From Sterolibacterium sp. (GTDB lineage: Bacteria > Pseudomonadota > Gammaproteobacteria > Burkholderiales > Rhodocyclaceae), in the NCBI GenBank assembly GCA_019105045.1, contig JAHRWT010000017.1:1-64000 (forward strand): 64,000 nt of DNA, given 5' to 3'. Made by a program: the position numbers and the translations under genes. Of the stretch, positions 1 to 64,000 are shown in pieces. Under the pieces are notes generated by a model, which made no database searches, had not been told where the DNA came from, and was given only the letters and a program-made list of their open reading frames with translations. The first letter of the stretch is position 1. Each line of letters begins with the position of its first letter.

Positions 1-2
1 CC

Positions 3-257
3 GAAGAAATTGCCCTGCGGATCGTCAACACCCTCGACCAGCCTTTCCAGCTGGAACAGGGCCGCGCCAAGATTTCCGGCAGTGTCGGCATTGCCATCTA
101 TCCGCAACATGGCAACAACGCCGATGAGCTGAAGAAAAATGCCGACCACGCCCTGTATGCCGTCAAAAAAGCGTCGCGCAACGCCTATCTGATCTATCAT
201 CCGGAAGCGGAAGCGGCAGCGGAAGTGGCAGCGGAAACACAGAACGCTGCGCAATGA
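3..257 (+). CDS. C-terminal fragment of a GGDEF-domain (diguanylate cyclase) protein, 5' truncated by window edge
   Basis: Frame 3 reads EEIALRIVNTLDQPF...ISGSVGIAIYPQHGNNADELKKNADHALYAVKKASRNAYLIY, typical GGDEF C-terminal half; stop TGA 255-257. Confidence 0.8.
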   Translation, partial: EEIALRIVNTLDQPFQLEQGRAKISGSVGIAIYPQHGNNADELKKNADHALYAVKKASRNAYLIYHPEAEAAAEVAAETQNAAQ

Positions 258-263
258 GAAAGC

Positions 264-1574
264 TCACACCAGCCCATCCATCAGCTGCACGTTGACCAGT
301 TCGCCGGCCGCCGCGCCGGTGCTCTCCGTATCCAGCACGATGAAACAATTGGCCTGACTCATCGAGCGCAGGATGCCTGAACCCTGGGCGCCTGTCGCCT
401 TGACGCGCCATTCGCCATTTTCCTGATACAGGGTGCCGCGCTGGAATTCAGTGCGCCCACGACCTTTCCGAATGGGCATGGCACAAGGCACACGCATGGT
501 CGGCAACATCGTCTGCGCATCGGGCACGCCCATCATCTTGAGCAGGGCCGGCCGCACGAATTGATAGAAAGACGCCATCACCGCCACCGGATTGCCCGGC
601 AGGCCGAACAGCCAGGCGCTCTCTGTGGTCGGCTTGCCCGCCCCTGCGCCACCATGCCCCGGCCGGCGGATCTTGCCAAAGGCCATGGGCCGCCCCGGCT
701 TCATGGCGATTTTCCAGAAAGCCACTTCGCCCAGACGCGCCATCAGTTCGCGGATGAAATCGGCATCACCCACCGACACGCCACCGCTGGTGACGATGGC
801 ATCCGCGTGCTGCGCCGCCTCGACCAGGGCGGCTTCCAGCGCAGCCGGATCATCGCGCACCACGCCCATGTCAATGACTTCACAGCCCAGCCGGGTCAAC
901 ATGCCCCACATCGAGTAGCGATTGCTGTCATAGATCTCGCCCGTCTGCAGCACTTCACCCAGTGAAGCCAGCTCATCGCCGGTGGAAAACATCGCCACCC
1001 GCAGCCGTCGATGCACACTGACTTCCGCCTGCCCGAGTGAGGCCAGCAGACCGATTTCCGCCGGGCGCAACAGCTTGCCGGCAGGCAGGGCCACTTCGCC
1101 GGCGCGCAGATCCTCGCCCGCGTGGCGCACGTTCTGCCCCTGGCGCTGGCCAGCGGGAACGATGACCTGCCCATCTGCCAGACGCACCACTTCCTGGATG
1201 ACGATGGTATCCGCACCGGCCGGCACGACCGCGCCGGTCATGATGCGCACGGCCTCGCCCGGCCCCAGCGTCGCCGCGAAAGGATGGCCGGCAAAGGCTG
1301 TGCCCACCTGTTTCAGCGTCGTCTCACCCGCCGGATTCAAATCGGCGGCACGCACGGCATAGCCATCCATGGCCGAGTTGTCGTGCGCCGGCACCGACAG
1401 TGGTGCAATCACATCCTGCGCCAGAATGCGATCCAGCGCCTGACGTACGAACAGGCGCTCCTCGCCGGGCACTGGTGCTAGCAGCGAAAGAATCAACTGC
1501 CGCGCGCGTTCAACCGGCAGGGAATCGGGATCGTAATCATCCGCACAGGACAGCGCATCCAGCAAAGAACTCAT
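264..1574 (-). CDS. moeA: Molybdopterin molybdenumtransferase MoeA
   Basis: ORF with MoeA motifs (HDNSAMDGYAVR, TGDEL, SGGVSVGDADF, GLPGNPVAVM). Confidence 0.95.
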   Translation of the reverse strand: MSSLLDALSCADDYDPDSLPVERARQLILSLLAPVPGEERLFVRQALDRILAQDVIAPLSVPAHDNSAMDGYAVRAADLNPAGETTLKQVGTAFAGHPFAATLGPGEAVRIMTGAVVPAGADTIVIQEVVRLADGQVIVPAGQRQGQNVRHAGEDLRAGEVALPAGKLLRPAEIGLLASLGQAEVSVHRRLRVAMFSTGDELASLGEVLQTGEIYDSNRYSMWGMLTRLGCEVIDMGVVRDDPAALEAALVEAAQHADAIVTSGGVSVGDADFIRELMARLGEVAFWKIAMKPGRPMAFGKIRRPGHGGAGAGKPTTESAWLFGLPGNPVAVMASFYQFVRPALLKMMGVPDAQTMLPTMRVPCAMPIRKGRGRTEFQRGTLYQENGEWRVKATGAQGSGILRSMSQANCFIVLDTESTGAAAGELVNVQLMDGLV

Positions 1575-2158
1575 GGTTTCTCCAGAATCTGCAATTCATC
1601 GAAGGTGTTGATATTGGCAAAAGCCGCCGCATCCGCAAAGTCCACCTCGGCCACATTCAAGCTGGCCAGCCAGGCACCCACCTTGCGTTCGCCGGTATTC
1701 AGAAAATCGGTCAGACCACTCAACACCTCGCGCCGACACAACATGCAAGCCGCCTGCTGCCGCCCACCGGCCAGCGCGACAGCCACATCGGCACGGGCTG
1801 CGACCAGGCCCGCCCACAAGCGGCTGACCAGATCCGTCGGCAGCAGCGGCACATCGCAGGGCACGCAGGCCAGCAAGGGTGTCGTGCAGGCCTGCAAGCC
1901 CGCCTGCACACCGGCCAGCGGCCCGGCATAGCCGGGTGTGGCATCGCCGACCACGGGCAAGCCGAATGCCGCATAGGCCGCAGTGTGGTGATTGACATTC
2001 AGCAGCAAGGCATCGACCTGGGGCGCGAAGCGCTCGATGACGTGCGCCAGCAGCGGCCGGCCAGCCAGCAACTGCAAGCCCTTATCCGCGCCCCCCATGC
2101 GCCGGGCCAGCCCGCCGGCAATGATCAGACCGGTAATCGCAGGCGTTGTCGGGGTCAT
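1571..2158 (-). CDS. mobA: Molybdenum cofactor guanylyltransferase MobA
   Basis: GLIIAGGLARRMGGADKGLQ nucleotidyltransferase motif; stop overlaps moeA start; start chosen at MTPTTPAITGL. Confidence 0.9.
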   Translation of the reverse strand: MTPTTPAITGLIIAGGLARRMGGADKGLQLLAGRPLLAHVIERFAPQVDALLLNVNHHTAAYAAFGLPVVGDATPGYAGPLAGVQAGLQACTTPLLACVPCDVPLLPTDLVSRLWAGLVAARADVAVALAGGRQQAACMLCRREVLSGLTDFLNTGERKVGAWLASLNVAEVDFADAAAFANINTFDELQILEKP

Positions 2159-2172
2159 CGAACAGAGCCCGC

Positions 2173-3327
2173 TCAACCGCCGATATAGGACATTTCGATT
2201 TTCTGCAGTCCGGGCGTATTGGCATTGCGGCGTTCGGAATAATTGTCGCTGCGCACACGCCACATGGCCTGCAGCGAAGCGATGATCGCCTCATCGCTGC
2301 AGTCGCTGCGCAGCATGGCGCGCAGGTCATGACCCTGCTGGGCAAACAGGCAGGTATACAGCGAACCATCGGTAGACAGGCGCACCCGCGTGCAGGTCGA
2401 ACAGAATGCCTGGGTCACCGAGGAAATCACGCCGATCTCGCCTCCGCCATCGCGATAGCGCCAGCGTTCGGCCACTTCGCCCACATAGTTCGGATCAATC
2501 GCCTGCAATGGCAATTCGCTGGCTATGCGCCGCACCACTTCTGCCGAAGGCACGACTTCATCCAGCTTCCAGCCATTGCTGGAGCCCACATCCATGTATT
2601 CGATGAAGCGCAGGATATGGCCACTGCCGTGAAAATACCGGGCCATGGGCACGATGGCATGGTCATTGGTGCCGCCCTTGACCACCATGTTCACCTTGAC
2701 CGGCAAACCGACCGTAGCCGCCACGTCGATGCCGCGCAGCACTTCTGCCACGGGAAAATCGACATCATTCATCTTGCGGAAAGTGCTGTCGTCGAGCGCA
2801 TCGAGACTCACCGTCACCCGTTGCAGACCGGCATCGCGCAGACTCTGCGCTTTCTTGGCCAGCAACGAACCATTGGTGGTCAGCGTCAGTTCCAGCCCGG
2901 GAATGGCCGCCAGCATCTCGATCAGATGCTCGATATTGCGCCGCAACAAGGGCTCGCCGCCGGTCAGCCGGATCTTGCGCACACCCAGCTGGCTGAAAAT
3001 TTTCGCCACCCGCACGATTTCATCGAACGCCAGGATTTCCGCCCTGGGCAGAAACGGATAATCGCGCCCGAACACCGTTTTCGGCATACAGTAGGTGCAA
3101 CGGAAATTGCAGCGATCCGTCACCGAAATACGCAAATCATGCAGCATGCGCCCACGCACATCGCGCGGCGCCATGTTGGCGACATGCGTCATGTTCGCTG
3201 CACTCGCCTCTGCCATGTCCGGGGCCCTGACGGCGCCCGCAGGCAAGGACTGCACACTCGTCCCCGTGCCGCCGGTATCGACCGTACCCACACCCGCCTG
3301 TACCAATGGAATGACCCGGTAAGTCAT
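2173..3327 (-). CDS. moaA: GTP 3',8-cyclase MoaA (radical SAM)
   Basis: [17 protein letters not shown] radical SAM motif, C-terminal [20 protein letters not shown] cluster motif, terminal GG. Confidence 0.95.
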
Positions 3328-3394
3328 GTCTGTCTCGATTGCAACCAGTCAGCGCCCGGCATAATGCCTGAGCAAATCGTTCGGGAATTATTCA

Positions 3395-3982
3395 TTATAC
3401 TGCTTCCGCTTCTGCCCAGACCGGCCTTTCCAGCCACAGACATTCCCCATTTCCAGGCTTTGTGCCAAGCAAGGCTTCGGTCGACAGACCACGTTGCTGG
3501 CGTGCCGCGACATCCAGCACCCAACCATGACTGACGACCAGTAACGGCCCGGGCTGCGCGGCGATTTCGGCCAGCGTGGCCAGCACGCGCCCAGCGAACA
3601 TGTGCATGTTTTCACCGCCGGTGAATTCCGCTGCCGGATTGCGCTGGCTGATGTGCGCCAGCAAGGCCGGATGCGACTGGGCCAGGGCGTCCTTGGTCAT
3701 GCCCTGAAAGATGCCGAAATGGCGCTCCTTGAGGCCCTCATGCAGACGTGGTGCGGGCAAGCCCAGTTGCTCGACGATGATCTCGGCCGTCTGCCGGGCG
3801 CGTTGCAGGGGACTGCTCCAGACGGCCAGAAAGCCCGTGTCGGCCAATTGCCGCGCCAGCTGTGCTGCCTGCTCCCGCCCGGTGTGGTTCAGGGACACAT
3901 CACACCAGCCCTGCAATCTGCCCGTCGCATTCCAGTCCGTCTGACCGTGGCGGGCAAGGCAAATAGGTGTGCGATGGCTCAT
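3395..3982 (-). CDS. Histidine phosphatase family protein (phosphoglycerate mutase-like)
   Basis: CLARHGQTDWNATGRLQGW RHG motif and VVSHGW. Confidence 0.85.
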   Translation of the reverse strand: MSHRTPICLARHGQTDWNATGRLQGWCDVSLNHTGREQAAQLARQLADTGFLAVWSSPLQRARQTAEIIVEQLGLPAPRLHEGLKERHFGIFQGMTKDALAQSHPALLAHISQRNPAAEFTGGENMHMFAGRVLATLAEIAAQPGPLLVVSHGWVLDVAARQQRGLSTEALLGTKPGNGECLWLERPVWAEAEAV

Positions 3983-3995
3983 GCGGCGGCCAATG

Positions 3996-4545
3996 TCAAG
4001 GCTTCAGGGCATAAATCGCCGGCAGGTTGCGCCACAGCCCCGCCACATCCATGCCGCAGCCGAAGACATAGCGATCGGGCAGCGTCAGGCCAATGAAATC
4101 GGCCACCAGCGGCTTGTCACAGCCGATCTGCTTGTCGGCCAGCACGGCGGTATAGACCGCTGCGGCACCCTGTGCCAACAAGCGGGCCTTGATGGCCGCC
4201 AGGGTGATGCCTTCATCGAGAATGTCATCGAGCACCAGCACGCTGCGGCCACTGACCGGCTGGTGCGTCTCGCGCACCCATTGCAACTCGCTGCCGCGCG
4301 TGGCGTTGTTGTAGCGCGAAACATGCACATAATCGCATTGCAACGGAAAAGTCAGACGCGTCAACAGTTGCCCGGCGAAAACCACGGCCCCGCCCATGAC
4401 GGTCAGCACCAGTGGAAAAGCCTCGGCCAGCTGCGTGGTGATCGCCGCACCGAGCCGGTCCATTGCGGCAGCCACTTCATCCGCCGCACAGATCAGCTCG
4501 GCCTCGTTGAGAATGCGCTGAGCTTCGGTGATCTGCATCGGGAAA

Positions 4546-4553
<8 letters not shown>
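3996..4553 (-). CDS. hpt: Hypoxanthine-guanine phosphoribosyltransferase
   Basis: PRTase motif [16 protein letters not shown]; start trimmed to [15 protein letters not shown], overlapping galU stop. Confidence 0.85.
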
Positions 4554-7505
<2,952 letters not shown>

Positions 7506-7590
7506 TCAGGCAGCGCTGCACTGCACACGCACACGCCACCAAGTCGAAATACCGCGCACGCCGCCCGAGGACGCCCTGACCGGCCATCGC

Positions 7591-8925
7591 TCAAGCATAC
7601 AGGCGCAGGGCGCGGCGACTGCCGGGGGGAATCTGCTGGGCGATCATTTTTTGCTGGAACTCGGCAATCTTGGCGCGGATCATGGCCAATGTCTCGACAG
7701 ACAGCGCACGACGCTGATCATCCACCAGCACGGTTCCCAGGCGATGATTGATGAGTTCGGCCACCTGGGTCATGCGGTCAAAGGCGGCCGGGCCATCACT
7801 GACGCGCGGCACATCGATGGTCAGCACTGCGCCGGCAGTTGAAGACGAGGCCATGGTCGATGCCGCATCAAAGCCTTGACCATCGAGCAGCCCCAGCGTG
7901 AATGCTGTCATCCCCTGGGCGTTCAGGCCATGCAGCAGACCATCCATTTTCTGGGTCTTGTCGCAAGGCCGCAAACCCGCGATATCGGCCAGCCGACGGA
8001 TCTCGTCCACTGCCAAGGCCTGCCCCTCGGCATGAACCAGATTGAGTGACAGACGCCAATCCACACTGGCGCAGAAATCATCCAGCGTCCGCGCCCGCGT
8101 CAGCACATCGGCAACCACGGGCACCAGCACCTGCGCATGGTAATGAACAGCCAACTGGCGCACGCCGTCACAATAAAGCGCCAGATCATCCGCCGCCGCA
8201 GGCCCGTTGCGATCCGCCAGCTGCAAGGCAGCCACCAGGTGACGATAGCTGCTGGCATCGTTGGCATGCAGGCGCTGCCAGCAACCGCTGTTTTCCTCGA
8301 AACCGCTCCACACCACGCGATTGACCAATCGATTGAGAATCTGCCGCTGGGCAGCCCAGAACAGCGGCGCAGCAATCAACTCGGCCGCATCCAGATGCAC
8401 AACACAATCGATCAGCGGATCTGCCAGTTCTTCCGACAAATCACTGTCTTCGGCAGTCACTTCTTCTGGCGGCTGATCGGCCACAGAATCTTCGTCAATA
8501 TTGCCATCCATCAATCCAGACTGACTGGCCGTCGGCGCATTGGCCGTTGTTTCATTGTCGTCTGGCGCTGCGGCTGCTGCAGCGGTTTCTTCAGCGGTGC
8601 CGGCGGGTACGCTGGCCACATCGGCAACATCAACCACATCGACAACAGCGTCATCAACCAACGGCGTGAAACGCGGCTCGATGCGTTCATGCAGTATCGG
8701 TGATGCGGCAGGCACGGCAAACGGAGAGACCGGCACAGCCGCTGTCGATTCCTCGGCAGGCGCTGCCTGCATCAACACATCGCGCTGTTCGCCGCGAAAG
8801 ACTTTCTGCGCCAGCTGGCGATGCTTGCGCTCCTGCCAGAGGTTGTAGCCCCAGACCGCAGCCACTGACAACACCCCGATCACGATCAGGCTCAACTGCA
8901 GTTCAGAAATTCCGTGCGCCATCAA
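7591..8925 (-). CDS. zipA: ZipA-like cell division protein
   Basis: N-terminal TM followed by Pro/Ala/acidic linker and ZipA C-terminal domain; located between ligA and smc as in many betaproteobacteria. Confidence 0.75.
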   Translation of the reverse strand: MMAHGISELQLSLIVIGVLSVAAVWGYNLWQERKHRQLAQKVFRGEQRDVLMQAAPAEESTAAVPVSPFAVPAASPILHERIEPRFTPLVDDAVVDVVDVADVASVPAGTAEETAAAAAAPDDNETTANAPTASQSGLMDGNIDEDSVADQPPEEVTAEDSDLSEELADPLIDCVVHLDAAELIAAPLFWAAQRQILNRLVNRVVWSGFEENSGCWQRLHANDASSYRHLVAALQLADRNGPAAADDLALYCDGVRQLAVHYHAQVLVPVVADVLTRARTLDDFCASVDWRLSLNLVHAEGQALAVDEIRRLADIAGLRPCDKTQKMDGLLHGLNAQGMTAFTLGLLDGQGFDAASTMASSSTAGAVLTIDVPRVSDGPAAFDRMTQVAELINHRLGTVLVDDQRRALSVETLAMIRAKIAEFQQKMIAQQIPPGSRRALRLYA

Positions 8926-8936
8926 TCACTCCCAGA

Positions 8937-11900
8937 CTAGGCTTCAGCACCATCGGTGATGCGCAGCGCCTCTTCCATATCGACCTCAACCACGCGCGAG
9001 ACGCCCTGTTCCTGCATGGTCACACCGACCAGCTGCTCGGCCATTTCCATGGCGATCTTGTTGTGACTGATGAAGAGGAACTGGGTCTGCGCCGACATGC
9101 GCTTGACCATGTTGCAGAAACGCTCGGTATTGGTGTCATCCAGCGGCGCATCGACCTCATCGAGCAGGCAGAACGGCGCGGGATTCAGCTGGAACATGGC
9201 AAACACCAGCGCCGTCGCCGTCAATGCCTTTTCACCACCGGACAGCAGATGAATGCTGCTGTTCTTCTTGCCGGGCGGCTGCGCCATGACCTGCACACCG
9301 GCATCGAGAATTTCCTCACCCGTCATGATCAGGCGCGCTTCGCCACCGCCAAACAACTGCGGGAAGAGCGTGCCGAAATAATGATTGACGGTATCGTAAG
9401 TCTGTTGCAACTGTTCGCGCGTCTCGCCGTCGATGCGACGGATCGCACTTTCCAGAGTGTCGATCGCCTGACTGAGATCAGCCGACTGGGCATCGAGAAA
9501 ACCCTTGCGCTCACTGGCGGTTGCCAGCTCTTCCAGGGCGGCCAGATTGACCGGCCCCAGCGCCTCGATATCCTGCTGCAGGCGGTTGATCTCGGCCACC
9601 ATGAGGTTTTCGCGCAGCTGCGGCGTGGCGGCCAGCTCGGCCAGCAAGGGCGCTTCAGCCGCCTCATCCAGCACATTGGCTTCGAGCAGGCGCTGGCTGT
9701 ATTGCTCTTCGTTGAGCTGTGCTGCCTGGGCCTTGAGACGCAGTTCGTTGATGCGGTTGCGCAAGGGATCCATGCCCTGTTCGATGCGCAGGCGCTGCTC
9801 GTCATGTTCGCGCAGGAACGCAGCGGCAGACTCCAGCAGGTCGCGCTTTTCCGCCAACCGGGATTCAAATGCTCGACGCCCTGCCAGAGCAGCCTGCAAG
9901 CGTTCCTGCAAATCCGCATCGTTGATGCTGCTGCGCTCCTCTTCGGTCAGCAAACGCTGTTCGGCGATGCGTTCCAACTGCTGTTGTGCGGTTTCCCGAG
10001 CACGCGCGTTGTCTTCCAGTTTGCCGGCGCATTCGCGCTCGGTAAAAGCCACTTCCTGCGCCTCGCGTGCCAGCGTCTGTTCCTGACCACGCACTTCGCG
10101 CAAGGCCGCTTCATGCCGGGCCTGTTCGGCCATGCTTTCTTCGAGGCGGGCGCGCGCCAGATCCATCTGTTCACGACTGTTTGCGCCCTCCTCCTCGGCG
10201 CGCATCATGCCCATGCGCTCGTGATCTTCACCACTGTTGATTTCCGCCAGATCACGCTCGATCTGCCCGGCGCGTTCCTCGAAGCGTGCCTGTGCCTGAC
10301 TCAACTTGAGCGCATCGACCTGGGCGGCGTGGGCGCGATGCTGCGCATCCTGCACATCGCGACGCAAACCCGCCAGCTGGCCCTGCGCATCACTCAGTAC
10401 CTGCTCGGCAAGCGATTGCGCTTCACGCGCCAGCATCTCCTCCTCGCCGCGCTGTTCGAGCAGAACCACCAACTCTTCCAGCTCGCGCTGGCGTTCGATG
10501 ACGCCATGCGTGCGCGCATCCGGCACATACAGCACCAGGCCGTGGCGCGACAGCAGATGGCCCTCGCGATTGACCTGATATTGAGCGCTGCCCAGCGCAG
10601 CGGCGGCCTGCGCATCCAGTTGCTCGACCGCGCTGACACCAGCCAGCCATTCGTCCAGCACGGTGCTCCAGTGCGAATCGCTGCAACGCACCTTGGCGCG
10701 CAGACTGTTGGCCGCCGCAGCCTGCGGAGCCGCACTGCCGCCGGGCAACCCCAGGGCGAACAGGGTCGGCGGCGGATCAAGCAAAACCTGCGCGGCCACT
10801 TCCGGCGTGGCAGTCAGTGCGGCCAGGCGTTCGCGCAGCACCGCCTCGACGGCGGTTTCCCAGCCGGCTTCCACGTCCATCTGCCGCCACAGTGGCGCAA
10901 TCTCATCCAAGCCATGACGCGCCAACCATTCGGTGAGCTTTGCAGCGCCGCCATTTTTCTCCACACGTTCCTGCAACTGTCGCAAGGCGTCGTGTCGGGC
11001 TTGGGTTTCTGCCTGGGCGCGATGCGCCTGCTGCAGTCGTTCGCGCGCGATGCGCTGCTGCTGCTCCAGCTCGGGCAGGCGCGCCTGCAATTCAGTCAGC
11101 TGGGCCTGACAAAGCTGCAAAGCGTCCTCGGCCTCAGCCTGGACTGCCTGGGTTGCGGCCAGTTGGGCTGGGTCAGGCTGCACCAGCTGCATACGTTCGA
11201 TATCCAGCCGGGCGCGACGCTGGGCGTAATTTTCCAGCGCCCGCAAGGCATGGCTGCGATTGGCCTCGCCCAGGCGCACACCCTGTTCGGCTTCATGCAC
11301 CGTGCGGCGGGCCGCAGCCACCGCATCACCGGCATGGCGCACGGCATCTTCGGCCTGCGGCAGACGGGCGGCGGCTTCCTCGTGGCGAGCCTGGCTGGTT
11401 TCGGCGCGCAAACGGGCGTTTTCCAGCAAGGACTGCCAACGCTCGGCTTCGGTATCCAGGCCGGTGATCTGGGTTTTCCAGTGTGCGTCTTCCGTTGCCA
11501 GCTGGATCAGCCGGTTTTCAAGTTTCTGGCGCAGATCACGGCCATGCGTGATTTCCGTTTCCAGACGGCTGATTTCGGCATTGGCGGTATACATCTCGCC
11601 CTGCGCTGCATGAAGAGCATCGCTGGCCGCAAAATGTTCGACTCGGGCAGCTTCGACGCGGGCTTCCAGCTCACGCAGCTGGCTGGTCTGCGCCTCCAGA
11701 CGCAGACTGCTCTCGTCGGCCTCGCGATGCAGGCGTTGATGATCGCCCCGGGCATCATTGCGCTTCTTCAGCCAGAGCAGTTGCTGCTGACGGTCATGGC
11801 GCACTTTCAGTTCATGAAAGCGGCGGGCCACTTCGGCCTGCGCTTCCAGCTTGACCACCTGGGTGTCCAGCTCGCTGCGGATGTCGTCCACACGCAGCAG

Positions 11901-12509
11901 GTTTTCACGCGCATCCGACAGGCGGTTTTCGGTTTCGCGGCGGCGCTCCTTGTACTTGGTGACCCCGGCCGCCTCTTCGAGAAACATGCGCAACTCTTCC
12001 GGCTTGGCTTCGATGATGCGCGAAATCATGCCCTGTTCGATGATGGCGTAAGCGCGCGGTCCCAGGCCAGTACCAAGAAAAACATCGATGACATCACGCC
12101 GGCGTACCTGCAGATTGTTCAGGTAATAGCTGGATGTGCCATTGCGATCGAGCACGCGCTTGACGGCAATTTCAGCGTATTGCGACCACTGCCCGGCAGC
12201 GCGGCCCAGTGAATTGTCGAACACCAGCTCGACGCTGGCCCGGCCTACCGGCTTGCGGGCAACCGAACCATTGAAAATCACGTCCTGCATGGATTCGCCG
12301 CGCAGCGCCGTAGCCTTGGATTCGCCCAGCACCCAGCGCACGGCATCGATGATGTTCGACTTGCCACAGCCGTTCGGCCCCACCACGCCCACCAGTTGGC
12401 CGGGAACCAGCACGGTGGTCGGATCGACGAAGGATTTGAAACCCGCGAGTTTGAGTTTGGTAAGACGCACGGTGTCGTTCTTGAGCAGCGGGCGCAAGCC
12501 AAGCAACAA
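8937..12509 (-). CDS. smc: Chromosome segregation protein SMC
   Basis: Walker A GPNGCGKSNIIDAVRWVLGE, coiled coil, LLSGGEKALTATALVFA signature, Walker B; true start may be internal (VRLTKLKLAGF). Confidence 0.95.
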   Translation of the reverse strand: MLLGLRPLLKNDTVRLTKLKLAGFKSFVDPTTVLVPGQLVGVVGPNGCGKSNIIDAVRWVLGESKATALRGESMQDVIFNGSVARKPVGRASVELVFDNSLGRAAGQWSQYAEIAVKRVLDRNGTSSYYLNNLQVRRRDVIDVFLGTGLGPRAYAIIEQGMISRIIEAKPEELRMFLEEAAGVTKYKERRRETENRLSDARENLLRVDDIRSELDTQVVKLEAQAEVARRFHELKVRHDRQQQLLWLKKRNDARGDHQRLHREADESSLRLEAQTSQLRELEARVEAARVEHFAASDALHAAQGEMYTANAEISRLETEITHGRDLRQKLENRLIQLATEDAHWKTQITGLDTEAERWQSLLENARLRAETSQARHEEAAARLPQAEDAVRHAGDAVAAARRTVHEAEQGVRLGEANRSHALRALENYAQRRARLDIERMQLVQPDPAQLAATQAVQAEAEDALQLCQAQLTELQARLPELEQQQRIARERLQQAHRAQAETQARHDALRQLQERVEKNGGAAKLTEWLARHGLDEIAPLWRQMDVEAGWETAVEAVLRERLAALTATPEVAAQVLLDPPPTLFALGLPGGSAAPQAAAANSLRAKVRCSDSHWSTVLDEWLAGVSAVEQLDAQAAAALGSAQYQVNREGHLLSRHGLVLYVPDARTHGVIERQRELEELVVLLEQRGEEEMLAREAQSLAEQVLSDAQGQLAGLRRDVQDAQHRAHAAQVDALKLSQAQARFEERAGQIERDLAEINSGEDHERMGMMRAEEEGANSREQMDLARARLEESMAEQARHEAALREVRGQEQTLAREAQEVAFTERECAGKLEDNARARETAQQQLERIAEQRLLTEEERSSINDADLQERLQAALAGRRAFESRLAEKRDLLESAAAFLREHDEQRLRIEQGMDPLRNRINELRLKAQAAQLNEEQYSQRLLEANVLDEAAEAPLLAELAATPQLRENLMVAEINRLQQDIEALGPVNLAALEELATASERKGFLDAQSADLSQAIDTLESAIRRIDGETREQLQQTYDTVNHYFGTLFPQLFGGGEARLIMTGEEILDAGVQVMAQPPGKKNSSIHLLSGGEKALTATALVFAMFQLNPAPFCLLDEVDAPLDDTNTERFCNMVKRMSAQTQFLFISHNKIAMEMAEQLVGVTMQEQGVSRVVEVDMEEALRITDGAEA

Positions 12510-12644
12510 CTGCTCAGCGTCCGCCCGAATGGAATCCGCACATTATAATGAAAACCCTGCTGCCGACAGATTCCGGCACGCATTCCTGACCCTCACCCCC
12601 ATTGCAGCCTCATTGCTGCCTCATTGCCACCTCATTCCATCGCC

Positions 12645-13064
12645 ATGCCCAGCCAACCTGCCAAAACCCTGGAAACCTTCGACAATCCGGCCCACCATCG
12701 GGATTACCACATCCACATGGAAATCCCCGAGTTCACCTGTCTGTGCCCAAAAACCGGCCAGCCGGACTTTGCCACGTTGATTCTGGATTACATCCCGGAT
12801 CAACGATGCGTCGAGCTGAAAAGTCTCAAACTGTACGTCTGGAGCTTTCGCGAAGAAGGTCATTTTCATGAGGATGTCACCAATCGCATCCTCGATGATC
12901 TGGTCAACGCGACCCAGCCGCGCTACATGCGCCTGACAGCCAAATTCTTCGTGCGTGGCGGCATTTTTACCAATGTCGTCGCCGAACACCGCCAGCCCGG
13001 CTGGCAGCCCGCGCCGCGCGTCGATCTGACGCAGTTTGAAAGCCAGTCGAACACGCGGGGCTGA
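12645..13064 (+). CDS. queF: NADPH-dependent 7-cyano-7-deazaguanine reductase QueF
   Basis: [25 protein letters not shown] and FHEDVTNRI motifs. Confidence 0.93.
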
Positions 13065-13133
13065 CGCATCGCCGATGCCGGGTTGATGGCACGACAACCC
13101 GGCGGCGTCCATCAAACACCCATCACGCCGCCG

Positions 13134-14378
13134 TCAAACATCTTCAAGCTGGGCAGCCACATTGAAGCGTCGCTGGTTGTACAAATGATGTTGCCAGATG
13201 AAGAACATGCTGACGATGATCATCACCGCAAACAGCACAATGATCAGATTGATCGGTAGCTGCAGCATCATCAGCAGGGCATAGATGCCGGTCATCAGCA
13301 ATATCGACAGGTTCTCGTTGAAATTCTGCACGGCGATCGAGTGGCCTGCACCCATCAGGATATGGCCCCGATGCTGCAACAGGGCATTCATCGGCACCAC
13401 AAAAAAGCCGGAAATCACGCCCAGCAGAATCAGCAGGATCACCGCCACCGCCACATGATGCACAAACACCATGGACAGCAGCACCACGCCCATGGCCACC
13501 CCCAGCGGAATCACTTTCAGCGAGCCACGCAGGGAAATCATCCGCGCGGCCAGCACGGCGCCAACGGCCACCCCCAGCGCCACCGCGCCTTGCAGCAGGG
13601 TCGCCGCCGTCAGGTCCAACCCCAGCGCTTCTGCCGCCCAGGCGATGACGATGAATTGCGTCGTCGCCCCCACGCCCCAGAACAGGGTTGTGACGGCCAG
13701 CGAAATCTGTCCCAGTTTGTCGCGCCACAACAAGCGCAGACAATGATTGAAATCATGCAGCAAATACAATGGGTTGCGCTTCAACATACGATGCGCCACG
13801 CCGGTATTGGGCACATACAGATTGAAGATTGCCGCAATCAGATACAGCACACCGATCACCAGCAGACTCATTTCCGCCGCCGTCTCGACATGAGGCAGAT
13901 CGATGGTCAGCAACCATTCGGCGATTTCCGGTTTCACCAGCAGCCCGCCCAGCGCCGTGCCAAGAATGATGGCCAATACGGTCAAGCCTTCGATCCAGCC
14001 ATTGGCCACCACCAGCAACCGGTGGGGCAGCAACTCGGTGAGGATGCCGTACTTGGCCGGCGAATAAGCCGCCGCCCCCAGGCCGACCACGGCATAAGCC
14101 AGCAGCGGATGCACATCGGCAAACATCAGCAGACAGCCAAAAATCTTGATGGCGTTACTGATGAACATCACCCGACCCTTGGGCATGGAGTCGGCATAGG
14201 CGCCGACAAAGGCTGCCAGCAACACATAGGAAGCCGTGAAGAAGGTTTTCAGCAAAGGCTCATAACCTTCGGGCGCCTGCATGTCGCGCAGCGCAGCGAT
14301 GGCGGCAATCAGCAGCGCGTTATCGGCCAGCGCAGAAAAGAACTGCGCCGCCATGATGATGTAAAAACCGAGATTCAT
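13134..14378 (-). CDS. lplT: MFS lysophospholipid transporter LplT
   Basis: MNLGFYIIMAAQFFSALADNALLIAAIALL-like N-terminus and MFS topology. Confidence 0.85.
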   Translation of the reverse strand: MNLGFYIIMAAQFFSALADNALLIAAIAALRDMQAPEGYEPLLKTFFTASYVLLAAFVGAYADSMPKGRVMFISNAIKIFGCLLMFADVHPLLAYAVVGLGAAAYSPAKYGILTELLPHRLLVVANGWIEGLTVLAIILGTALGGLLVKPEIAEWLLTIDLPHVETAAEMSLLVIGVLYLIAAIFNLYVPNTGVAHRMLKRNPLYLLHDFNHCLRLLWRDKLGQISLAVTTLFWGVGATTQFIVIAWAAEALGLDLTAATLLQGAVALGVAVGAVLAARMISLRGSLKVIPLGVAMGVVLLSMVFVHHVAVAVILLILLGVISGFFVVPMNALLQHRGHILMGAGHSIAVQNFNENLSILLMTGIYALLMMLQLPINLIIVLFAVMIIVSMFFIWQHHLYNQRRFNVAAQLEDV

Positions 14379-14837
14379 TGTGCGTCAGGATGCGGCTGCC
14401 CGGCAACCGTCCCGACCCTTCGTCTTCATAGTGATATTGCCGGATGCAGCAATCGACAAGGTGGCGAACGTACATCCAGCACACATTGCAGAACCTGCGA
14501 CGGCGTGCTTTATACCACGAACCCGGCCACCCTGGCCGGAGCGAATGCACTGACCATGTGCAACGCTGTTTGTAACGGCAAGCAGACGCTGCGGATGGGC
14601 GCTGGATACAGGGCACAGCCTCATACCGTTGATCCACTCACAAACACCTACACCTCGACGTCTTCTCTCCATGATTCTCTCCATGCAAGCAGACTTTACT
14701 CACTGCAGACTGGCACGGAAATCGGGGAGCAGATCATCATCTCCTGTATCATTGATACCCTTTCAGCACATTGAACCACATGAGCCGAAGCTGCGACCTG
14801 CCCCTTTCAGTTCGATGCTCATCCGCCACCACCACTC

Positions 14838-16217
14838 ATGATTCGCAAACTGTTGCACCGCGCAGCCAAGGTATTCCGGCCAGCCTCTGCCAGGCCATCC
14901 AGCAGCAACACCGTGGCCACCATTCCGCAATCTCGCCACGGCATACGCCGCGAGCTCATTTCTCCGGGGGCGATACGCACCTGTGAAGCGCTGCAGCGCG
15001 CGGGGCACAAGGCTTATGTGGTGGGCGGCGCGGTGCGCGACCTGATTGCCGGACTGCATCCCAAGGATTTCGACATCGCCACCGATGCCACGCCCGAAGA
15101 AGTGCGCGCCCTGTTTCGTCGTTCGCGCATCATTGGCCGGCGCTTTCAGATCGTGCATGTGATGCAGGGTGGCGAGACGCTGGAAGTGTCCACTTTTCGC
15201 GCCGCGCACGATACCGATACGCAGAAGGACGAACATGGCCGCGTACTGCGCGACAACGTCTGGGGCAGCCAGGCCGAGGACGCCGCCCGCCGTGATTTCA
15301 CGGTGAATGCGCTGTATTACGATCCCAGCAACGAAACCGTGCTGGATTATCACCATGGCGTGGCCGACATCCAGCAGAAGACGCTGCGCATGATCGGTGA
15401 GCCGCGCACTCGTTATCGTGAAGACCCGGTGCGCATGCTGCGGGCAGTGCGCCTGGCGGCCAAGCTGGGGCTGGAAATCGAACCCGCCGCACGCACGCCG
15501 ATCCGTGAAATGGCCAGTCTGCTGGAAAACATTCCGGCGGCACGCATCTTCGATGAAATGCTCAAGCTGCTGTTTTCCGGCCAGGCCATCAAATGTCTGG
15601 AACGCCTGCGCGCGGAGGGCCTGCATCATGGCCTGCTGCCGCTGCTCGACGTCATTCTCGAACAACCCGACGGCGCGCGTTTCATCACTTTGGCGCTGGC
15701 AAACACCGACCAACGGATACATGCCGGCAAGCCGACTTCACCGGGTTTTCTGTTTGCCACCTTGCTCTGGAAGGAAGTGCTGACCGCCTGGGAGCGCGAC
15801 AAGACAGGCGACGCACTGCCGATTCCCGCCCTGTATGACGCCATGGACAAGGTGCTGGAGCAGCAGGCCGACACGCTGGCCATCACCCGCCGCATCACGG
15901 GGGATATCAAGGAAATCTGGGCCTTGCAGCCGCGCTTTGAAAAACGCACGGGCAAATCCGCCCTGCGCCTGCTCGAACAACCCCGCTTTCGCGCGGCTTA
16001 CGATTTCCTCCTGCTGCGCGCGCAAAGTGGCGAAATCCCCATGGAACTGGCCGACTGGTGGACCACCTTCCAGGACGTTGATACCGAGCAGCGCCTGGCC
16101 ATGCTGTTGCCCGACACCCACAAGAAAAAGAAACGGCGGCGCAGCAGCCGCTCGCGCGGCAGCAAGGCAGACGAGACGAAACTGGCGCAAGCGGCCCCCG
16201 CGGAGCCCGATCAGTGA
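14838..16217 (+). CDS. pcnB: Polynucleotide adenylyltransferase PcnB / CCA-adding family
   Basis: AYVVGGAVRDLIAGLHPKDFDIATDATPEEV; basic C-terminal tail KKKKRRRSSRSRGS. Confidence 0.92.
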   Translation: MIRKLLHRAAKVFRPASARPSSSNTVATIPQSRHGIRRELISPGAIRTCEALQRAGHKAYVVGGAVRDLIAGLHPKDFDIATDATPEEVRALFRRSRIIGRRFQIVHVMQGGETLEVSTFRAAHDTDTQKDEHGRVLRDNVWGSQAEDAARRDFTVNALYYDPSNETVLDYHHGVADIQQKTLRMIGEPRTRYREDPVRMLRAVRLAAKLGLEIEPAARTPIREMASLLENIPAARIFDEMLKLLFSGQAIKCLERLRAEGLHHGLLPLLDVILEQPDGARFITLALANTDQRIHAGKPTSPGFLFATLLWKEVLTAWERDKTGDALPIPALYDAMDKVLEQQADTLAITRRITGDIKEIWALQPRFEKRTGKSALRLLEQPRFRAAYDFLLLRAQSGEIPMELADWWTTFQDVDTEQRLAMLLPDTHKKKKRRRSSRSRGSKADETKLAQAAPAEPDQ

Positions 16218-16750
16218 GCTGCGCGGATACCGGCAAGCCGCCGCCCGTCAGGCAGCTGGCCTATGTTGCATTGGGTGCCAATCTGGGCCAACCCATCGCC
16301 ACCCTGCAGGCCGCCTTGCAGGCATTGAGCCACTTGCCAGCCGCCCGCCTGACGGCACGCTCTTCCCTGTATCGCACAGCGCCGGTCGGGCTGACGCAAC
16401 AGCCTGATTTCATCAATGCCGTGATTCAGCTGGAAATCGACGACAGCGCCCAGTTATCACCGCATACATTGCTGGCCAATCTCTTTGCCATCGAAGCGCA
16501 TTTTGGGCGACGACGCAGCATTCCCAATGCGCCGCGCACGCTCGATCTCGATCTGCTGCTGTATGGCAACCAGCAATTGCACACCGCACAGCTGGATTTG
16601 CCTCACCCGCGCATGCACCAGCGCGCATTCGTGCTCGCCCCCCTGCTCGAAATCGCCCCGGACTGCCACATTCCCGGCCACGGCCCGGCCGTCGCGCTAT
16701 TGGCCAATTGCCAGGATCAAGCCATCACCAGAATCACTGCAAGCAGCTGA
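16214..16750 (+). CDS. folK: 2-amino-4-hydroxy-6-hydroxymethyldihydropteridine diphosphokinase
   Basis: AYVALGANLGQP...RTLDLDLLLYG...LPHPRMHQRAFVLAPL; ATGA overlap with pcnB. Confidence 0.93.
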   Translation: MSCADTGKPPPVRQLAYVALGANLGQPIATLQAALQALSHLPAARLTARSSLYRTAPVGLTQQPDFINAVIQLEIDDSAQLSPHTLLANLFAIEAHFGRRRSIPNAPRTLDLDLLLYGNQQLHTAQLDLPHPRMHQRAFVLAPLLEIAPDCHIPGHGPAVALLANCQDQAITRITASS

Positions 16751-16751
16751 A

Positions 16752-17108
16752 ATGCCGGCCATGCAGAATTTCCCGCTGGCCTTGCAGGCCGTGTTGCTGC
16801 TGACAGCTTCGAATGTCTTTATGACTTTCGCCTGGTATGCCCACCTGAAGAATCTCAATGACAAACCCTGGTGGTTCGCCGCGCTGGCCTCCTGGGGCAT
16901 TGCCTTGTTCGAATACCTGCTGCAGGTGCCGGCCAATCGTATCGGCTATCAAAGCCTAGATCTGGCGCAGCTGAAAATGATCCAGGAAGTCATCACCTTG
17001 ATGGTTTTCATTCCTTTTGCGATTTTTTACATGCAGCAGCCCGTCAAGCTCGACTATCTATGGGCCACGCTGTGCATGTTGGCTGCGGTATATTTCATCT
17101 TTCGCTGA
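16752..17108 (+). CDS. DMT/DUF486 family small membrane protein
   Basis: 118-aa four-TM protein, TASNVFMTFAWYAHLK...QVPANRIGY. Confidence 0.8.
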   Translation: MPAMQNFPLALQAVLLLTASNVFMTFAWYAHLKNLNDKPWWFAALASWGIALFEYLLQVPANRIGYQSLDLAQLKMIQEVITLMVFIPFAIFYMQQPVKLDYLWATLCMLAAVYFIFR

Positions 17109-17174
17109 TTTTTACACTCTTTCTGCCTCTTTCGGCCCCGCCTCTGGCTTCAGCTTTGACCAAAGGATGTCCTC

Positions 17175-17987
17175 ATGAGCTATCTCGCTTCCGACAAACC
17201 CATCACCTTGCATGAACTGGGCAAGAAATACGCCGCCGGCGAAAAAATCGCCACGCTGACGGCCTATGACGCCAGTTTCGCCGCCCTGCTTGACCGCAAC
17301 GGCATCGACGTGATGCTGGTGGGTGATTCACTGGGCAACGTGCTGCAAGGCCACAGCACCACCTTGCCGGTAACCATGGAACACATGATTTATCACACCG
17401 AAGCCGTGGTGCGCGGCAGCCAGCGGGCTTTCGTGGCCACCGACCTGCCCTGGGGCAGCTATCAGGAAAGCCCACAGCAAGCCTTGCGCAATGCCAGTCG
17501 CTTGATGGCAGCCGGCGCACAGATGGTCAAGCTGGTAGGCGGTTTGGTGATGGCGGAAACCGTGCGTTACCTGACCGAACGCGGGGTGCCGGTCTGGGCG
17601 CATATTGGTCTGACGCCGCAATCAGTCCATGCCCTGGGCGGCTATCGCGTGCAGGGCAAGGATGAAGCCGCTGCCCAGCGCATGAAGGATGAAGCCCTCA
17701 GCCTGCAGCAGGCCGGGGCCGCCATGTTGCTGATCGAAATGATCCCCGCCACGCTGGGCGCAGAACTGACACAAATGCTGCAGATCCCCACCATCGGCAT
17801 TGGCGCCGGGCCGGATTGCTCGGGTCAGGTACTGGTGCTGCACGACATGCTGGGCGTGTATCCGGGCAAGACGGCGCGCTTCGTGCGCAACTTCCTGCAA
17901 GGCGCGGCCAGCATCGACGAGGCGGTGCAGGCTTATGTCGAGGCGGTCAAGCAAGGCAGCTTCCCGGCACAAGAACACACTTATTGA
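17175..17987 (+). CDS. panB: 3-methyl-2-oxobutanoate hydroxymethyltransferase
   Basis: [36 protein letters not shown]. Confidence 0.96.
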
Positions 17988-18040
17988 TGACTGGAAAGAC
18001 TGGAAAGACTGGAAATACCTGGACAGGACCATAGCATCCC

Positions 18041-18868
18041 ATGAATATCTGCGAAACCATCAGCGACTTGCGCAATCGGCTGAAAACCGCCGGACGCATC
18101 GCGTTCGTGCCTACCATGGGCAATCTGCACGACGGCCATATCAGCCTGATGCACCAGGCCCGCCAGCAGGGTGATTGCGTGGTAGCCAGCATTTTCGTCA
18201 ATCGCCTGCAGTTTCGTCCCGGCGAGGATTTTGAAAGATACCCGCGCACTTTCGAGGCAGATTGCCAACGCCTGCGTGCCGCAGATGTGGATGTCCTGTT
18301 TTTCCCCGATGAAACGGAAATGTATCCCCAGCCGCAGCGCTACCACGTCGAGCCGCCCGTCGAACATGACCAGATCCTCGAAGGTGAATTTCGCCCCGGT
18401 CATTTCCGGGGCGTGGCCACCGTGGTCACCAAGCTGTTCAACATCGTACAGCCCCAAGTGGCCCTGTTTGGCAGCAAGGATTACCAGCAGTTGATGGTGA
18501 TTCGCAATCTGGTGGCGGATCTGGCCTTGCCCATCACGATCATCGCCGGTGATACCGTGCGCGCGGAGGACGGCCTGGCGCTGTCCTCGCGCAATGGCTA
18601 TCTCACGGCGGCAGAGCGGGCCGAAGCACCGCGCCTGTATCGCCTGCTCAGCGACATGCGCCAGGCCATTCTGCGCGGTGAACGCGACTACGCCAAGCTG
18701 GAACAACACGTCGCAGAGACCTTGCGCGAACACGGCTGGCGGCCCGATTATGTTGCAGTGCGGGAAAAGCTTGGATTACAATTGCCCTCCGCTCACGAAT
18801 CCGGACTGGTGATATTGGCTGCGGCACTCCTGGGGAGCACGCGCCTGATCGACAATCTGGAAGTCTAG
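18041..18868 (+). CDS. panC: Pantoate--beta-alanine ligase
   Basis: [35 protein letters not shown]. Confidence 0.96.
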
Positions 18869-19081
18869 GTTGCTGCGATGCGCTCATGCCGGCAGTCACC
18901 AGCAGCGGAAAATGGAAGTGAATGGATGTGGATGAAAAGAGATTGCCCCGCCTGACGACCATCGTCATCGTCATCGTCATTGACCGGCAGCACCCTCGAC
19001 AACCCAACCTGCACGGCCATCTATCCCGCTCCGTTGATTGATTGATCGCTCTCCCTTTGCATGAGAAAGGAACCCGGCGCT

Positions 19082-19462
19082 ATGCAACGCACCATGCTCA
19101 AATCCAAGCTGCACCGCGTGACCGTGACGCACTCCGAGCTGCACTACGAAGGCTCCTGCGCCATCGACCAAACCTTGCTCGATGCGGCCGACATCCGCGA
19201 ATATCAGCAGATTGAAATCTACAACGTCACCAATGGTGAGCGCTTCAGCACCTATGCCATCGTGGCCGAACGCGACAGCGGCATCATTTCCGTGAATGGC
19301 GCCGCCGCCCGCAAGGCTGCTGCCGGCGATCTGCTGATCATTGCCACCTATGCCAGTTACAACGAAGTCGAACTGGCCGATTTCCAGCCCGATCTGGTTT
19401 ATGTCGATGCGCGCAACCGCATCATGAAACAAAGCAGCAAGATTCCGGTACAGGCTGCCTGA
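19082..19462 (+). CDS. panD: Aspartate 1-decarboxylase
   Basis: [25 protein letters not shown] with GS self-processing site; start trimmed to MQRTMLKSK. Confidence 0.93.
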
Positions 19463-19573
19463 ACCGTTCCCTCCGCCCATTCTGCCCACTCGCCCGCGCC
19501 GTGCTGACACCATGGACAGGGCAACAGGGCGGGAGGGGGCAGTCGGTTTGTCGATTGCATTAAAATCAACCGC

Positions 19574-20842
19574 TTGTTTCGGAAACCTGACCACAACATC
19601 ATTCCTGCAAGCGCACCCCATCTGCCGATGACTTTTCTTCCGTCCCGGACCCGGAACCGGAATGCTGCCCGGTTTGCGGCAATTTCCGCCTGCCTGAGCT
19701 GCATGCTGCTGGCCGCCTGCGGCAACAGCGACAAAACGGCAGAACCAGCACCGACACGCCAGACCGAAGCGACCGCTCAAGACACAACGGCCGCCACAGC
19801 AGAAAGCCAGATTGAACTGGCAGACAGCGACCTGATTACCGTCCAGGCCGGAGAAATCGAACAAATGCTGCGCGCCAACGGTACGCTGCGCGCCCGCCAT
19901 GAAACCGTGGTCAGGGCCAAGGTTGCCGGCGAAATTCTCGCCGTCAGCGTACTTGAAGGCGAGCACGTCCACGCCGGACAAGAACTGGCGCGCATCGATC
20001 CACTTGAATACCAGGCCCGTCTCGACGATCGCCAGGCCGCGCTGGAAGCAGGCCGCGCCCAGGCCAGTCTCGCCGAAACAACCCGCCGCAAGAACGAAGA
20101 ACTGCGCCAGAAAAACTTTCTCTCCGAACTGGCTTACGACAACGCCCAGTCCGCAGCCAGCATCGCCAATGCCCAGGTGCAGTCACTGGAAGCCCAGCGG
20201 ATTCTCGCGGAAAAAGCCTTGCGGGATACCGTCGTGCACGCGCCGATCAGCGGCTGGATTGCTGAACGTTCCGTCCAGCGCGGCGACAAGACACCCCCGG
20301 ACGGCAAGCTGTTCACGCTCGTCGATCTTTCCAGCCTGGAACTGGAAGCCCGGGTCGCCGCCAATGAAATCGCCCGGGTCGCCATCGGCCAGCCTTTTGT
20401 TGCCCATGTCGAAGGCTATACCGACAGGGCCTTCAAAGGCCACGTCGCGCGCATCGGCGCGCAAGCCTTGCCCGGCAGCCGGGCAATCACCCTCTACATC
20501 GAAATCCCCAATCCGCAAGCCCTGATCAAGGCGGGCATGTTTGCCTCTGGCACCCTGACGCTGGGCCGGCACAACGCCCAGGCCCTGGTACCGCTGACGG
20601 CACTGCACAGCGCAGCCGGCGTCGATTTTGTCTATGCCCTGATCGACGGGCAGATTCGCCGCACTCCGGTAAAAATCGGTATGCAGAGCGAGGCTGCCGG
20701 ACAGGCCGAAATACTTGACGGGTTGACGGCGGGCACGCGCATCGTTGCCGTCAACCTGGGCCCCCTGAAAGAAAATACCCAGGTCAGACTGGTCGCCACC
20801 CGACCAGCAAACCACGCAGAAAACACCCCGGCAGGCCGCTGA
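19574..20842 (+). CDS. RND efflux periplasmic adaptor (lipoprotein, MFP family)
   Basis: Signal/lipobox SCMLLAACGNS, HlyD-like barrel-sandwich motifs. Confidence 0.88.
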   Translation: MFRKPDHNIIPASAPHLPMTFLPSRTRNRNAARFAAISACLSCMLLAACGNSDKTAEPAPTRQTEATAQDTTAATAESQIELADSDLITVQAGEIEQMLRANGTLRARHETVVRAKVAGEILAVSVLEGEHVHAGQELARIDPLEYQARLDDRQAALEAGRAQASLAETTRRKNEELRQKNFLSELAYDNAQSAASIANAQVQSLEAQRILAEKALRDTVVHAPISGWIAERSVQRGDKTPPDGKLFTLVDLSSLELEARVAANEIARVAIGQPFVAHVEGYTDRAFKGHVARIGAQALPGSRAITLYIEIPNPQALIKAGMFASGTLTLGRHNAQALVPLTALHSAAGVDFVYALIDGQIRRTPVKIGMQSEAAGQAEILDGLTAGTRIVAVNLGPLKENTQVRLVATRPANHAENTPAGR

Positions 20843-20844
20843 CC

Positions 20845-23800
20845 ATGTGGCTTACCCGCGTCAGCATCCGCAACCCGGTCATGGCGGCCATGCTGATGTT
20901 TGCATTGGTGGTGATGGGCGTGTTTTCCTACAACCGGGTGCCCATCGACCAGTTTCCCGATGTCGAAATCCCAGTGGTTGTGGTCAATACCGAATACCCG
21001 GGCGCAGCACCCGAGTCGGTGGAAAACGACGTCACCCGCAAGATCGAGGAAACCGTCAATACCATCAACGGCGTCAAGCAGATCCATTCGCGTTCGTATG
21101 AAGGCTACTCGGTCATCATCATCGAGTTCGAACTGTCGGTCGATCCGGCACAGGCCGCCCAGGATGTGCGCGAGAAGATTTCCGGCATCCGGGCCAAGCT
21201 GCGCCGCGAAGTCAAGGAATCAAAAATTTCGCGTTTCGATCCGGCCGACCGGCCAGTCATTTCCTATGCCATCACTTCGACTGACGAACAGCGCAGCCTG
21301 CGCGAATTGACCACCCTGGCCGACCAGGTCATCAAAAAACGCATCGAAAATGTGCATGGCGTGGGCGCGGTGAACCTGGTTGGTGGGGTCATGCGCGAAG
21401 TACACATCGAACTCAAGCCTGCCGCCCTGGAAGCCTATGAAGTGAGTGCCGATCAGGTACTGAATGCCGTGCGCAGCGCCAACCAGGAAATACCGGCCGG
21501 CGCCTTGCGTTCAGAAAGCCAGGAACGTACGGTGCAGATCAAGGGCAAACTGACCAGCATCGACAGTTTCAACCGCGTCGTGGTCGGCCAGCGAGGCAAT
21601 CACCCCGTCTTTCTGCACCAGGTTGCCCGCGTCATCGACGGCACCGAGGAACAGGACAATCTGGCGCTGATTGACGGCAAGCGCACGCTGGCGCTCGACA
21701 TTCTCAAGGCGCAGGGGCAGAACACCATCGCAGTCATCAACGATGTCCAGCGCAATATCCGGGAACTGCAGGCCGAACTGCCGCCGGATGTGCAATTGAG
21801 CATTGCCAAGGACGCCTCCCTGTCGATCCGGGCCAGTGTCAGCGATGTCGAAACCACCATGCTCGAAGGCGCCATCCTGACAGTACTGATCGTCTTCCTG
21901 TTCCTGAATTCCTGGCGCAGTACGGTGATTACCGGCCTGACCTTGCCTATCTCGATGATCGGCACGTTCATGTTCATCTTCATGTTCGGCTTCACCATCA
22001 ACCTGCTCACCCTGGTCGCCTTGTCCCTGTGCGTCGGCCTGCTGATCGACGATGCCATCGTGGTGCGTGAAAACATCGTCCGCCACGTTGCCCTGGGCGC
22101 AGACCATCACCGGGCTTCACTCGAAGGCACAGCAGAAATCGGCATGGCGGTCTTCGCCACCACCATGACCATCGTCGCCGTGTTTGCACCGATCGGCTTC
22201 ATGGGCGGCATCATCGGCCGTTTCTTCCATCAGTTTGGCCTGACGGTGGTGGCGGCGGTACTGATCTCGATGTTCGTCGCCTTCTCGCTGGACCCCATGC
22301 TCTCCGCCATCTGGGCTGACCCCAAACCAGAGGACGTCAAGCGCCCCAACCTGCTCGACCGCCTGATGCTGCTGCTGGCCCGCCCCATGCACTGGTTCGA
22401 GCGGCGCATGGAATGGACCACCCATGCCTATGGTGCGATGCTCGGCTGGTCGTTGCGCCATCGCCTGAATACCGTCATCTTGGCGCTTGCCTCGATGCTG
22501 GCCAGTTTCTTTCTGCTGCCCTACGTCGGCACGGAAATGCTGCCCAATGCCGACTTTGCCGAAACCCTGGTCAACTTCACCACGCCGGAAGGCGCTTCGC
22601 TTGAACTGACCGAAACCAAGGCGCGTCAGGTGAATGCCGCCCTGCACGAATTTGCCGAAGTCGAATACACCTATACGACCATCAACACCGGCAATGCCAA
22701 CGGCAAGAATGCAGCTGCACTGTATGTCAAACTCACGCCGCGCAAACAGCGCACACGCAGCCAGGCAGCGCTGACCCAACCCATCCGCGAACGCCTGCAA
22801 CAAATTGGCGGCATCACCGTGACCCACGTCGGCACGGTCAACCCCATCATGCAGGGCAAGCAGCTGGTCTTCAGCCTGCAGGGGCCGGACATGCCGGTGC
22901 TGAGTCGTCTGGCAGTCGATGCCCGGCAGCGGCTTGAACAGATACCAGGCCTGGTCGACCTCGATACCAGCCTCAAGCCCTCAAAACCAACCGTTGCCCT
23001 GAATATCCGCCATGATGTGGCAGCCGATCTGGGTATCGATGTGAGCCGCCTGGGTATGGCCCTGCGGCCTTTCCTCGCCGGCGAAGAAGCCGGCAGCTGG
23101 CTGGCGCCGGACAACCAGAACTACGAGATCAAGATTCGCCTGCCCCCTGAAGACCGCGTCTCTCCGGCCGATCTCGAACGCATCATGCTGCAAACCGCAC
23201 GCATCAATCCTGACGGCAGCCCGAAAATGGTGCCACTCAGCCAGATTGCCAGCATCAGCAGCAGTACCAGCGTGCAGCAGATCAACCGGCGCGCCCTGAC
23301 GCGCGAAATCGAATTCAATGCCAACGCCTATGGCCGCTCGGTGGGTGAAATCAGCAATGACATCAAGGCCGCGCTCGACCAGCTCGACTGGCCGCCTGGC
23401 TACCGTTACAAGATCGGCGGCTCGACACGCGACATGGAAGAAGCCTTCTATTACTCCTCGCAAGCCCTGCTGCTGGCGGTACTGTTCATCTACATGATCC
23501 TCGCCGCCCAGTTCAACAGCTTCATCCAGCCACTGGCGATCATGGCCTCGCTGCCGCTGACCCTGATCGGTGTGGTCCTCTCGCTGCTGATTTTCGGCAG
23601 CACGCTCAACGTCTTTTCCATCATCGGCTTCATCCTGCTGATGGGCCTGGTCACCAAGAACGCCATCCTGCTCGTCGATTTCGCCATCCGCGCCCGCGCC
23701 GACGGCATGTCGCGCGAAGCCGCGCTGATCGAAGCCGCGCGGGTGCGCTTCCGTCCCATCATCATGACCTCCATGGCCATGGTCTTCGGCATGTTGCCGC

Positions 23801-23973
23801 TGGCTTTCGGCAGTACCACCGAAGGCGCCGAACTGCGTATGCCGATGGGTCAGACAGTGATCGGCGGCGTCATCACTTCATCTGTCCTTACCCTGGTGGT
23901 GGTGCCGGTGATCTACACCTATCTCGATGACCTGGAAGCCTGGCTCAGGCGCTTGCTGCAAAAGCCGACCTGA
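20845..23973 (+). CDS. RND-type HAE1 efflux permease
   Basis: 1042 aa; RNPVMAAMLMFALVVMGVFSYNRVPIDQFPDVEIPVV; 12-TM RND topology; adjacent adaptor. Confidence 0.92.
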   Translation: MWLTRVSIRNPVMAAMLMFALVVMGVFSYNRVPIDQFPDVEIPVVVVNTEYPGAAPESVENDVTRKIEETVNTINGVKQIHSRSYEGYSVIIIEFELSVDPAQAAQDVREKISGIRAKLRREVKESKISRFDPADRPVISYAITSTDEQRSLRELTTLADQVIKKRIENVHGVGAVNLVGGVMREVHIELKPAALEAYEVSADQVLNAVRSANQEIPAGALRSESQERTVQIKGKLTSIDSFNRVVVGQRGNHPVFLHQVARVIDGTEEQDNLALIDGKRTLALDILKAQGQNTIAVINDVQRNIRELQAELPPDVQLSIAKDASLSIRASVSDVETTMLEGAILTVLIVFLFLNSWRSTVITGLTLPISMIGTFMFIFMFGFTINLLTLVALSLCVGLLIDDAIVVRENIVRHVALGADHHRASLEGTAEIGMAVFATTMTIVAVFAPIGFMGGIIGRFFHQFGLTVVAAVLISMFVAFSLDPMLSAIWADPKPEDVKRPNLLDRLMLLLARPMHWFERRMEWTTHAYGAMLGWSLRHRLNTVILALASMLASFFLLPYVGTEMLPNADFAETLVNFTTPEGASLELTETKARQVNAALHEFAEVEYTYTTINTGNANGKNAAALYVKLTPRKQRTRSQAALTQPIRERLQQIGGITVTHVGTVNPIMQGKQLVFSLQGPDMPVLSRLAVDARQRLEQIPGLVDLDTSLKPSKPTVALNIRHDVAADLGIDVSRLGMALRPFLAGEEAGSWLAPDNQNYEIKIRLPPEDRVSPADLERIMLQTARINPDGSPKMVPLSQIASISSSTSVQQINRRALTREIEFNANAYGRSVGEISNDIKAALDQLDWPPGYRYKIGGSTRDMEEAFYYSSQALLLAVLFIYMILAAQFNSFIQPLAIMASLPLTLIGVVLSLLIFGSTLNVFSIIGFILLMGLVTKNAILLVDFAIRARADGMSREAALIEAARVRFRPIIMTSMAMVFGMLPLAFGSTTEGAELRMPMGQTVIGGVITSSVLTLVVVPVIYTYLDDLEAWLRRLLQKPT

Positions 23974-23989
23974 AACACGGACGAACGGA

Positions 23990-25051
23990 CTATGCCAGGC
24001 TGGTCAGGCTGACCAGACTGGCAATCGCCTGTTGCCCGCTGCGATAAGCCGCATTCTCGGCCAGTTGCGTCCAGTCCAATGCCGGGTGCTGCGGCAGCAA
24101 GCGCGCGATACGCTGGCTGCTGCGCCAAAACCGTTGGCTGTCCTGCGCTGGCTGCCAGCGCGCCAGCAGGTCGCCTACGGCATCCGGTGCATTGCAGACC
24201 AGCAGCATGTCGCACCCCGCAGCCCAGGCGGCCTCGGCACGGGCAACGATGTCGCCGGCCACGCTCGCACCTTCCATGGACAGGTCGTCACTGAAAATGA
24301 CACCATCGAAAGCCAGTTCATCGCGGAGAATTTTCAGCCAGCGCGCAGAAAACCCTGCGGGCTGGTGATCAACCGCAGGATAGATGACATGCGCCGGCAT
24401 CACGCCATCGAGCGCCAAGCCACGATAGGGCGCCATGTCTTCGGCCAGCGCATCCAGACTGCGTTCATCGCGCGGAATGGCGACGTGCGAATCGGCCGCA
24501 ACATAACCATGCCCGGGAAAATGCTTGCCACAGGCGATCATGCCCGCCTGGTGCAGACCTTCGATCAGCGCGCCCGCCAGTTCGCGCACGGCTTGCGGCT
24601 GACGGTGAAAGGCACGATTGCCGATGACTTCGCTGCCGCCGTAATCCAGATCCAGCACGGGAGTGAATGACAGATCGACGCCGCGCGCCCGCAATTCGGC
24701 CGCCAGCAGATAACCGATTGCGCGGGTGGCTGCCAGGGCAGCCTGCGGCTCGCTGTCCCACCACTCACCCAGCGCCCGCATCGGCGGCACATGGGTAAAC
24801 CCGGCGCGAAAACGCTGTACCCGGCCCCCTTCGTGATCGACGGCAATCGGCAGCGGCGGCTGGCGCAGGCCGTGGATTTCGGCGCACAGGCTTTCCAGTT
24901 GTTGCGGATCAGCGTAATTGCGCGCAAACAGGATCAGGCCACCCACCAGGGGATGACACAGCCGCTGGCGATCCAGCGCAGTCAGCTCGGTGCCGGCGAT
25001 GTCGATCATCAGCGGGCCCAGCGGCAGATTGATTGCAGCCAAAGTATTCAT
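23990..25051 (-). CDS. nagZ: Beta-N-acetylhexosaminidase
   Basis: [13 protein letters not shown] and [14 protein letters not shown] motifs. Confidence 0.93.
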
Positions 25052-25425
25052 CGTTGCTCCAGAATGACGAAAGCGATGACCTGTGCCTGTTCATCGCTGA
25101 GGGACAAGTGGGCCACAAGCCGGCGCGCGTTCATCTGCGCGGCCAATTCGCCGGTGAATTCAAAGCCCGGCTTGCCCAGCGCATCATGCACGATGCGGAT
25201 GGCCGGCAACAGCAGGGGCGCGCGCACACCGCTGCCATAAGCCTTGCCCAACGCCTCCTTGGCCGCAAAGCGTTTGGCCAGGAAACGACCAGGTGCTGGA
25301 CTTTCCCGACAGGCGGCGCGCTCTTCGGGTGCCAGGATACGACGCAAGACGCGCTCCCCGTACCGCTGAAGAAGCCGCTCCAGACGCACCACATCGACGA
25401 TGTCGGTACCGATGCCGTGGATCAT
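25048..25425 (-). CDS. acpS: Holo-[acyl-carrier-protein] synthase
   Basis: [19 protein letters not shown]...[17 protein letters not shown]. Confidence 0.95.
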
Positions 25426-25436
25426 TGCTGCGTGTT

Positions 25437-26216
25437 TCAGACAATGCCGGCACGGGCGGCCAGCATTTGCCGTTTCATTTCGCGGATGGCGTTTTCCCAG
25501 CCCATGAACAGCGCATCGGCGACCAGCGAGTGGCCAATGTTCAGCTCGGCAATCTGTGGAATGGCGGCAATGGCCGCCACATTGTCGAAGCGCAGGCCAT
25601 GGCCGGCATTCACCTTGAGGCCGATTTTGGCCGCATGGGCCGCCGCCGCCACGATGCGCTGCAGCTCCTGTTGTTGGATGGCTGCCGAGGGTGCTGCGGA
25701 ATAACCGCCAGTATGCAATTCAACCACGGTCGCCCCGGCGGCCAGCGCGGCCTCCAGTTGCGCAGGCTGCGGATCGACAAACAGCGAAACCCGACAGCCT
25801 GCCGCACCCAGGCGGGCGCAGGCTGCCTGCACTTCGGCAAGATGACGGCAGACATCCAGGCCCCCTTCGGTGGTCAGTTCCTCGCGTCTTTCCGGCACCA
25901 GACAGACATCCTGCGGCTTGATGCGACAGGCAAAGGCAAGCATTTCCTCGGTTACCGCGCATTCAAGATTCATGCGCGTGGTCAGCCGCTCACGCAGGAT
26001 TTCGACATCTGCCTCCTGAATATGCCGGCGATCCTCTCGCAAATGCAAGGTGATACCATCCGCGCCGCTGGTTTCGGCCAACAAGGCGGCACGCACCGGA
26101 TCGGGATAGCGAGTGCCGCGCGCCTGGCGCAAGGTGGCCACGTGATCGATATTCACGCCCAGCTCGATGGCTGGCCATGTCGTTTTCTGGGTTTTTTCGG
26201 GGGATGTCATGCTCAC
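25437..26216 (-). CDS. pdxJ: Pyridoxine 5'-phosphate synthase
   Basis: [27 protein letters not shown]. Confidence 0.95.
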
Positions 26217-27007
26217 AGCTCCTGCAGTTCCATGAAAACACGCCGTGACTGCAAAGGCTGTCCGGCAAGATGGTGATTGATGAGCAGGCGCATCAGCTGC
26301 TTGCTCTCATTGAGGGTGCGGCTATCGGCATAGTCATCGCGCGCCAGATCAAGCAGGGTCTTGCCACGGATGGCCGGCATAGCGGCCGTGCCATGGAGCG
26401 CATCCAGGCCCGGGGTTTGCGCCCCGGCATCCAGCGCCACCGGACCGCGCTCAAGACGGTAGCAATACCAACCGTCCGTTTCAATCGGCTGGCCGGTTTC
26501 AACTTCATGCTCCAGCGTCAGACCATAGCCCAATTCGGCCAGCAGGCGCTTCTCGAAGCGACGCAGCAAAGGCGTGACTTCGCCATGATTTTCGATTCTG
26601 TGCGGCCCGGTGCGCGCCGCTGTTTCGGCCAGTTGCCGCAAAGCCGCCACATAGCTGTCGAACAGTTGCGGATGAGCATCATCCCTTGGCAGCAGGCGCA
26701 GCAGCAGTTCATTCAGGTAGTAGCCCAGCATCAGCGCGGTGCCCGCCAGCAACGGCTGCCCGCCCTGCCATTCGGCCTTGGCCAGGGTACGCACCTCGCC
26801 CTTGCCGAACCAGCCCAGTTCCAGCGGCTGAAAAGCCAGCAGCACCCCTCGCAGAGCCGAACGCGGTCGCCGCGCGCCCCGCGCAAGCAGCGGCAAACGG
26901 CCATGCTCCCGCGAGAATACGTCGAGAATCAGGCTGGTCTCGCTGTAGGGATAACTGTGCAGGATATAGGCGGATTGACCGTCAATGCGCTGCCTGTTGC
27001 TGCTCAT
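26213..27007 (-). CDS. recO: DNA repair protein RecO
   Basis: [38 protein letters not shown]; syntenic between era and pdxJ. Confidence 0.92.
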
Positions 27008-27049
27008 GAACCGCCCCTGTCCTTTGCTGCCGGCATGTGCTGCATGTGC

Positions 27050-27937
27050 TTATTCGTAGCCCAGACTCTTCAGGGCACGCTCATCATCGGCCCAGCCGCT
27101 TTTCACCTTGACCCAGACTTCCAGATAAACCTTGCCACCAAACAGCTTTTCCATGTCACGCCGGGCATCGCTCGACATCGTCTTCAGCTTCGAGCCGCCC
27201 TTGCCGATGACCATCGCCTTGTGTGACGAACGATCGACAATGATGGCGGCAAAGATGCGCCGCAACTGGCCTTCCTGCTCGAAACGCTCGATTTCGACTG
27301 CCATGCCGTAAGGCAGCTCATCCCCCAGACTGCGGAAAAGTTTTTCGCGCAACAGCTCGGAAGCCAGAAAACGTTCGCTGCGATCAGTGATCTCGTCTTC
27401 ATCAAAGAAAGCGGGCTGTTCGGGCAGATAGGGCAAGGCGGCGGCCAGCAGCACATCGGTTCCCTTGCCGCTCATGGCCGACAGCGGCAGGATTTCGGCA
27501 AAATCGAATTCGTCCTTGATCTGGTCGATGAAAGGCAACAACTGGCTCTTGTCGCTCAACTGGTCGATCTTGTTGATGACCAGCAACACCGGCTGATCCT
27601 TGGGCAGCAGTTTGAAAATGGCCCGATCAGCCGGGCCGCAACGGCCGGCTTCAATGACGCAGAGGATGACATCGACCTGGGCCAGCGCCTGGGTCACATT
27701 GCGATTCATGGTGCGGTTCAGGGCGCCGCCATGCTGTGTCTGAAAACCCGGCGTATCGACAAAGACAAACTGGGCGTCTTCTGTTGTCAGAATACCCGTG
27801 ACCTGATGCCGCGTGGTCTGCGGCTTTTTTGAAGTGATGCTGATCTTCTGCCCGACCAGTTGGTTGAGCAGCGTGGATTTGCCGACATTCGGCTGGCCGA
27901 CGATGGCCAGCGTGCCGCACCGGAAATGCTGCGTCAT
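27050..27937 (-). CDS. era: GTPase Era
   Basis: GTPase motifs [33 protein letters not shown] domain; start trimmed to [10 protein letters not shown]. Confidence 0.95.
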
Positions 27938-28659
27938 GATTTCTTTCTCCGCAGTGGTCGGGGGCTGGCGCTGGCGCGGGAAGGGTCTTCGAGCAGCCTG
28001 CAGACCTGCTGCGCGGCCTCCTGCTCGGCACTGCGCCGGCTGCTGCCTGTGCCGCGCACGCAGATTGCCAGCGCGGCCACCCGGCACTCGACTTCGAACT
28101 CCTGAGCATGTGCTTCACCACGCGTCTCCAGCAACGCATATTCCGGCAAGGCCAGGCCTTGTCCCTGCAACAGTTCCTGCAGCGCGGTCTTTGGATCCTT
28201 GCCGGCCTGGCGTGGATCTATCGCGCTGAATTGCGATGCGTAAAGCGCCAGAATCACACTGCGCACCGTTTCAAAACCTGCTTCAAGAAAAATCGCGCCA
28301 AACAATGCTTCAAGGGCATCAGCCAATATCGACGGCCGGCGGAAGCCGCCACTTTTCAGCTCGCCTTCGCCAAGACGCAGGTAATCACCCAGCTTGAGCT
28401 GCTGGGCAAGAACAAACAGGGTTTCCTGGCGCACCAGGTTGGCGCGCAAACGTGATAACTCACCTTCGCGCAGGGCAGGAAACAGCTCGAACAAGCGCGC
28501 AGCAATCACGCAGTTGAGTACGCTATCACCCAGAAACTCGATACGTTCGTTGTGGGGCGTACCGTAGCTGCGATGCGTCACTGCCTGCTGGAGCAGGTCA
28601 CGACGCTGAAACACATGTCCGAGCGCTCCCTCCAGTCGCTCCAGCCGCCTGCCGCGCAT
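27934..28659 (-). CDS. rnc: Ribonuclease III
   Basis: [13 protein letters not shown] catalytic motif, dsRBD C-terminus; overlaps era start. Confidence 0.95.
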
Positions 28660-28662
28660 TCC

Positions 28663-29037
28663 TTACTCGGCGCTGCTGCCGGTAAATTCGAGCAGCAGGC
28701 TGGCATTGCGGAACAGATGAATCTTCTTCTCGTAGGCAAAGGTGATGACGATACTGCCACCTTCCTTGCTGATATCGAGATCATCCGGCCCGACCGAGTC
28801 GATGTTGGCCACCACCATGCGCCGCTGATAGGCCGAACGAACCTGCGCGAGGCCAGCGCCGGACAGCGCATTGTCAGTGGCAGTCGCTTTCACAAGATCA
28901 AGTGTGGTGTAGTACTCGGTAATGGCCGGCACCACTTTCATGCCCAATACAGCCGCCAGCACCAGGCCCACACCGACGAACAACAGCCCGGTCATGGTCA
29001 GACCTTTTTGTTTGTTGCAGGACGATTGCCTCATCAA
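28663..29037 (-). CDS. DUF4845 family membrane protein
   Basis: MRQSSCNKQKGLTMTGLLFVGVGLVLAAVLGMKVVPAITEYYT; lepB-rnc intergenic synteny. Confidence 0.85.
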   Translation of the reverse strand: MMRQSSCNKQKGLTMTGLLFVGVGLVLAAVLGMKVVPAITEYYTTLDLVKATATDNALSGAGLAQVRSAYQRRMVVANIDSVGPDDLDISKEGGSIVITFAYEKKIHLFRNASLLLEFTGSSAE

Positions 29038-29078
29038 ACTCTCCTCTGCATTCGATTCGTTTATCGCATCATGCTGCT

Positions 29079-29876
29079 TCAGCGAAAAGCCCCCACTCGC
29101 TGCAGATCGTTGAAATTGAACCAGATGAAGAAAGCCCGGCCAACAATGTTCTCATCCGGCACAAAGCCCCAGAAACGACTGTCTCGCGAGTTGTCGCGGT
29201 TGTCTCCCAGCATGAAGTAATGCCCGGCAGGCACTTCACAGACAACCCCTTCGGCATTGTAAAGACAATTTTCCCGGAACGGAAAGTCCGCCACCTGACG
29301 GATGAACGCAGGCGCTTCCGGACTTTCTGACTCGACCAGGATCTGATGCTCGACGCTGCCGAGGGTTTCGGCATAACGCGGTACATAGGTCAGCCGTTCC
29401 TTGTCGAGAAAATCATCCAGCGGCCTGAGCGGAACTTCGACACCATTGATGTAAAGACGCTTGTTGAGGTAAGCCACCTTGTCACCCGGCAAGCCCGCGA
29501 CACGCTTGATGTAGTCGAGCGCAGGATTTTCAGGATAACGAAAGACCATCACGTCGCCTCGCTGCGGCTGCCCGAGCTCGATGATTTTCTTGTTGATGAC
29601 CGGCAGACGCACACCATAGGCATATTTATTGACAAGAATGAAATCGCCGACATGCAGGGTCGGAATCATCGACCCCGACGGAATCTTGAACGGCTCGATC
29701 AGAAAGGAGCGCAGACCGAAAACCACCAGGATCACCGGAAAAAAACTGGCACCGTATTCCACCCACCAGGGATCCCGGGCATCCGCCGGGCGCAGCTTCT
29801 TCAGCCAGAAGCGGTCCAGACACCAGATGATGCCGGTGACCACAACCAATACGAAGAGTATGAGGGCGAAGTTCAT
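29079..29876 (-). CDS. lepB: Signal peptidase I
   Basis: PSGSMIPTLHVGDFILVNKYAYG and GDVMVFRYPENP, FMLGDNRDNSRDSRFWGFVP. Confidence 0.95.
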   Translation of the reverse strand: MNFALILFVLVVVTGIIWCLDRFWLKKLRPADARDPWWVEYGASFFPVILVVFGLRSFLIEPFKIPSGSMIPTLHVGDFILVNKYAYGVRLPVINKKIIELGQPQRGDVMVFRYPENPALDYIKRVAGLPGDKVAYLNKRLYINGVEVPLRPLDDFLDKERLTYVPRYAETLGSVEHQILVESESPEAPAFIRQVADFPFRENCLYNAEGVVCEVPAGHYFMLGDNRDNSRDSRFWGFVPDENIVGRAFFIWFNFNDLQRVGAFR

Positions 29877-29914
29877 GACTGTTTGACTGTTGCCTGAAGG
29901 AGTCGTCGATAAGC

Positions 29915-31708
29915 TTATTTGTCATTGACACGCAGCACGGCTAGGAAAGCCTCCTGCGGGATTTCCACGCTGCCGACCTGTTTCATGCGCTTTTTGCCGG
30001 CTTTCTGTTTTTCCAGCAGTTTCTTTTTGCGGGTGATATCACCCCCATAGCACTTGGCCAGCACGTTCTTGCGCAGCGCCTTGATGGTTTCACGGGCGAC
30101 GATGTTGGAGCCGATCGCCGCCTGCACCGCCACATCGTACATCTGACGCGGAATCAGCTCGCGCATCTTGGCCGCCAGCGCGCGGCCGCGTGATTGCGCA
30201 TTCAGCCGATGCACAATGGCGGACAGCGCATCCACCTTGTCACCGTTGATCAGCACGTCGAGCTTGACCACATCGGCGCTGCGGTATTCCTTGAACTCAT
30301 AGTCGAGCGAGGCGTAGCCGCGCGATACGGACTTCAGCCGATCGAAGAAATCCATCACCACTTCGGCCATCGGCATTTCGTAGGTCAGTTGCACCTGGCG
30401 GCCACGGTATTGCAGATTGACCTGGTTGCCGCGCTTTTGCTCGCAGAGGGTGATCACCGCGCCGAGATATTCCTCCGGCACGAAGATGGTGGCAGTAATG
30501 ACGGGCTCGCGGGTTTCGGCAATCTTGCCGGCATCCGGCAGCTTGGAGGGGTTCTCGACGAACAGTTCCGTACCATCGCGCAGGATCACCTGGTAGACCA
30601 CAGTCGGCGCAGTGGTGATCAGATCCTGATCAAACTCGCGCTCCAGCCGCTCCTGGATGATATCCATGTGCAGCAAACCGAGAAAACCACAGCGGAAGCC
30701 AAAGCCCAGCGCCTGCGAGACTTCCGGTTCATAGTTCAGCGAAGCATCGTTGAGCTTCAGTTTTTCCAGCGAATCGCGCAGGCTGTCGTACTCATTCGGC
30801 TCAACCGGATACAGGCCGGCAAACACCTGCGACTTGATTTCCTTGAAACCGGCCAGCGGCTGGGCTGCCGGTTGATCGACACGGGTGATGGTATCGCCGA
30901 CCTTGGCCACCTTGATTTCCTTGATACCGGAAATGACGAAACCGACCTCCCCGGCCGACAACTGCTCGCGCGCCTGTGACTTGGGCGTAAATACCCCCAC
31001 CTGTTCACACAGGTGCGTGCTGCCGCCGGCCATCAAGCGAATCTTGTCTTTGGGACGCAGCACGCCATCGACCACCCGCACCAGCATCACCACGCCGACG
31101 TAGCTGTCAAACCAGGAATCAATGATCAAGGCTTTCAATGGCGCCGCAGGGTCGCCCTGAGGCGGCGGCATACGGCTCACCACGGCTTCGAGAATGTCAT
31201 CCACCCCGCGCCCGGTCTTGGCACTGGCGAGGATGGCATCCGTCGCATCGATGCCGATGACGTCTTCGATTTCCTGACGGGCACCATCCGGATTGGCCGC
31301 CGGCAAGTCGATCTTGTTGAGCACCGGCACCACTTCGACACCCAGCTCGATCGCCGTGTAGCAATTGGCCACGGTCTGTGCTTCCACACCTTGCGAGGCA
31401 TCGACCACCAGCAAGGCGCCTTCGCAGGCCGACAGCGAGCGGCTGACTTCGTAGGAGAAATCGACGTGGCCCGGAGTGTCGATCAGGTTCAGGTTGTAGA
31501 TCTTGCCATCACGCGCCTTGTAGCTCAGGGCTGCCGTCTGCGCCTTGATGGTGATGCCACGCTCGCGCTCCAGCGACATGGAATCAAGCACCTGGGCTTC
31601 CATTTCACGATCGGACAGGCCGCCACAAAACTGGATGATGCGATCGGCCAGGGTGGATTTACCGTGATCGATATGGGCAATGATGGAAAAGTTGCGAATA
31701 TGCTGCAT
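29915..31708 (-). CDS. lepA: Elongation factor 4 (LepA)
   Basis: [26 protein letters not shown]. Confidence 0.97.
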
Positions 31709-31898
31709 CGGCGGAATCAGTCAATTCATTCAAGCACCCGGCCCTGTTGCCACTTGCCCGCGTGGGCAGGCAACAAGCCGGATACGCTGTTTTCAATCAG
31801 GAATTCGGGTTATCGATAAATCGCGCCAGGACCTGGCGGCGCAAGCGGGGAATTATAGCGTGAAAGACGCCACCACCCCGGCGGCTGTCGGGCTGGCG

Positions 31899-32498
31899 CT
31901 ACCGTCTGCGCCAGCGCCGGATCATCAACCAGGCGCCGAACATACCGCCCAGATGCGCAAAGTGTGCCACCCCGGACTGGCTGGAAAACACGCCCAGCGA
32001 GAGTTCCAGCAGACCGTACAGGGTGACGAACAGCCAGGCCGGCAAGGGAATCGGCGGGAACAGCAATACCAGGGTGCGTCGCGGGAAAAACAGGCCAAAG
32101 GCCAGCAGCAGGCCGAACACTCCCGCCGAGGCACCTATGGTGGGAACCGGCACGCTGGCCGTCTGACTCAGCACCAGCAGCTGGGTCAGCCCGCCGGCAA
32201 CGATGCTGGCGAAATACAAATTGAACAGCCGCCGGCTGCCAAAAACACGCTCCAGCTCGCTGCCGAACATGTACAGCGCAAACATGTTGAACAGCAGATG
32301 CCCCAGACCGCCATGCAGAAAGCCATAGCTCACCAGCTGCCAGGGCAGAAAGGCAGGATAGCCGGCAAAACCGGGCATCGGCAGCGGCCACAGGCCGAAC
32401 CAGACAACCAGCTGGGGGCCGAGCAAGGCCTGGGCGATGAAGACCAGGATATTGGCAATGATCAGCCGTCGTGTCAGCGGGGGAAGATGGGCAAACAT
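31899..32498 (-). CDS. Rhomboid family intramembrane protease
   Basis: GASAGVFGLLLAFG and AHLGGMFGAWLMIR (Ser/His dyad motifs). Confidence 0.9.
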   Translation of the reverse strand: MFAHLPPLTRRLIIANILVFIAQALLGPQLVVWFGLWPLPMPGFAGYPAFLPWQLVSYGFLHGGLGHLLFNMFALYMFGSELERVFGSRRLFNLYFASIVAGGLTQLLVLSQTASVPVPTIGASAGVFGLLLAFGLFFPRRTLVLLFPPIPLPAWLFVTLYGLLELSLGVFSSQSGVAHFAHLGGMFGAWLMIRRWRRR

Positions 32499-32562
32499 GG
32501 CATCAGTCAGGAAAACAGATGGAAGCGAATACGGGCACTCAGACAGCGCAGGATGGCATGAC

Positions 32563-32952
32563 TCAGGCCGTCTTGCGGCCGATCAATTCGATCCGGTAGC
32601 CATCCGGATCCTCCACGAAGGCAATCACCGTGGTACCGCCCTGCATCGGCCCGGCTTCGCGCACGATGCGCCCTCCCTTGCGGCGGATGTCCTCGACGGC
32701 CTGATACACATCATCCACTTCGATGGCCAGATGACCGAAGGCCGTGCCCGGCTCGTACCCGGTCACATCCCAGTTGTAGGTCAGTTCGATGGCGGTATGC
32801 GCATCCTCGTCGCCATAGCCGACAAAAGCCAGCGTAAAACGCCCGGCAGGATAGTCCTGGCGGCGCAGCAGACGCATACCCAGCACGTCGGTATAAAAGG
32901 CAATCGAACGCTCAAGATTGCCGGTTCTGATCATCACATGCAGCAGACGCAT
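32563..32952 (-). CDS. gloA: Lactoylglutathione lyase
   Basis: [47 protein letters not shown]; start trimmed. Confidence 0.95.
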
Positions 32953-33031
32953 GGCTGTTTTCCTTGCAAAATCTGGATAATCCAGAAACTTTGATTTTGG
33001 TCTTTTCCTGCCACCGCTGTCCACTCAAACC

Positions 33032-34204
33032 ATGAAACAACGCCGTTGGGATATTTTCTGCAAGGTGATCGACAACTATGGTGATATCGGCGTGTGCTGG
33101 CGGCTGGCACGACAGCTGGCCGCCGAACACGGCCTGACTGTCCGCCTGTGGGTGGATGATCTGGCCAGCTTCCAACCGCTGTGTCCCGCGCTCGATCCGG
33201 CCCTTTCCTGCCAGTCGCTGCAAGGTGTTGATATCCACCACTGGCCAGCAGATTTTACCGTGCCCCGGCATGACGGCATGGCCGATGTCGTCATCGAAGC
33301 CTTTGCCTGTGATTTGCCGAGTGATTACCTCATCGCCATGGCGGCAACCAGAACCCGCACGGGCAAGCAGCCTGTCTGGATCAATCTCGAATACCTCAGT
33401 GCAGAAGCCTGGACGCAGGGCTGTCATGGCCTGCCTTCCCCTCATCCGCAACTGCCGCTGACCAAATATTTTTTCTTTCCCGGCTTCGATGTCCGCAGCG
33501 GCGGACTGCTGCGTGAGGCACGGCTGCGGATAGAGCGTGACGCCTGGCTGCACACTCGACCGCCGGCCAGCCATCCCGTCAATTTACCGGCCCGCCCGCC
33601 AGCGCCGCTGACCATTTCGCTGTTCTGCTATGAAAACCCCTGCCTGCCGGCATTGCTGCAAGCCTGGGCCGGTGGTGACCGGCCAGTGCACTGCCTGGTC
33701 CCGCAAGGCCGCGCGCTGGTTCAGGCAGCTGCCGCGCTGGGCCAACCCGAGCTGCAACCGCCAGACCGGCTGCACTGCGGATCACTGAGCCTGCAAGCCC
33801 TGCCCTTTGTGCGTCAGGAGGATTACGATCCACTGCTTTGGCGCTGTGATGTGAATTTCGTGCGCGGCGAAGATTCCTTTGTGCGTGCCCTGTGGGCCGG
33901 CCGACCGCTGGTCTGGCAACTCTATCCACAGGAAGGCGATGCGCATCTGCCCAAACTGCAGGCTTTTCTCGACCATTACCTGAGCGCGCCGGAAACCACC
34001 TTGCCTGCGCCGGCTGCCGCTGCCCTGCGCAGATTCTGGCAGCTCTGGAACAGCGCCACTCATGAATCAATTGCCACCGCCTGGCAGGAATATGCCGCTT
34101 GTCTGCCGGACTATGCCGTCCATGCCGGCAACTGGGAAAAACAGCAGGCCAATCAGACGGACCTAGCCAGCAAGCTGGTGTTTTTCTGTGAAAAATTGCT
34201 ATAA
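33032..34204 (+). CDS. earP: EF-P arginine rhamnosyltransferase EarP
   Basis: [42 protein letters not shown]; immediately upstream of efp. Confidence 0.93.
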
Positions 34205-34233
34205 TTTTCGGCTGTTTTTTGAGGCTAGAAACT

Positions 34234-34791
34234 ATGAAAACCGCACAGGAAATCCGCACAGGCAACGTCATCATGGTTGGCAGTGATGCCATGGTGGTGC
34301 TCAAGAGCGAATACAACAAATCCGGCCGCAATGCAGCCGTGGTCAAGATGAAACTGAAGAACCTGCTCACCGGCACCGGCACCGAAACGGTGTACAAGGC
34401 CGATGACAAGTTCGAGGTGGTCGTCCTTGAGCGCAAGGAAGTCACCTACTCCTACTATGCAGAACCCTCCTATGTCTTCATGGACGCCGACTACAATCAG
34501 TACGAAGTCGATGCCGAAAACATGGGCGATGCGCTCAACTATCTGGAAGACGGCATGGCGTGCGAAGTGGTGTTCTACAACGGCAAGGCCATTTCCACCG
34601 AGTTGCCCACTTCGGTGGTGCGCGAGATAACCTACACCGAGCCCGGCGTCAAGGGCGATACCTCCGGCAAGGTCATGAAACCCGCCAAGATCAGCACCGG
34701 CTACGAGCTTGCCGTGCCGCTGTTCGTCGATATCGGCGACAAGGTTGAAATCGACACCCGCACCGGCGAATATCGCAACCGCGTAAAATAA
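34234..34791 (+). CDS. efp: Elongation factor P
   Basis: [47 protein letters not shown]; Arg in the modified loop (KSGRNAA), consistent with EarP substrate. Confidence 0.96.
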
Positions 34792-34862
34792 TCCACCCGT
34801 TCCCCCAACTCCTCAACTGCAACAACCGGCAATTGCCGAAAAACAGGGGCACCGCAAGACAG

Positions 34863-34890
34863 AGGGCAGCTTTGGCTGCCCTTTGCATTT
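34863..34890 (+). terminator. Candidate intrinsic terminator after efp
   Basis: AGGGCAGC TTTG GCTGCCCT followed by TTGCATTT. Confidence 0.65.
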
Positions 34891-34977
34891 ACGGACAGTC
34901 AAACCCACTTCAGGCATACCGCTTGCTGGATCACACGATCACTGGATAGCCCTACCCGCAGACGCGCACACTCTCAC

Positions 34978-36762
34978 ATGCCCGACGACAACCTGCCGCC
35001 AGACGTCCCCCTGCTGTTCGGTGAGTTTCCCGTTGAGGAAGCGACCGGTCTGCTGCTTGCCCACAGTCTGAACATACGTCTGACGACAGCAACCAGCGGG
35101 CAACCGGCCTGGCTGCGGCTGCGCAAGGGGCATCAGCTGACCCGCGAAGATATCGGCCGTCTGCAGGCGGCTGGCCTCAGCCACGTCAGCGGCGCTCGCC
35201 CCGGTCCGGATGACATCACCGAAAACCCGGCTGCTGCCCATGTGGCCGCACTGCTGGCCGGAGCGCACACCGCCCCCCGTCCGGCCACCGGCGGCCGCTG
35301 CAACCTGCACGCCACAGCAGATGGCATCCTGCATCTGGACAGCGAACGTGTGGTGCGCGTCAATCTGCTCGGTGAGGCCATCGCCATCGGCACCCTGCCG
35401 CCCTGGAGCCAGGCGCGCAAAGGACAGGTAATTGCCACAGTCAAGATCATTCCGGCCGCCGTCCCACGCCAGATACTTGACGCCTGCGCCAGCATTCTGG
35501 CCACGCCGGCCGTGCAACTGGCGCCGCTGCAGCCTCATCGGGCAGCGCTGATCATCAGCCGCCTGCCTGAACAACGCAGCGCCTCGCCAGCCACCATGGA
35601 AGAGGTTACCCGGCAGCGACTGGCCGGTCTGCACAGCCGCCTGGCTCTGACACTGCACTGCCCGCACGACAGCGCCGCACTGAGCGCGCGCATCCGTCAG
35701 GCACAAGCCGCCGGTTGCGATCTGATCCTGATCAGCGGTGCGGCGGGCACCAAGGACCGCCAGGATCTCGTGCCGCAAGCCATCATGGCGGCCGGTGGCC
35801 ATATCGAACGCTTTGGCCTGCCGGTTGAACCGGGCAATATGCTGCTGCTCGCCCGCCTCGGCGAAACCCCCCTGCTGGTACTGCCCGGCTGTGCCCGCTC
35901 ACGCCGCCTGAATGGTCTGGACTGGATCTTGCAACGTCTGATCGCCAATCTGCCGCTGGACAGGGAAAGCATCGCCCGCATGGGTATCGGTGGCCTGATC
36001 CGCCAGCAGCCGGGCATATTGCCCGAACCGATGAACAACGCGCCGACTCACGCAAATCAGACAGCAAACGACGCAGCACCCCTGAATGAAGCTGCAGTTC
36101 CGCCAGCCCCCTGCCTGCCGGCAGATATCCGCCGTCCAGACGCTCCCCGGGTGGCTGCACTGATTCTGGCTGCCGGCGCCGCGCAGCGCATGGCCGGACA
36201 GCACAAGCTGCTGACCGAAATCGACGGCATTCCTCTGGTATTGCGCGCCGTCAATGCGGCCCTGGCTTCGCGGGCCAGCTCGGTCAGCCTGATTACCGGC
36301 AAATGCAACGAGGCAATCAGCGCCCTGCTCGCCGCGCAACTGGCGCAACCCACTCGCCTGCGCTGTCTGCACAACGCGGATTACGCATCTGGCATGGCCA
36401 GCTCACTGGCACTGGGTATCCGCCACCTGCCTGCCGACAGCGACGCGGTACTGGTCATGCTGGCCGACATGCCGTTGATCAATGCCAACCATCTGGATCA
36501 ATTGATCGACGCCTACCTCAGCCATCACCACCAGGCGCAGCCACCCGTCATCGTTCCCATGCACAACGGGCAACGCGGCAACCCGGTTCTCTGGCCGCGC
36601 CGCTGTTTTTCGCAAATGCTCGACCTGACAGGCGACCAGGGCGCACGCAGCCTGCTGCACCAACCCGACCAGCACATCCTTGCCTGCAAACTGAACGACG
36701 CAGCCATCCTGACGGATATCGACACGCCACAGGATTTACATAAGCTCATGAAAAACAACTGA
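34978..36762 (+). CDS. Fusion: molybdopterin-binding domain + MobA/MocA-like NTP transferase (Moco cytidylyltransferase-like)
   Basis: N-terminal ~330 aa MoeA/CinA-like molybdopterin-binding region (SGAAGTKDRQDLVPQA); C-terminal VAALILAAGAAQRMAGQHKLLTEIDG. Confidence 0.8.
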   Translation: MPDDNLPPDVPLLFGEFPVEEATGLLLAHSLNIRLTTATSGQPAWLRLRKGHQLTREDIGRLQAAGLSHVSGARPGPDDITENPAAAHVAALLAGAHTAPRPATGGRCNLHATADGILHLDSERVVRVNLLGEAIAIGTLPPWSQARKGQVIATVKIIPAAVPRQILDACASILATPAVQLAPLQPHRAALIISRLPEQRSASPATMEEVTRQRLAGLHSRLALTLHCPHDSAALSARIRQAQAAGCDLILISGAAGTKDRQDLVPQAIMAAGGHIERFGLPVEPGNMLLLARLGETPLLVLPGCARSRRLNGLDWILQRLIANLPLDRESIARMGIGGLIRQQPGILPEPMNNAPTHANQTANDAAPLNEAAVPPAPCLPADIRRPDAPRVAALILAAGAAQRMAGQHKLLTEIDGIPLVLRAVNAALASRASSVSLITGKCNEAISALLAAQLAQPTRLRCLHNADYASGMASSLALGIRHLPADSDAVLVMLADMPLINANHLDQLIDAYLSHHHQAQPPVIVPMHNGQRGNPVLWPRRCFSQMLDLTGDQGARSLLHQPDQHILACKLNDAAILTDIDTPQDLHKLMKNN

Positions 36763-36969
36763 AAAATATTTTTTGCATTTTTCAGATCATTGGCTACAAA
36801 GAAGAGCGTGATCAGCGAAAATTGCCGCGATCACTGCCATATCAACTACGGAGGGGAGAGCTTATCGAAGCGACGATGTTGATGATTCACACCCGTTTGC
36901 GCTTGCCCGCACACTGGCTGTGATACAACTCCAAACCTTGATACCCAAGGCTGCCTGCGGGCAGACCAG

Positions 36970-37009
36970 AACGCCGCGAATCACAACGCTGATCGCGGCG
37001 TTTGCATTT
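36970..37009 (+). terminator. Candidate intrinsic terminator / stem-loop
   Basis: AACGCCGCGA ... TCGCGGCGTT 10-bp stem (36970-36979 / 36993-37002) followed by TGCATTT. Confidence 0.5.
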
Positions 37010-37097
37010 ACCGCCCGGCCAAACGCACATCCGCATTCACCATTGGCAATGGTATTCACACATGTGGCCAGAAGCGGTCAGGAGCAGCCCAGGTTAT

Positions 37098-37364
37098 TTA
37101 CCGCGCTGCCTTACCAAGAGCTTCGCGAGCCTGCTGCTGCAACATCCGGTAAGCGCGTTCCCATTCACCGTCGCGCGGAGTGATCCGCACCACCTTGCCC
37201 AGCAAGGCTTCCAGCGCCCGCATCCGTTCGACGGCCTGATCGTAATTGGCGGCATCAACCAGTTCCACCGGACGATCCTGGCAGACCCCGATGCACGGCT
37301 GTGGTGCTTCGACCTTGCCACAGCCAATGCACTGCCAGCCCTTGATGCGTGGTGCGTCATTCAT
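37098..37364 (-). CDS. Small Cys-rich (zinc-ribbon-like) hypothetical protein
   Basis: MNDAPRIKGWQCIGCGKVEAPQPCIGVCQDRPVELVDAANYDQAVERMRALEALL; start trimmed to in-frame ATG with Cys cluster. Confidence 0.7.
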   Translation of the reverse strand: MNDAPRIKGWQCIGCGKVEAPQPCIGVCQDRPVELVDAANYDQAVERMRALEALLGKVVRITPRDGEWERAYRMLQQQAREALGKAAR

Positions 37365-37566
37365 CAACGCCATCTCCGACTGATGGCTCTGCCGCCGCCT
37401 CACGCTCCCGCTTGGCGCGCAGACGCTCGTTTTTCTTGTCATCGTTGAAAAAGAAATAACGCCCGGCCAGCACGCAACCTTTCATGCCCGGATCGCACGG
37501 CAAGTTATTGACCTTGCTGCACAGCCCATCGACTTCGTGCGGGCAACTCCATGATCCTCCAGCCAT
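37357..37566 (-). CDS. Small Cys-rich hypothetical protein
   Basis: MAGGSWSCPHEVDGLCSKVNNLPCDPGMKGCVLAGRYFFFNDDKKNERLRAKRE; overlaps next gene by 8 nt. Confidence 0.7.
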   Translation of the reverse strand: MAGGSWSCPHEVDGLCSKVNNLPCDPGMKGCVLAGRYFFFNDDKKNERLRAKREREAAAEPSVGDGVDE

Positions 37567-37657
37567 GACCCTTCTCCTTACCTTCAATCCGCGCACCGGT
37601 CACGACTGCGACGGCTGCAACAACGACGGCAACCGAGGGTTGCCACGGTTGAGGCTG

Positions 37658-38068
37658 TCACTTCAACCAGCCGGGAGCGGCAAACTCTTCACGCAACAAG
37701 CCCAGTTCGTTCTGATGTTGTCTGGCAATATGCTGCACCAGTTTCTCACCCGCTGGCAGCAAGTGCACTTCGACCTGGCGACGATCGGTACGGCTTGCCC
37801 GGCGTTCAACCAGACCCGCTTTCTCACACCGATCGACCAGGGCCACTACGCCATGATGCTTGGCCTGCAACTGCTCGGCCAGCTCACCGATGCTGGCCCA
37901 TTCACGCGCCTGTCCGCCCTTGAGCTGCAGCAACAGCTGATACTGCAATGGCGTCACACCACTTTCCTGACAAATGGATTCGCTGACGCGCAGAAAACAG
38001 CGCAGGCGGTAACGAAAATGCGCCAGCCGCTGGTAATCATCCCGGTTCAAAGTTGCAGTCTTCCTCAT
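37658..38068 (-). CDS. MarR family transcriptional regulator
   Basis: wHTH: LTPLQYQLLLQLKG-like ...ASIGELAEQLQAKHHGVVALVDRCEKAGLVERRASRTDRRQVEVHLL. Confidence 0.88.
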   Translation of the reverse strand: MRKTATLNRDDYQRLAHFRYRLRCFLRVSESICQESGVTPLQYQLLLQLKGGQAREWASIGELAEQLQAKHHGVVALVDRCEKAGLVERRASRTDRRQVEVHLLPAGEKLVQHIARQHQNELGLLREEFAAPGWLK

Positions 38069-38112
38069 ATCCTGCTTGATCACACGAATTTCACACGAAT
38101 TTCACACGGCAA

Positions 38113-38135
38113 ATTATATCACGTTATGATACAAT
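38113..38135. promoter_or_regulatory. Candidate MarR-type operator
   Basis: ATTATATCACGTTATGATACAAT, imperfect 23-bp dyad with TATCA/TGATA arms in the marR - 38247 intergenic. Confidence 0.5.
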
Positions 38136-38246
38136 TTTCCCCGGTTGGATGTAAAACGAGTGTATCTAGCCTTTTGCTGCGTGCGGGTTTGCGCCCGTGC
38201 CACTCGATTGCAAGCCCATACGCTTGCCTGAAGACAGGAGAACATC

Positions 38247-38810
38247 ATGAAGTTTACCGCCATTTCCAGAATGCCTTTTTCTGCCAAAGCTGTCTGGCCG
38301 GAACTTGCCCGGGTAGACGCACAGGTCGTCCGACTGTTTTTTCTGCAAGTCGTACCACTATCGCTGCTGCCACCCGCCATGATCTACCTGGCAGGGCATC
38401 ATTACAGCGATACCTTTGTCCAGGGACTGGAAAGCCGCTCCTGGGGCAGCATTGCCAGCATTTTCTTTCTCGGAGAAATTCTCTCGGTCGGCCTGATGGG
38501 CTGGCTGATCCACCAGGCCGCGCGGCATTGGCACGGCAGCATCAGCTATCGCAACGCCTACCTGCTCGCCACCATTGCACCGATTCCGCTCTGGCTCTCT
38601 TCGCTGGGGTTGGTGACTGAAAGCCTGGCACTGAACATCCTGTTCTCGGTCATTGCGCTGTGCCTGTCCTGCGCGCTGGTCTATCAAGGCGTGCGGGCGT
38701 TATGCACCATCAAGGAAGATGTCGAAGCCGCCGCCATCACCCAGCTCGTCTTTGGGGCCGGGATGCTGCTCTGGGGTATGCTGCTTTCCTTGGTACTGCT
38801 GCCGATCTGA
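38247..38810 (+). CDS. Yip1-like multi-pass membrane protein
   Basis: 187 aa, about 5 TM segments, YIP1-like pattern. Confidence 0.65.
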   Translation: MKFTAISRMPFSAKAVWPELARVDAQVVRLFFLQVVPLSLLPPAMIYLAGHHYSDTFVQGLESRSWGSIASIFFLGEILSVGLMGWLIHQAARHWHGSISYRNAYLLATIAPIPLWLSSLGLVTESLALNILFSVIALCLSCALVYQGVRALCTIKEDVEAAAITQLVFGAGMLLWGMLLSLVLLPI

Positions 38811-38882
38811 CGCGATGAAGCATCCTGCGCCGACCAGCCGTGGCAGAATCGCTTTACCGCTCTTTTCCCGCTGCAGAACATC

Positions 38883-40076
38883 ATGAGTGATTCCAGCAAC
38901 CATGCCTTTTCCACACGCGCCATTCATGCCGGCGAACATGCGTGGCGCGATGCCCATGGTTCTCCCCGCACACCGCTGTATTCGACAACAACATTCAGAT
39001 TCGACAAGACCGCCGACCTGCTGGATGTCGTCGAGGGGCGCAAACCCGGCTGCCTGTACACCCGCTACGGCAGCAACCCGACCATACAGGCGCTCGAAAC
39101 CAGGCTGGCTTCGCTGAACCAGGCCGAAGCCGCGCTGACCTTTGCAGCCGGCATGGCGGCGATTTCGGCACTGTTCCTGGCGCATGGCCGGCGTGGCATC
39201 ATCTGCGTGGGCGACATCTACGGCGGCACCTGGCAACTGCTCAGTGAACAGCTGTCCTTGCTTGGCATACGCAGCGAATCCCTGCTCAGCAGCGAACTTG
39301 CCCGCCTGCCCGGCCTGCTCCAGCAAGGTGCCGGCCTGCTGTATTTTGAAACACCGGGCAACCCAACGCTGGAAATCATCGACATCGCCGCCATGGTCGC
39401 TCAAGCCCGGGCGCATGGCGCGCTGGTTGCCATCGACAACACTTTCGCCTCACCCATCAACCAGCAACCTCACGCACTGGGTGTCGATCTGGTCGTGCAA
39501 AGTGCGACCAAATATCTGGGTGGCCACAGCGATCTGACCGCCGGCGTGGTGAGCGGCAGCGCCGCCCTGCTCGCCCCCATCGCCACCTGGCGCAAGAATC
39601 TTGGCCAGCTCATCGCACCAGAAACAGCCCATCTGCTCACACGCAGCCTGAGCACACTGGAAATCCGCGTCCGCCAGCAAAACCAGCACGCCGCCACCAT
39701 CGCTGCGGCCATGGCGCAACACCCCAGAATCAAACGCGTGCTCTATCCGGGCCTGCCCGATTTTCCCGGCCACGCGCTGGCCAAGCGCCAGATGAGCGGC
39801 TTTGGCGGCATGTTGACGCTCGAAATCGACGGCAACGGCGCCGCTGCAGCGCGCGTCGTCGACCATCTGCAATTGATCTGCCTGGCACCCAGTCTGGGCG
39901 GCGTGGAAACGCTGGCAACCCAGCCCAGCACCACGTCGCACCATGATTTCTCGACTGCAGAACGCCAGCGGCGCGGCATCAGCGATGCCATGATCCGGAT
40001 TTCCGTCGGTCTTGAAGACCCCGCCGACCTGCTGGCCGATCTCGAACAGGCACTGGCCAGCCTGGATCGCCCCTGA
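38883..40076 (+). CDS. PLP-dependent O-succinylhomoserine sulfhydrylase / cystathionine gamma-synthase family
   Basis: FSTRAIHAGEHAWRDAHGSPRTPLYSTTTFRF...VVQSATKYLGGHSDLTAGVV (PLP lysine). Confidence 0.88.
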   Translation: MSDSSNHAFSTRAIHAGEHAWRDAHGSPRTPLYSTTTFRFDKTADLLDVVEGRKPGCLYTRYGSNPTIQALETRLASLNQAEAALTFAAGMAAISALFLAHGRRGIICVGDIYGGTWQLLSEQLSLLGIRSESLLSSELARLPGLLQQGAGLLYFETPGNPTLEIIDIAAMVAQARAHGALVAIDNTFASPINQQPHALGVDLVVQSATKYLGGHSDLTAGVVSGSAALLAPIATWRKNLGQLIAPETAHLLTRSLSTLEIRVRQQNQHAATIAAAMAQHPRIKRVLYPGLPDFPGHALAKRQMSGFGGMLTLEIDGNGAAAARVVDHLQLICLAPSLGGVETLATQPSTTSHHDFSTAERQRRGISDAMIRISVGLEDPADLLADLEQALASLDRP

Positions 40077-40083
40077 AGTTGCC

Positions 40084-40416
40084 TCAAACCCGATGCAGCA
40101 GCACGGTAATCAATAACGTGGCGTTTTCCAGCGCGGTGACGGCATGGGGCACGCTGTCGGCCAGATAGATCAGGCTGCCAGGCCCCATCTGCTGGCGCTT
40201 GCCGTGAGCCTCAAGTTCGATCAGACCTTCGATGCACTGCAAGGTCATCGCGCCGGCCGCCGTATGTTCCTGCAATGTTTTGCCGGCAGGCACCGCCAGC
40301 CGGAAAACCTCCAGGTGCTCGGCTCTCACCAGAGTGACCGAAGCCTTGTCGTGAAAAGCCGAACCCAAAGGACGGACATCCATCAGCTCCCCTGAAGCGG
40401 CATGTGTCATGGCCAT
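40084..40416 (-). CDS. Cupin domain protein
   Basis: FRLAVPAGKTLQEHTAAGAMTLQCIEGLIELEAHGKRQQMGPGSLIYLADSVPHAVTALE. Confidence 0.85.
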   Translation of the reverse strand: MAMTHAASGELMDVRPLGSAFHDKASVTLVRAEHLEVFRLAVPAGKTLQEHTAAGAMTLQCIEGLIELEAHGKRQQMGPGSLIYLADSVPHAVTALENATLLITVLLHRV

Positions 40417-40478
40417 GATTTTCTCCTCGAATTCTTTTCACGCATCTGCGCATCAAATGCAAAAACAGGCCAGCCGAC

Positions 40479-40943
40479 TCAGGACGGCAGCATGGAATGG
40501 CAGCCCGCGCCCAGTTGCCGGTGGGCTTCGTCGATGCGCGCCAGGGCTTCGGCGGACAGCAAGGACTCCGCCCGGTTGAACAATTCCCGCTCTTCGAAGC
40601 GGACATGCGCATCGAGCAGCTTGCCAAAATCAGCGACCACAGAAAAATCCTGCGCGCCAATTCGCGTTGCCAGGCGACGCAACTCGGCATGTTCCAGCAA
40701 GGTGCGCTCGACCATGGGAATAACCTCGTCAGCGGGCCGGGCTTCACGCAGCGCCGACAGCAAGGCGATTTCCTCCACCTGGAAATGCGGCTCCAGTTCG
40801 CGGGCAAAAATCTCCGGCAACGTGCTCATGAATTCCCTGGCCTCGGTCTGGGTGCCTGCGGCCAGGCGCTGGGCGCGCTTGGCCAGCACCAAGGCCGTGT
40901 GATGTTCACGGGACAACTGCAACAAATGCGGACTGCGACGCAT
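40479..40943 (-). CDS. Hemerythrin-like domain protein
   Basis: LSREHHTALVLAKRAQRL...LEPHFQVEEIALL...HVRFEERELFNRAE (His/Glu iron ligands). Confidence 0.85.
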   Translation of the reverse strand: MRRSPHLLQLSREHHTALVLAKRAQRLAAGTQTEAREFMSTLPEIFARELEPHFQVEEIALLSALREARPADEVIPMVERTLLEHAELRRLATRIGAQDFSVVADFGKLLDAHVRFEERELFNRAESLLSAEALARIDEAHRQLGAGCHSMLPS

Positions 40944-41042
40944 GGGCTGAACCTCCTTGCAAAAGAGGATTACTGAGTTTCTGAAAATCCATGAAATAAA
41001 TATCTGTCGCGACGAATCATCAAACCACCCGAGTCAACAGGA

Positions 41043-41900
41043 TCACCAATAATTCTCGAATGCCAGCTGCCCCGGCTTGCCACGCCGCCCCACCTGCAGG
41101 CCGCGCTCGGTCAGCTGCCTGCGCAGATCAACCGCCATTTGCGGATTGCCGCAGACCATCACCCGCGAATGCGCCGCATCAAGCGACACGCCGACCCTGG
41201 CTTCCAGACGGCCATCCGCCAACACTTCCGTGATGCGCGCAGACAGCGTCCCCGCAACGGATTCACGCGTTACCAACGGCACATAATGCAGGCGCGCCCG
41301 ACTCCCGGCCAGCAGCACATGCTGCGGCAAGCCGGCAATGGTCTTGCTGTAGGCCAGATCCCGCGCTTCGCGCACGCTATAGACCAGCACCAGATTCTCG
41401 TAATCCTGCCAGACTTGCGGGTCATGCAGAATGGACAGAAAAGGCGCGACGCCCGTGCCACTGGCCAGCAGCCACAAATCACGCCCACCGGCAAAGCGGT
41501 CTGTCGTCAGGAAACCAAAGCTGTTCTTTTCGATCCGCAGGCTATCGCCGATTTGCCGTTCAGCCAGGCGAGTAGTGAATTCGCCATCCGGCACGACGAT
41601 GGAAAAAAACTCCAGATGCTCATCGTAACTTGCCGACGCCATGGAATACGCCCGCCACACAACCTCGCCATCAGGCTCGTCACGCCGCAGCGGCAAGCCC
41701 AACCGGGCAAACTGCCCGGGCACGAAGCGGAACCCTGGATGGCGCGTGGTACGCAGGGAAAACAGCTGCGGTGCCCAGCGTTTGATGCCGAGTATGCGTT
41801 CTTCGCTCCATTTTTCACTGCCCGCAGCCTGCGAAGACTGCGAAGAGTGCAAAGACTGCGAAGACTGCGCCAGAAAAACCGTTTCGACAGGTTTGTTCAT
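41043..41900 (-). CDS. Ferredoxin--NADP reductase-like oxidoreductase
   Basis: FRFVPGQFARLGLP...WRAYSMASASYDEHLEFFSIVVPDGEFTTRL...LLASGTGVAPFLSIL...MVCGNPQMAVDLRRQL. Confidence 0.9.
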   Translation of the reverse strand: MNKPVETVFLAQSSQSLHSSQSSQAAGSEKWSEERILGIKRWAPQLFSLRTTRHPGFRFVPGQFARLGLPLRRDEPDGEVVWRAYSMASASYDEHLEFFSIVVPDGEFTTRLAERQIGDSLRIEKNSFGFLTTDRFAGGRDLWLLASGTGVAPFLSILHDPQVWQDYENLVLVYSVREARDLAYSKTIAGLPQHVLLAGSRARLHYVPLVTRESVAGTLSARITEVLADGRLEARVGVSLDAAHSRVMVCGNPQMAVDLRRQLTERGLQVGRRGKPGQLAFENYW

Positions 41901-41958
41901 CTTGCCTCCACGCCACACTCCATTCTCCGCACCATGCCGTCGCCGCCACACCGCTGGC

Positions 41959-42255
41959 TCAATGCACAGCGGCCAGCTTGTCCTTGTCGAGCGACCGTCC
42001 CAACGCCACAGCCGCATGTTTGCGGATGCGGATGCGCCAGCATTGCGGCCCCTGCTCCAGATATTCCCAACTGAAACCGCGTGGTGCTTCGGCCAGCAGC
42101 AAATAGCGCAAAGGCGTCGAATGATGAAAATGCGTCAATTCGAGCGTTTCCCCCGGCTGCAAGCGGCTGAAACGCTCAAAAACCAGCGGCCGCCGCTCTG
42201 CCGCAGCCAGCATGCGCAAGTCAACAGCGATATTCCCTTGATTTTCTTGATCCAT
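41959..42255 (-). CDS. DUF2249 domain protein
   Basis: DLRMLAAAERRPLVFERFSRLQPGETLELTHFHHSTPLRYLLLAEAPRGFSWEYLEQGPQCWRIRIRK. Confidence 0.85.
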   Translation of the reverse strand: MDQENQGNIAVDLRMLAAAERRPLVFERFSRLQPGETLELTHFHHSTPLRYLLLAEAPRGFSWEYLEQGPQCWRIRIRKHAAVALGRSLDKDKLAAVH

Positions 42256-42283
42256 GGTATTGCTCCCTGCCACGCAATGACAT

Positions 42284-42306
42284 AAGGTATATTTCACATA
42301 CAACTT
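42284..42306. promoter_or_regulatory. Candidate NsrR-like operator in the DUF2249 - Rrf2 divergent intergenic
   Basis: AAGGTATATTTCACATACAACTT, 11-1-11 dyad resembling the NsrR consensus (AAGATGYATTT-N-AAATRCATCTT). Confidence 0.5.
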
Positions 42307-42367
42307 AATATTAGCAACTCAGTCTGCTGAAAGCAATATTTGAACTACATCTTTAACGGATTCTGCC

Positions 42368-42811
42368 ATGCGTCTGACCACCTTTTCTGACTACACCTTG
42401 CGCGTCCTGATGTACCTGGCGCTCGATCCGGATCGCCTGGCGACCATTCCGGAAATCGCCGCCGCCTATGACATCTCCGAAAATCATCTGATGAAAGTGG
42501 TGCACCAGCTCGCCCGCACCGGCGTCATCGACTCCATCCGCGGCAAGGGTGGCGGCATTCGCCTGGCACGGCCGGCAGACGAAATCCGTCTGGGTGCCGT
42601 GGTCCGCGCCAGCGAAGGCGAAAGCGCCATTGTCGAGTGCATGGATCCGGAAAAAAACACCTGCTGCATCACCCCGGCCTGTCAGCTCAACAGCATCTTG
42701 ATCCGCGCTTTCAACGCCCTCTTTGACACACTCGATGAGTACACCCTGGCCGACCTGATGGGCAAGAAGCAGGCCATCATCCGCCTGCTCAATACGGGGA
42801 ACCCGGGCTGA
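42368..42811 (+). CDS. nsrR: Rrf2 family regulator, NsrR-like
   Basis: MRLTTFSDYTLRVLMYLAL...SENHLMKVVHQLARTGVIDSIRGKGGGIRLARPADEIRLGAVVR...C-x5-CC-x4-C Fe-S ligand region. Confidence 0.85.
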   Translation: MRLTTFSDYTLRVLMYLALDPDRLATIPEIAAAYDISENHLMKVVHQLARTGVIDSIRGKGGGIRLARPADEIRLGAVVRASEGESAIVECMDPEKNTCCITPACQLNSILIRAFNALFDTLDEYTLADLMGKKQAIIRLLNTGNPG

Positions 42812-42841
42812 AATCGCGCCACATAAGATGTATTTATTTTG

Positions 42842-42894
42842 TTGCTTAAAAGATTTTCCAATGATAATCTGTACATGTATCGATGATACATCTT
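42842..42894 (+). promoter_or_regulatory. Sigma70-like promoter with NsrR-like operator over the start region
   Basis: TTGCTT (42842-42847) - 17 bp - TAATCT (42865-42870); operator TACATGTATCGATGATACATCTT (42872-42894) contains perfect 7-bp arms ATGTATC/GATACAT. Confidence 0.6.
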
Positions 42895-42901
42895 TACAGC
42901 C

Positions 42902-43243
42902 ATGACCGAGACGACGACAGCAGCCCCTTCCAACGGCACACTTGATCTTGATGGACTTGTCGAAGCCCTGCGTGCGGTGATCGACCCTGAAGTCGGCATG
43001 AACATTGTCGACCTCGGCCTGATCTACCGCATCGTGGTCACCGATGACGAATCCGCACTGGAAATCGAGATGACCATGACCTCACCGGCTTGCCCGATGA
43101 GCGAATCCATCGTCGAAGATGTCGAGATTGTCCTGCGCGATCAATTGCCGGAAGAAGTGCTCAGGAATGTCAAACTGGTCTGGGATCCCCCCTGGAGCCC
43201 ATCGATGATGAGTCCGGACGCCCGGGCGCATTACGGCTGGTAA
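42902..43243 (+). CDS. MIP18/DUF59 family metal-sulfur cluster assembly factor
   Basis: LVEALRAVIDPEVGMNIVDLGLIYRI...MTSPACPMSESIVEDVE...VKLVWDPPWSPSMMSPDAR. Confidence 0.92.
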   Translation: MTETTTAAPSNGTLDLDGLVEALRAVIDPEVGMNIVDLGLIYRIVVTDDESALEIEMTMTSPACPMSESIVEDVEIVLRDQLPEEVLRNVKLVWDPPWSPSMMSPDARAHYGW

Positions 43244-43282
43244 GACCCACCCGTTTCTTCCTTTCTTTCACTGGAGCCTCTC

Positions 43283-43564
43283 ATGAGCAATGCAGAAAAC
43301 ATCAAGACCACCATCGATGTCCGCACCATTCCGCCGCGTGAACGCCATCCGCTGATTTTCAATACCTATGACAGCCTGGCTGCCGGTGAAGGCTTGTTGC
43401 TGGTCAATGACCACGACCCGAAACCGCTCTATTACCAATTCCAGTCCGAATCCAAAGGCGAATTCACCTGGGACTATCTGGAACAGGGTCCGGCCGTCTG
43501 GCGCGTGCGCATCGGCAAGGCCGCCACCGGAGAAGCCGCCAGCACCCGTTGCTGTAGCCACTGA
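43283..43564 (+). CDS. DUF2249 domain protein
   Basis: TIDVRTIPPRERHPLIFNTYDSLAAGEGLLLVNDHDPKPLYYQFQSESKGEFTWDYLEQGPAVWRVRIGK. Confidence 0.88.
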   Translation: MSNAENIKTTIDVRTIPPRERHPLIFNTYDSLAAGEGLLLVNDHDPKPLYYQFQSESKGEFTWDYLEQGPAVWRVRIGKAATGEAASTRCCSH

Positions 43565-43613
43565 ACTGCTGCGCATCGGTAACCGAGCACGCCGTCACAG
43601 AAACCTGATCCTG

Positions 43614-44735
43614 ATGCGCCCGCTGCCACCTGCTGCCCGTCTGCCCCTGCTGGCTTTGGGCGTCATTGCCCTGATTGTCGGCATTCTGGCCGGCCTGGCA
43701 CGGCTGGCAGTCCGCGTTCCGGATGCAGCAGCCAGCCAGGCGGGGGTACATGGGGCACTGATGATTGCTGCCTTTCTGGGCACGGTCATCAGTCTGGAAC
43801 GCGCCGTCGCCCTGATGCGCAACTGGGCCTATCTGGCCCCCCTGGGTGCCGGATTGGGCGGCCTGGCCTTACTGGCAGGGTTGCCCATTGCCCTTGCCCA
43901 GTGGCTGTTCTGCCTGGCCGGCGCGACCTTGACTTTCGGCAGCGCCCTGCTGTTTTTCCGCCAGCCCGCACTGTATCTGGCCACGCTGGCGCTCGGCGCC
44001 CTGAGCTGGCTGATTGGCAATCTGGCCTGGTGGCTCAGCGACCACATTTTCATCGCCATCCCCTGGTGGATGGCCTTCCTGATCCTGACCATCGCTGGCG
44101 AGCGGCTGGAACTGACGCGTTTTCTGCCAACCACGCTGACGGTACAACGAATTTTTGCAGCCATCGTCGCCTTCATGTTGCTGGGTCTGTTGCTCACCTT
44201 CTGGTCAGAAAACATGGGCCTGCGGATTTTTGCCGCCAGCATCCTGGTACTTTCCTTCTGGTTGTTGCGCAATGACATTGCCCGGCGTACCGTCAAGCAG
44301 GCCGGCCTGACCCGTTTCATTGCCCTGTGCCTGCTGGGAGGCTATCTCTGGCTCATCGTCGGTGGCCTGCTCGGTATGCAGGGTAACTTCGCAAGCGTCG
44401 CCGCCGGCAGCCCTCTGCGCGATGCGGCTTTGCACAGCATCTTTCTTGGCTTTGTCTTTTCGATGATCTTTGGCCACGCGCCGGTCATCTTTCCAGCCGT
44501 CGCCAAGGTCAGAATCGACTACCATCCGGTTTTCTATCTTCCCTGGCTGCTGCTGCACCTGTCCCTGCTGTTGCGCATCATTGCCGACCTGCTACCTGCC
44601 GCCCACGCGCTGCGTGGTCCGGCTGGCATCAGCAATGCCATCGCTCTGGCGCTGTTCATCATCACCATGCTGCTGGCGGTGGTGAAAACCGCGCAACGCC
44701 GGCGTCACGTGCAGGCCCGGGGACAGGACAACTGA
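43614..44735 (+). CDS. NnrS-like multi-pass membrane protein
   Basis: About 12 TM; HGALMIAAFLGTVISLERAVAL, ERLELTRFLP, FGHAPVIFPAVAKVRIDYHP. Confidence 0.8.
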   Translation: MRPLPPAARLPLLALGVIALIVGILAGLARLAVRVPDAAASQAGVHGALMIAAFLGTVISLERAVALMRNWAYLAPLGAGLGGLALLAGLPIALAQWLFCLAGATLTFGSALLFFRQPALYLATLALGALSWLIGNLAWWLSDHIFIAIPWWMAFLILTIAGERLELTRFLPTTLTVQRIFAAIVAFMLLGLLLTFWSENMGLRIFAASILVLSFWLLRNDIARRTVKQAGLTRFIALCLLGGYLWLIVGGLLGMQGNFASVAAGSPLRDAALHSIFLGFVFSMIFGHAPVIFPAVAKVRIDYHPVFYLPWLLLHLSLLLRIIADLLPAAHALRGPAGISNAIALALFIITMLLAVVKTAQRRRHVQARGQDN

Positions 44736-44748
44736 TACAGGACACCTC

Positions 44749-45369
44749 ATGCACACACCCGATTTCTTTACTGCGGTTCCCACCTTGAAACTGCACGATC
44801 CACTGGCGAATTTTCTGGGTACCAGCCAGGATGGCATCATCGAATACACTTATCTTGATGTCGTCAAACTGGCCGGCCATTCCTGCCCCACTGTGGCTTG
44901 CGCTTACTGGCTGACGCGCCAGGCGCTGCACGCACTGTATGGCGCGGAGCTGCCCGAACGCGGCGCCATTCGTGTCGAATTCCGTGAGGATCTGCTGGAA
45001 GGGGTGACCGGCGTCATCGCCAATGTCGTGTCCATGCTGACTGGAGCCACCGTCGATAGCGGCTTCAAAGGACTGGCTGGACGCTTCGACCGCCGTCAAT
45101 TGCTGAGTTTCAACGCCGAAATACCGCTGGAAATACGTTATACCCGCCTGCACGACGGCAAGCCGCTCAATCATGTCGATGCTGCAGCCAACCCGCGCCT
45201 GGTGGCCGCAGACCCCGCAACGTTCCAGCTCATGCAGCGTGGTCTGCAGGATCGCGCCAGCCCGGAAGAAAAACAACAGTTTGCCCAGCTCTGGCAGCAG
45301 CGTGTGCGCTGCATCCTGCTCGAACATGGCGATGATCCAGCGGTATTCCAGCTGCAACCGGGCAGGTAA
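44749..45369 (+). CDS. FmdE-superfamily (formylmethanofuran dehydrogenase subunit E-like) protein
   Basis: LDVVKLAGHSCPTVACAYWLTRQALHALYG motif. Confidence 0.7.
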   Translation: MHTPDFFTAVPTLKLHDPLANFLGTSQDGIIEYTYLDVVKLAGHSCPTVACAYWLTRQALHALYGAELPERGAIRVEFREDLLEGVTGVIANVVSMLTGATVDSGFKGLAGRFDRRQLLSFNAEIPLEIRYTRLHDGKPLNHVDAAANPRLVAADPATFQLMQRGLQDRASPEEKQQFAQLWQQRVRCILLEHGDDPAVFQLQPGR

Positions 45370-45492
45370 AACAAAACATCCGGAGCAAGACAGCACGCAG
45401 CCTCTGCCACACCCCGGGTGTTTCGTCAGTTTCGTCAGTTTCGCCGCAGTTTCATCTTATGGCGCGCAGCAGCCCGGCAAGCGGGTCAAGTC

Positions 45493-45963
45493 TCAGGCCA
45501 GTTGCTGCGCCTCGGCGGCCAGCGTGCCATGACCGCCATGAATGTAATCCACCAGCTGGTCATTGGAAAATTCCAGCTCGGCGATGATGTCCTTTACCAG
45601 ATCGCCAATTGAAACGATGCCGACCAGTTCGCCATCATCGAGCACCGGCAAATGACGCAGACGATTGCGGGTCATGATGGCCATGCACTCATGGCTACTT
45701 TGGCTGGATGAAACAGAAATCACCGGCGAAGACATGATCTTGCTGACCGGAGTATCGCGCGAAGACAGATCGAACAAAGCAATCTTGCGTGCATAGTCAC
45801 GCTCGGAAAAAATTCCCACGATTTCCTTGCCGCGCATCACCAGCAAAGCACCGAGATTCTTGTCCGCCATCACACGCAATGCCTCGAACACAGTCGCTTC
45901 CGGCGCAGTCGCATACACCGTCGAACTGGTCCTGGCTTTCAGAATATTCGAAATGGGTCTCAT
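45493..45963 (-). CDS. CBS-domain pair protein
   Basis: Two CBS repeats: VMADKNLGALLVMRGKEIVGIFSERDYARKI and CMAIMTRNRLRHLPVLDDGELVGIVSIGDLVKDII; alternative start at 45987. Confidence 0.9.
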   Translation of the reverse strand: MRPISNILKARTSSTVYATAPEATVFEALRVMADKNLGALLVMRGKEIVGIFSERDYARKIALFDLSSRDTPVSKIMSSPVISVSSSQSSHECMAIMTRNRLRHLPVLDDGELVGIVSIGDLVKDIIAELEFSNDQLVDYIHGGHGTLAAEAQQLA

Positions 45964-46324
45964 CTGTCGCTCCTCCTTGTTGTCCATGTTGCCCTGCAGA
46001 CAATTGCGGACTGCGCCGGCACACGGTATCGCGTTTTATATGAACACATGAGGTCAGCGGATTTCGCTACCACACTGGCACTCACGGTCTTGATTGTAGC
46101 CCACGGCAACGGAAGGTAAAGAAAGCGCTGCACGAATCGGCACGCAAGCGGACGCTGCGGGCTGCCTGGGATGCCAGACGCAAACCTGCGGCAATGACCT
46201 CCCCCTTGCAAAGACGCGCCAGGCTGCAGAGTATGCGGCGCGCCAAATCCGCTGCCGGATGCGTCGGAACACTTTGTGCAGCGCCTCCTGAACACCCACC
46301 TGCGGAATCTCCATCCAGACAGCA

Positions 46325-47146
46325 TCACGCCGGCAAGGGCTTGAGCAGCACCAGTTTCAGATGCTCCTGGCCTACCGGCGACAGAGTGAATTGCCGGTAA
46401 TGGATCAATCCCTGGTGCGGATGCCTGAAGCTGCGTTCGCCGCCCTGACGCTCCAGCACATCATGCAGCTTCCAATAGCGGGCAAACTCCACGCTGCCCT
46501 GTTGCAATTCATCAATCAACCGCTGCAGACCGGGTTCTTCCAGTCGACTGCGGCAATCAGCACGAAATTCCGCACAGATGCGACGGGCGCGGTTCTCCCA
46601 ATCCACCACCAATTGCCGAGCCTGCGCTTCGAGAAACACAAAGCGCAGCAAATTGGGGGAAGTCGCTTCCTCCACGGCGTCATTCGCCCAGGACTGATCC
46701 AGCCAACCGGCAAACAGATGCATTGCCGCCCGGTTCCAGGCCAGTATGTCCCAATAGCGACCAAGAATGTAGGCTGGCATATGGAAATCTTCCAGCAGTT
46801 CGCTCAAGGCATCCGGCGCGTGCTCCGCTCCGCTCAGCAGGCCGGCCAGCCCTTGCGCATCGCTGCCACTGCGCCCGGCCACATCAAACAGATAGCTGCG
46901 CTGCGGTCCGGTCAGGCGCAGCGCCTGGGCGATGCGTTCCAGCACTTCATGCGAAACCTGCACATCGCGCCCTTGCTCGATCCAGGTGTACCAGGTCGGG
47001 CTGATCCCTGCCAACTGCGCCACTTCCTCACGACGCAGGCCGGGCGTGCGCCGCCGGCTGCCCTGTGGAAAACCAAAAGCTTCCGGCGCACAACGCTGGC
47101 GCAGCACGCGCAGAAAATCACCCAGTTCCTTACGCCGTGTATCCAT
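46325..47146 (-). CDS. XRE family regulator with MmyB-like ligand-binding domain
   Basis: LGDFLRVLRQRCAPEAFGFPQGSRRRTPGLRREEVAQLAGISPTWYTWIEQGRDV. Confidence 0.88.
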   Translation of the reverse strand: MDTRRKELGDFLRVLRQRCAPEAFGFPQGSRRRTPGLRREEVAQLAGISPTWYTWIEQGRDVQVSHEVLERIAQALRLTGPQRSYLFDVAGRSGSDAQGLAGLLSGAEHAPDALSELLEDFHMPAYILGRYWDILAWNRAAMHLFAGWLDQSWANDAVEEATSPNLLRFVFLEAQARQLVVDWENRARRICAEFRADCRSRLEEPGLQRLIDELQQGSVEFARYWKLHDVLERQGGERSFRHPHQGLIHYRQFTLSPVGQEHLKLVLLKPLPA

Positions 47147-47478
47147 TACATTCCGCCCATTTCATCAAACCCATCAAACCTGTTTCATCAGGTATTTTCC
47201 TGTTATTGGCTATACCAGTATAAACAATAGCCTTGTTCCGGTATCAAACACTGCATAAGATGCCGTTACTCGGTGATGCCTTTGCTTGGTGTGTGGCGTG
47301 GGCGTGTAGCGCAAGGTGCAAGGTACAGGGTATGTACCATCCTGTTTTTTTACCATCCTGTTTTTTTTTGCGCACAGGTCTGCACAACGCTGCACCGTTT
47401 CTACATGTTTTTGTCACTCACTGCTGCGACTGCAGCTCCGCCCCAGCATTTCAACCCACTTCAAGCAAGGAGCCCGCC

Positions 47479-48909
47479 ATGGCCGGCAAAACCCTTTATG
47501 ACAAACTCTGGGACAGTCACGTCGTGCATAGCGAAGACGATGGCACCAGCCTGCTTTATATCGACCGCCACTTGATTCATGAAGTCACCAGCCCGCAGGC
47601 TTTTGAAGGGCTGCGCCTGAGCGGTCGCACGCCTTGGCGCAATCACTCCATCGTCGCCAATCCCGATCACAACACGCCGACCGACCACTGGGATCGCGGT
47701 ATCGAAGACCCGATCGCCCGCTTACAAGTAGAAACCCTGGATGCCAATATCAAGGAATTCGGCGCCCTGATTTACTATCCTTTCAAACACCAGAACCAAG
47801 GCATTCTGCACGTTGTCGGCCCGGAAAACGGCGCCACTTTGCCGGGCATGACCATTGTTTGTGGCGACAGCCACACTTCCACCCACGGCGCATTTGCGGC
47901 CTTGGCGCATGGCATCGGCACTTCTGAAGTCGAACATGTGCTGGCCACGCAAACCCTGGTGGCGAAAAAATCCAAGAGCATGTTGGTCAAGGTTGATGGC
48001 CAGCTGGGCCGGGGCGTGACCGCCAAGGATGTGGCGCTGGCCATCATCGGCAAGATCGGCACGGCCGGCGGCACGGGCTATGTCATCGAATACGGCGGCG
48101 AGGTGATTCGCAATCTGTCCGTCGAAGGACGCATGACCATCTGCAACATGACCATCGAAGGAGGCGCTCGCGCTGGCATCGTGGCGGCAGATGAGAAAAC
48201 CATCGCCTATATGCAAGGCAAGCCTTTTGCTCCCAAGGGAGCGGAATGGGATCAGGCCGTGGCTTACTGGCAAACGCTGCGCAGCGATGCCGATGCTCAG
48301 TTTGATGCCGTCGTGAAACTCAATGGTGCAGACATCGTGCCGCAAGTCACCTGGGGCACTTCGCCCGAGCAGGTGTTGCCGGTCAGCGGTCTGGTGCCCA
48401 ATCCAGCCAATGAAGCCGATCCAGTGAAGCGGGCAGGCATCGAGCGCGCCTTGCAATACATGGGGCTGGAGGCCGATACGCCGATTGAAGCCATCCACAT
48501 CGACAAGGTGTTCATTGGCTCTTGCACCAACTCGCGCATCGAAGATTTGCGGGCGGCTGCCAAGATCATCAAGGACCAGGGCGGCAAGGTGGCCAGCAAC
48601 ATCACCCTGGCCATGGTCGTGCCCGGTTCCGGCCAGGTCAAGCGCCAGGCCGAAGCCGAGGGACTGGATAAAATTTTCATCGACGCCGGTTTTGAATGGC
48701 GCGAGCCGGGCTGCTCCATGTGTCTGGCCATGAACAACGACCGCCTCCAGCCGGGCGAGCGCTGCGCTTCAACCTCCAACCGCAACTTCGAAGGCCGCCA
48801 GGGCCCCGGTGGCCGGACCCATCTGGTCAGCCCGGAAATGGCTGCCGCCGCCGCGCTGGCCGGCCATTTTGTCGATGTGCGCAAGCAAATGGCCGCCCAC
48901 GCCGCCTGA
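47479..48909 (+). CDS. leuC: 3-isopropylmalate dehydratase large subunit
   Basis: [16 protein letters not shown]...[34 protein letters not shown]; start trimmed to after AAGGAG RBS. Confidence 0.97.
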
Positions 48910-48951
48910 GCCCAGCCAGAACCCCTCGCCCGGACTTCAAGGAGAACCTTC

Positions 48952-49590
48952 ATGCAAGCTTTTCAACATCTCAACGGCCTGGTGGCCCCGCTCGATCGCG
49001 CCAATATCGACACCGATGCCATCATCCCCAAGCAGTTTCTGAAATCCATCAAACGCTCTGGATTCGGCCCATTCCTGTTCGACGAATGGCGTTACCTGGA
49101 TCACGGCGAAATCGGCATGGACTGCAGCCAGCGGCCATTGAACCAGGATTTCAGCCTCAACCAACCACGCTATCAAGGCGCACAGATTCTGCTTACTCGC
49201 GACAACTTTGGTTGCGGTTCCAGCCGCGAACACGCGCCCTGGGCCATTGAAGACTACGGTTTCAAAGTCATCATCGCCCCCTCCTTTGCCGATATTTTCT
49301 TCAACAATTGCTTCAAGAATGGCTTGCTGCCCATCGTCGCCAGCAGTGAAATCGTCGACAAACTGTTTCAGGAAACCGCAGTCAACGAAGGCTACAAGCT
49401 CGAAGTCGATCTGGAAAAACAGACCGTGATCAGTCCGCAAGGCTGGTCTTTCGAATTCGACATCACGCCCCACCGCAAGCATTGCCTGCTCAATGGCCTG
49501 GATGAAATCGGCCTGACCTTGCAGCAGGCAGAAAAAATCCGTGCTTTCGAAACCAGGCACAAGGCCGCCCAGCCCTGGCTGTTCGCCTGA
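48952..49590 (+). CDS. leuD: 3-isopropylmalate dehydratase small subunit
   Basis: [26 protein letters not shown]...[15 protein letters not shown]. Confidence 0.97.
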
Positions 49591-49620
49591 ACCGTTCTAA
49601 CCATTCAACCAAGGATCAAC

Positions 49621-50685
49621 ATGAAAATTGCAGTGCTGCCGGGTGATGGCATTGGCCCGGAAATCATCAAACAGGCTTTGCGTGTGCTCGACGTTTTCAA
49701 AGCCGAGGGCATGAAAATCGAGACCGAAACCGCTCAACTGGGCGGGGGTGCGGTGGATGCCACCGGCTCGCCCTATCCCGAAGCCACCCAAAAGCTGGCC
49801 CGGGCGGCCGATGCCGTGCTGCTGGGCGCCGTCGGTGGCCCGCAGTGGGACAATCTGCCTCGCCCGCAGCGCCCCGAACGGGGTCTGCTGGGCATCCGCA
49901 AGGATCTCAACCTGTTCGCCAACCTGCGCCCGGCCATACTTTATGAAGAACTGGCCAACGCCTCCTCGCTCAAGCCCGAAATTGTCGCTGGACTGGACAT
50001 CATGATCGTGCGTGAGCTCACCGGCGATATCTATTTCGGTGAGCCACGCGGCATCAGCGAAGAAAACGGCCAGCGTGTCGGCCGCAACACCATGATCTAC
50101 TCCGAGGCCGAAATCCGTCGTATCGGCCATGTGGCCTTCAAGGCTGCCCAGCGCCGCAACAAGAAACTGTGTTCGGTGGACAAGATGAACGTGCTCGAAA
50201 CCACGCAGCTGTGGCGCGATGTCATGAACGAGCTCGCCCCCGAATATCCCGATGTCGAGCTTTCCCACATGCTGGTGGATAACGCCGCCATGCAGCTGGT
50301 GCGCGCGCCCAAACAGTTCGACGTAATGGTCACCGGCAACATTTTCGGCGACATCCTGTCGGACGAGGCCTCCATGCTCACCGGCTCCATCGGCATGCTG
50401 CCCTCGGCCTCGCTGGATGAGAACAACAAGGGCATGTACGAACCCTGCCACGGCTCGGCGCCGGATATTGCCGGCAAGAACCTGGCCAACCCGCTGGCCA
50501 CCATCCTTTCCGCCGCCATGATGCTGCGTTACAGCTTCAACGACGAAGCCTCCGCCGTGCGTATCGAAACTGCCGTGAAAAAAGTGCTGGCTGCCGGCTA
50601 CCGCACCGGCGATATTTTCGAGCCGGGCACGCAGAAAGTCTCCTGCTCTGAAATGGGCGATCAGGTCGTCGCCGCGCTGCAATAA
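49621..50685 (+). CDS. leuB: 3-isopropylmalate dehydrogenase
   Basis: [24 protein letters not shown]...[14 protein letters not shown]. Confidence 0.97.
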
Positions 50686-50977
50686 AGCCTGCGTCCGCCA
50701 GCCCGGACTTCAGGACGAGGTTGCACGGCAACCGGTGGCAGAGGTCTGCCTGACCGGTTGCCCCGGTTGCCGTGCAAGCGCTCCATGGCTGCGTAACGAA
50801 GTTTCCTTGGCAATCTATCAGGACGCTCCACCGCATCCATCTGCAGATTTGGTGCGCGCTGCACCGCACCATTTATCTGACGGCATTGCTCAGTTTCGGC
50901 ATGCCCTCCTTGCGTGGTGTTTTGCGGCGCGCCTTGCATCGCGCAGCAAATCAAACGCCATACAGCATCCGCTGCCG

Positions 50978-52036
50978 CTATTTACGCAGCGATTCGTCAA
51001 GTTCGTAGGAAACCGCCGGCTCGGGGCTTGCAGCAGGCTCATGAGGCGCGTCAGCCGCCGGTTCGATCAACCAATCGTCCGCCTCCGGCGCGTATCCTGA
51101 ATCAAACTCAGGTGCCGCACCGGCAGCCTCAGCCATGCTGTTTCCTGCTGCTTTCTCAGTCTTCGCATCGGCGTCGGCGGCGTTTTCCGTAGCCTTTGCA
51201 GCAGCGTTTGCCGGATATTCCCTCTGCCCATCCCGCTCATCGGTTATTTCTTCCGCCTCTACCTCTACCTCTTCCTCTTCCTCTTCCAACTGGATGAGAA
51301 TACGCGGGCCGCGTATCACAGCGGGATCCACCGCAGCTCCCTCCGCCGGCTTCCTTGCTGTAGCCGGTGCCCGCTGCAGTAGCCGGACAATATCCTGATT
51401 GTTCCTGGCCTTGGCAATCTCCATGGCCGTCTTGCCCTGCGCATCCCGCAGGCCCGTCGCCGCACCTCTTTCCAGCAACAAACGCACCGCATCAGGATGA
51501 CCGTTGCGGCTAGCGATCATCAACGCCGTCGCCCCATTGGCGGCCGGTGCATCAATCGCCGCACCATGGTCGAGCAACACACGCATGACCGCCGCATGGC
51601 CATTGAAGGCGGCATAGGTCAGCGGCGTCCAGCTGTTGCCGGCAGGATTGAGCGCAGCCCCCGCAGCGATCAATCGTTTCACGATCGCCAGGTGCCCATC
51701 CAGCGCAGCCAGCATCAGTGCCGTATCGCCGTAACGATTTCTTTGCAACAGGCTGGCGCGGTTTTGCAACAGATGCTCGACGAGCGCCTCATTGCCATTG
51801 CGTGCCGCCAGCATCAGCAAGGTATTGCCGGAACGATCCGAAGTATTGACATCCATGCCGCGTTGCAGCAACTGAACCACTTCGGCCACATCGTTCTGCT
51901 CCACGGCCTGCAGCAGATCATCATAGACGCCGGCAAACAGCGAAAAAGGGGCAAGCAACAGCGTCATGCCGACCGCAAAAACAGCGGCCAGCCTCGGCAG
52001 CCATGCCTCTTGTCGCGAGAAGACCATCCGCGTCAC
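50978..52036 (-). CDS. Ankyrin-repeat protein with signal peptide and acidic tail
   Basis: Four or more ankyrin repeats (GNTLLMLAARNGNEALVEHLL; GDTALMLAALDGHLAIVKRLI; ...); acidic EEEEEEVEVEAEE segment. Confidence 0.88.
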   Translation of the reverse strand: MTRMVFSRQEAWLPRLAAVFAVGMTLLLAPFSLFAGVYDDLLQAVEQNDVAEVVQLLQRGMDVNTSDRSGNTLLMLAARNGNEALVEHLLQNRASLLQRNRYGDTALMLAALDGHLAIVKRLIAAGAALNPAGNSWTPLTYAAFNGHAAVMRVLLDHGAAIDAPAANGATALMIASRNGHPDAVRLLLERGAATGLRDAQGKTAMEIAKARNNQDIVRLLQRAPATARKPAEGAAVDPAVIRGPRILIQLEEEEEEVEVEAEEITDERDGQREYPANAAAKATENAADADAKTEKAAGNSMAEAAGAAPEFDSGYAPEADDWLIEPAADAPHEPAASPEPAVSYELDESLRK

Positions 52037-52836
52037 GCCGCCTCCCGCTGCGCTGTGACAAACAACCGGAAAAAATTATCTGTTGTCGCCGCCGCAATCG
52101 CCTCGACACTGGTCTCGCGCAGCCGGGCCAGCTCTTCGGCCACATGACGTACATAGGCAGGTTCGTTGAGCTTGCCGCGATGCGGTACGGGCGCCAGATA
52201 CGGCGCATCGGTTTCGATCAGCAAGCGATTCTCCGGCACACTGCGCGCGACGTCCTTCAGCGCCTTGGCATTCTTGAAAGTGACGATGCCCGAAAAGGAA
52301 ATATGAAACCCCAGCGCCAGCGCTTCCTCAGCCACGGTCTGTGATTCGGTAAAGCAATGCATCACCCCGCCCACCTCGCTGGCTTTTTCCTCACGCATCA
52401 GACGCAAGGTGTCGGCAGCGGCAGCGCGGGTGTGGATGATCAACGGCTTGCCGGCGGCGCGCGCGGCCCGGATATGAACACGAAAACGCTCGCGCTGCCA
52501 TTCCAGATCGCCCTGCAGACGGTAATAATCCAGCCCGGTTTCGCCGATGGCCACCACTTTGGGATCAGCCGCCAGTGCGACCAGCTCGGCTACGGTCGGC
52601 TCGCGCGCAGGGGCTTCGGTATCCGGATGCACCCCTACAGCCGCGAACAAATGGGGGCACGGCCTGACCAGCGCCAGCAACTCCGGAAATCGTTCCAGCG
52701 TAACGCCCGCGCAGAGTGCATGACTGACCTGGTTGTCGGCCATGTGCGCCAGCACTTCCGCAAACTGCACAGCCAGTTCCGGAAAATCCAGATGACAGTG
52801 CGAATCCACCAAACCCGAAGTCATCGCTGTATTCAC
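52033..52836 (-). CDS. TatD family DNase
   Basis: LVDSHCHLDFPEL...AIGETGLDYYR...ETDAPYLAPVPHRGKLNEP. Confidence 0.93.
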   Translation of the reverse strand: MNTAMTSGLVDSHCHLDFPELAVQFAEVLAHMADNQVSHALCAGVTLERFPELLALVRPCPHLFAAVGVHPDTEAPAREPTVAELVALAADPKVVAIGETGLDYYRLQGDLEWQRERFRVHIRAARAAGKPLIIHTRAAAADTLRLMREEKASEVGGVMHCFTESQTVAEEALALGFHISFSGIVTFKNAKALKDVARSVPENRLLIETDAPYLAPVPHRGKLNEPAYVRHVAEELARLRETSVEAIAAATTDNFFRLFVTAQREAA

Positions 52837-52885
52837 TTTTTAATCCAGGCAATTGTTTTCAAATGGTTTTCAAATGGTTTTCAAA

Positions 52886-54001
52886 TTATCGCGCGACGGT
52901 TGCCCGCAAATAACGCGCTGCCATATCTTCCAGAAACAGCTGTGTGTTCAAGGGATGGCGCGCCACACCGCGAATGCGCCGCAACTCCCTGTCGAAAGCC
53001 AACAGAGCAGCAGCGTTACTGCGTTTCGCCTGTGCCTGTAAAGCCTTCTGCCAAGCCGGATCGCGGTGGTAACGCAGACTGTCGGCAAGCGTCATCTGGA
53101 TCAGATCTGCCAGCCATTTTTGCACGATATCAACCAGTTGCGCCAAATCAAAGGCGCTGTCAGCCTTGAGCAAAGCACTCCATTTCTGCGCCATGGCAAC
53201 TGGGTCATTGCCCGGTTGCAACAAAGGCTCCAGCGCCTTGCGATAAACCGGCAACATATCCTGCTGCGCCCAGTTGCGCGCCAGCAAAGGTGCACCGCCG
53301 GCCAACTGCAGCACGCTTTCAGCCTCCTTGATACCTGCGGCTTTCAACCAGGCCGCAGCCTGTCGCGGGTCGGGCTGACCAAAATTCACGATACGGCAAC
53401 GGCTGCGGATGGTCGGCAAAAGCCTGCGCCATGCATGTGAAATCAATATAAAACAAACAGATGCAGGTGGCTCTTCAAGTACTTTAAGAAGCGCATTGGC
53501 AGCTGCCGGTGTCATCGCCTCGGCGGGTTCCAGCACGACGATGCGCCGCCCCTGTCGATGACTGCCCACAAAAACAAAATCTGTCAGCTCACGAATCTGT
53601 TCAATTCGCAGCGTGCCACTCCCCGTGCCGACCCGGGCCATGGAAGTCGCCACACCCACCGCCTTGCCTTGCCTGGTTTTATTTGTCGTTTTTGTTACTG
53701 CGTCACTGTCGCTTTCTGTCTCTGCGGTTTCTTCTGCCGCATCCGGTTGCACCAGGCGAAAGTCCGGATGATTGCCCGCCGCCAGCCAGCTGCATGAGCA
53801 GCATTCGCCACACGCCGCCGGCCCGCCGGTTGCTGCGGTCTGCGGCGCCTCGCACAACAGGCAGGCCGCCATGGCCAGAGCAAAATCCTGCTTGCCCAGC
53901 CCGGCCGGACCGGTCAACAACAGCGCATGTGGCAGTTTTTCCGGCGCATCCATGAGCTGCTTCCACAGCCCGCCTTGCCAGGGGTGGATATTCATGGACA
54001 A
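52886..54001 (-). CDS. holB: DNA polymerase III subunit delta'
   Basis: [27 protein letters not shown], zinc Cys motif, [23 protein letters not shown]. Confidence 0.93.
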
Positions 54002-54621
54002 AACCCGTCAATGATTTTGCGGAGTGTTTCAGTTATCTCATTCACGGAAGCCGTCGCATCAATCCGTCGGATACGCTGCGGATATTGGGCCGCCCGCTGC
54101 AGATACGCCTGGCGCACGCGTTCGAAGAATTCGCCCTGCTCCCGCTCGAAGCGATCCAGCGCCTCTCCTGTGGCAGCCAGGCGCTGGCGGGAAACCGCGA
54201 TCGGCACATCAAACAACAGCGTCAGATCCGGCTGGAAATCTCCTTGCACCCAGGATTCCAGCGTCGCCAGCCGCGCCTGCGACAAACCGCGCCCGCCGCC
54301 CTGATAGGCGAAACTGGCATCGGTAAAGCGATCGGAAACCACCCAGTCGCCGCGTGACAGCGCCGGCAGGATGACCTTGTCCAGATGTTCACGACGCGCC
54401 GCAAACATCAGCAGCGCCTCGGTTTCCAGATGCATCGGCTCGGCCAGCAGCAGGCTGCGCAGTTTTTCCGCCAGGGGCGTGCCGCCTGGTTCGCGGGTGG
54501 CCACCACCTGCCGGCCCTGCGCCCGCAGATGTTCGACCAACCAAGCGTGATGGGTGCTTTTGCCCGCCCCATCCACCCCTTCCAGAGTGATGAACTTGCC
54601 TCTTGCCACGGTTGCGGTCAC
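53992..54621 (-). CDS. tmk: Thymidylate kinase
   Basis: [21 protein letters not shown]...[18 protein letters not shown]. Confidence 0.96.
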
Positions 54622-55649
54622 GGATTGTTCCTTCCCTTGCCTCTTTGATAGAGATTCACAGCGCGGTTGTGTTCGTTCAGATTGCGTGAGAATTCGCTGC
54701 TGCCATCGCCCCGTGCAACAAAATAAAGCTTGTCGCTGCGCACTGGCTGCAAGGCCGCATCCAGCGCCGCCTGCCCGGGCATGGCGATCGGCGTGGGCGG
54801 CAGGCCCGGCCGACGGTAAGTATTGTAGGGCGTGTCGGTCTGCAGGTCGCGCTTGCGCAGATTGCCGTCAAAGCGTTCCCCCATGCCGTAGATCACTGTC
54901 GGATCGGTCTGCAAGGCCATGCCGATGCGCAGCCGATTGATGAACACCGAAGCCACCAGCGCCCTGTCCTCGGCCCGGCCAGTTTCCTTTTCAACGATGG
55001 AGGCAAGAATCAGTGCATCATACGGCGTGCGCAAGGGCAGACCGTCCGCCCGCTGCGCCCAGGCTTGCGCCAGCCGCTGCTGCATGGCCTGATAGGCCCG
55101 CCTGAGCAACTCGACATCGCTGGAACGCTTGCTGAACAGATAGGTATCGGGAAAGAACAGACCTTCGGCATGGGTTTCTGCCGCACCAATCTGCTGCAGG
55201 ATTTCCTGTTCGCTCAGACCTTGCGTATCGTGCAGCAGATCCGGATGCGCATCCAGAGCGGCCCGCAACTGGCGGAAGTTCATGCCTTCGACAAACAGCA
55301 AAGCGCTCTGGCTGACATCGCCCCGCGTCAGTTTTTTGAGCAACTGCCAGGGCGTGGTGCCTGCAGCGATTTCATAACTGCCCGCCTGGATCGCCCCGGC
55401 CTTGCCCAGCAGGCGCACCATCAGGGTGAATTGCCAAGGCGAAAAATCCATGCCCTCACTGACCAGATGCCGAGAAATTGCCCGCAGGCTATAACCAGCA
55501 GGCACGCTGAAATCCAGTGGCCGGCCAGCACCAGCGGGATTGTTCAACGCCAGCGGCGTCCAGGCAAACCAGGCCAGAGCAGCGACAGCCAAGGTGCTCA
55601 GAACACCCGCCAGAAACAACAGACGTTTGAAAAAACCGGGCATTTTCAT
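54618..55649 (-). CDS. mltG: Endolytic murein transglycosylase MltG
   Basis: [42 protein letters not shown]. Confidence 0.94.
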
Positions 55650-55812
55650 CAGTGCAAAACCCCACTGCAGACATGCGTCCTGCCTTGCCGGCAAAATCCG
55701 CTCATCCCTCCTGCACGCACAGGGGGCGCAGAGGACTTATGCAGAGCAACACACCGTCGCGCAGAAAGCAGCGGGATATAATGGAACGCTGATTTTAGCG
55801 GAGAACCTCAGC

Positions 55813-56874
55813 ATGAATTCGCAGTGGCAGGATTTTCTGGCCCGGCAGGGTCTGACTGAACAGCAGCTGGACTTCGGCCAGCCTCTGGCCGAGCTGCAAA
55901 GTGCCCAGACGGGGGCCATCATGGTGCCTTTGACGGATCTTGGCCTGATCCGAATCAGCGGCACGGATGCCGATAGCTTCCTGCACAATCTGCTGACCAA
56001 TGATGTTGAGGGATTGCCGGCCAATGGTGCCCATCGCAGCGGCCTATGCACACCCAAAGGGCGGATGCTGGCCAGCTTTCTGGTCTGGCGCGATGCCGAT
56101 GAGCTGCTGCTGGCGCTGGCCGACGACCTGCACACCGGCATATTGAAAAAACTTGCCATGTATGTACTGCGCGCCAAGGTCAAGCTGGCCGATGCCAGCG
56201 ATGAACAGGTCGTACTGGGACTGTCCGGGCCGCAGCTAGCCGACACCTTGGCCCAACTGGAAGGCATGACCACTCTGCCCGACGCCCCTTGGCGCAGCAG
56301 CCGCTTCGCCCAGGGCCAAGTGCTGCGCATCAGCGAACAGCGTTACTGGCTGATCACGACTGCCGCCCAGGCCCCAGCCCTGTGGCAACAATTGAGCAAG
56401 ACGCTGCGCCCGGCGGGCCTGAATGCCTGGCACTGGCTGGAAATTGCCGCCGGCATACCGCAGATCACAGCCGCCACCCGCGAGGAATTCACGCCACAGA
56501 TGATCAACTTTGAGCTGATCGGCGGCGTCAGTTTCAAAAAAGGCTGCTATCCCGGTCAGGAAATCGTCGCCCGTACCCAGTACCTGGGCAAGGTCAAGCG
56601 CCGCATGTATCGCGGCCATGTCGCCAATCTCGACAAACGGCCAGCCATTGGTACGCTCATTTTCGATACCACTGTCGAACCTGTCCCTTGCGGCATGGTG
56701 GTCAAGGTAGCCGCCTCCCCTCAGGGTGGTTTTGATCTGCTGACCGTACTGCAAAGCGCCAGTGCCGAAACGGGCCAGCTGCAGCTGGCCGGCGAGCAAG
56801 ACGCAGGTACCGCCGCCCAGCCCAACCCCGGCGCCCTGCTGCTACTGGCACCGCTGCCCTACGCGGTGACTTGA
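55813..56874 (+). CDS. ygfZ: Folate-binding YgfZ family protein
   Basis: KGCYPGQEIVARTQYLGKVKRRMYRG signature. Confidence 0.93.
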   Translation: MNSQWQDFLARQGLTEQQLDFGQPLAELQSAQTGAIMVPLTDLGLIRISGTDADSFLHNLLTNDVEGLPANGAHRSGLCTPKGRMLASFLVWRDADELLLALADDLHTGILKKLAMYVLRAKVKLADASDEQVVLGLSGPQLADTLAQLEGMTTLPDAPWRSSRFAQGQVLRISEQRYWLITTAAQAPALWQQLSKTLRPAGLNAWHWLEIAAGIPQITAATREEFTPQMINFELIGGVSFKKGCYPGQEIVARTQYLGKVKRRMYRGHVANLDKRPAIGTLIFDTTVEPVPCGMVVKVAASPQGGFDLLTVLQSASAETGQLQLAGEQDAGTAAQPNPGALLLLAPLPYAVT

Positions 56875-56909
56875 AGCGCTGGCCCGCGCCGGCACAACAC
56901 AAAATTGCC

Positions 56910-57809
56910 ATGTGTCTGATCCTTCTGGCCTGGCAGGTCCATCCCGACTATCCGCTGGTGATGGCGGCGAATCGGGATGAATTCTTCGCCCGCCCCACGG
57001 CGCCGGCTGAATTCTGGCCAGAACATCCCGCCAGCGGCGGACAAGTGCTGGCCGGTCGCGACCTGCAGGCAGGCGGCACCTGGCTGGGAATGACGCGCAG
57101 CGGGCGCTTTGCGGCCTTGACCAATTACCGGGAAGTTCGTGCACCTGCCGCCAGCCCGTCGCCCACGTCACGCTCACGCGGCCACCTGGTCAGTGATTTT
57201 TTGCAGGGCAGTGGCAGCGCGCCGGATTATCTGGCCAACGTGGCGGCCCAGGCGGCCGACTACGAAGCCTTCAATCTGCTGTGCGGCCAGCTCCCTTCAG
57301 CGCATGGCGCAGCCGCTGGCCTCTGGTATTACTCGAACCGCGACATGACTGAACGCAAGGAGCCGCCGGCGGCGAGAGACGCTCCAGCCGCTCCAGCCGC
57401 ACAGGGACCGATACAGGCATTGGCACCGGGTATTTATGGCCTGAGCAATCATCTGCTCGATGCGCCCTGGCCCAAGGTCACCGAAGGCAAATCCGCCCTC
57501 ACCCTGGCGCTGGCGGACCTGCCTGAAAAAGCCCCCCTGTTCGAACTGTTGCGCAACAACAAGACTTACGCCGATAAAGAACTGCCGCGCACCGGCATCA
57601 GCCTGGATTGGGAACGCGCGCTGTCGGCGGCCTTCATCCGCTCGGCACAGATGCCCCATTACGGCACACGCAGTTCAACCGTCCTGCTCTGCGATCGCCA
57701 GCAGCACATTGATTTTGCCGAGCAGACCTATCCGGCAGAAGGCGCGGAAGCCACGGCCACCACTTCCAGCCAGTACCGCCAGTTTCGCTTCCCGCTGCTG
57801 GCCGGCTGA
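56910..57809 (+). CDS. NRDE (TANGO2-like) family protein
   Basis: MCLILLAWQVHPDYPLVMAANRDEFFARPTAPAEFW. Confidence 0.93.
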   Translation: MCLILLAWQVHPDYPLVMAANRDEFFARPTAPAEFWPEHPASGGQVLAGRDLQAGGTWLGMTRSGRFAALTNYREVRAPAASPSPTSRSRGHLVSDFLQGSGSAPDYLANVAAQAADYEAFNLLCGQLPSAHGAAAGLWYYSNRDMTERKEPPAARDAPAAPAAQGPIQALAPGIYGLSNHLLDAPWPKVTEGKSALTLALADLPEKAPLFELLRNNKTYADKELPRTGISLDWERALSAAFIRSAQMPHYGTRSSTVLLCDRQQHIDFAEQTYPAEGAEATATTSSQYRQFRFPLLAG

Positions 57810-57812
57810 AGA

Positions 57813-58706
57813 TCAAAGCGTGCGCCGCATCAACACATGCGGCGAGCCGGTTTCCATGAAAGGCCGGCCTGTGCTCACGAAACCCAAACCCCGGTAGAAC
57901 GCTGCGGAATCCGCCCGGGCGTGCAGATAGACCTGCGGCAACCCCAACTGACGGGCATTTCCGAGCAATCGACGCAACAGATTGACACCGACCCGCAGTC
58001 CGCGCCAGTTTGGCAAAACGGCAATCCGTCCGATTCGGCCATCCGCCAGCAAGCGCCCGGTGCCAATGGGCTGCCCCGCCGCATCGAGCGCGACCACATG
58101 GTGGCTGACGGCATCCAGCGCATCCCATTCCAGCGCGGCCGCAATGCCTTTTTCCCTGATGAACACCGCCTCGCGCACGGGCCGTGCCGCACTCGCCAGC
58201 GCAGCCCAATCGCCACTGACCAGGCGGTACTCGGCGATATCCACCACGGTGGGCACAGCCACCAGATCAAACAGCTCGATGATGTCGCGATTGCGCATAC
58301 GCACGCAACCGATGGAACCGGGCACCCCCATCGGCGCATCATCCGGACAGCCATGCAGATACACATAGCGACGCATGGTATCCACCGCCCCCAGCCGATT
58401 GCGCCCCGGCTCGCATCCTGACAGCCAAAGGATGCGCGCCAGGATCCAGTCACGCCCCGGTGAGGCAGCAGCCAGCTCAGGCGACCACAATTCCCCCGTC
58501 GGTCGCCGTCGAACAAACACGGTCTGTGCCGCACAACCCTGACCGATCTTGGCGCGAATCACATGCCTGCCGCGTGGCGTGCAATGGCTGCCCGTTTGCT
58601 CACCAGCGCCATTTCTGGCTGTCGATACGGCGTAACGCTTGAGTAACATCCCGGCATGATCAAACAGCTCCAGTGTCTGTGCCGGCAGGCTGACAAAAAT
58701 TTCCAT
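57813..58706 (-). CDS. L,D-transpeptidase (YkuD-like) - GNAT acetyltransferase fusion
   Basis: YkuD motif YVYLHGCPDDAPMGVPGSIGCVRMRNRDIIELFD followed in frame by GNAT core IGRIAVLPNWRGLRVGVNLLRRLL...AFYRGLGFVSTG. Confidence 0.85.
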   Translation of the reverse strand: MEIFVSLPAQTLELFDHAGMLLKRYAVSTARNGAGEQTGSHCTPRGRHVIRAKIGQGCAAQTVFVRRRPTGELWSPELAAASPGRDWILARILWLSGCEPGRNRLGAVDTMRRYVYLHGCPDDAPMGVPGSIGCVRMRNRDIIELFDLVAVPTVVDIAEYRLVSGDWAALASAARPVREAVFIREKGIAAALEWDALDAVSHHVVALDAAGQPIGTGRLLADGRIGRIAVLPNWRGLRVGVNLLRRLLGNARQLGLPQVYLHARADSAAFYRGLGFVSTGRPFMETGSPHVLMRRTL

Positions 58707-58774
58707 AGGTTTAATTCTTAGCTGTACAGAGATTCAGGCCGATGTCGCAGCTTCAAGGCCGGCGCTTCAGACGC

Positions 58775-59368
<594 letters not shown>

Positions 59369-59407
59369 CTAAAAAACATCCTGACCCAACAAACCATCCC
59401 AAATGTA

Positions 59408-59459
59408 TTGACAAGGAAAAAATATTAAGATAGAATAGGGCCGTGACGTGACGTCACGT
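59408..59459 (+). promoter_or_regulatory. Near-consensus sigma70 promoter with a perfect palindrome at the predicted start site
   Basis: TTGACA (59408-59413) - 17 bp - TAGAAT (59431-59436), then ACGTGACGTCACGT perfect 14-bp palindrome at 59446-59459; A-rich tract upstream. Confidence 0.75.
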
Positions 59460-59493
59460 TAAATCAACAACCACTTTAGCTAAGGGGTAAATT

Positions 59494-59598
59494 ATGTCCA
59501 AGTTCATCACCGCACTGACCCTGGTTGCAACCACGCTGATGGTTACCGCCTGTGGTGTTAACGGTACCTATGCCTTCACCATGGCATTTGGCAAGTAA
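59494..59598 (+). CDS. 34-aa small lipoprotein (not in supplied ORF track)
   Basis: MSKFITALTLVATTLMVTACGVNGTYAFTMAFGK*; lipobox VTAC; RBS-like AAGGGG about 7 nt upstream; own promoter and terminator. Confidence 0.75.
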   Translation: MSKFITALTLVATTLMVTACGVNGTYAFTMAFGK

Positions 59599-59630
59599 AC
59601 ACAACGGGACAACGTCCCGTATGTGGTACC

Positions 59631-59664
59631 AAAAAAATGCGGAGCCTCGGCTCCGCATTTTTTT
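59631..59664 (+). terminator. Strong bidirectional-looking intrinsic terminator
   Basis: AAAAAAATGCGGAGCC TC GGCTCCGCATTTTTTT; stem flanked by A7 and T7. Confidence 0.9.
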
Positions 59665-59836
59665 GGCTCATACCCCGTGGTTCAGCCTGAACAACCCTGC
59701 GATAACTGAAGCCTTGGCCAACAGTTTTTCGATGTATCAGCTTGAAAATCTGCCGAGTGATCGCGCACCAGTGGTGCGAACATCAGCGAGCAATCTTGCT
59801 CAGGCTACGCGGCATCGGCTCATCATCAATCAGCGC

Positions 59837-60758
59837 TTAGGATACCGCAGCCAGTCGCGTGGCGAGCAAGTCGACCTGCTCGGAAAACTTCTTCGCATCG
59901 GTCTTCTGCAACTGCGCCAGGTTGTGCAGCTTCCAGCGGATGCCCGGCAGATGTTCGAGGTGCGCGATGTCCAGCAGCGACCACTCCGGCGTGCCAGCAG
60001 CCAACGACAGCAGGAAGCGCCGCTCGTCGTCGTCCAAGCCCTGCTGGATTTCGCGCACCATGCGTTCCCGCGCGGCGAGCAGTGCATCGAGCGGAACATG
60101 CTCGGTCGTCATGCCTTGAAAATTGTGCTCGTAGTCGTACCGGATGTCCCGCAGTGGCGGGAACAGCACCTCATGGATCGGCCGATTGCTGCTGGCCAGG
60201 TAGACCACGAAGGCACGTCGGATGCCGGGCGTGATGCCCTCGTGCGCGAAGAGCTGCATCACGTCGAAGAGATCGCGCGGGTGCTGCCGATCAAGCGCCG
60301 CCACCAGCTTGCCGCCATACACGTCTTCCAGCGACACCACCGGAATCTCCAGATCAGCCATCAGCAGGTCGCGAGCCATCGGCGTCAGCGAAGCGCGGCG
60401 CACCGGCTGCACCGTGCCGCGCATGACGAAGTTGACTTCGACCTTGACCTGAATCGAGCCACGACGCACCAGCAGCTTGGTCTCCCCTGCTGCTGCCGCT
60501 GGTGTGTGCGTCTGGAATCCTCGCTTCTTCAGTCGCTCGGCAGCTTGCCGGACGGCCTCGTTGATGCGAGGCCAACGCCTCGTCACGCGGCAGCGTGTGA
60601 TCGGGAAAGATCAGATCGAGATCAACCGACAGACGCGGCATGTCGCGCACGAACAGATTGATCGCCGTGCCGCCCTTCAGCGCAAAAGTGTCATCCACGA
60701 ACACCAGCGGCGCCACCTGCGTCAGAAGGCGCGCGGTGTCGAGCCAGGTTTGATTCAT
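59837..60758 (-). pseudogene. AbiEii-type nucleotidyltransferase toxin, frameshifted
   Basis: Start MNQTWLDTARLLTQVAPLVFVDDTFALKGGTAINLFVRDMPRLSVDLDLIFPDHTLPRDEALA (60758 on) continues after about 60569 in another frame as RINEAVRQAAERLKKRGFQT...; removing one base restores ALARINEAV. Confidence 0.8.
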
Positions 60759-61492
60759 GGCTTGAGCACCAGCAGGCCGTCGGCCGACCGAGACACCCAG
60801 GACCGCTCGCTGCCCGTCGGCAGCGTGGCCGGATCGAGCTTGGCCGCCCAAGGCAGTGACATCTCGCGGCCGAGTTGCAGACACAGCCGCACGGTCTTGA
60901 CGTTCGTGCAACGTTGCAACAGCTCGCGCAGCACATCCGCGCGCAGGCTGTAAGTGCCTTCGACGAGTTCACGGGCTTCCTGCAAGGGCTGGCGCACGCC
61001 GACTTCGCTCAACAGTTCCAGCAAGGCGCGCTCCGGTGCCGACACCTGCGGCGCCCCGCTGCGCTGCTCGAACGGACCAACGTGCAACAAGGCGGCCGGC
61101 TGCTCGTCGAACAGCCGCTTGCGGTGGTACTCGGCTGGGAATCGTTCGGTGAACCAGTCCGGCAAGCGTGCCGCCTTCCAGCCATACAGATGCAGCATCG
61201 GCTGCTGCGACACGTACTGCCGCATACCGTACCAGTCCAGCGCCGACTTGCCGCCGACGTGCAGGCCGTCGAACCGGCGCTGCAACAGCAGCAGGCTGGG
61301 ATGAAGCGCCGGGGGATCGTTCGGACGGCAAAACACCCCCCGCGCCAAGCGCGTAAGCCAGCCCGCCCGAACGTAGTGAACGGCCAGGTCGGCAGAGATA
61401 CTCAGCGCCGCCAAGTCCTCCGAGGTCAGCGGCGTTCCCGGTGCCAGCCGGGTGTAGAGCGCGTTTAGCTTGCTTGAATTGGTCGTAGCCAT
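60755..61492 (-). CDS. AbiEi-type antitoxin/transcriptional regulator
   Basis: MATTNSSKLNALYTRLAPGTPLTSEDLAALSISADLAVHYVRAGWLTRLARGVFCRP wHTH; ATGA overlap with downstream nucleotidyltransferase. Confidence 0.85.
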   Translation of the reverse strand: MATTNSSKLNALYTRLAPGTPLTSEDLAALSISADLAVHYVRAGWLTRLARGVFCRPNDPPALHPSLLLLQRRFDGLHVGGKSALDWYGMRQYVSQQPMLHLYGWKAARLPDWFTERFPAEYHRKRLFDEQPAALLHVGPFEQRSGAPQVSAPERALLELLSEVGVRQPLQEARELVEGTYSLRADVLRELLQRCTNVKTVRLCLQLGREMSLPWAAKLDPATLPTGSERSWVSRSADGLLVLKP

Positions 61493-61565
61493 GCTACGAC
61501 TTTTACAACTTTCCCAAGTGAAAGTCAATTTAATATGACCCATCCAGTCGTAGTATGGATACGAC
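61482..61565 (-). promoter_or_regulatory. AbiE promoter with two matched inverted repeats
   Basis: GTCGTAGCCATGCTACGAC (61482-61500) and GTCGTAGTATGGATACGAC (61547-61565), both GTCGTA-N7-TACGAC; minus-strand TTGACT (61523-61528) - 17 bp - TAAAAG (61500-61505) between them. Confidence 0.7.
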
Positions 61566-62109
61566 AATAACAGCATATCCAAAATCTCATCCCTTCGGCG
61601 CAGCAGCGCAGAAAGACGGTTGCTTGTCGTCCCCTCTGCCCCGCCTGAATCCCCGATCTGCCGCCATGAACGCCTCCAGCATGTGCGGGATCAACGGTCA
61701 GCAAGCGGTTCTGGAAGACCGGCAGGATGTCCCGGTCGATGATGTACTTGCGCATGGCGCGGGTGCTGTCGGCCAGCCTTACGTTGACCAGCCACGTCTC
61801 CATCGCCGCACCGAAGATCTTGATGGCGACCACCCGGCGTTTCTCACGCTGCTTTTCCAGCGCGGGCGAGACACCTTTGAGAATGGTTTTGCGCGCGTCC
61901 AGCAGCAGTTCGCGCGCCATTGCCAGCGAGATGCCACCAGGGCCATAGCGTCCGAGGGTCAGCGTCTCGCGGCGGCCGTGGAGCCGGTAATCGTAGCGGA
62001 ACGTGATCGTTCCGCCAGGCGATACCGTCACGTACATCCCGTCTCGGTCAGAAGTCTTATAAATCTTTGGCTTAGGTTTGAAATTGCGTAGTGCAACGTC
62101 GGTCAGCAT
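61525..62109 (-). pseudogene. Truncated P4-type tyrosine recombinase (DUF4102 N-terminal region only)
   Basis: MLTDVALRNFKPKPKIYKTSDRDGMYVTVSPGGTITFRYDYRLHGRRETLTLGRYGPGGISLAMARELLLDARKTILKG...; resemblance ends near LLTVDP (about 61690); no catalytic R-H-R-Y domain before the AbiE promoter. Confidence 0.85.
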
Positions 62110-62218
62110 CGAGGTTTCCTCCGGCATGTGACGGATTTACCGTCAGGTTTTACCGTCAGGGACCCCCCTGGAGACCTGCTGATGCCCGGAAAGCCCCATG
62201 AAACAAGCTTTCCCGAGA

Positions 62219-62249
62219 AGGCTTTTACCGTCAAAGACGGTAAAAGCCT
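62219..62249. repeat. Perfect 14-bp inverted repeat, 3-nt loop
   Basis: AGGCTTTTACCGTC AAA GACGGTAAAAGCCT. Confidence 0.9.
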
Positions 62250-62453
62250 GAATAGTGAACGAGAGTGTCTTAATCCGGCCTCGATTTTTACCGTCAGCTC
62301 TACCGTCAACCTTTTCTGTTGGCCGGCGCTAGCTACCGATAGCCGCCGTGACGTATTTTTTTCAATATCAACACGTTACGTTGGTTTCTCGATAGCTGGC
62401 GATAGTCCTCGAAGGACGTAAATTCACTCCCACTCAATTATCAACGAGCAATT

Positions 62454-62550
62454 GAAACCCGCATGAATACTGGGTTCCGCTCGTTTCACCCCTGCTGATA
62501 CCGTCACTGATACCGTCAAAAAATGAACGTTTAGTATTCATGCGGGTTTC
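62454..62550. repeat. Perfect 18-bp inverted repeat, 61-bp spacer
   Basis: GAAACCCGCATGAATACT (62454-62471) and AGTATTCATGCGGGTTTC (62533-62550). Confidence 0.9.
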
Positions 62551-62736
62551 CGGGCGATTGTGGAAAAACAAGCTTTCGCGGACATTCGCCGACGTTCGGA
62601 AAATCGACGAATTATCCATGTCACGAATGTAGCAGACATCCACCTGTTTTGTGACGGTATCGGTGGCAGATTGGCCAGTTCCTGATACCGTCAAATCGCC
62701 CGAGAACCCTTGCGCTGAGTGGTTCTCGGTAATCCC

Positions 62737-63045
62737 CTACCCCTCCCCCACTCGCACGGCGTATCCCGCCTCGCGCTGGCTGCGAATCGCCAGTACAAAA
62801 ACGATGTCCATTTCCGGCACATAACGATAGAGTGCAAGATAACCTCGGGTACGGCGACCAATGACAAGTTCCCGCTTGCCGTTCGCCACCGGACGACCGA
62901 TCAGCGGGTTCTGCTCCAGGACATCTAAAGCGGCGATGATTTCTCCAATGCGCTGGCCAGGATTTTCGATCTGATAGGTTGCCAGGTGGTCAAGGATGCG
63001 GTCGAAGTCCTCCGCAACCTCTGGGGCCAACTCGATCTTGGCCAT
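62737..63045 (-). CDS. RelE/ParE family toxin
   Basis: MAKIELAPEVAEDFDRILDHLATYQIENPGQRIGEIIAALDVLEQNPLIGRPVANGKRELVIGRRTRGYLALYRYVPEMDIVFVLAIRSQREAGY. Confidence 0.88.
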   Translation of the reverse strand: MAKIELAPEVAEDFDRILDHLATYQIENPGQRIGEIIAALDVLEQNPLIGRPVANGKRELVIGRRTRGYLALYRYVPEMDIVFVLAIRSQREAGYAVRVGEG

Positions 63046-63046
63046 T

Positions 63047-63340
63047 TCAGCGTGCGAGTTTTCGGGCTACGGGACGCTTGGCAGATTTTCCGGCGACACG
63101 GGCTTCGAGATACTTGCGCATCTCGGTCCAGGGAATGGTTTTTCCAGAAGAGACGATGTCAGCGTAGCGCTGTTCGGCGACCCCATCAAAATCCGCCCTG
63201 AGTTCTGCCTGCTGGGTCTTTTCGGCAATGGCTTCAAGAATGAAACCATGGGCTGTCGTCCCGGAGCGCTTCGCTGCGGTTGCCACCCGTGCTTTCAGAT
63301 CTTCGGGGAGGCGAATGGTCGTGGTGGTCATAACAGACAC
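63047..63340 (-). CDS. RHH (CopG/ParD-like) antitoxin
   Basis: TTTTIRLPEDLKARVATAAKRSGTTAHGFILEAIAEKTQ; stop is 1 nt upstream of toxin ATG. Confidence 0.85.
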   Translation of the reverse strand: MSVMTTTTIRLPEDLKARVATAAKRSGTTAHGFILEAIAEKTQQAELRADFDGVAEQRYADIVSSGKTIPWTEMRKYLEARVAGKSAKRPVARKLAR

Positions 63341-63366
63341 TCCGATTCAGAGATTGGAGCCTTATG

Positions 63367-63421
63367 GTAGCACTTATGTGCTACAACGGGCAGCCAGATT
63401 TTCTCCGCAATATTTGCGGAG
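63367..63421. promoter_or_regulatory. Two palindromes upstream of the RHH antitoxin
   Basis: GTAGCACTTATGTGCTAC (63367-63384) and CTCCGCAATATTTGCGGAG (63403-63421). Confidence 0.6.
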
Positions 63422-63461
63422 ATTGACAGCACTTATCTCCGCACGGTCACCAAACCTACGC

Positions 63462-63710
63462 TTACTCCCCTTCCCCATCTGGCTTTACGGGCAGGTGAAA
63501 GACCACCTCGATCCCGTGCCGACGGCACACCTCCAGTACCTTGCCGATTTGGGCCGTGGGCTTGCCCTGCTCCACTTTGTTCAGGAATGGCAAGCTGACA
63601 TTGCACAGGCCGGCCATGTCCCGTTGCGTCAGCCCCGTCTCTTTGCGCAATAGGCGAAGAATGGCGCCAATATCGTTGGCCGAGGTAATCGAAATGGTAC
63701 GGGAAGTCAT
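63462..63710 (-). CDS. HipB-like XRE regulator (orphan)
   Basis: IGAILRLLRKETGLTQRDMAGLCNVSLPFLNKVEQGKPTAQIGKVLEVCRRHGIEVVFHLP. Confidence 0.85.
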   Translation of the reverse strand: MTSRTISITSANDIGAILRLLRKETGLTQRDMAGLCNVSLPFLNKVEQGKPTAQIGKVLEVCRRHGIEVVFHLPVKPDGEGE

Positions 63711-63720
63711 GGTCAGATGA

Positions 63721-63784
63721 TGAACGGTCGTTGATTGTCCGCATCAAAGTAACTCGATTCGGATAAATACTCAACGACCGTTGA
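63721..63784 (-). promoter_or_regulatory. XRE promoter bracketed by two operator copies
   Basis: AACGGTCGTTGA (63723-63734) and TCAACGACCGTT(GA) (63771-63784), a perfect 12-bp inverted pair, flanking a minus-strand TTGAGT-17-TACTTT promoter. Confidence 0.6.
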
Positions 63785-64000
63785 TCCAGTTGTCCAGGTC
63801 AGATCTGGCTGATATCCGACAAGTCATGATGCGATCCTGATCCTTCAATGAGTGACAGGGATGCCGAAACAATTGATGCGGGATCTTCGCAATCCCCGAC
63901 TCACTTGAAAGAGATTGGAGTACGCTAGTTGTGGCTACCACTTTGAAGGAAGGATCAATGAACGTTTGCCATCGATCGTCGGTTGCCAATGAGTGGCCGG

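Follow-up and report, generated by a model that had tools for sequence, protein, structure and literature searches.

A guaA-type attachment site of Sterolibacterium sp. as a very probable junction between two stacked islands

We analyzed an attP-like site in a 64,000-nt stretch of Sterolibacterium sp. DNA (contig C45), the whole of which is called the window below. We propose, with a probability of about 90%, that this site is an internal junction in a tandem stack of guaA-targeting islands, made of the right end of one element (element A) and the left end of a relic of another (relic B). The right end of A (62499-62693) and the left end of B (62138-62308 plus int) would share one guaA 3'-end core (62424-62438), and the POP' layout reminiscent of an attP would thus result from this single common core. 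A tandem-array junction beside a relic was among the origins considered in an earlier note on this DNA, and it is the one favored by the ICE-matched left half of the site, by its foreign P' half and by junctions of the same geometry in other genomes. The features are the following.

58775-59353, minus strand: tadA, which directly follows guaA in some island-free relatives (adjacent in G439 and G003)
59806, no strand: end of the homology to the ICE, 30 bp short of the ICE's own right-end arms
59837-60758, minus strand: AbiEii toxin gene of relic B, whose first third carries a frameshift when compared with the intact copy of the ICE
60755-61582, minus strand: AbiEi antitoxin of relic B, sharing 90% identity with the copy beside DUF2274 in the Diaphorobacter nitroreducens ICE
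61637-61694, minus strand: tail of the DUF2274 gene (the gene follows trbI in the intact ICE)
61694-61696, no strand: deletion junction, from int codon 144 into the reading frame of the DUF2274 gene; compared with the ICE, about 55.0 kb are absent (ICE 2561 to 57533)
61696-62127, minus strand: truncated P4-type (DUF4102) tyrosine integrase, codons 1-144 of 424 (Pfam Arm-DNA-bind_3)
62138-62308, minus strand: putative P arm region, left end of relic B, with arms at 62301, 62289, 62226, 62151 and 62138
62424-62438, minus strand: shared core ATTGAGTGGGAGTGA (guaA 3' end, Ile-Glu-Trp-Glu-stop), including the 8-bp GAGTGGGA recombination core of guaA elements
62499-62693, minus strand: putative P' arm region, right end of element A, with TGACGGTATC arms at 62511 and 62499, an outer direct arm at 62686 and an inverted arm at 62652
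62737-64000, no strand: right-end interior of element A, which continues outside the window as far as position 68540, where the contig ends, without reaching guaA
62737-63045, minus strand: ParE-like toxin of element A
63047-63340, minus strand: putative ParD-type partner, element A
63462-63710, minus strand: HTH protein of element A

Arm-like repeats and core

The repeat sites, spacings and core listed in the earlier note were all recovered, coordinates and strands included. TACCGTCA starts at 62138, 62151, 62226, 62289, 62301, 62499, 62511 and 62686, and TGACGGTA at 62652; three pairs among them are spaced by 13, 12 and 12 bp. The chance expectation is indeed far below one, as had been claimed, since a first-order Markov model of the local sequence predicts 0.018 sites in 556 bp where nine are present. 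Over the entire window, 15 matches were counted for 0.52 expected, and no shuffle reached 15. Another copy, at 62023, is internal to the integrase gene and probably does not serve as an arm. The core reads TCACTCCCACTCAAT, and its complement codes for IEWE-stop.

Two local symmetries were also observed. Arm 62226 sits in a palindrome, CTTTTACCGTC...GACGGTAAAAG (62222-62246), which is kept in closer relatives, and this place therefore combines a full arm site with a partial one. Across the core, the two inner P' arms are bracketed by an exact inverted repeat of 18 bp, GAAACCCGCATGAATACT (62454-62471) and AGTATTCATGCGGGTTTC (62533-62550); its CATGCGGG portion occurs in other right ends, where the full repeat was not seen.

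Scanning one genome per species provided 80 relatives of the integrase, with 72-94% identity. In nearly all of them, TGACGGTA arms are present and a GAGTGGGA-type core precedes int by about 303-316 bp, with offsets that hardly vary. Repeats of this kind are therefore found near related integrases, and their absence there was what the earlier note would have taken as a refutation. In 65 of the 80 loci guaA terminates in the core; as judged from their sequence, these loci are ordinary attL sites and identify the left half of the window site. An arm pair of the P' kind precedes the core in 12 of the 14 loci without an abutting guaA versus none of the 63 with it, a count that leaves out L077, whose contig starts at the core, and two guaA loci with too little upstream sequence on their contigs. 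L040 belongs to the 12 loci with an arm pair; an insert separates it from guaA, which lies 3.7 kb upstream. Different elements are frequently stacked at guaA-type cores, namely at about 12 of the 80 loci.

Concerning right ends, requiring two exact TGACGGTA arms ahead of the core gave no match in 28 genomes, because the second arm is usually CGACGGTA. With a looser pattern, 20 right ends were obtained in 18 of the 28 genomes, whose two arms are placed at about -84 and -72 relative to the GAGTGGGA core, against 1 match for the reversed control pattern. Most of these right ends then lead into unrelated sequence, and five of them (L156, L162, L163, L164 and L175) lead directly into another left end. 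The guaA-type core flanked on both sides by arm-like sites, as first described in the earlier note, therefore has positions that recur in 80 related loci and 20 right ends. We regard the TGACGGTA sites as putative integrase arm sites, in view of their position and conservation and because the enzyme has an arm-binding domain.

One could still assume that TACCGTCA is a dispersed repeat or a regulatory site with no link to integrases, and a few isolated copies do exist elsewhere in the window. This assumption is however extremely improbable, given the fixed offsets kept on both sides of the core in the two sets of ends, and given that the spaced pair TACCGTCA-N4-TACCGTCA has two copies in the genome, both at this locus.

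Origin of the two halves

The integrase gene (62127-61525) encodes an arm-binding domain and lacks the catalytic domain, which in an intact relative (PF00589) occupies residues 210-382. Its product is 92-93% identical to the D. nitroreducens integrase, and the match ends at residue 144/145 of 424. The integrase had been called dead in the earlier note, in agreement with the 144 residues that are left, and no second copy was found elsewhere in this assembly.

The comparison with D. nitroreducens DSM 15985 (contig RJVL01000007) indicates what relic B derives from. This contig carries, in this order, guaA, a 57.7-kb ICE, a POP' junction, a second element and a third core. The ICE itself is arranged as guaA-core-arms-int, about 49 kb, trbJ, trbL, trbF, trbG and trbI, then DUF2274-AbiEi-AbiEii-right arms-core, and its right core is followed by the left arms of the second element, which has a truncated int, and by the third core. 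Window positions 62438-61695 correspond to the left end of the ICE (1822-2561) with 94.1% DNA identity, and positions 61696-59806 to its right part (57533-59422, DUF2274-AbiEi-AbiEii) with 91.4% DNA identity. The P arms of relic B are found at +127, +139, +202, +277 and +290 from the core, and the left arms of the ICE at +127, +139, +202, +273 and +286. Element B would thus be the relic of an ICE like the one inserted at the D. nitroreducens guaA: the loss of 55 kb from its interior would have joined int codon 144 to DUF2274, AbiEii would have been frameshifted, and the right end would have been lost together with attR beside tadA. AbiEi is still open although AbiEii is frameshifted.

An attR of relic B was sought near tadA and none was recognizable; the interval from tadA to int contains no core, even with up to 2 mismatches allowed. 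There is therefore no direct core repeat at the right end of element B, which is why we call B a relic of a guaA island. Between tadA and the relic, near the expected place of the lost attR, a small entericidin-like lipoprotein ORF and a terminator-like hairpin are present (59494-59598).

The P' half has another history. Its inner arms, 62511 and 62499, are located 83 and 71 bp before the core, and TTGATAAT adjoins the core, as in other right ends; those of D. nitroreducens have their inner arms at -84 and -72/-71. The identity of this half to other right ends is 58-74%, for an unrelated baseline of about 61-63%. This is little above the baseline, and the assignment as a right end therefore rests on arm spacing, arm sequence and core. 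We attribute the arms at 62499-62693 to the neighboring element A because the own right side of relic B is on the int side.

Past the window and up to the contig end, element A encodes a GGDEF protein, fumC and DUF5619. In this part of its cargo (L008 1287-4538, that is contig C45 65287-68538), fumC and the DUF5619 protein lie beside a possible cation/proton antiporter, and the set looks stress-related. No similarity of the cargo to the islands compared was detected, and the comparison with plasmids gave one short weak match. Element A is incomplete on the contig and its integrase was not found there; it presumably carries, or once carried, one.

Should the site be instead the true attP of a single element, coming from a circle integrated via another point or from a captured relic? 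The POP' geometry is complete and TGACGGTA is common to all arms. Moreover, in genome G415, an integrase with 92% identity to that of D. nitroreducens is followed, about 13 kb downstream, by a right end of TGACGGTATC type, so that arm subtype alone does not speak against a single element; for the same reason, we dropped the difference between TGACGGTATC and TGACGGTAAA arms as a proof of two elements. However, the P side shares 94% identity with the D. nitroreducens ICE whereas the P' side, compared with the right end of the same ICE, is at the 62% of the baseline. The right-end cargo of the relic (AbiE) stands on the int side, ending at 59806, that is 30 bp before the position of the ICE arms, and the contig shows a different cargo beyond 62693, where AbiE/DUF2274-type cargo would be expected. 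A single-element attP is thus highly improbable, and the description of the site as the apparently intact attP of one element has to be abandoned in favor of a junction between A and B.

The guaA-tadA interval and related arrays

The sole guaA of this genome is on another contig, C74, where it ends in ATCGAGTGGGAGTGA; this contig stops 192 bp past the stop codon. We first suspected an empty guaA site there, a possibility that was rejected since a GIsul2-type left end is present. Indeed, the bases after guaA match the sequence preceding the GIsul2-type integrase of plasmid R485 with 90% identity over 197 bp, and on this match we assign to this guaA the left end of a third element, of GIsul2 type. 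Between the second element and the empty attB that the earlier note had envisaged at the guaA 3' end, it is therefore the former that is found.

The tadA side is on C45 and the guaA side on C74, with a gap between them in a draft assembly of 121 contigs that is 85% complete with 5.8% contamination. The simplest reading, inferred across this contig gap, would be that an array of three or more elements separates guaA from tadA. A genome of the same genus has a 48-kb guaA-tadA interval with three cores, one ending guaA and two preceded by right-end arms, of the TGACGGTA kind for one core and of the ATGGTAT kind for the other.

Such a draft, in which the core is repeated among guaA elements, could also have led assembly or binning to fuse two unrelated sequences at the core. 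We consider this artefact very unlikely: the common core is only about 15 bp, which is short for assembler joining, and junctions of the same geometry are present in five other genomes, one of them on a 269-kb contig. In D. nitroreducens, the second element (L195/L194, G401:C7, about 60.2 kb into the array) has an int that ends at about codon 116, fused to another right end with a GAGTGGG core, and is a second, independent relic of the same kind.

Formation of the hybrid junction and comparison with known systems

The sites of the guaA elements are proposed to work as follows. The P4-type integrase would bind the TGACGGTA arms and recombine inside GAGTGGGA, as expected from its family. An incoming circle could use whichever guaA-type core it meets, even that at the edge of a resident island, and islands would in this way stack between guaA and tadA. 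From its decay and its place beside tadA, B is probably the older element, and A would have been inserted after it. The guaA gene is known as a hotspot of islands and ICEs, some of them with resistance genes. Hybrid junctions between two guaA elements belong to the ordinary outcomes there, and this one is described in unusual detail.

One may also wonder whether the hybrid POP' is a working landing and exit site, at which the integrase of a related element uses arms from two islands. We find this doubtful. If it were the case, mixed and partly dead islands beside guaA could still be trapped, enlarged or mobilized together. A POP' layout in an assembly need not in any case correspond to an excised circle or to an intact attP. 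More generally, our analysis yields, for one large family of guaA integrases, a consistent map of the putative arm sites that flank the core. By means of this map, left ends, right ends and tandem junctions can be called from sequence alone. No comparable map for the guaA integrase family was found in a short literature search.

Several known systems can be compared with this junction. The D. nitroreducens ICE has the same left end (core, arms and int), the same DUF2274-AbiEi-AbiEii right part and a POP' tandem junction to an element with a truncated int; unlike relic B, which is minus 55 kb and its right end, it is intact over 57.7 kb, with a full int and trb genes. GIsul2, for which both the core and integrase-dependent recombination have been established experimentally, also targets the guaA 3' end with a GAGTGGGA core and a P4-type integrase, and has more than one att site per array (PMC9376610). 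Its integrase type is however about 57% identical to the D. nitroreducens one, and its left-end repeats are of the ATGGCAT/GATACCAT type and not TGACGGTA. ICERspD18B, likened here by description, is an ICE inserted at the guaA 3' end with direct repeats containing GAGTGGGA, and its circular form has been shown (PMC7775301); host and cargo are different. Lastly, tandem stacking of site-specific islands has been demonstrated experimentally with SGI1 (PMC2297512). SGI1 arrays share with the present site the head-to-tail stacking at one attachment site, but they involve another integrase and another target, thdF, and consist of copies of one element rather than of different elements.
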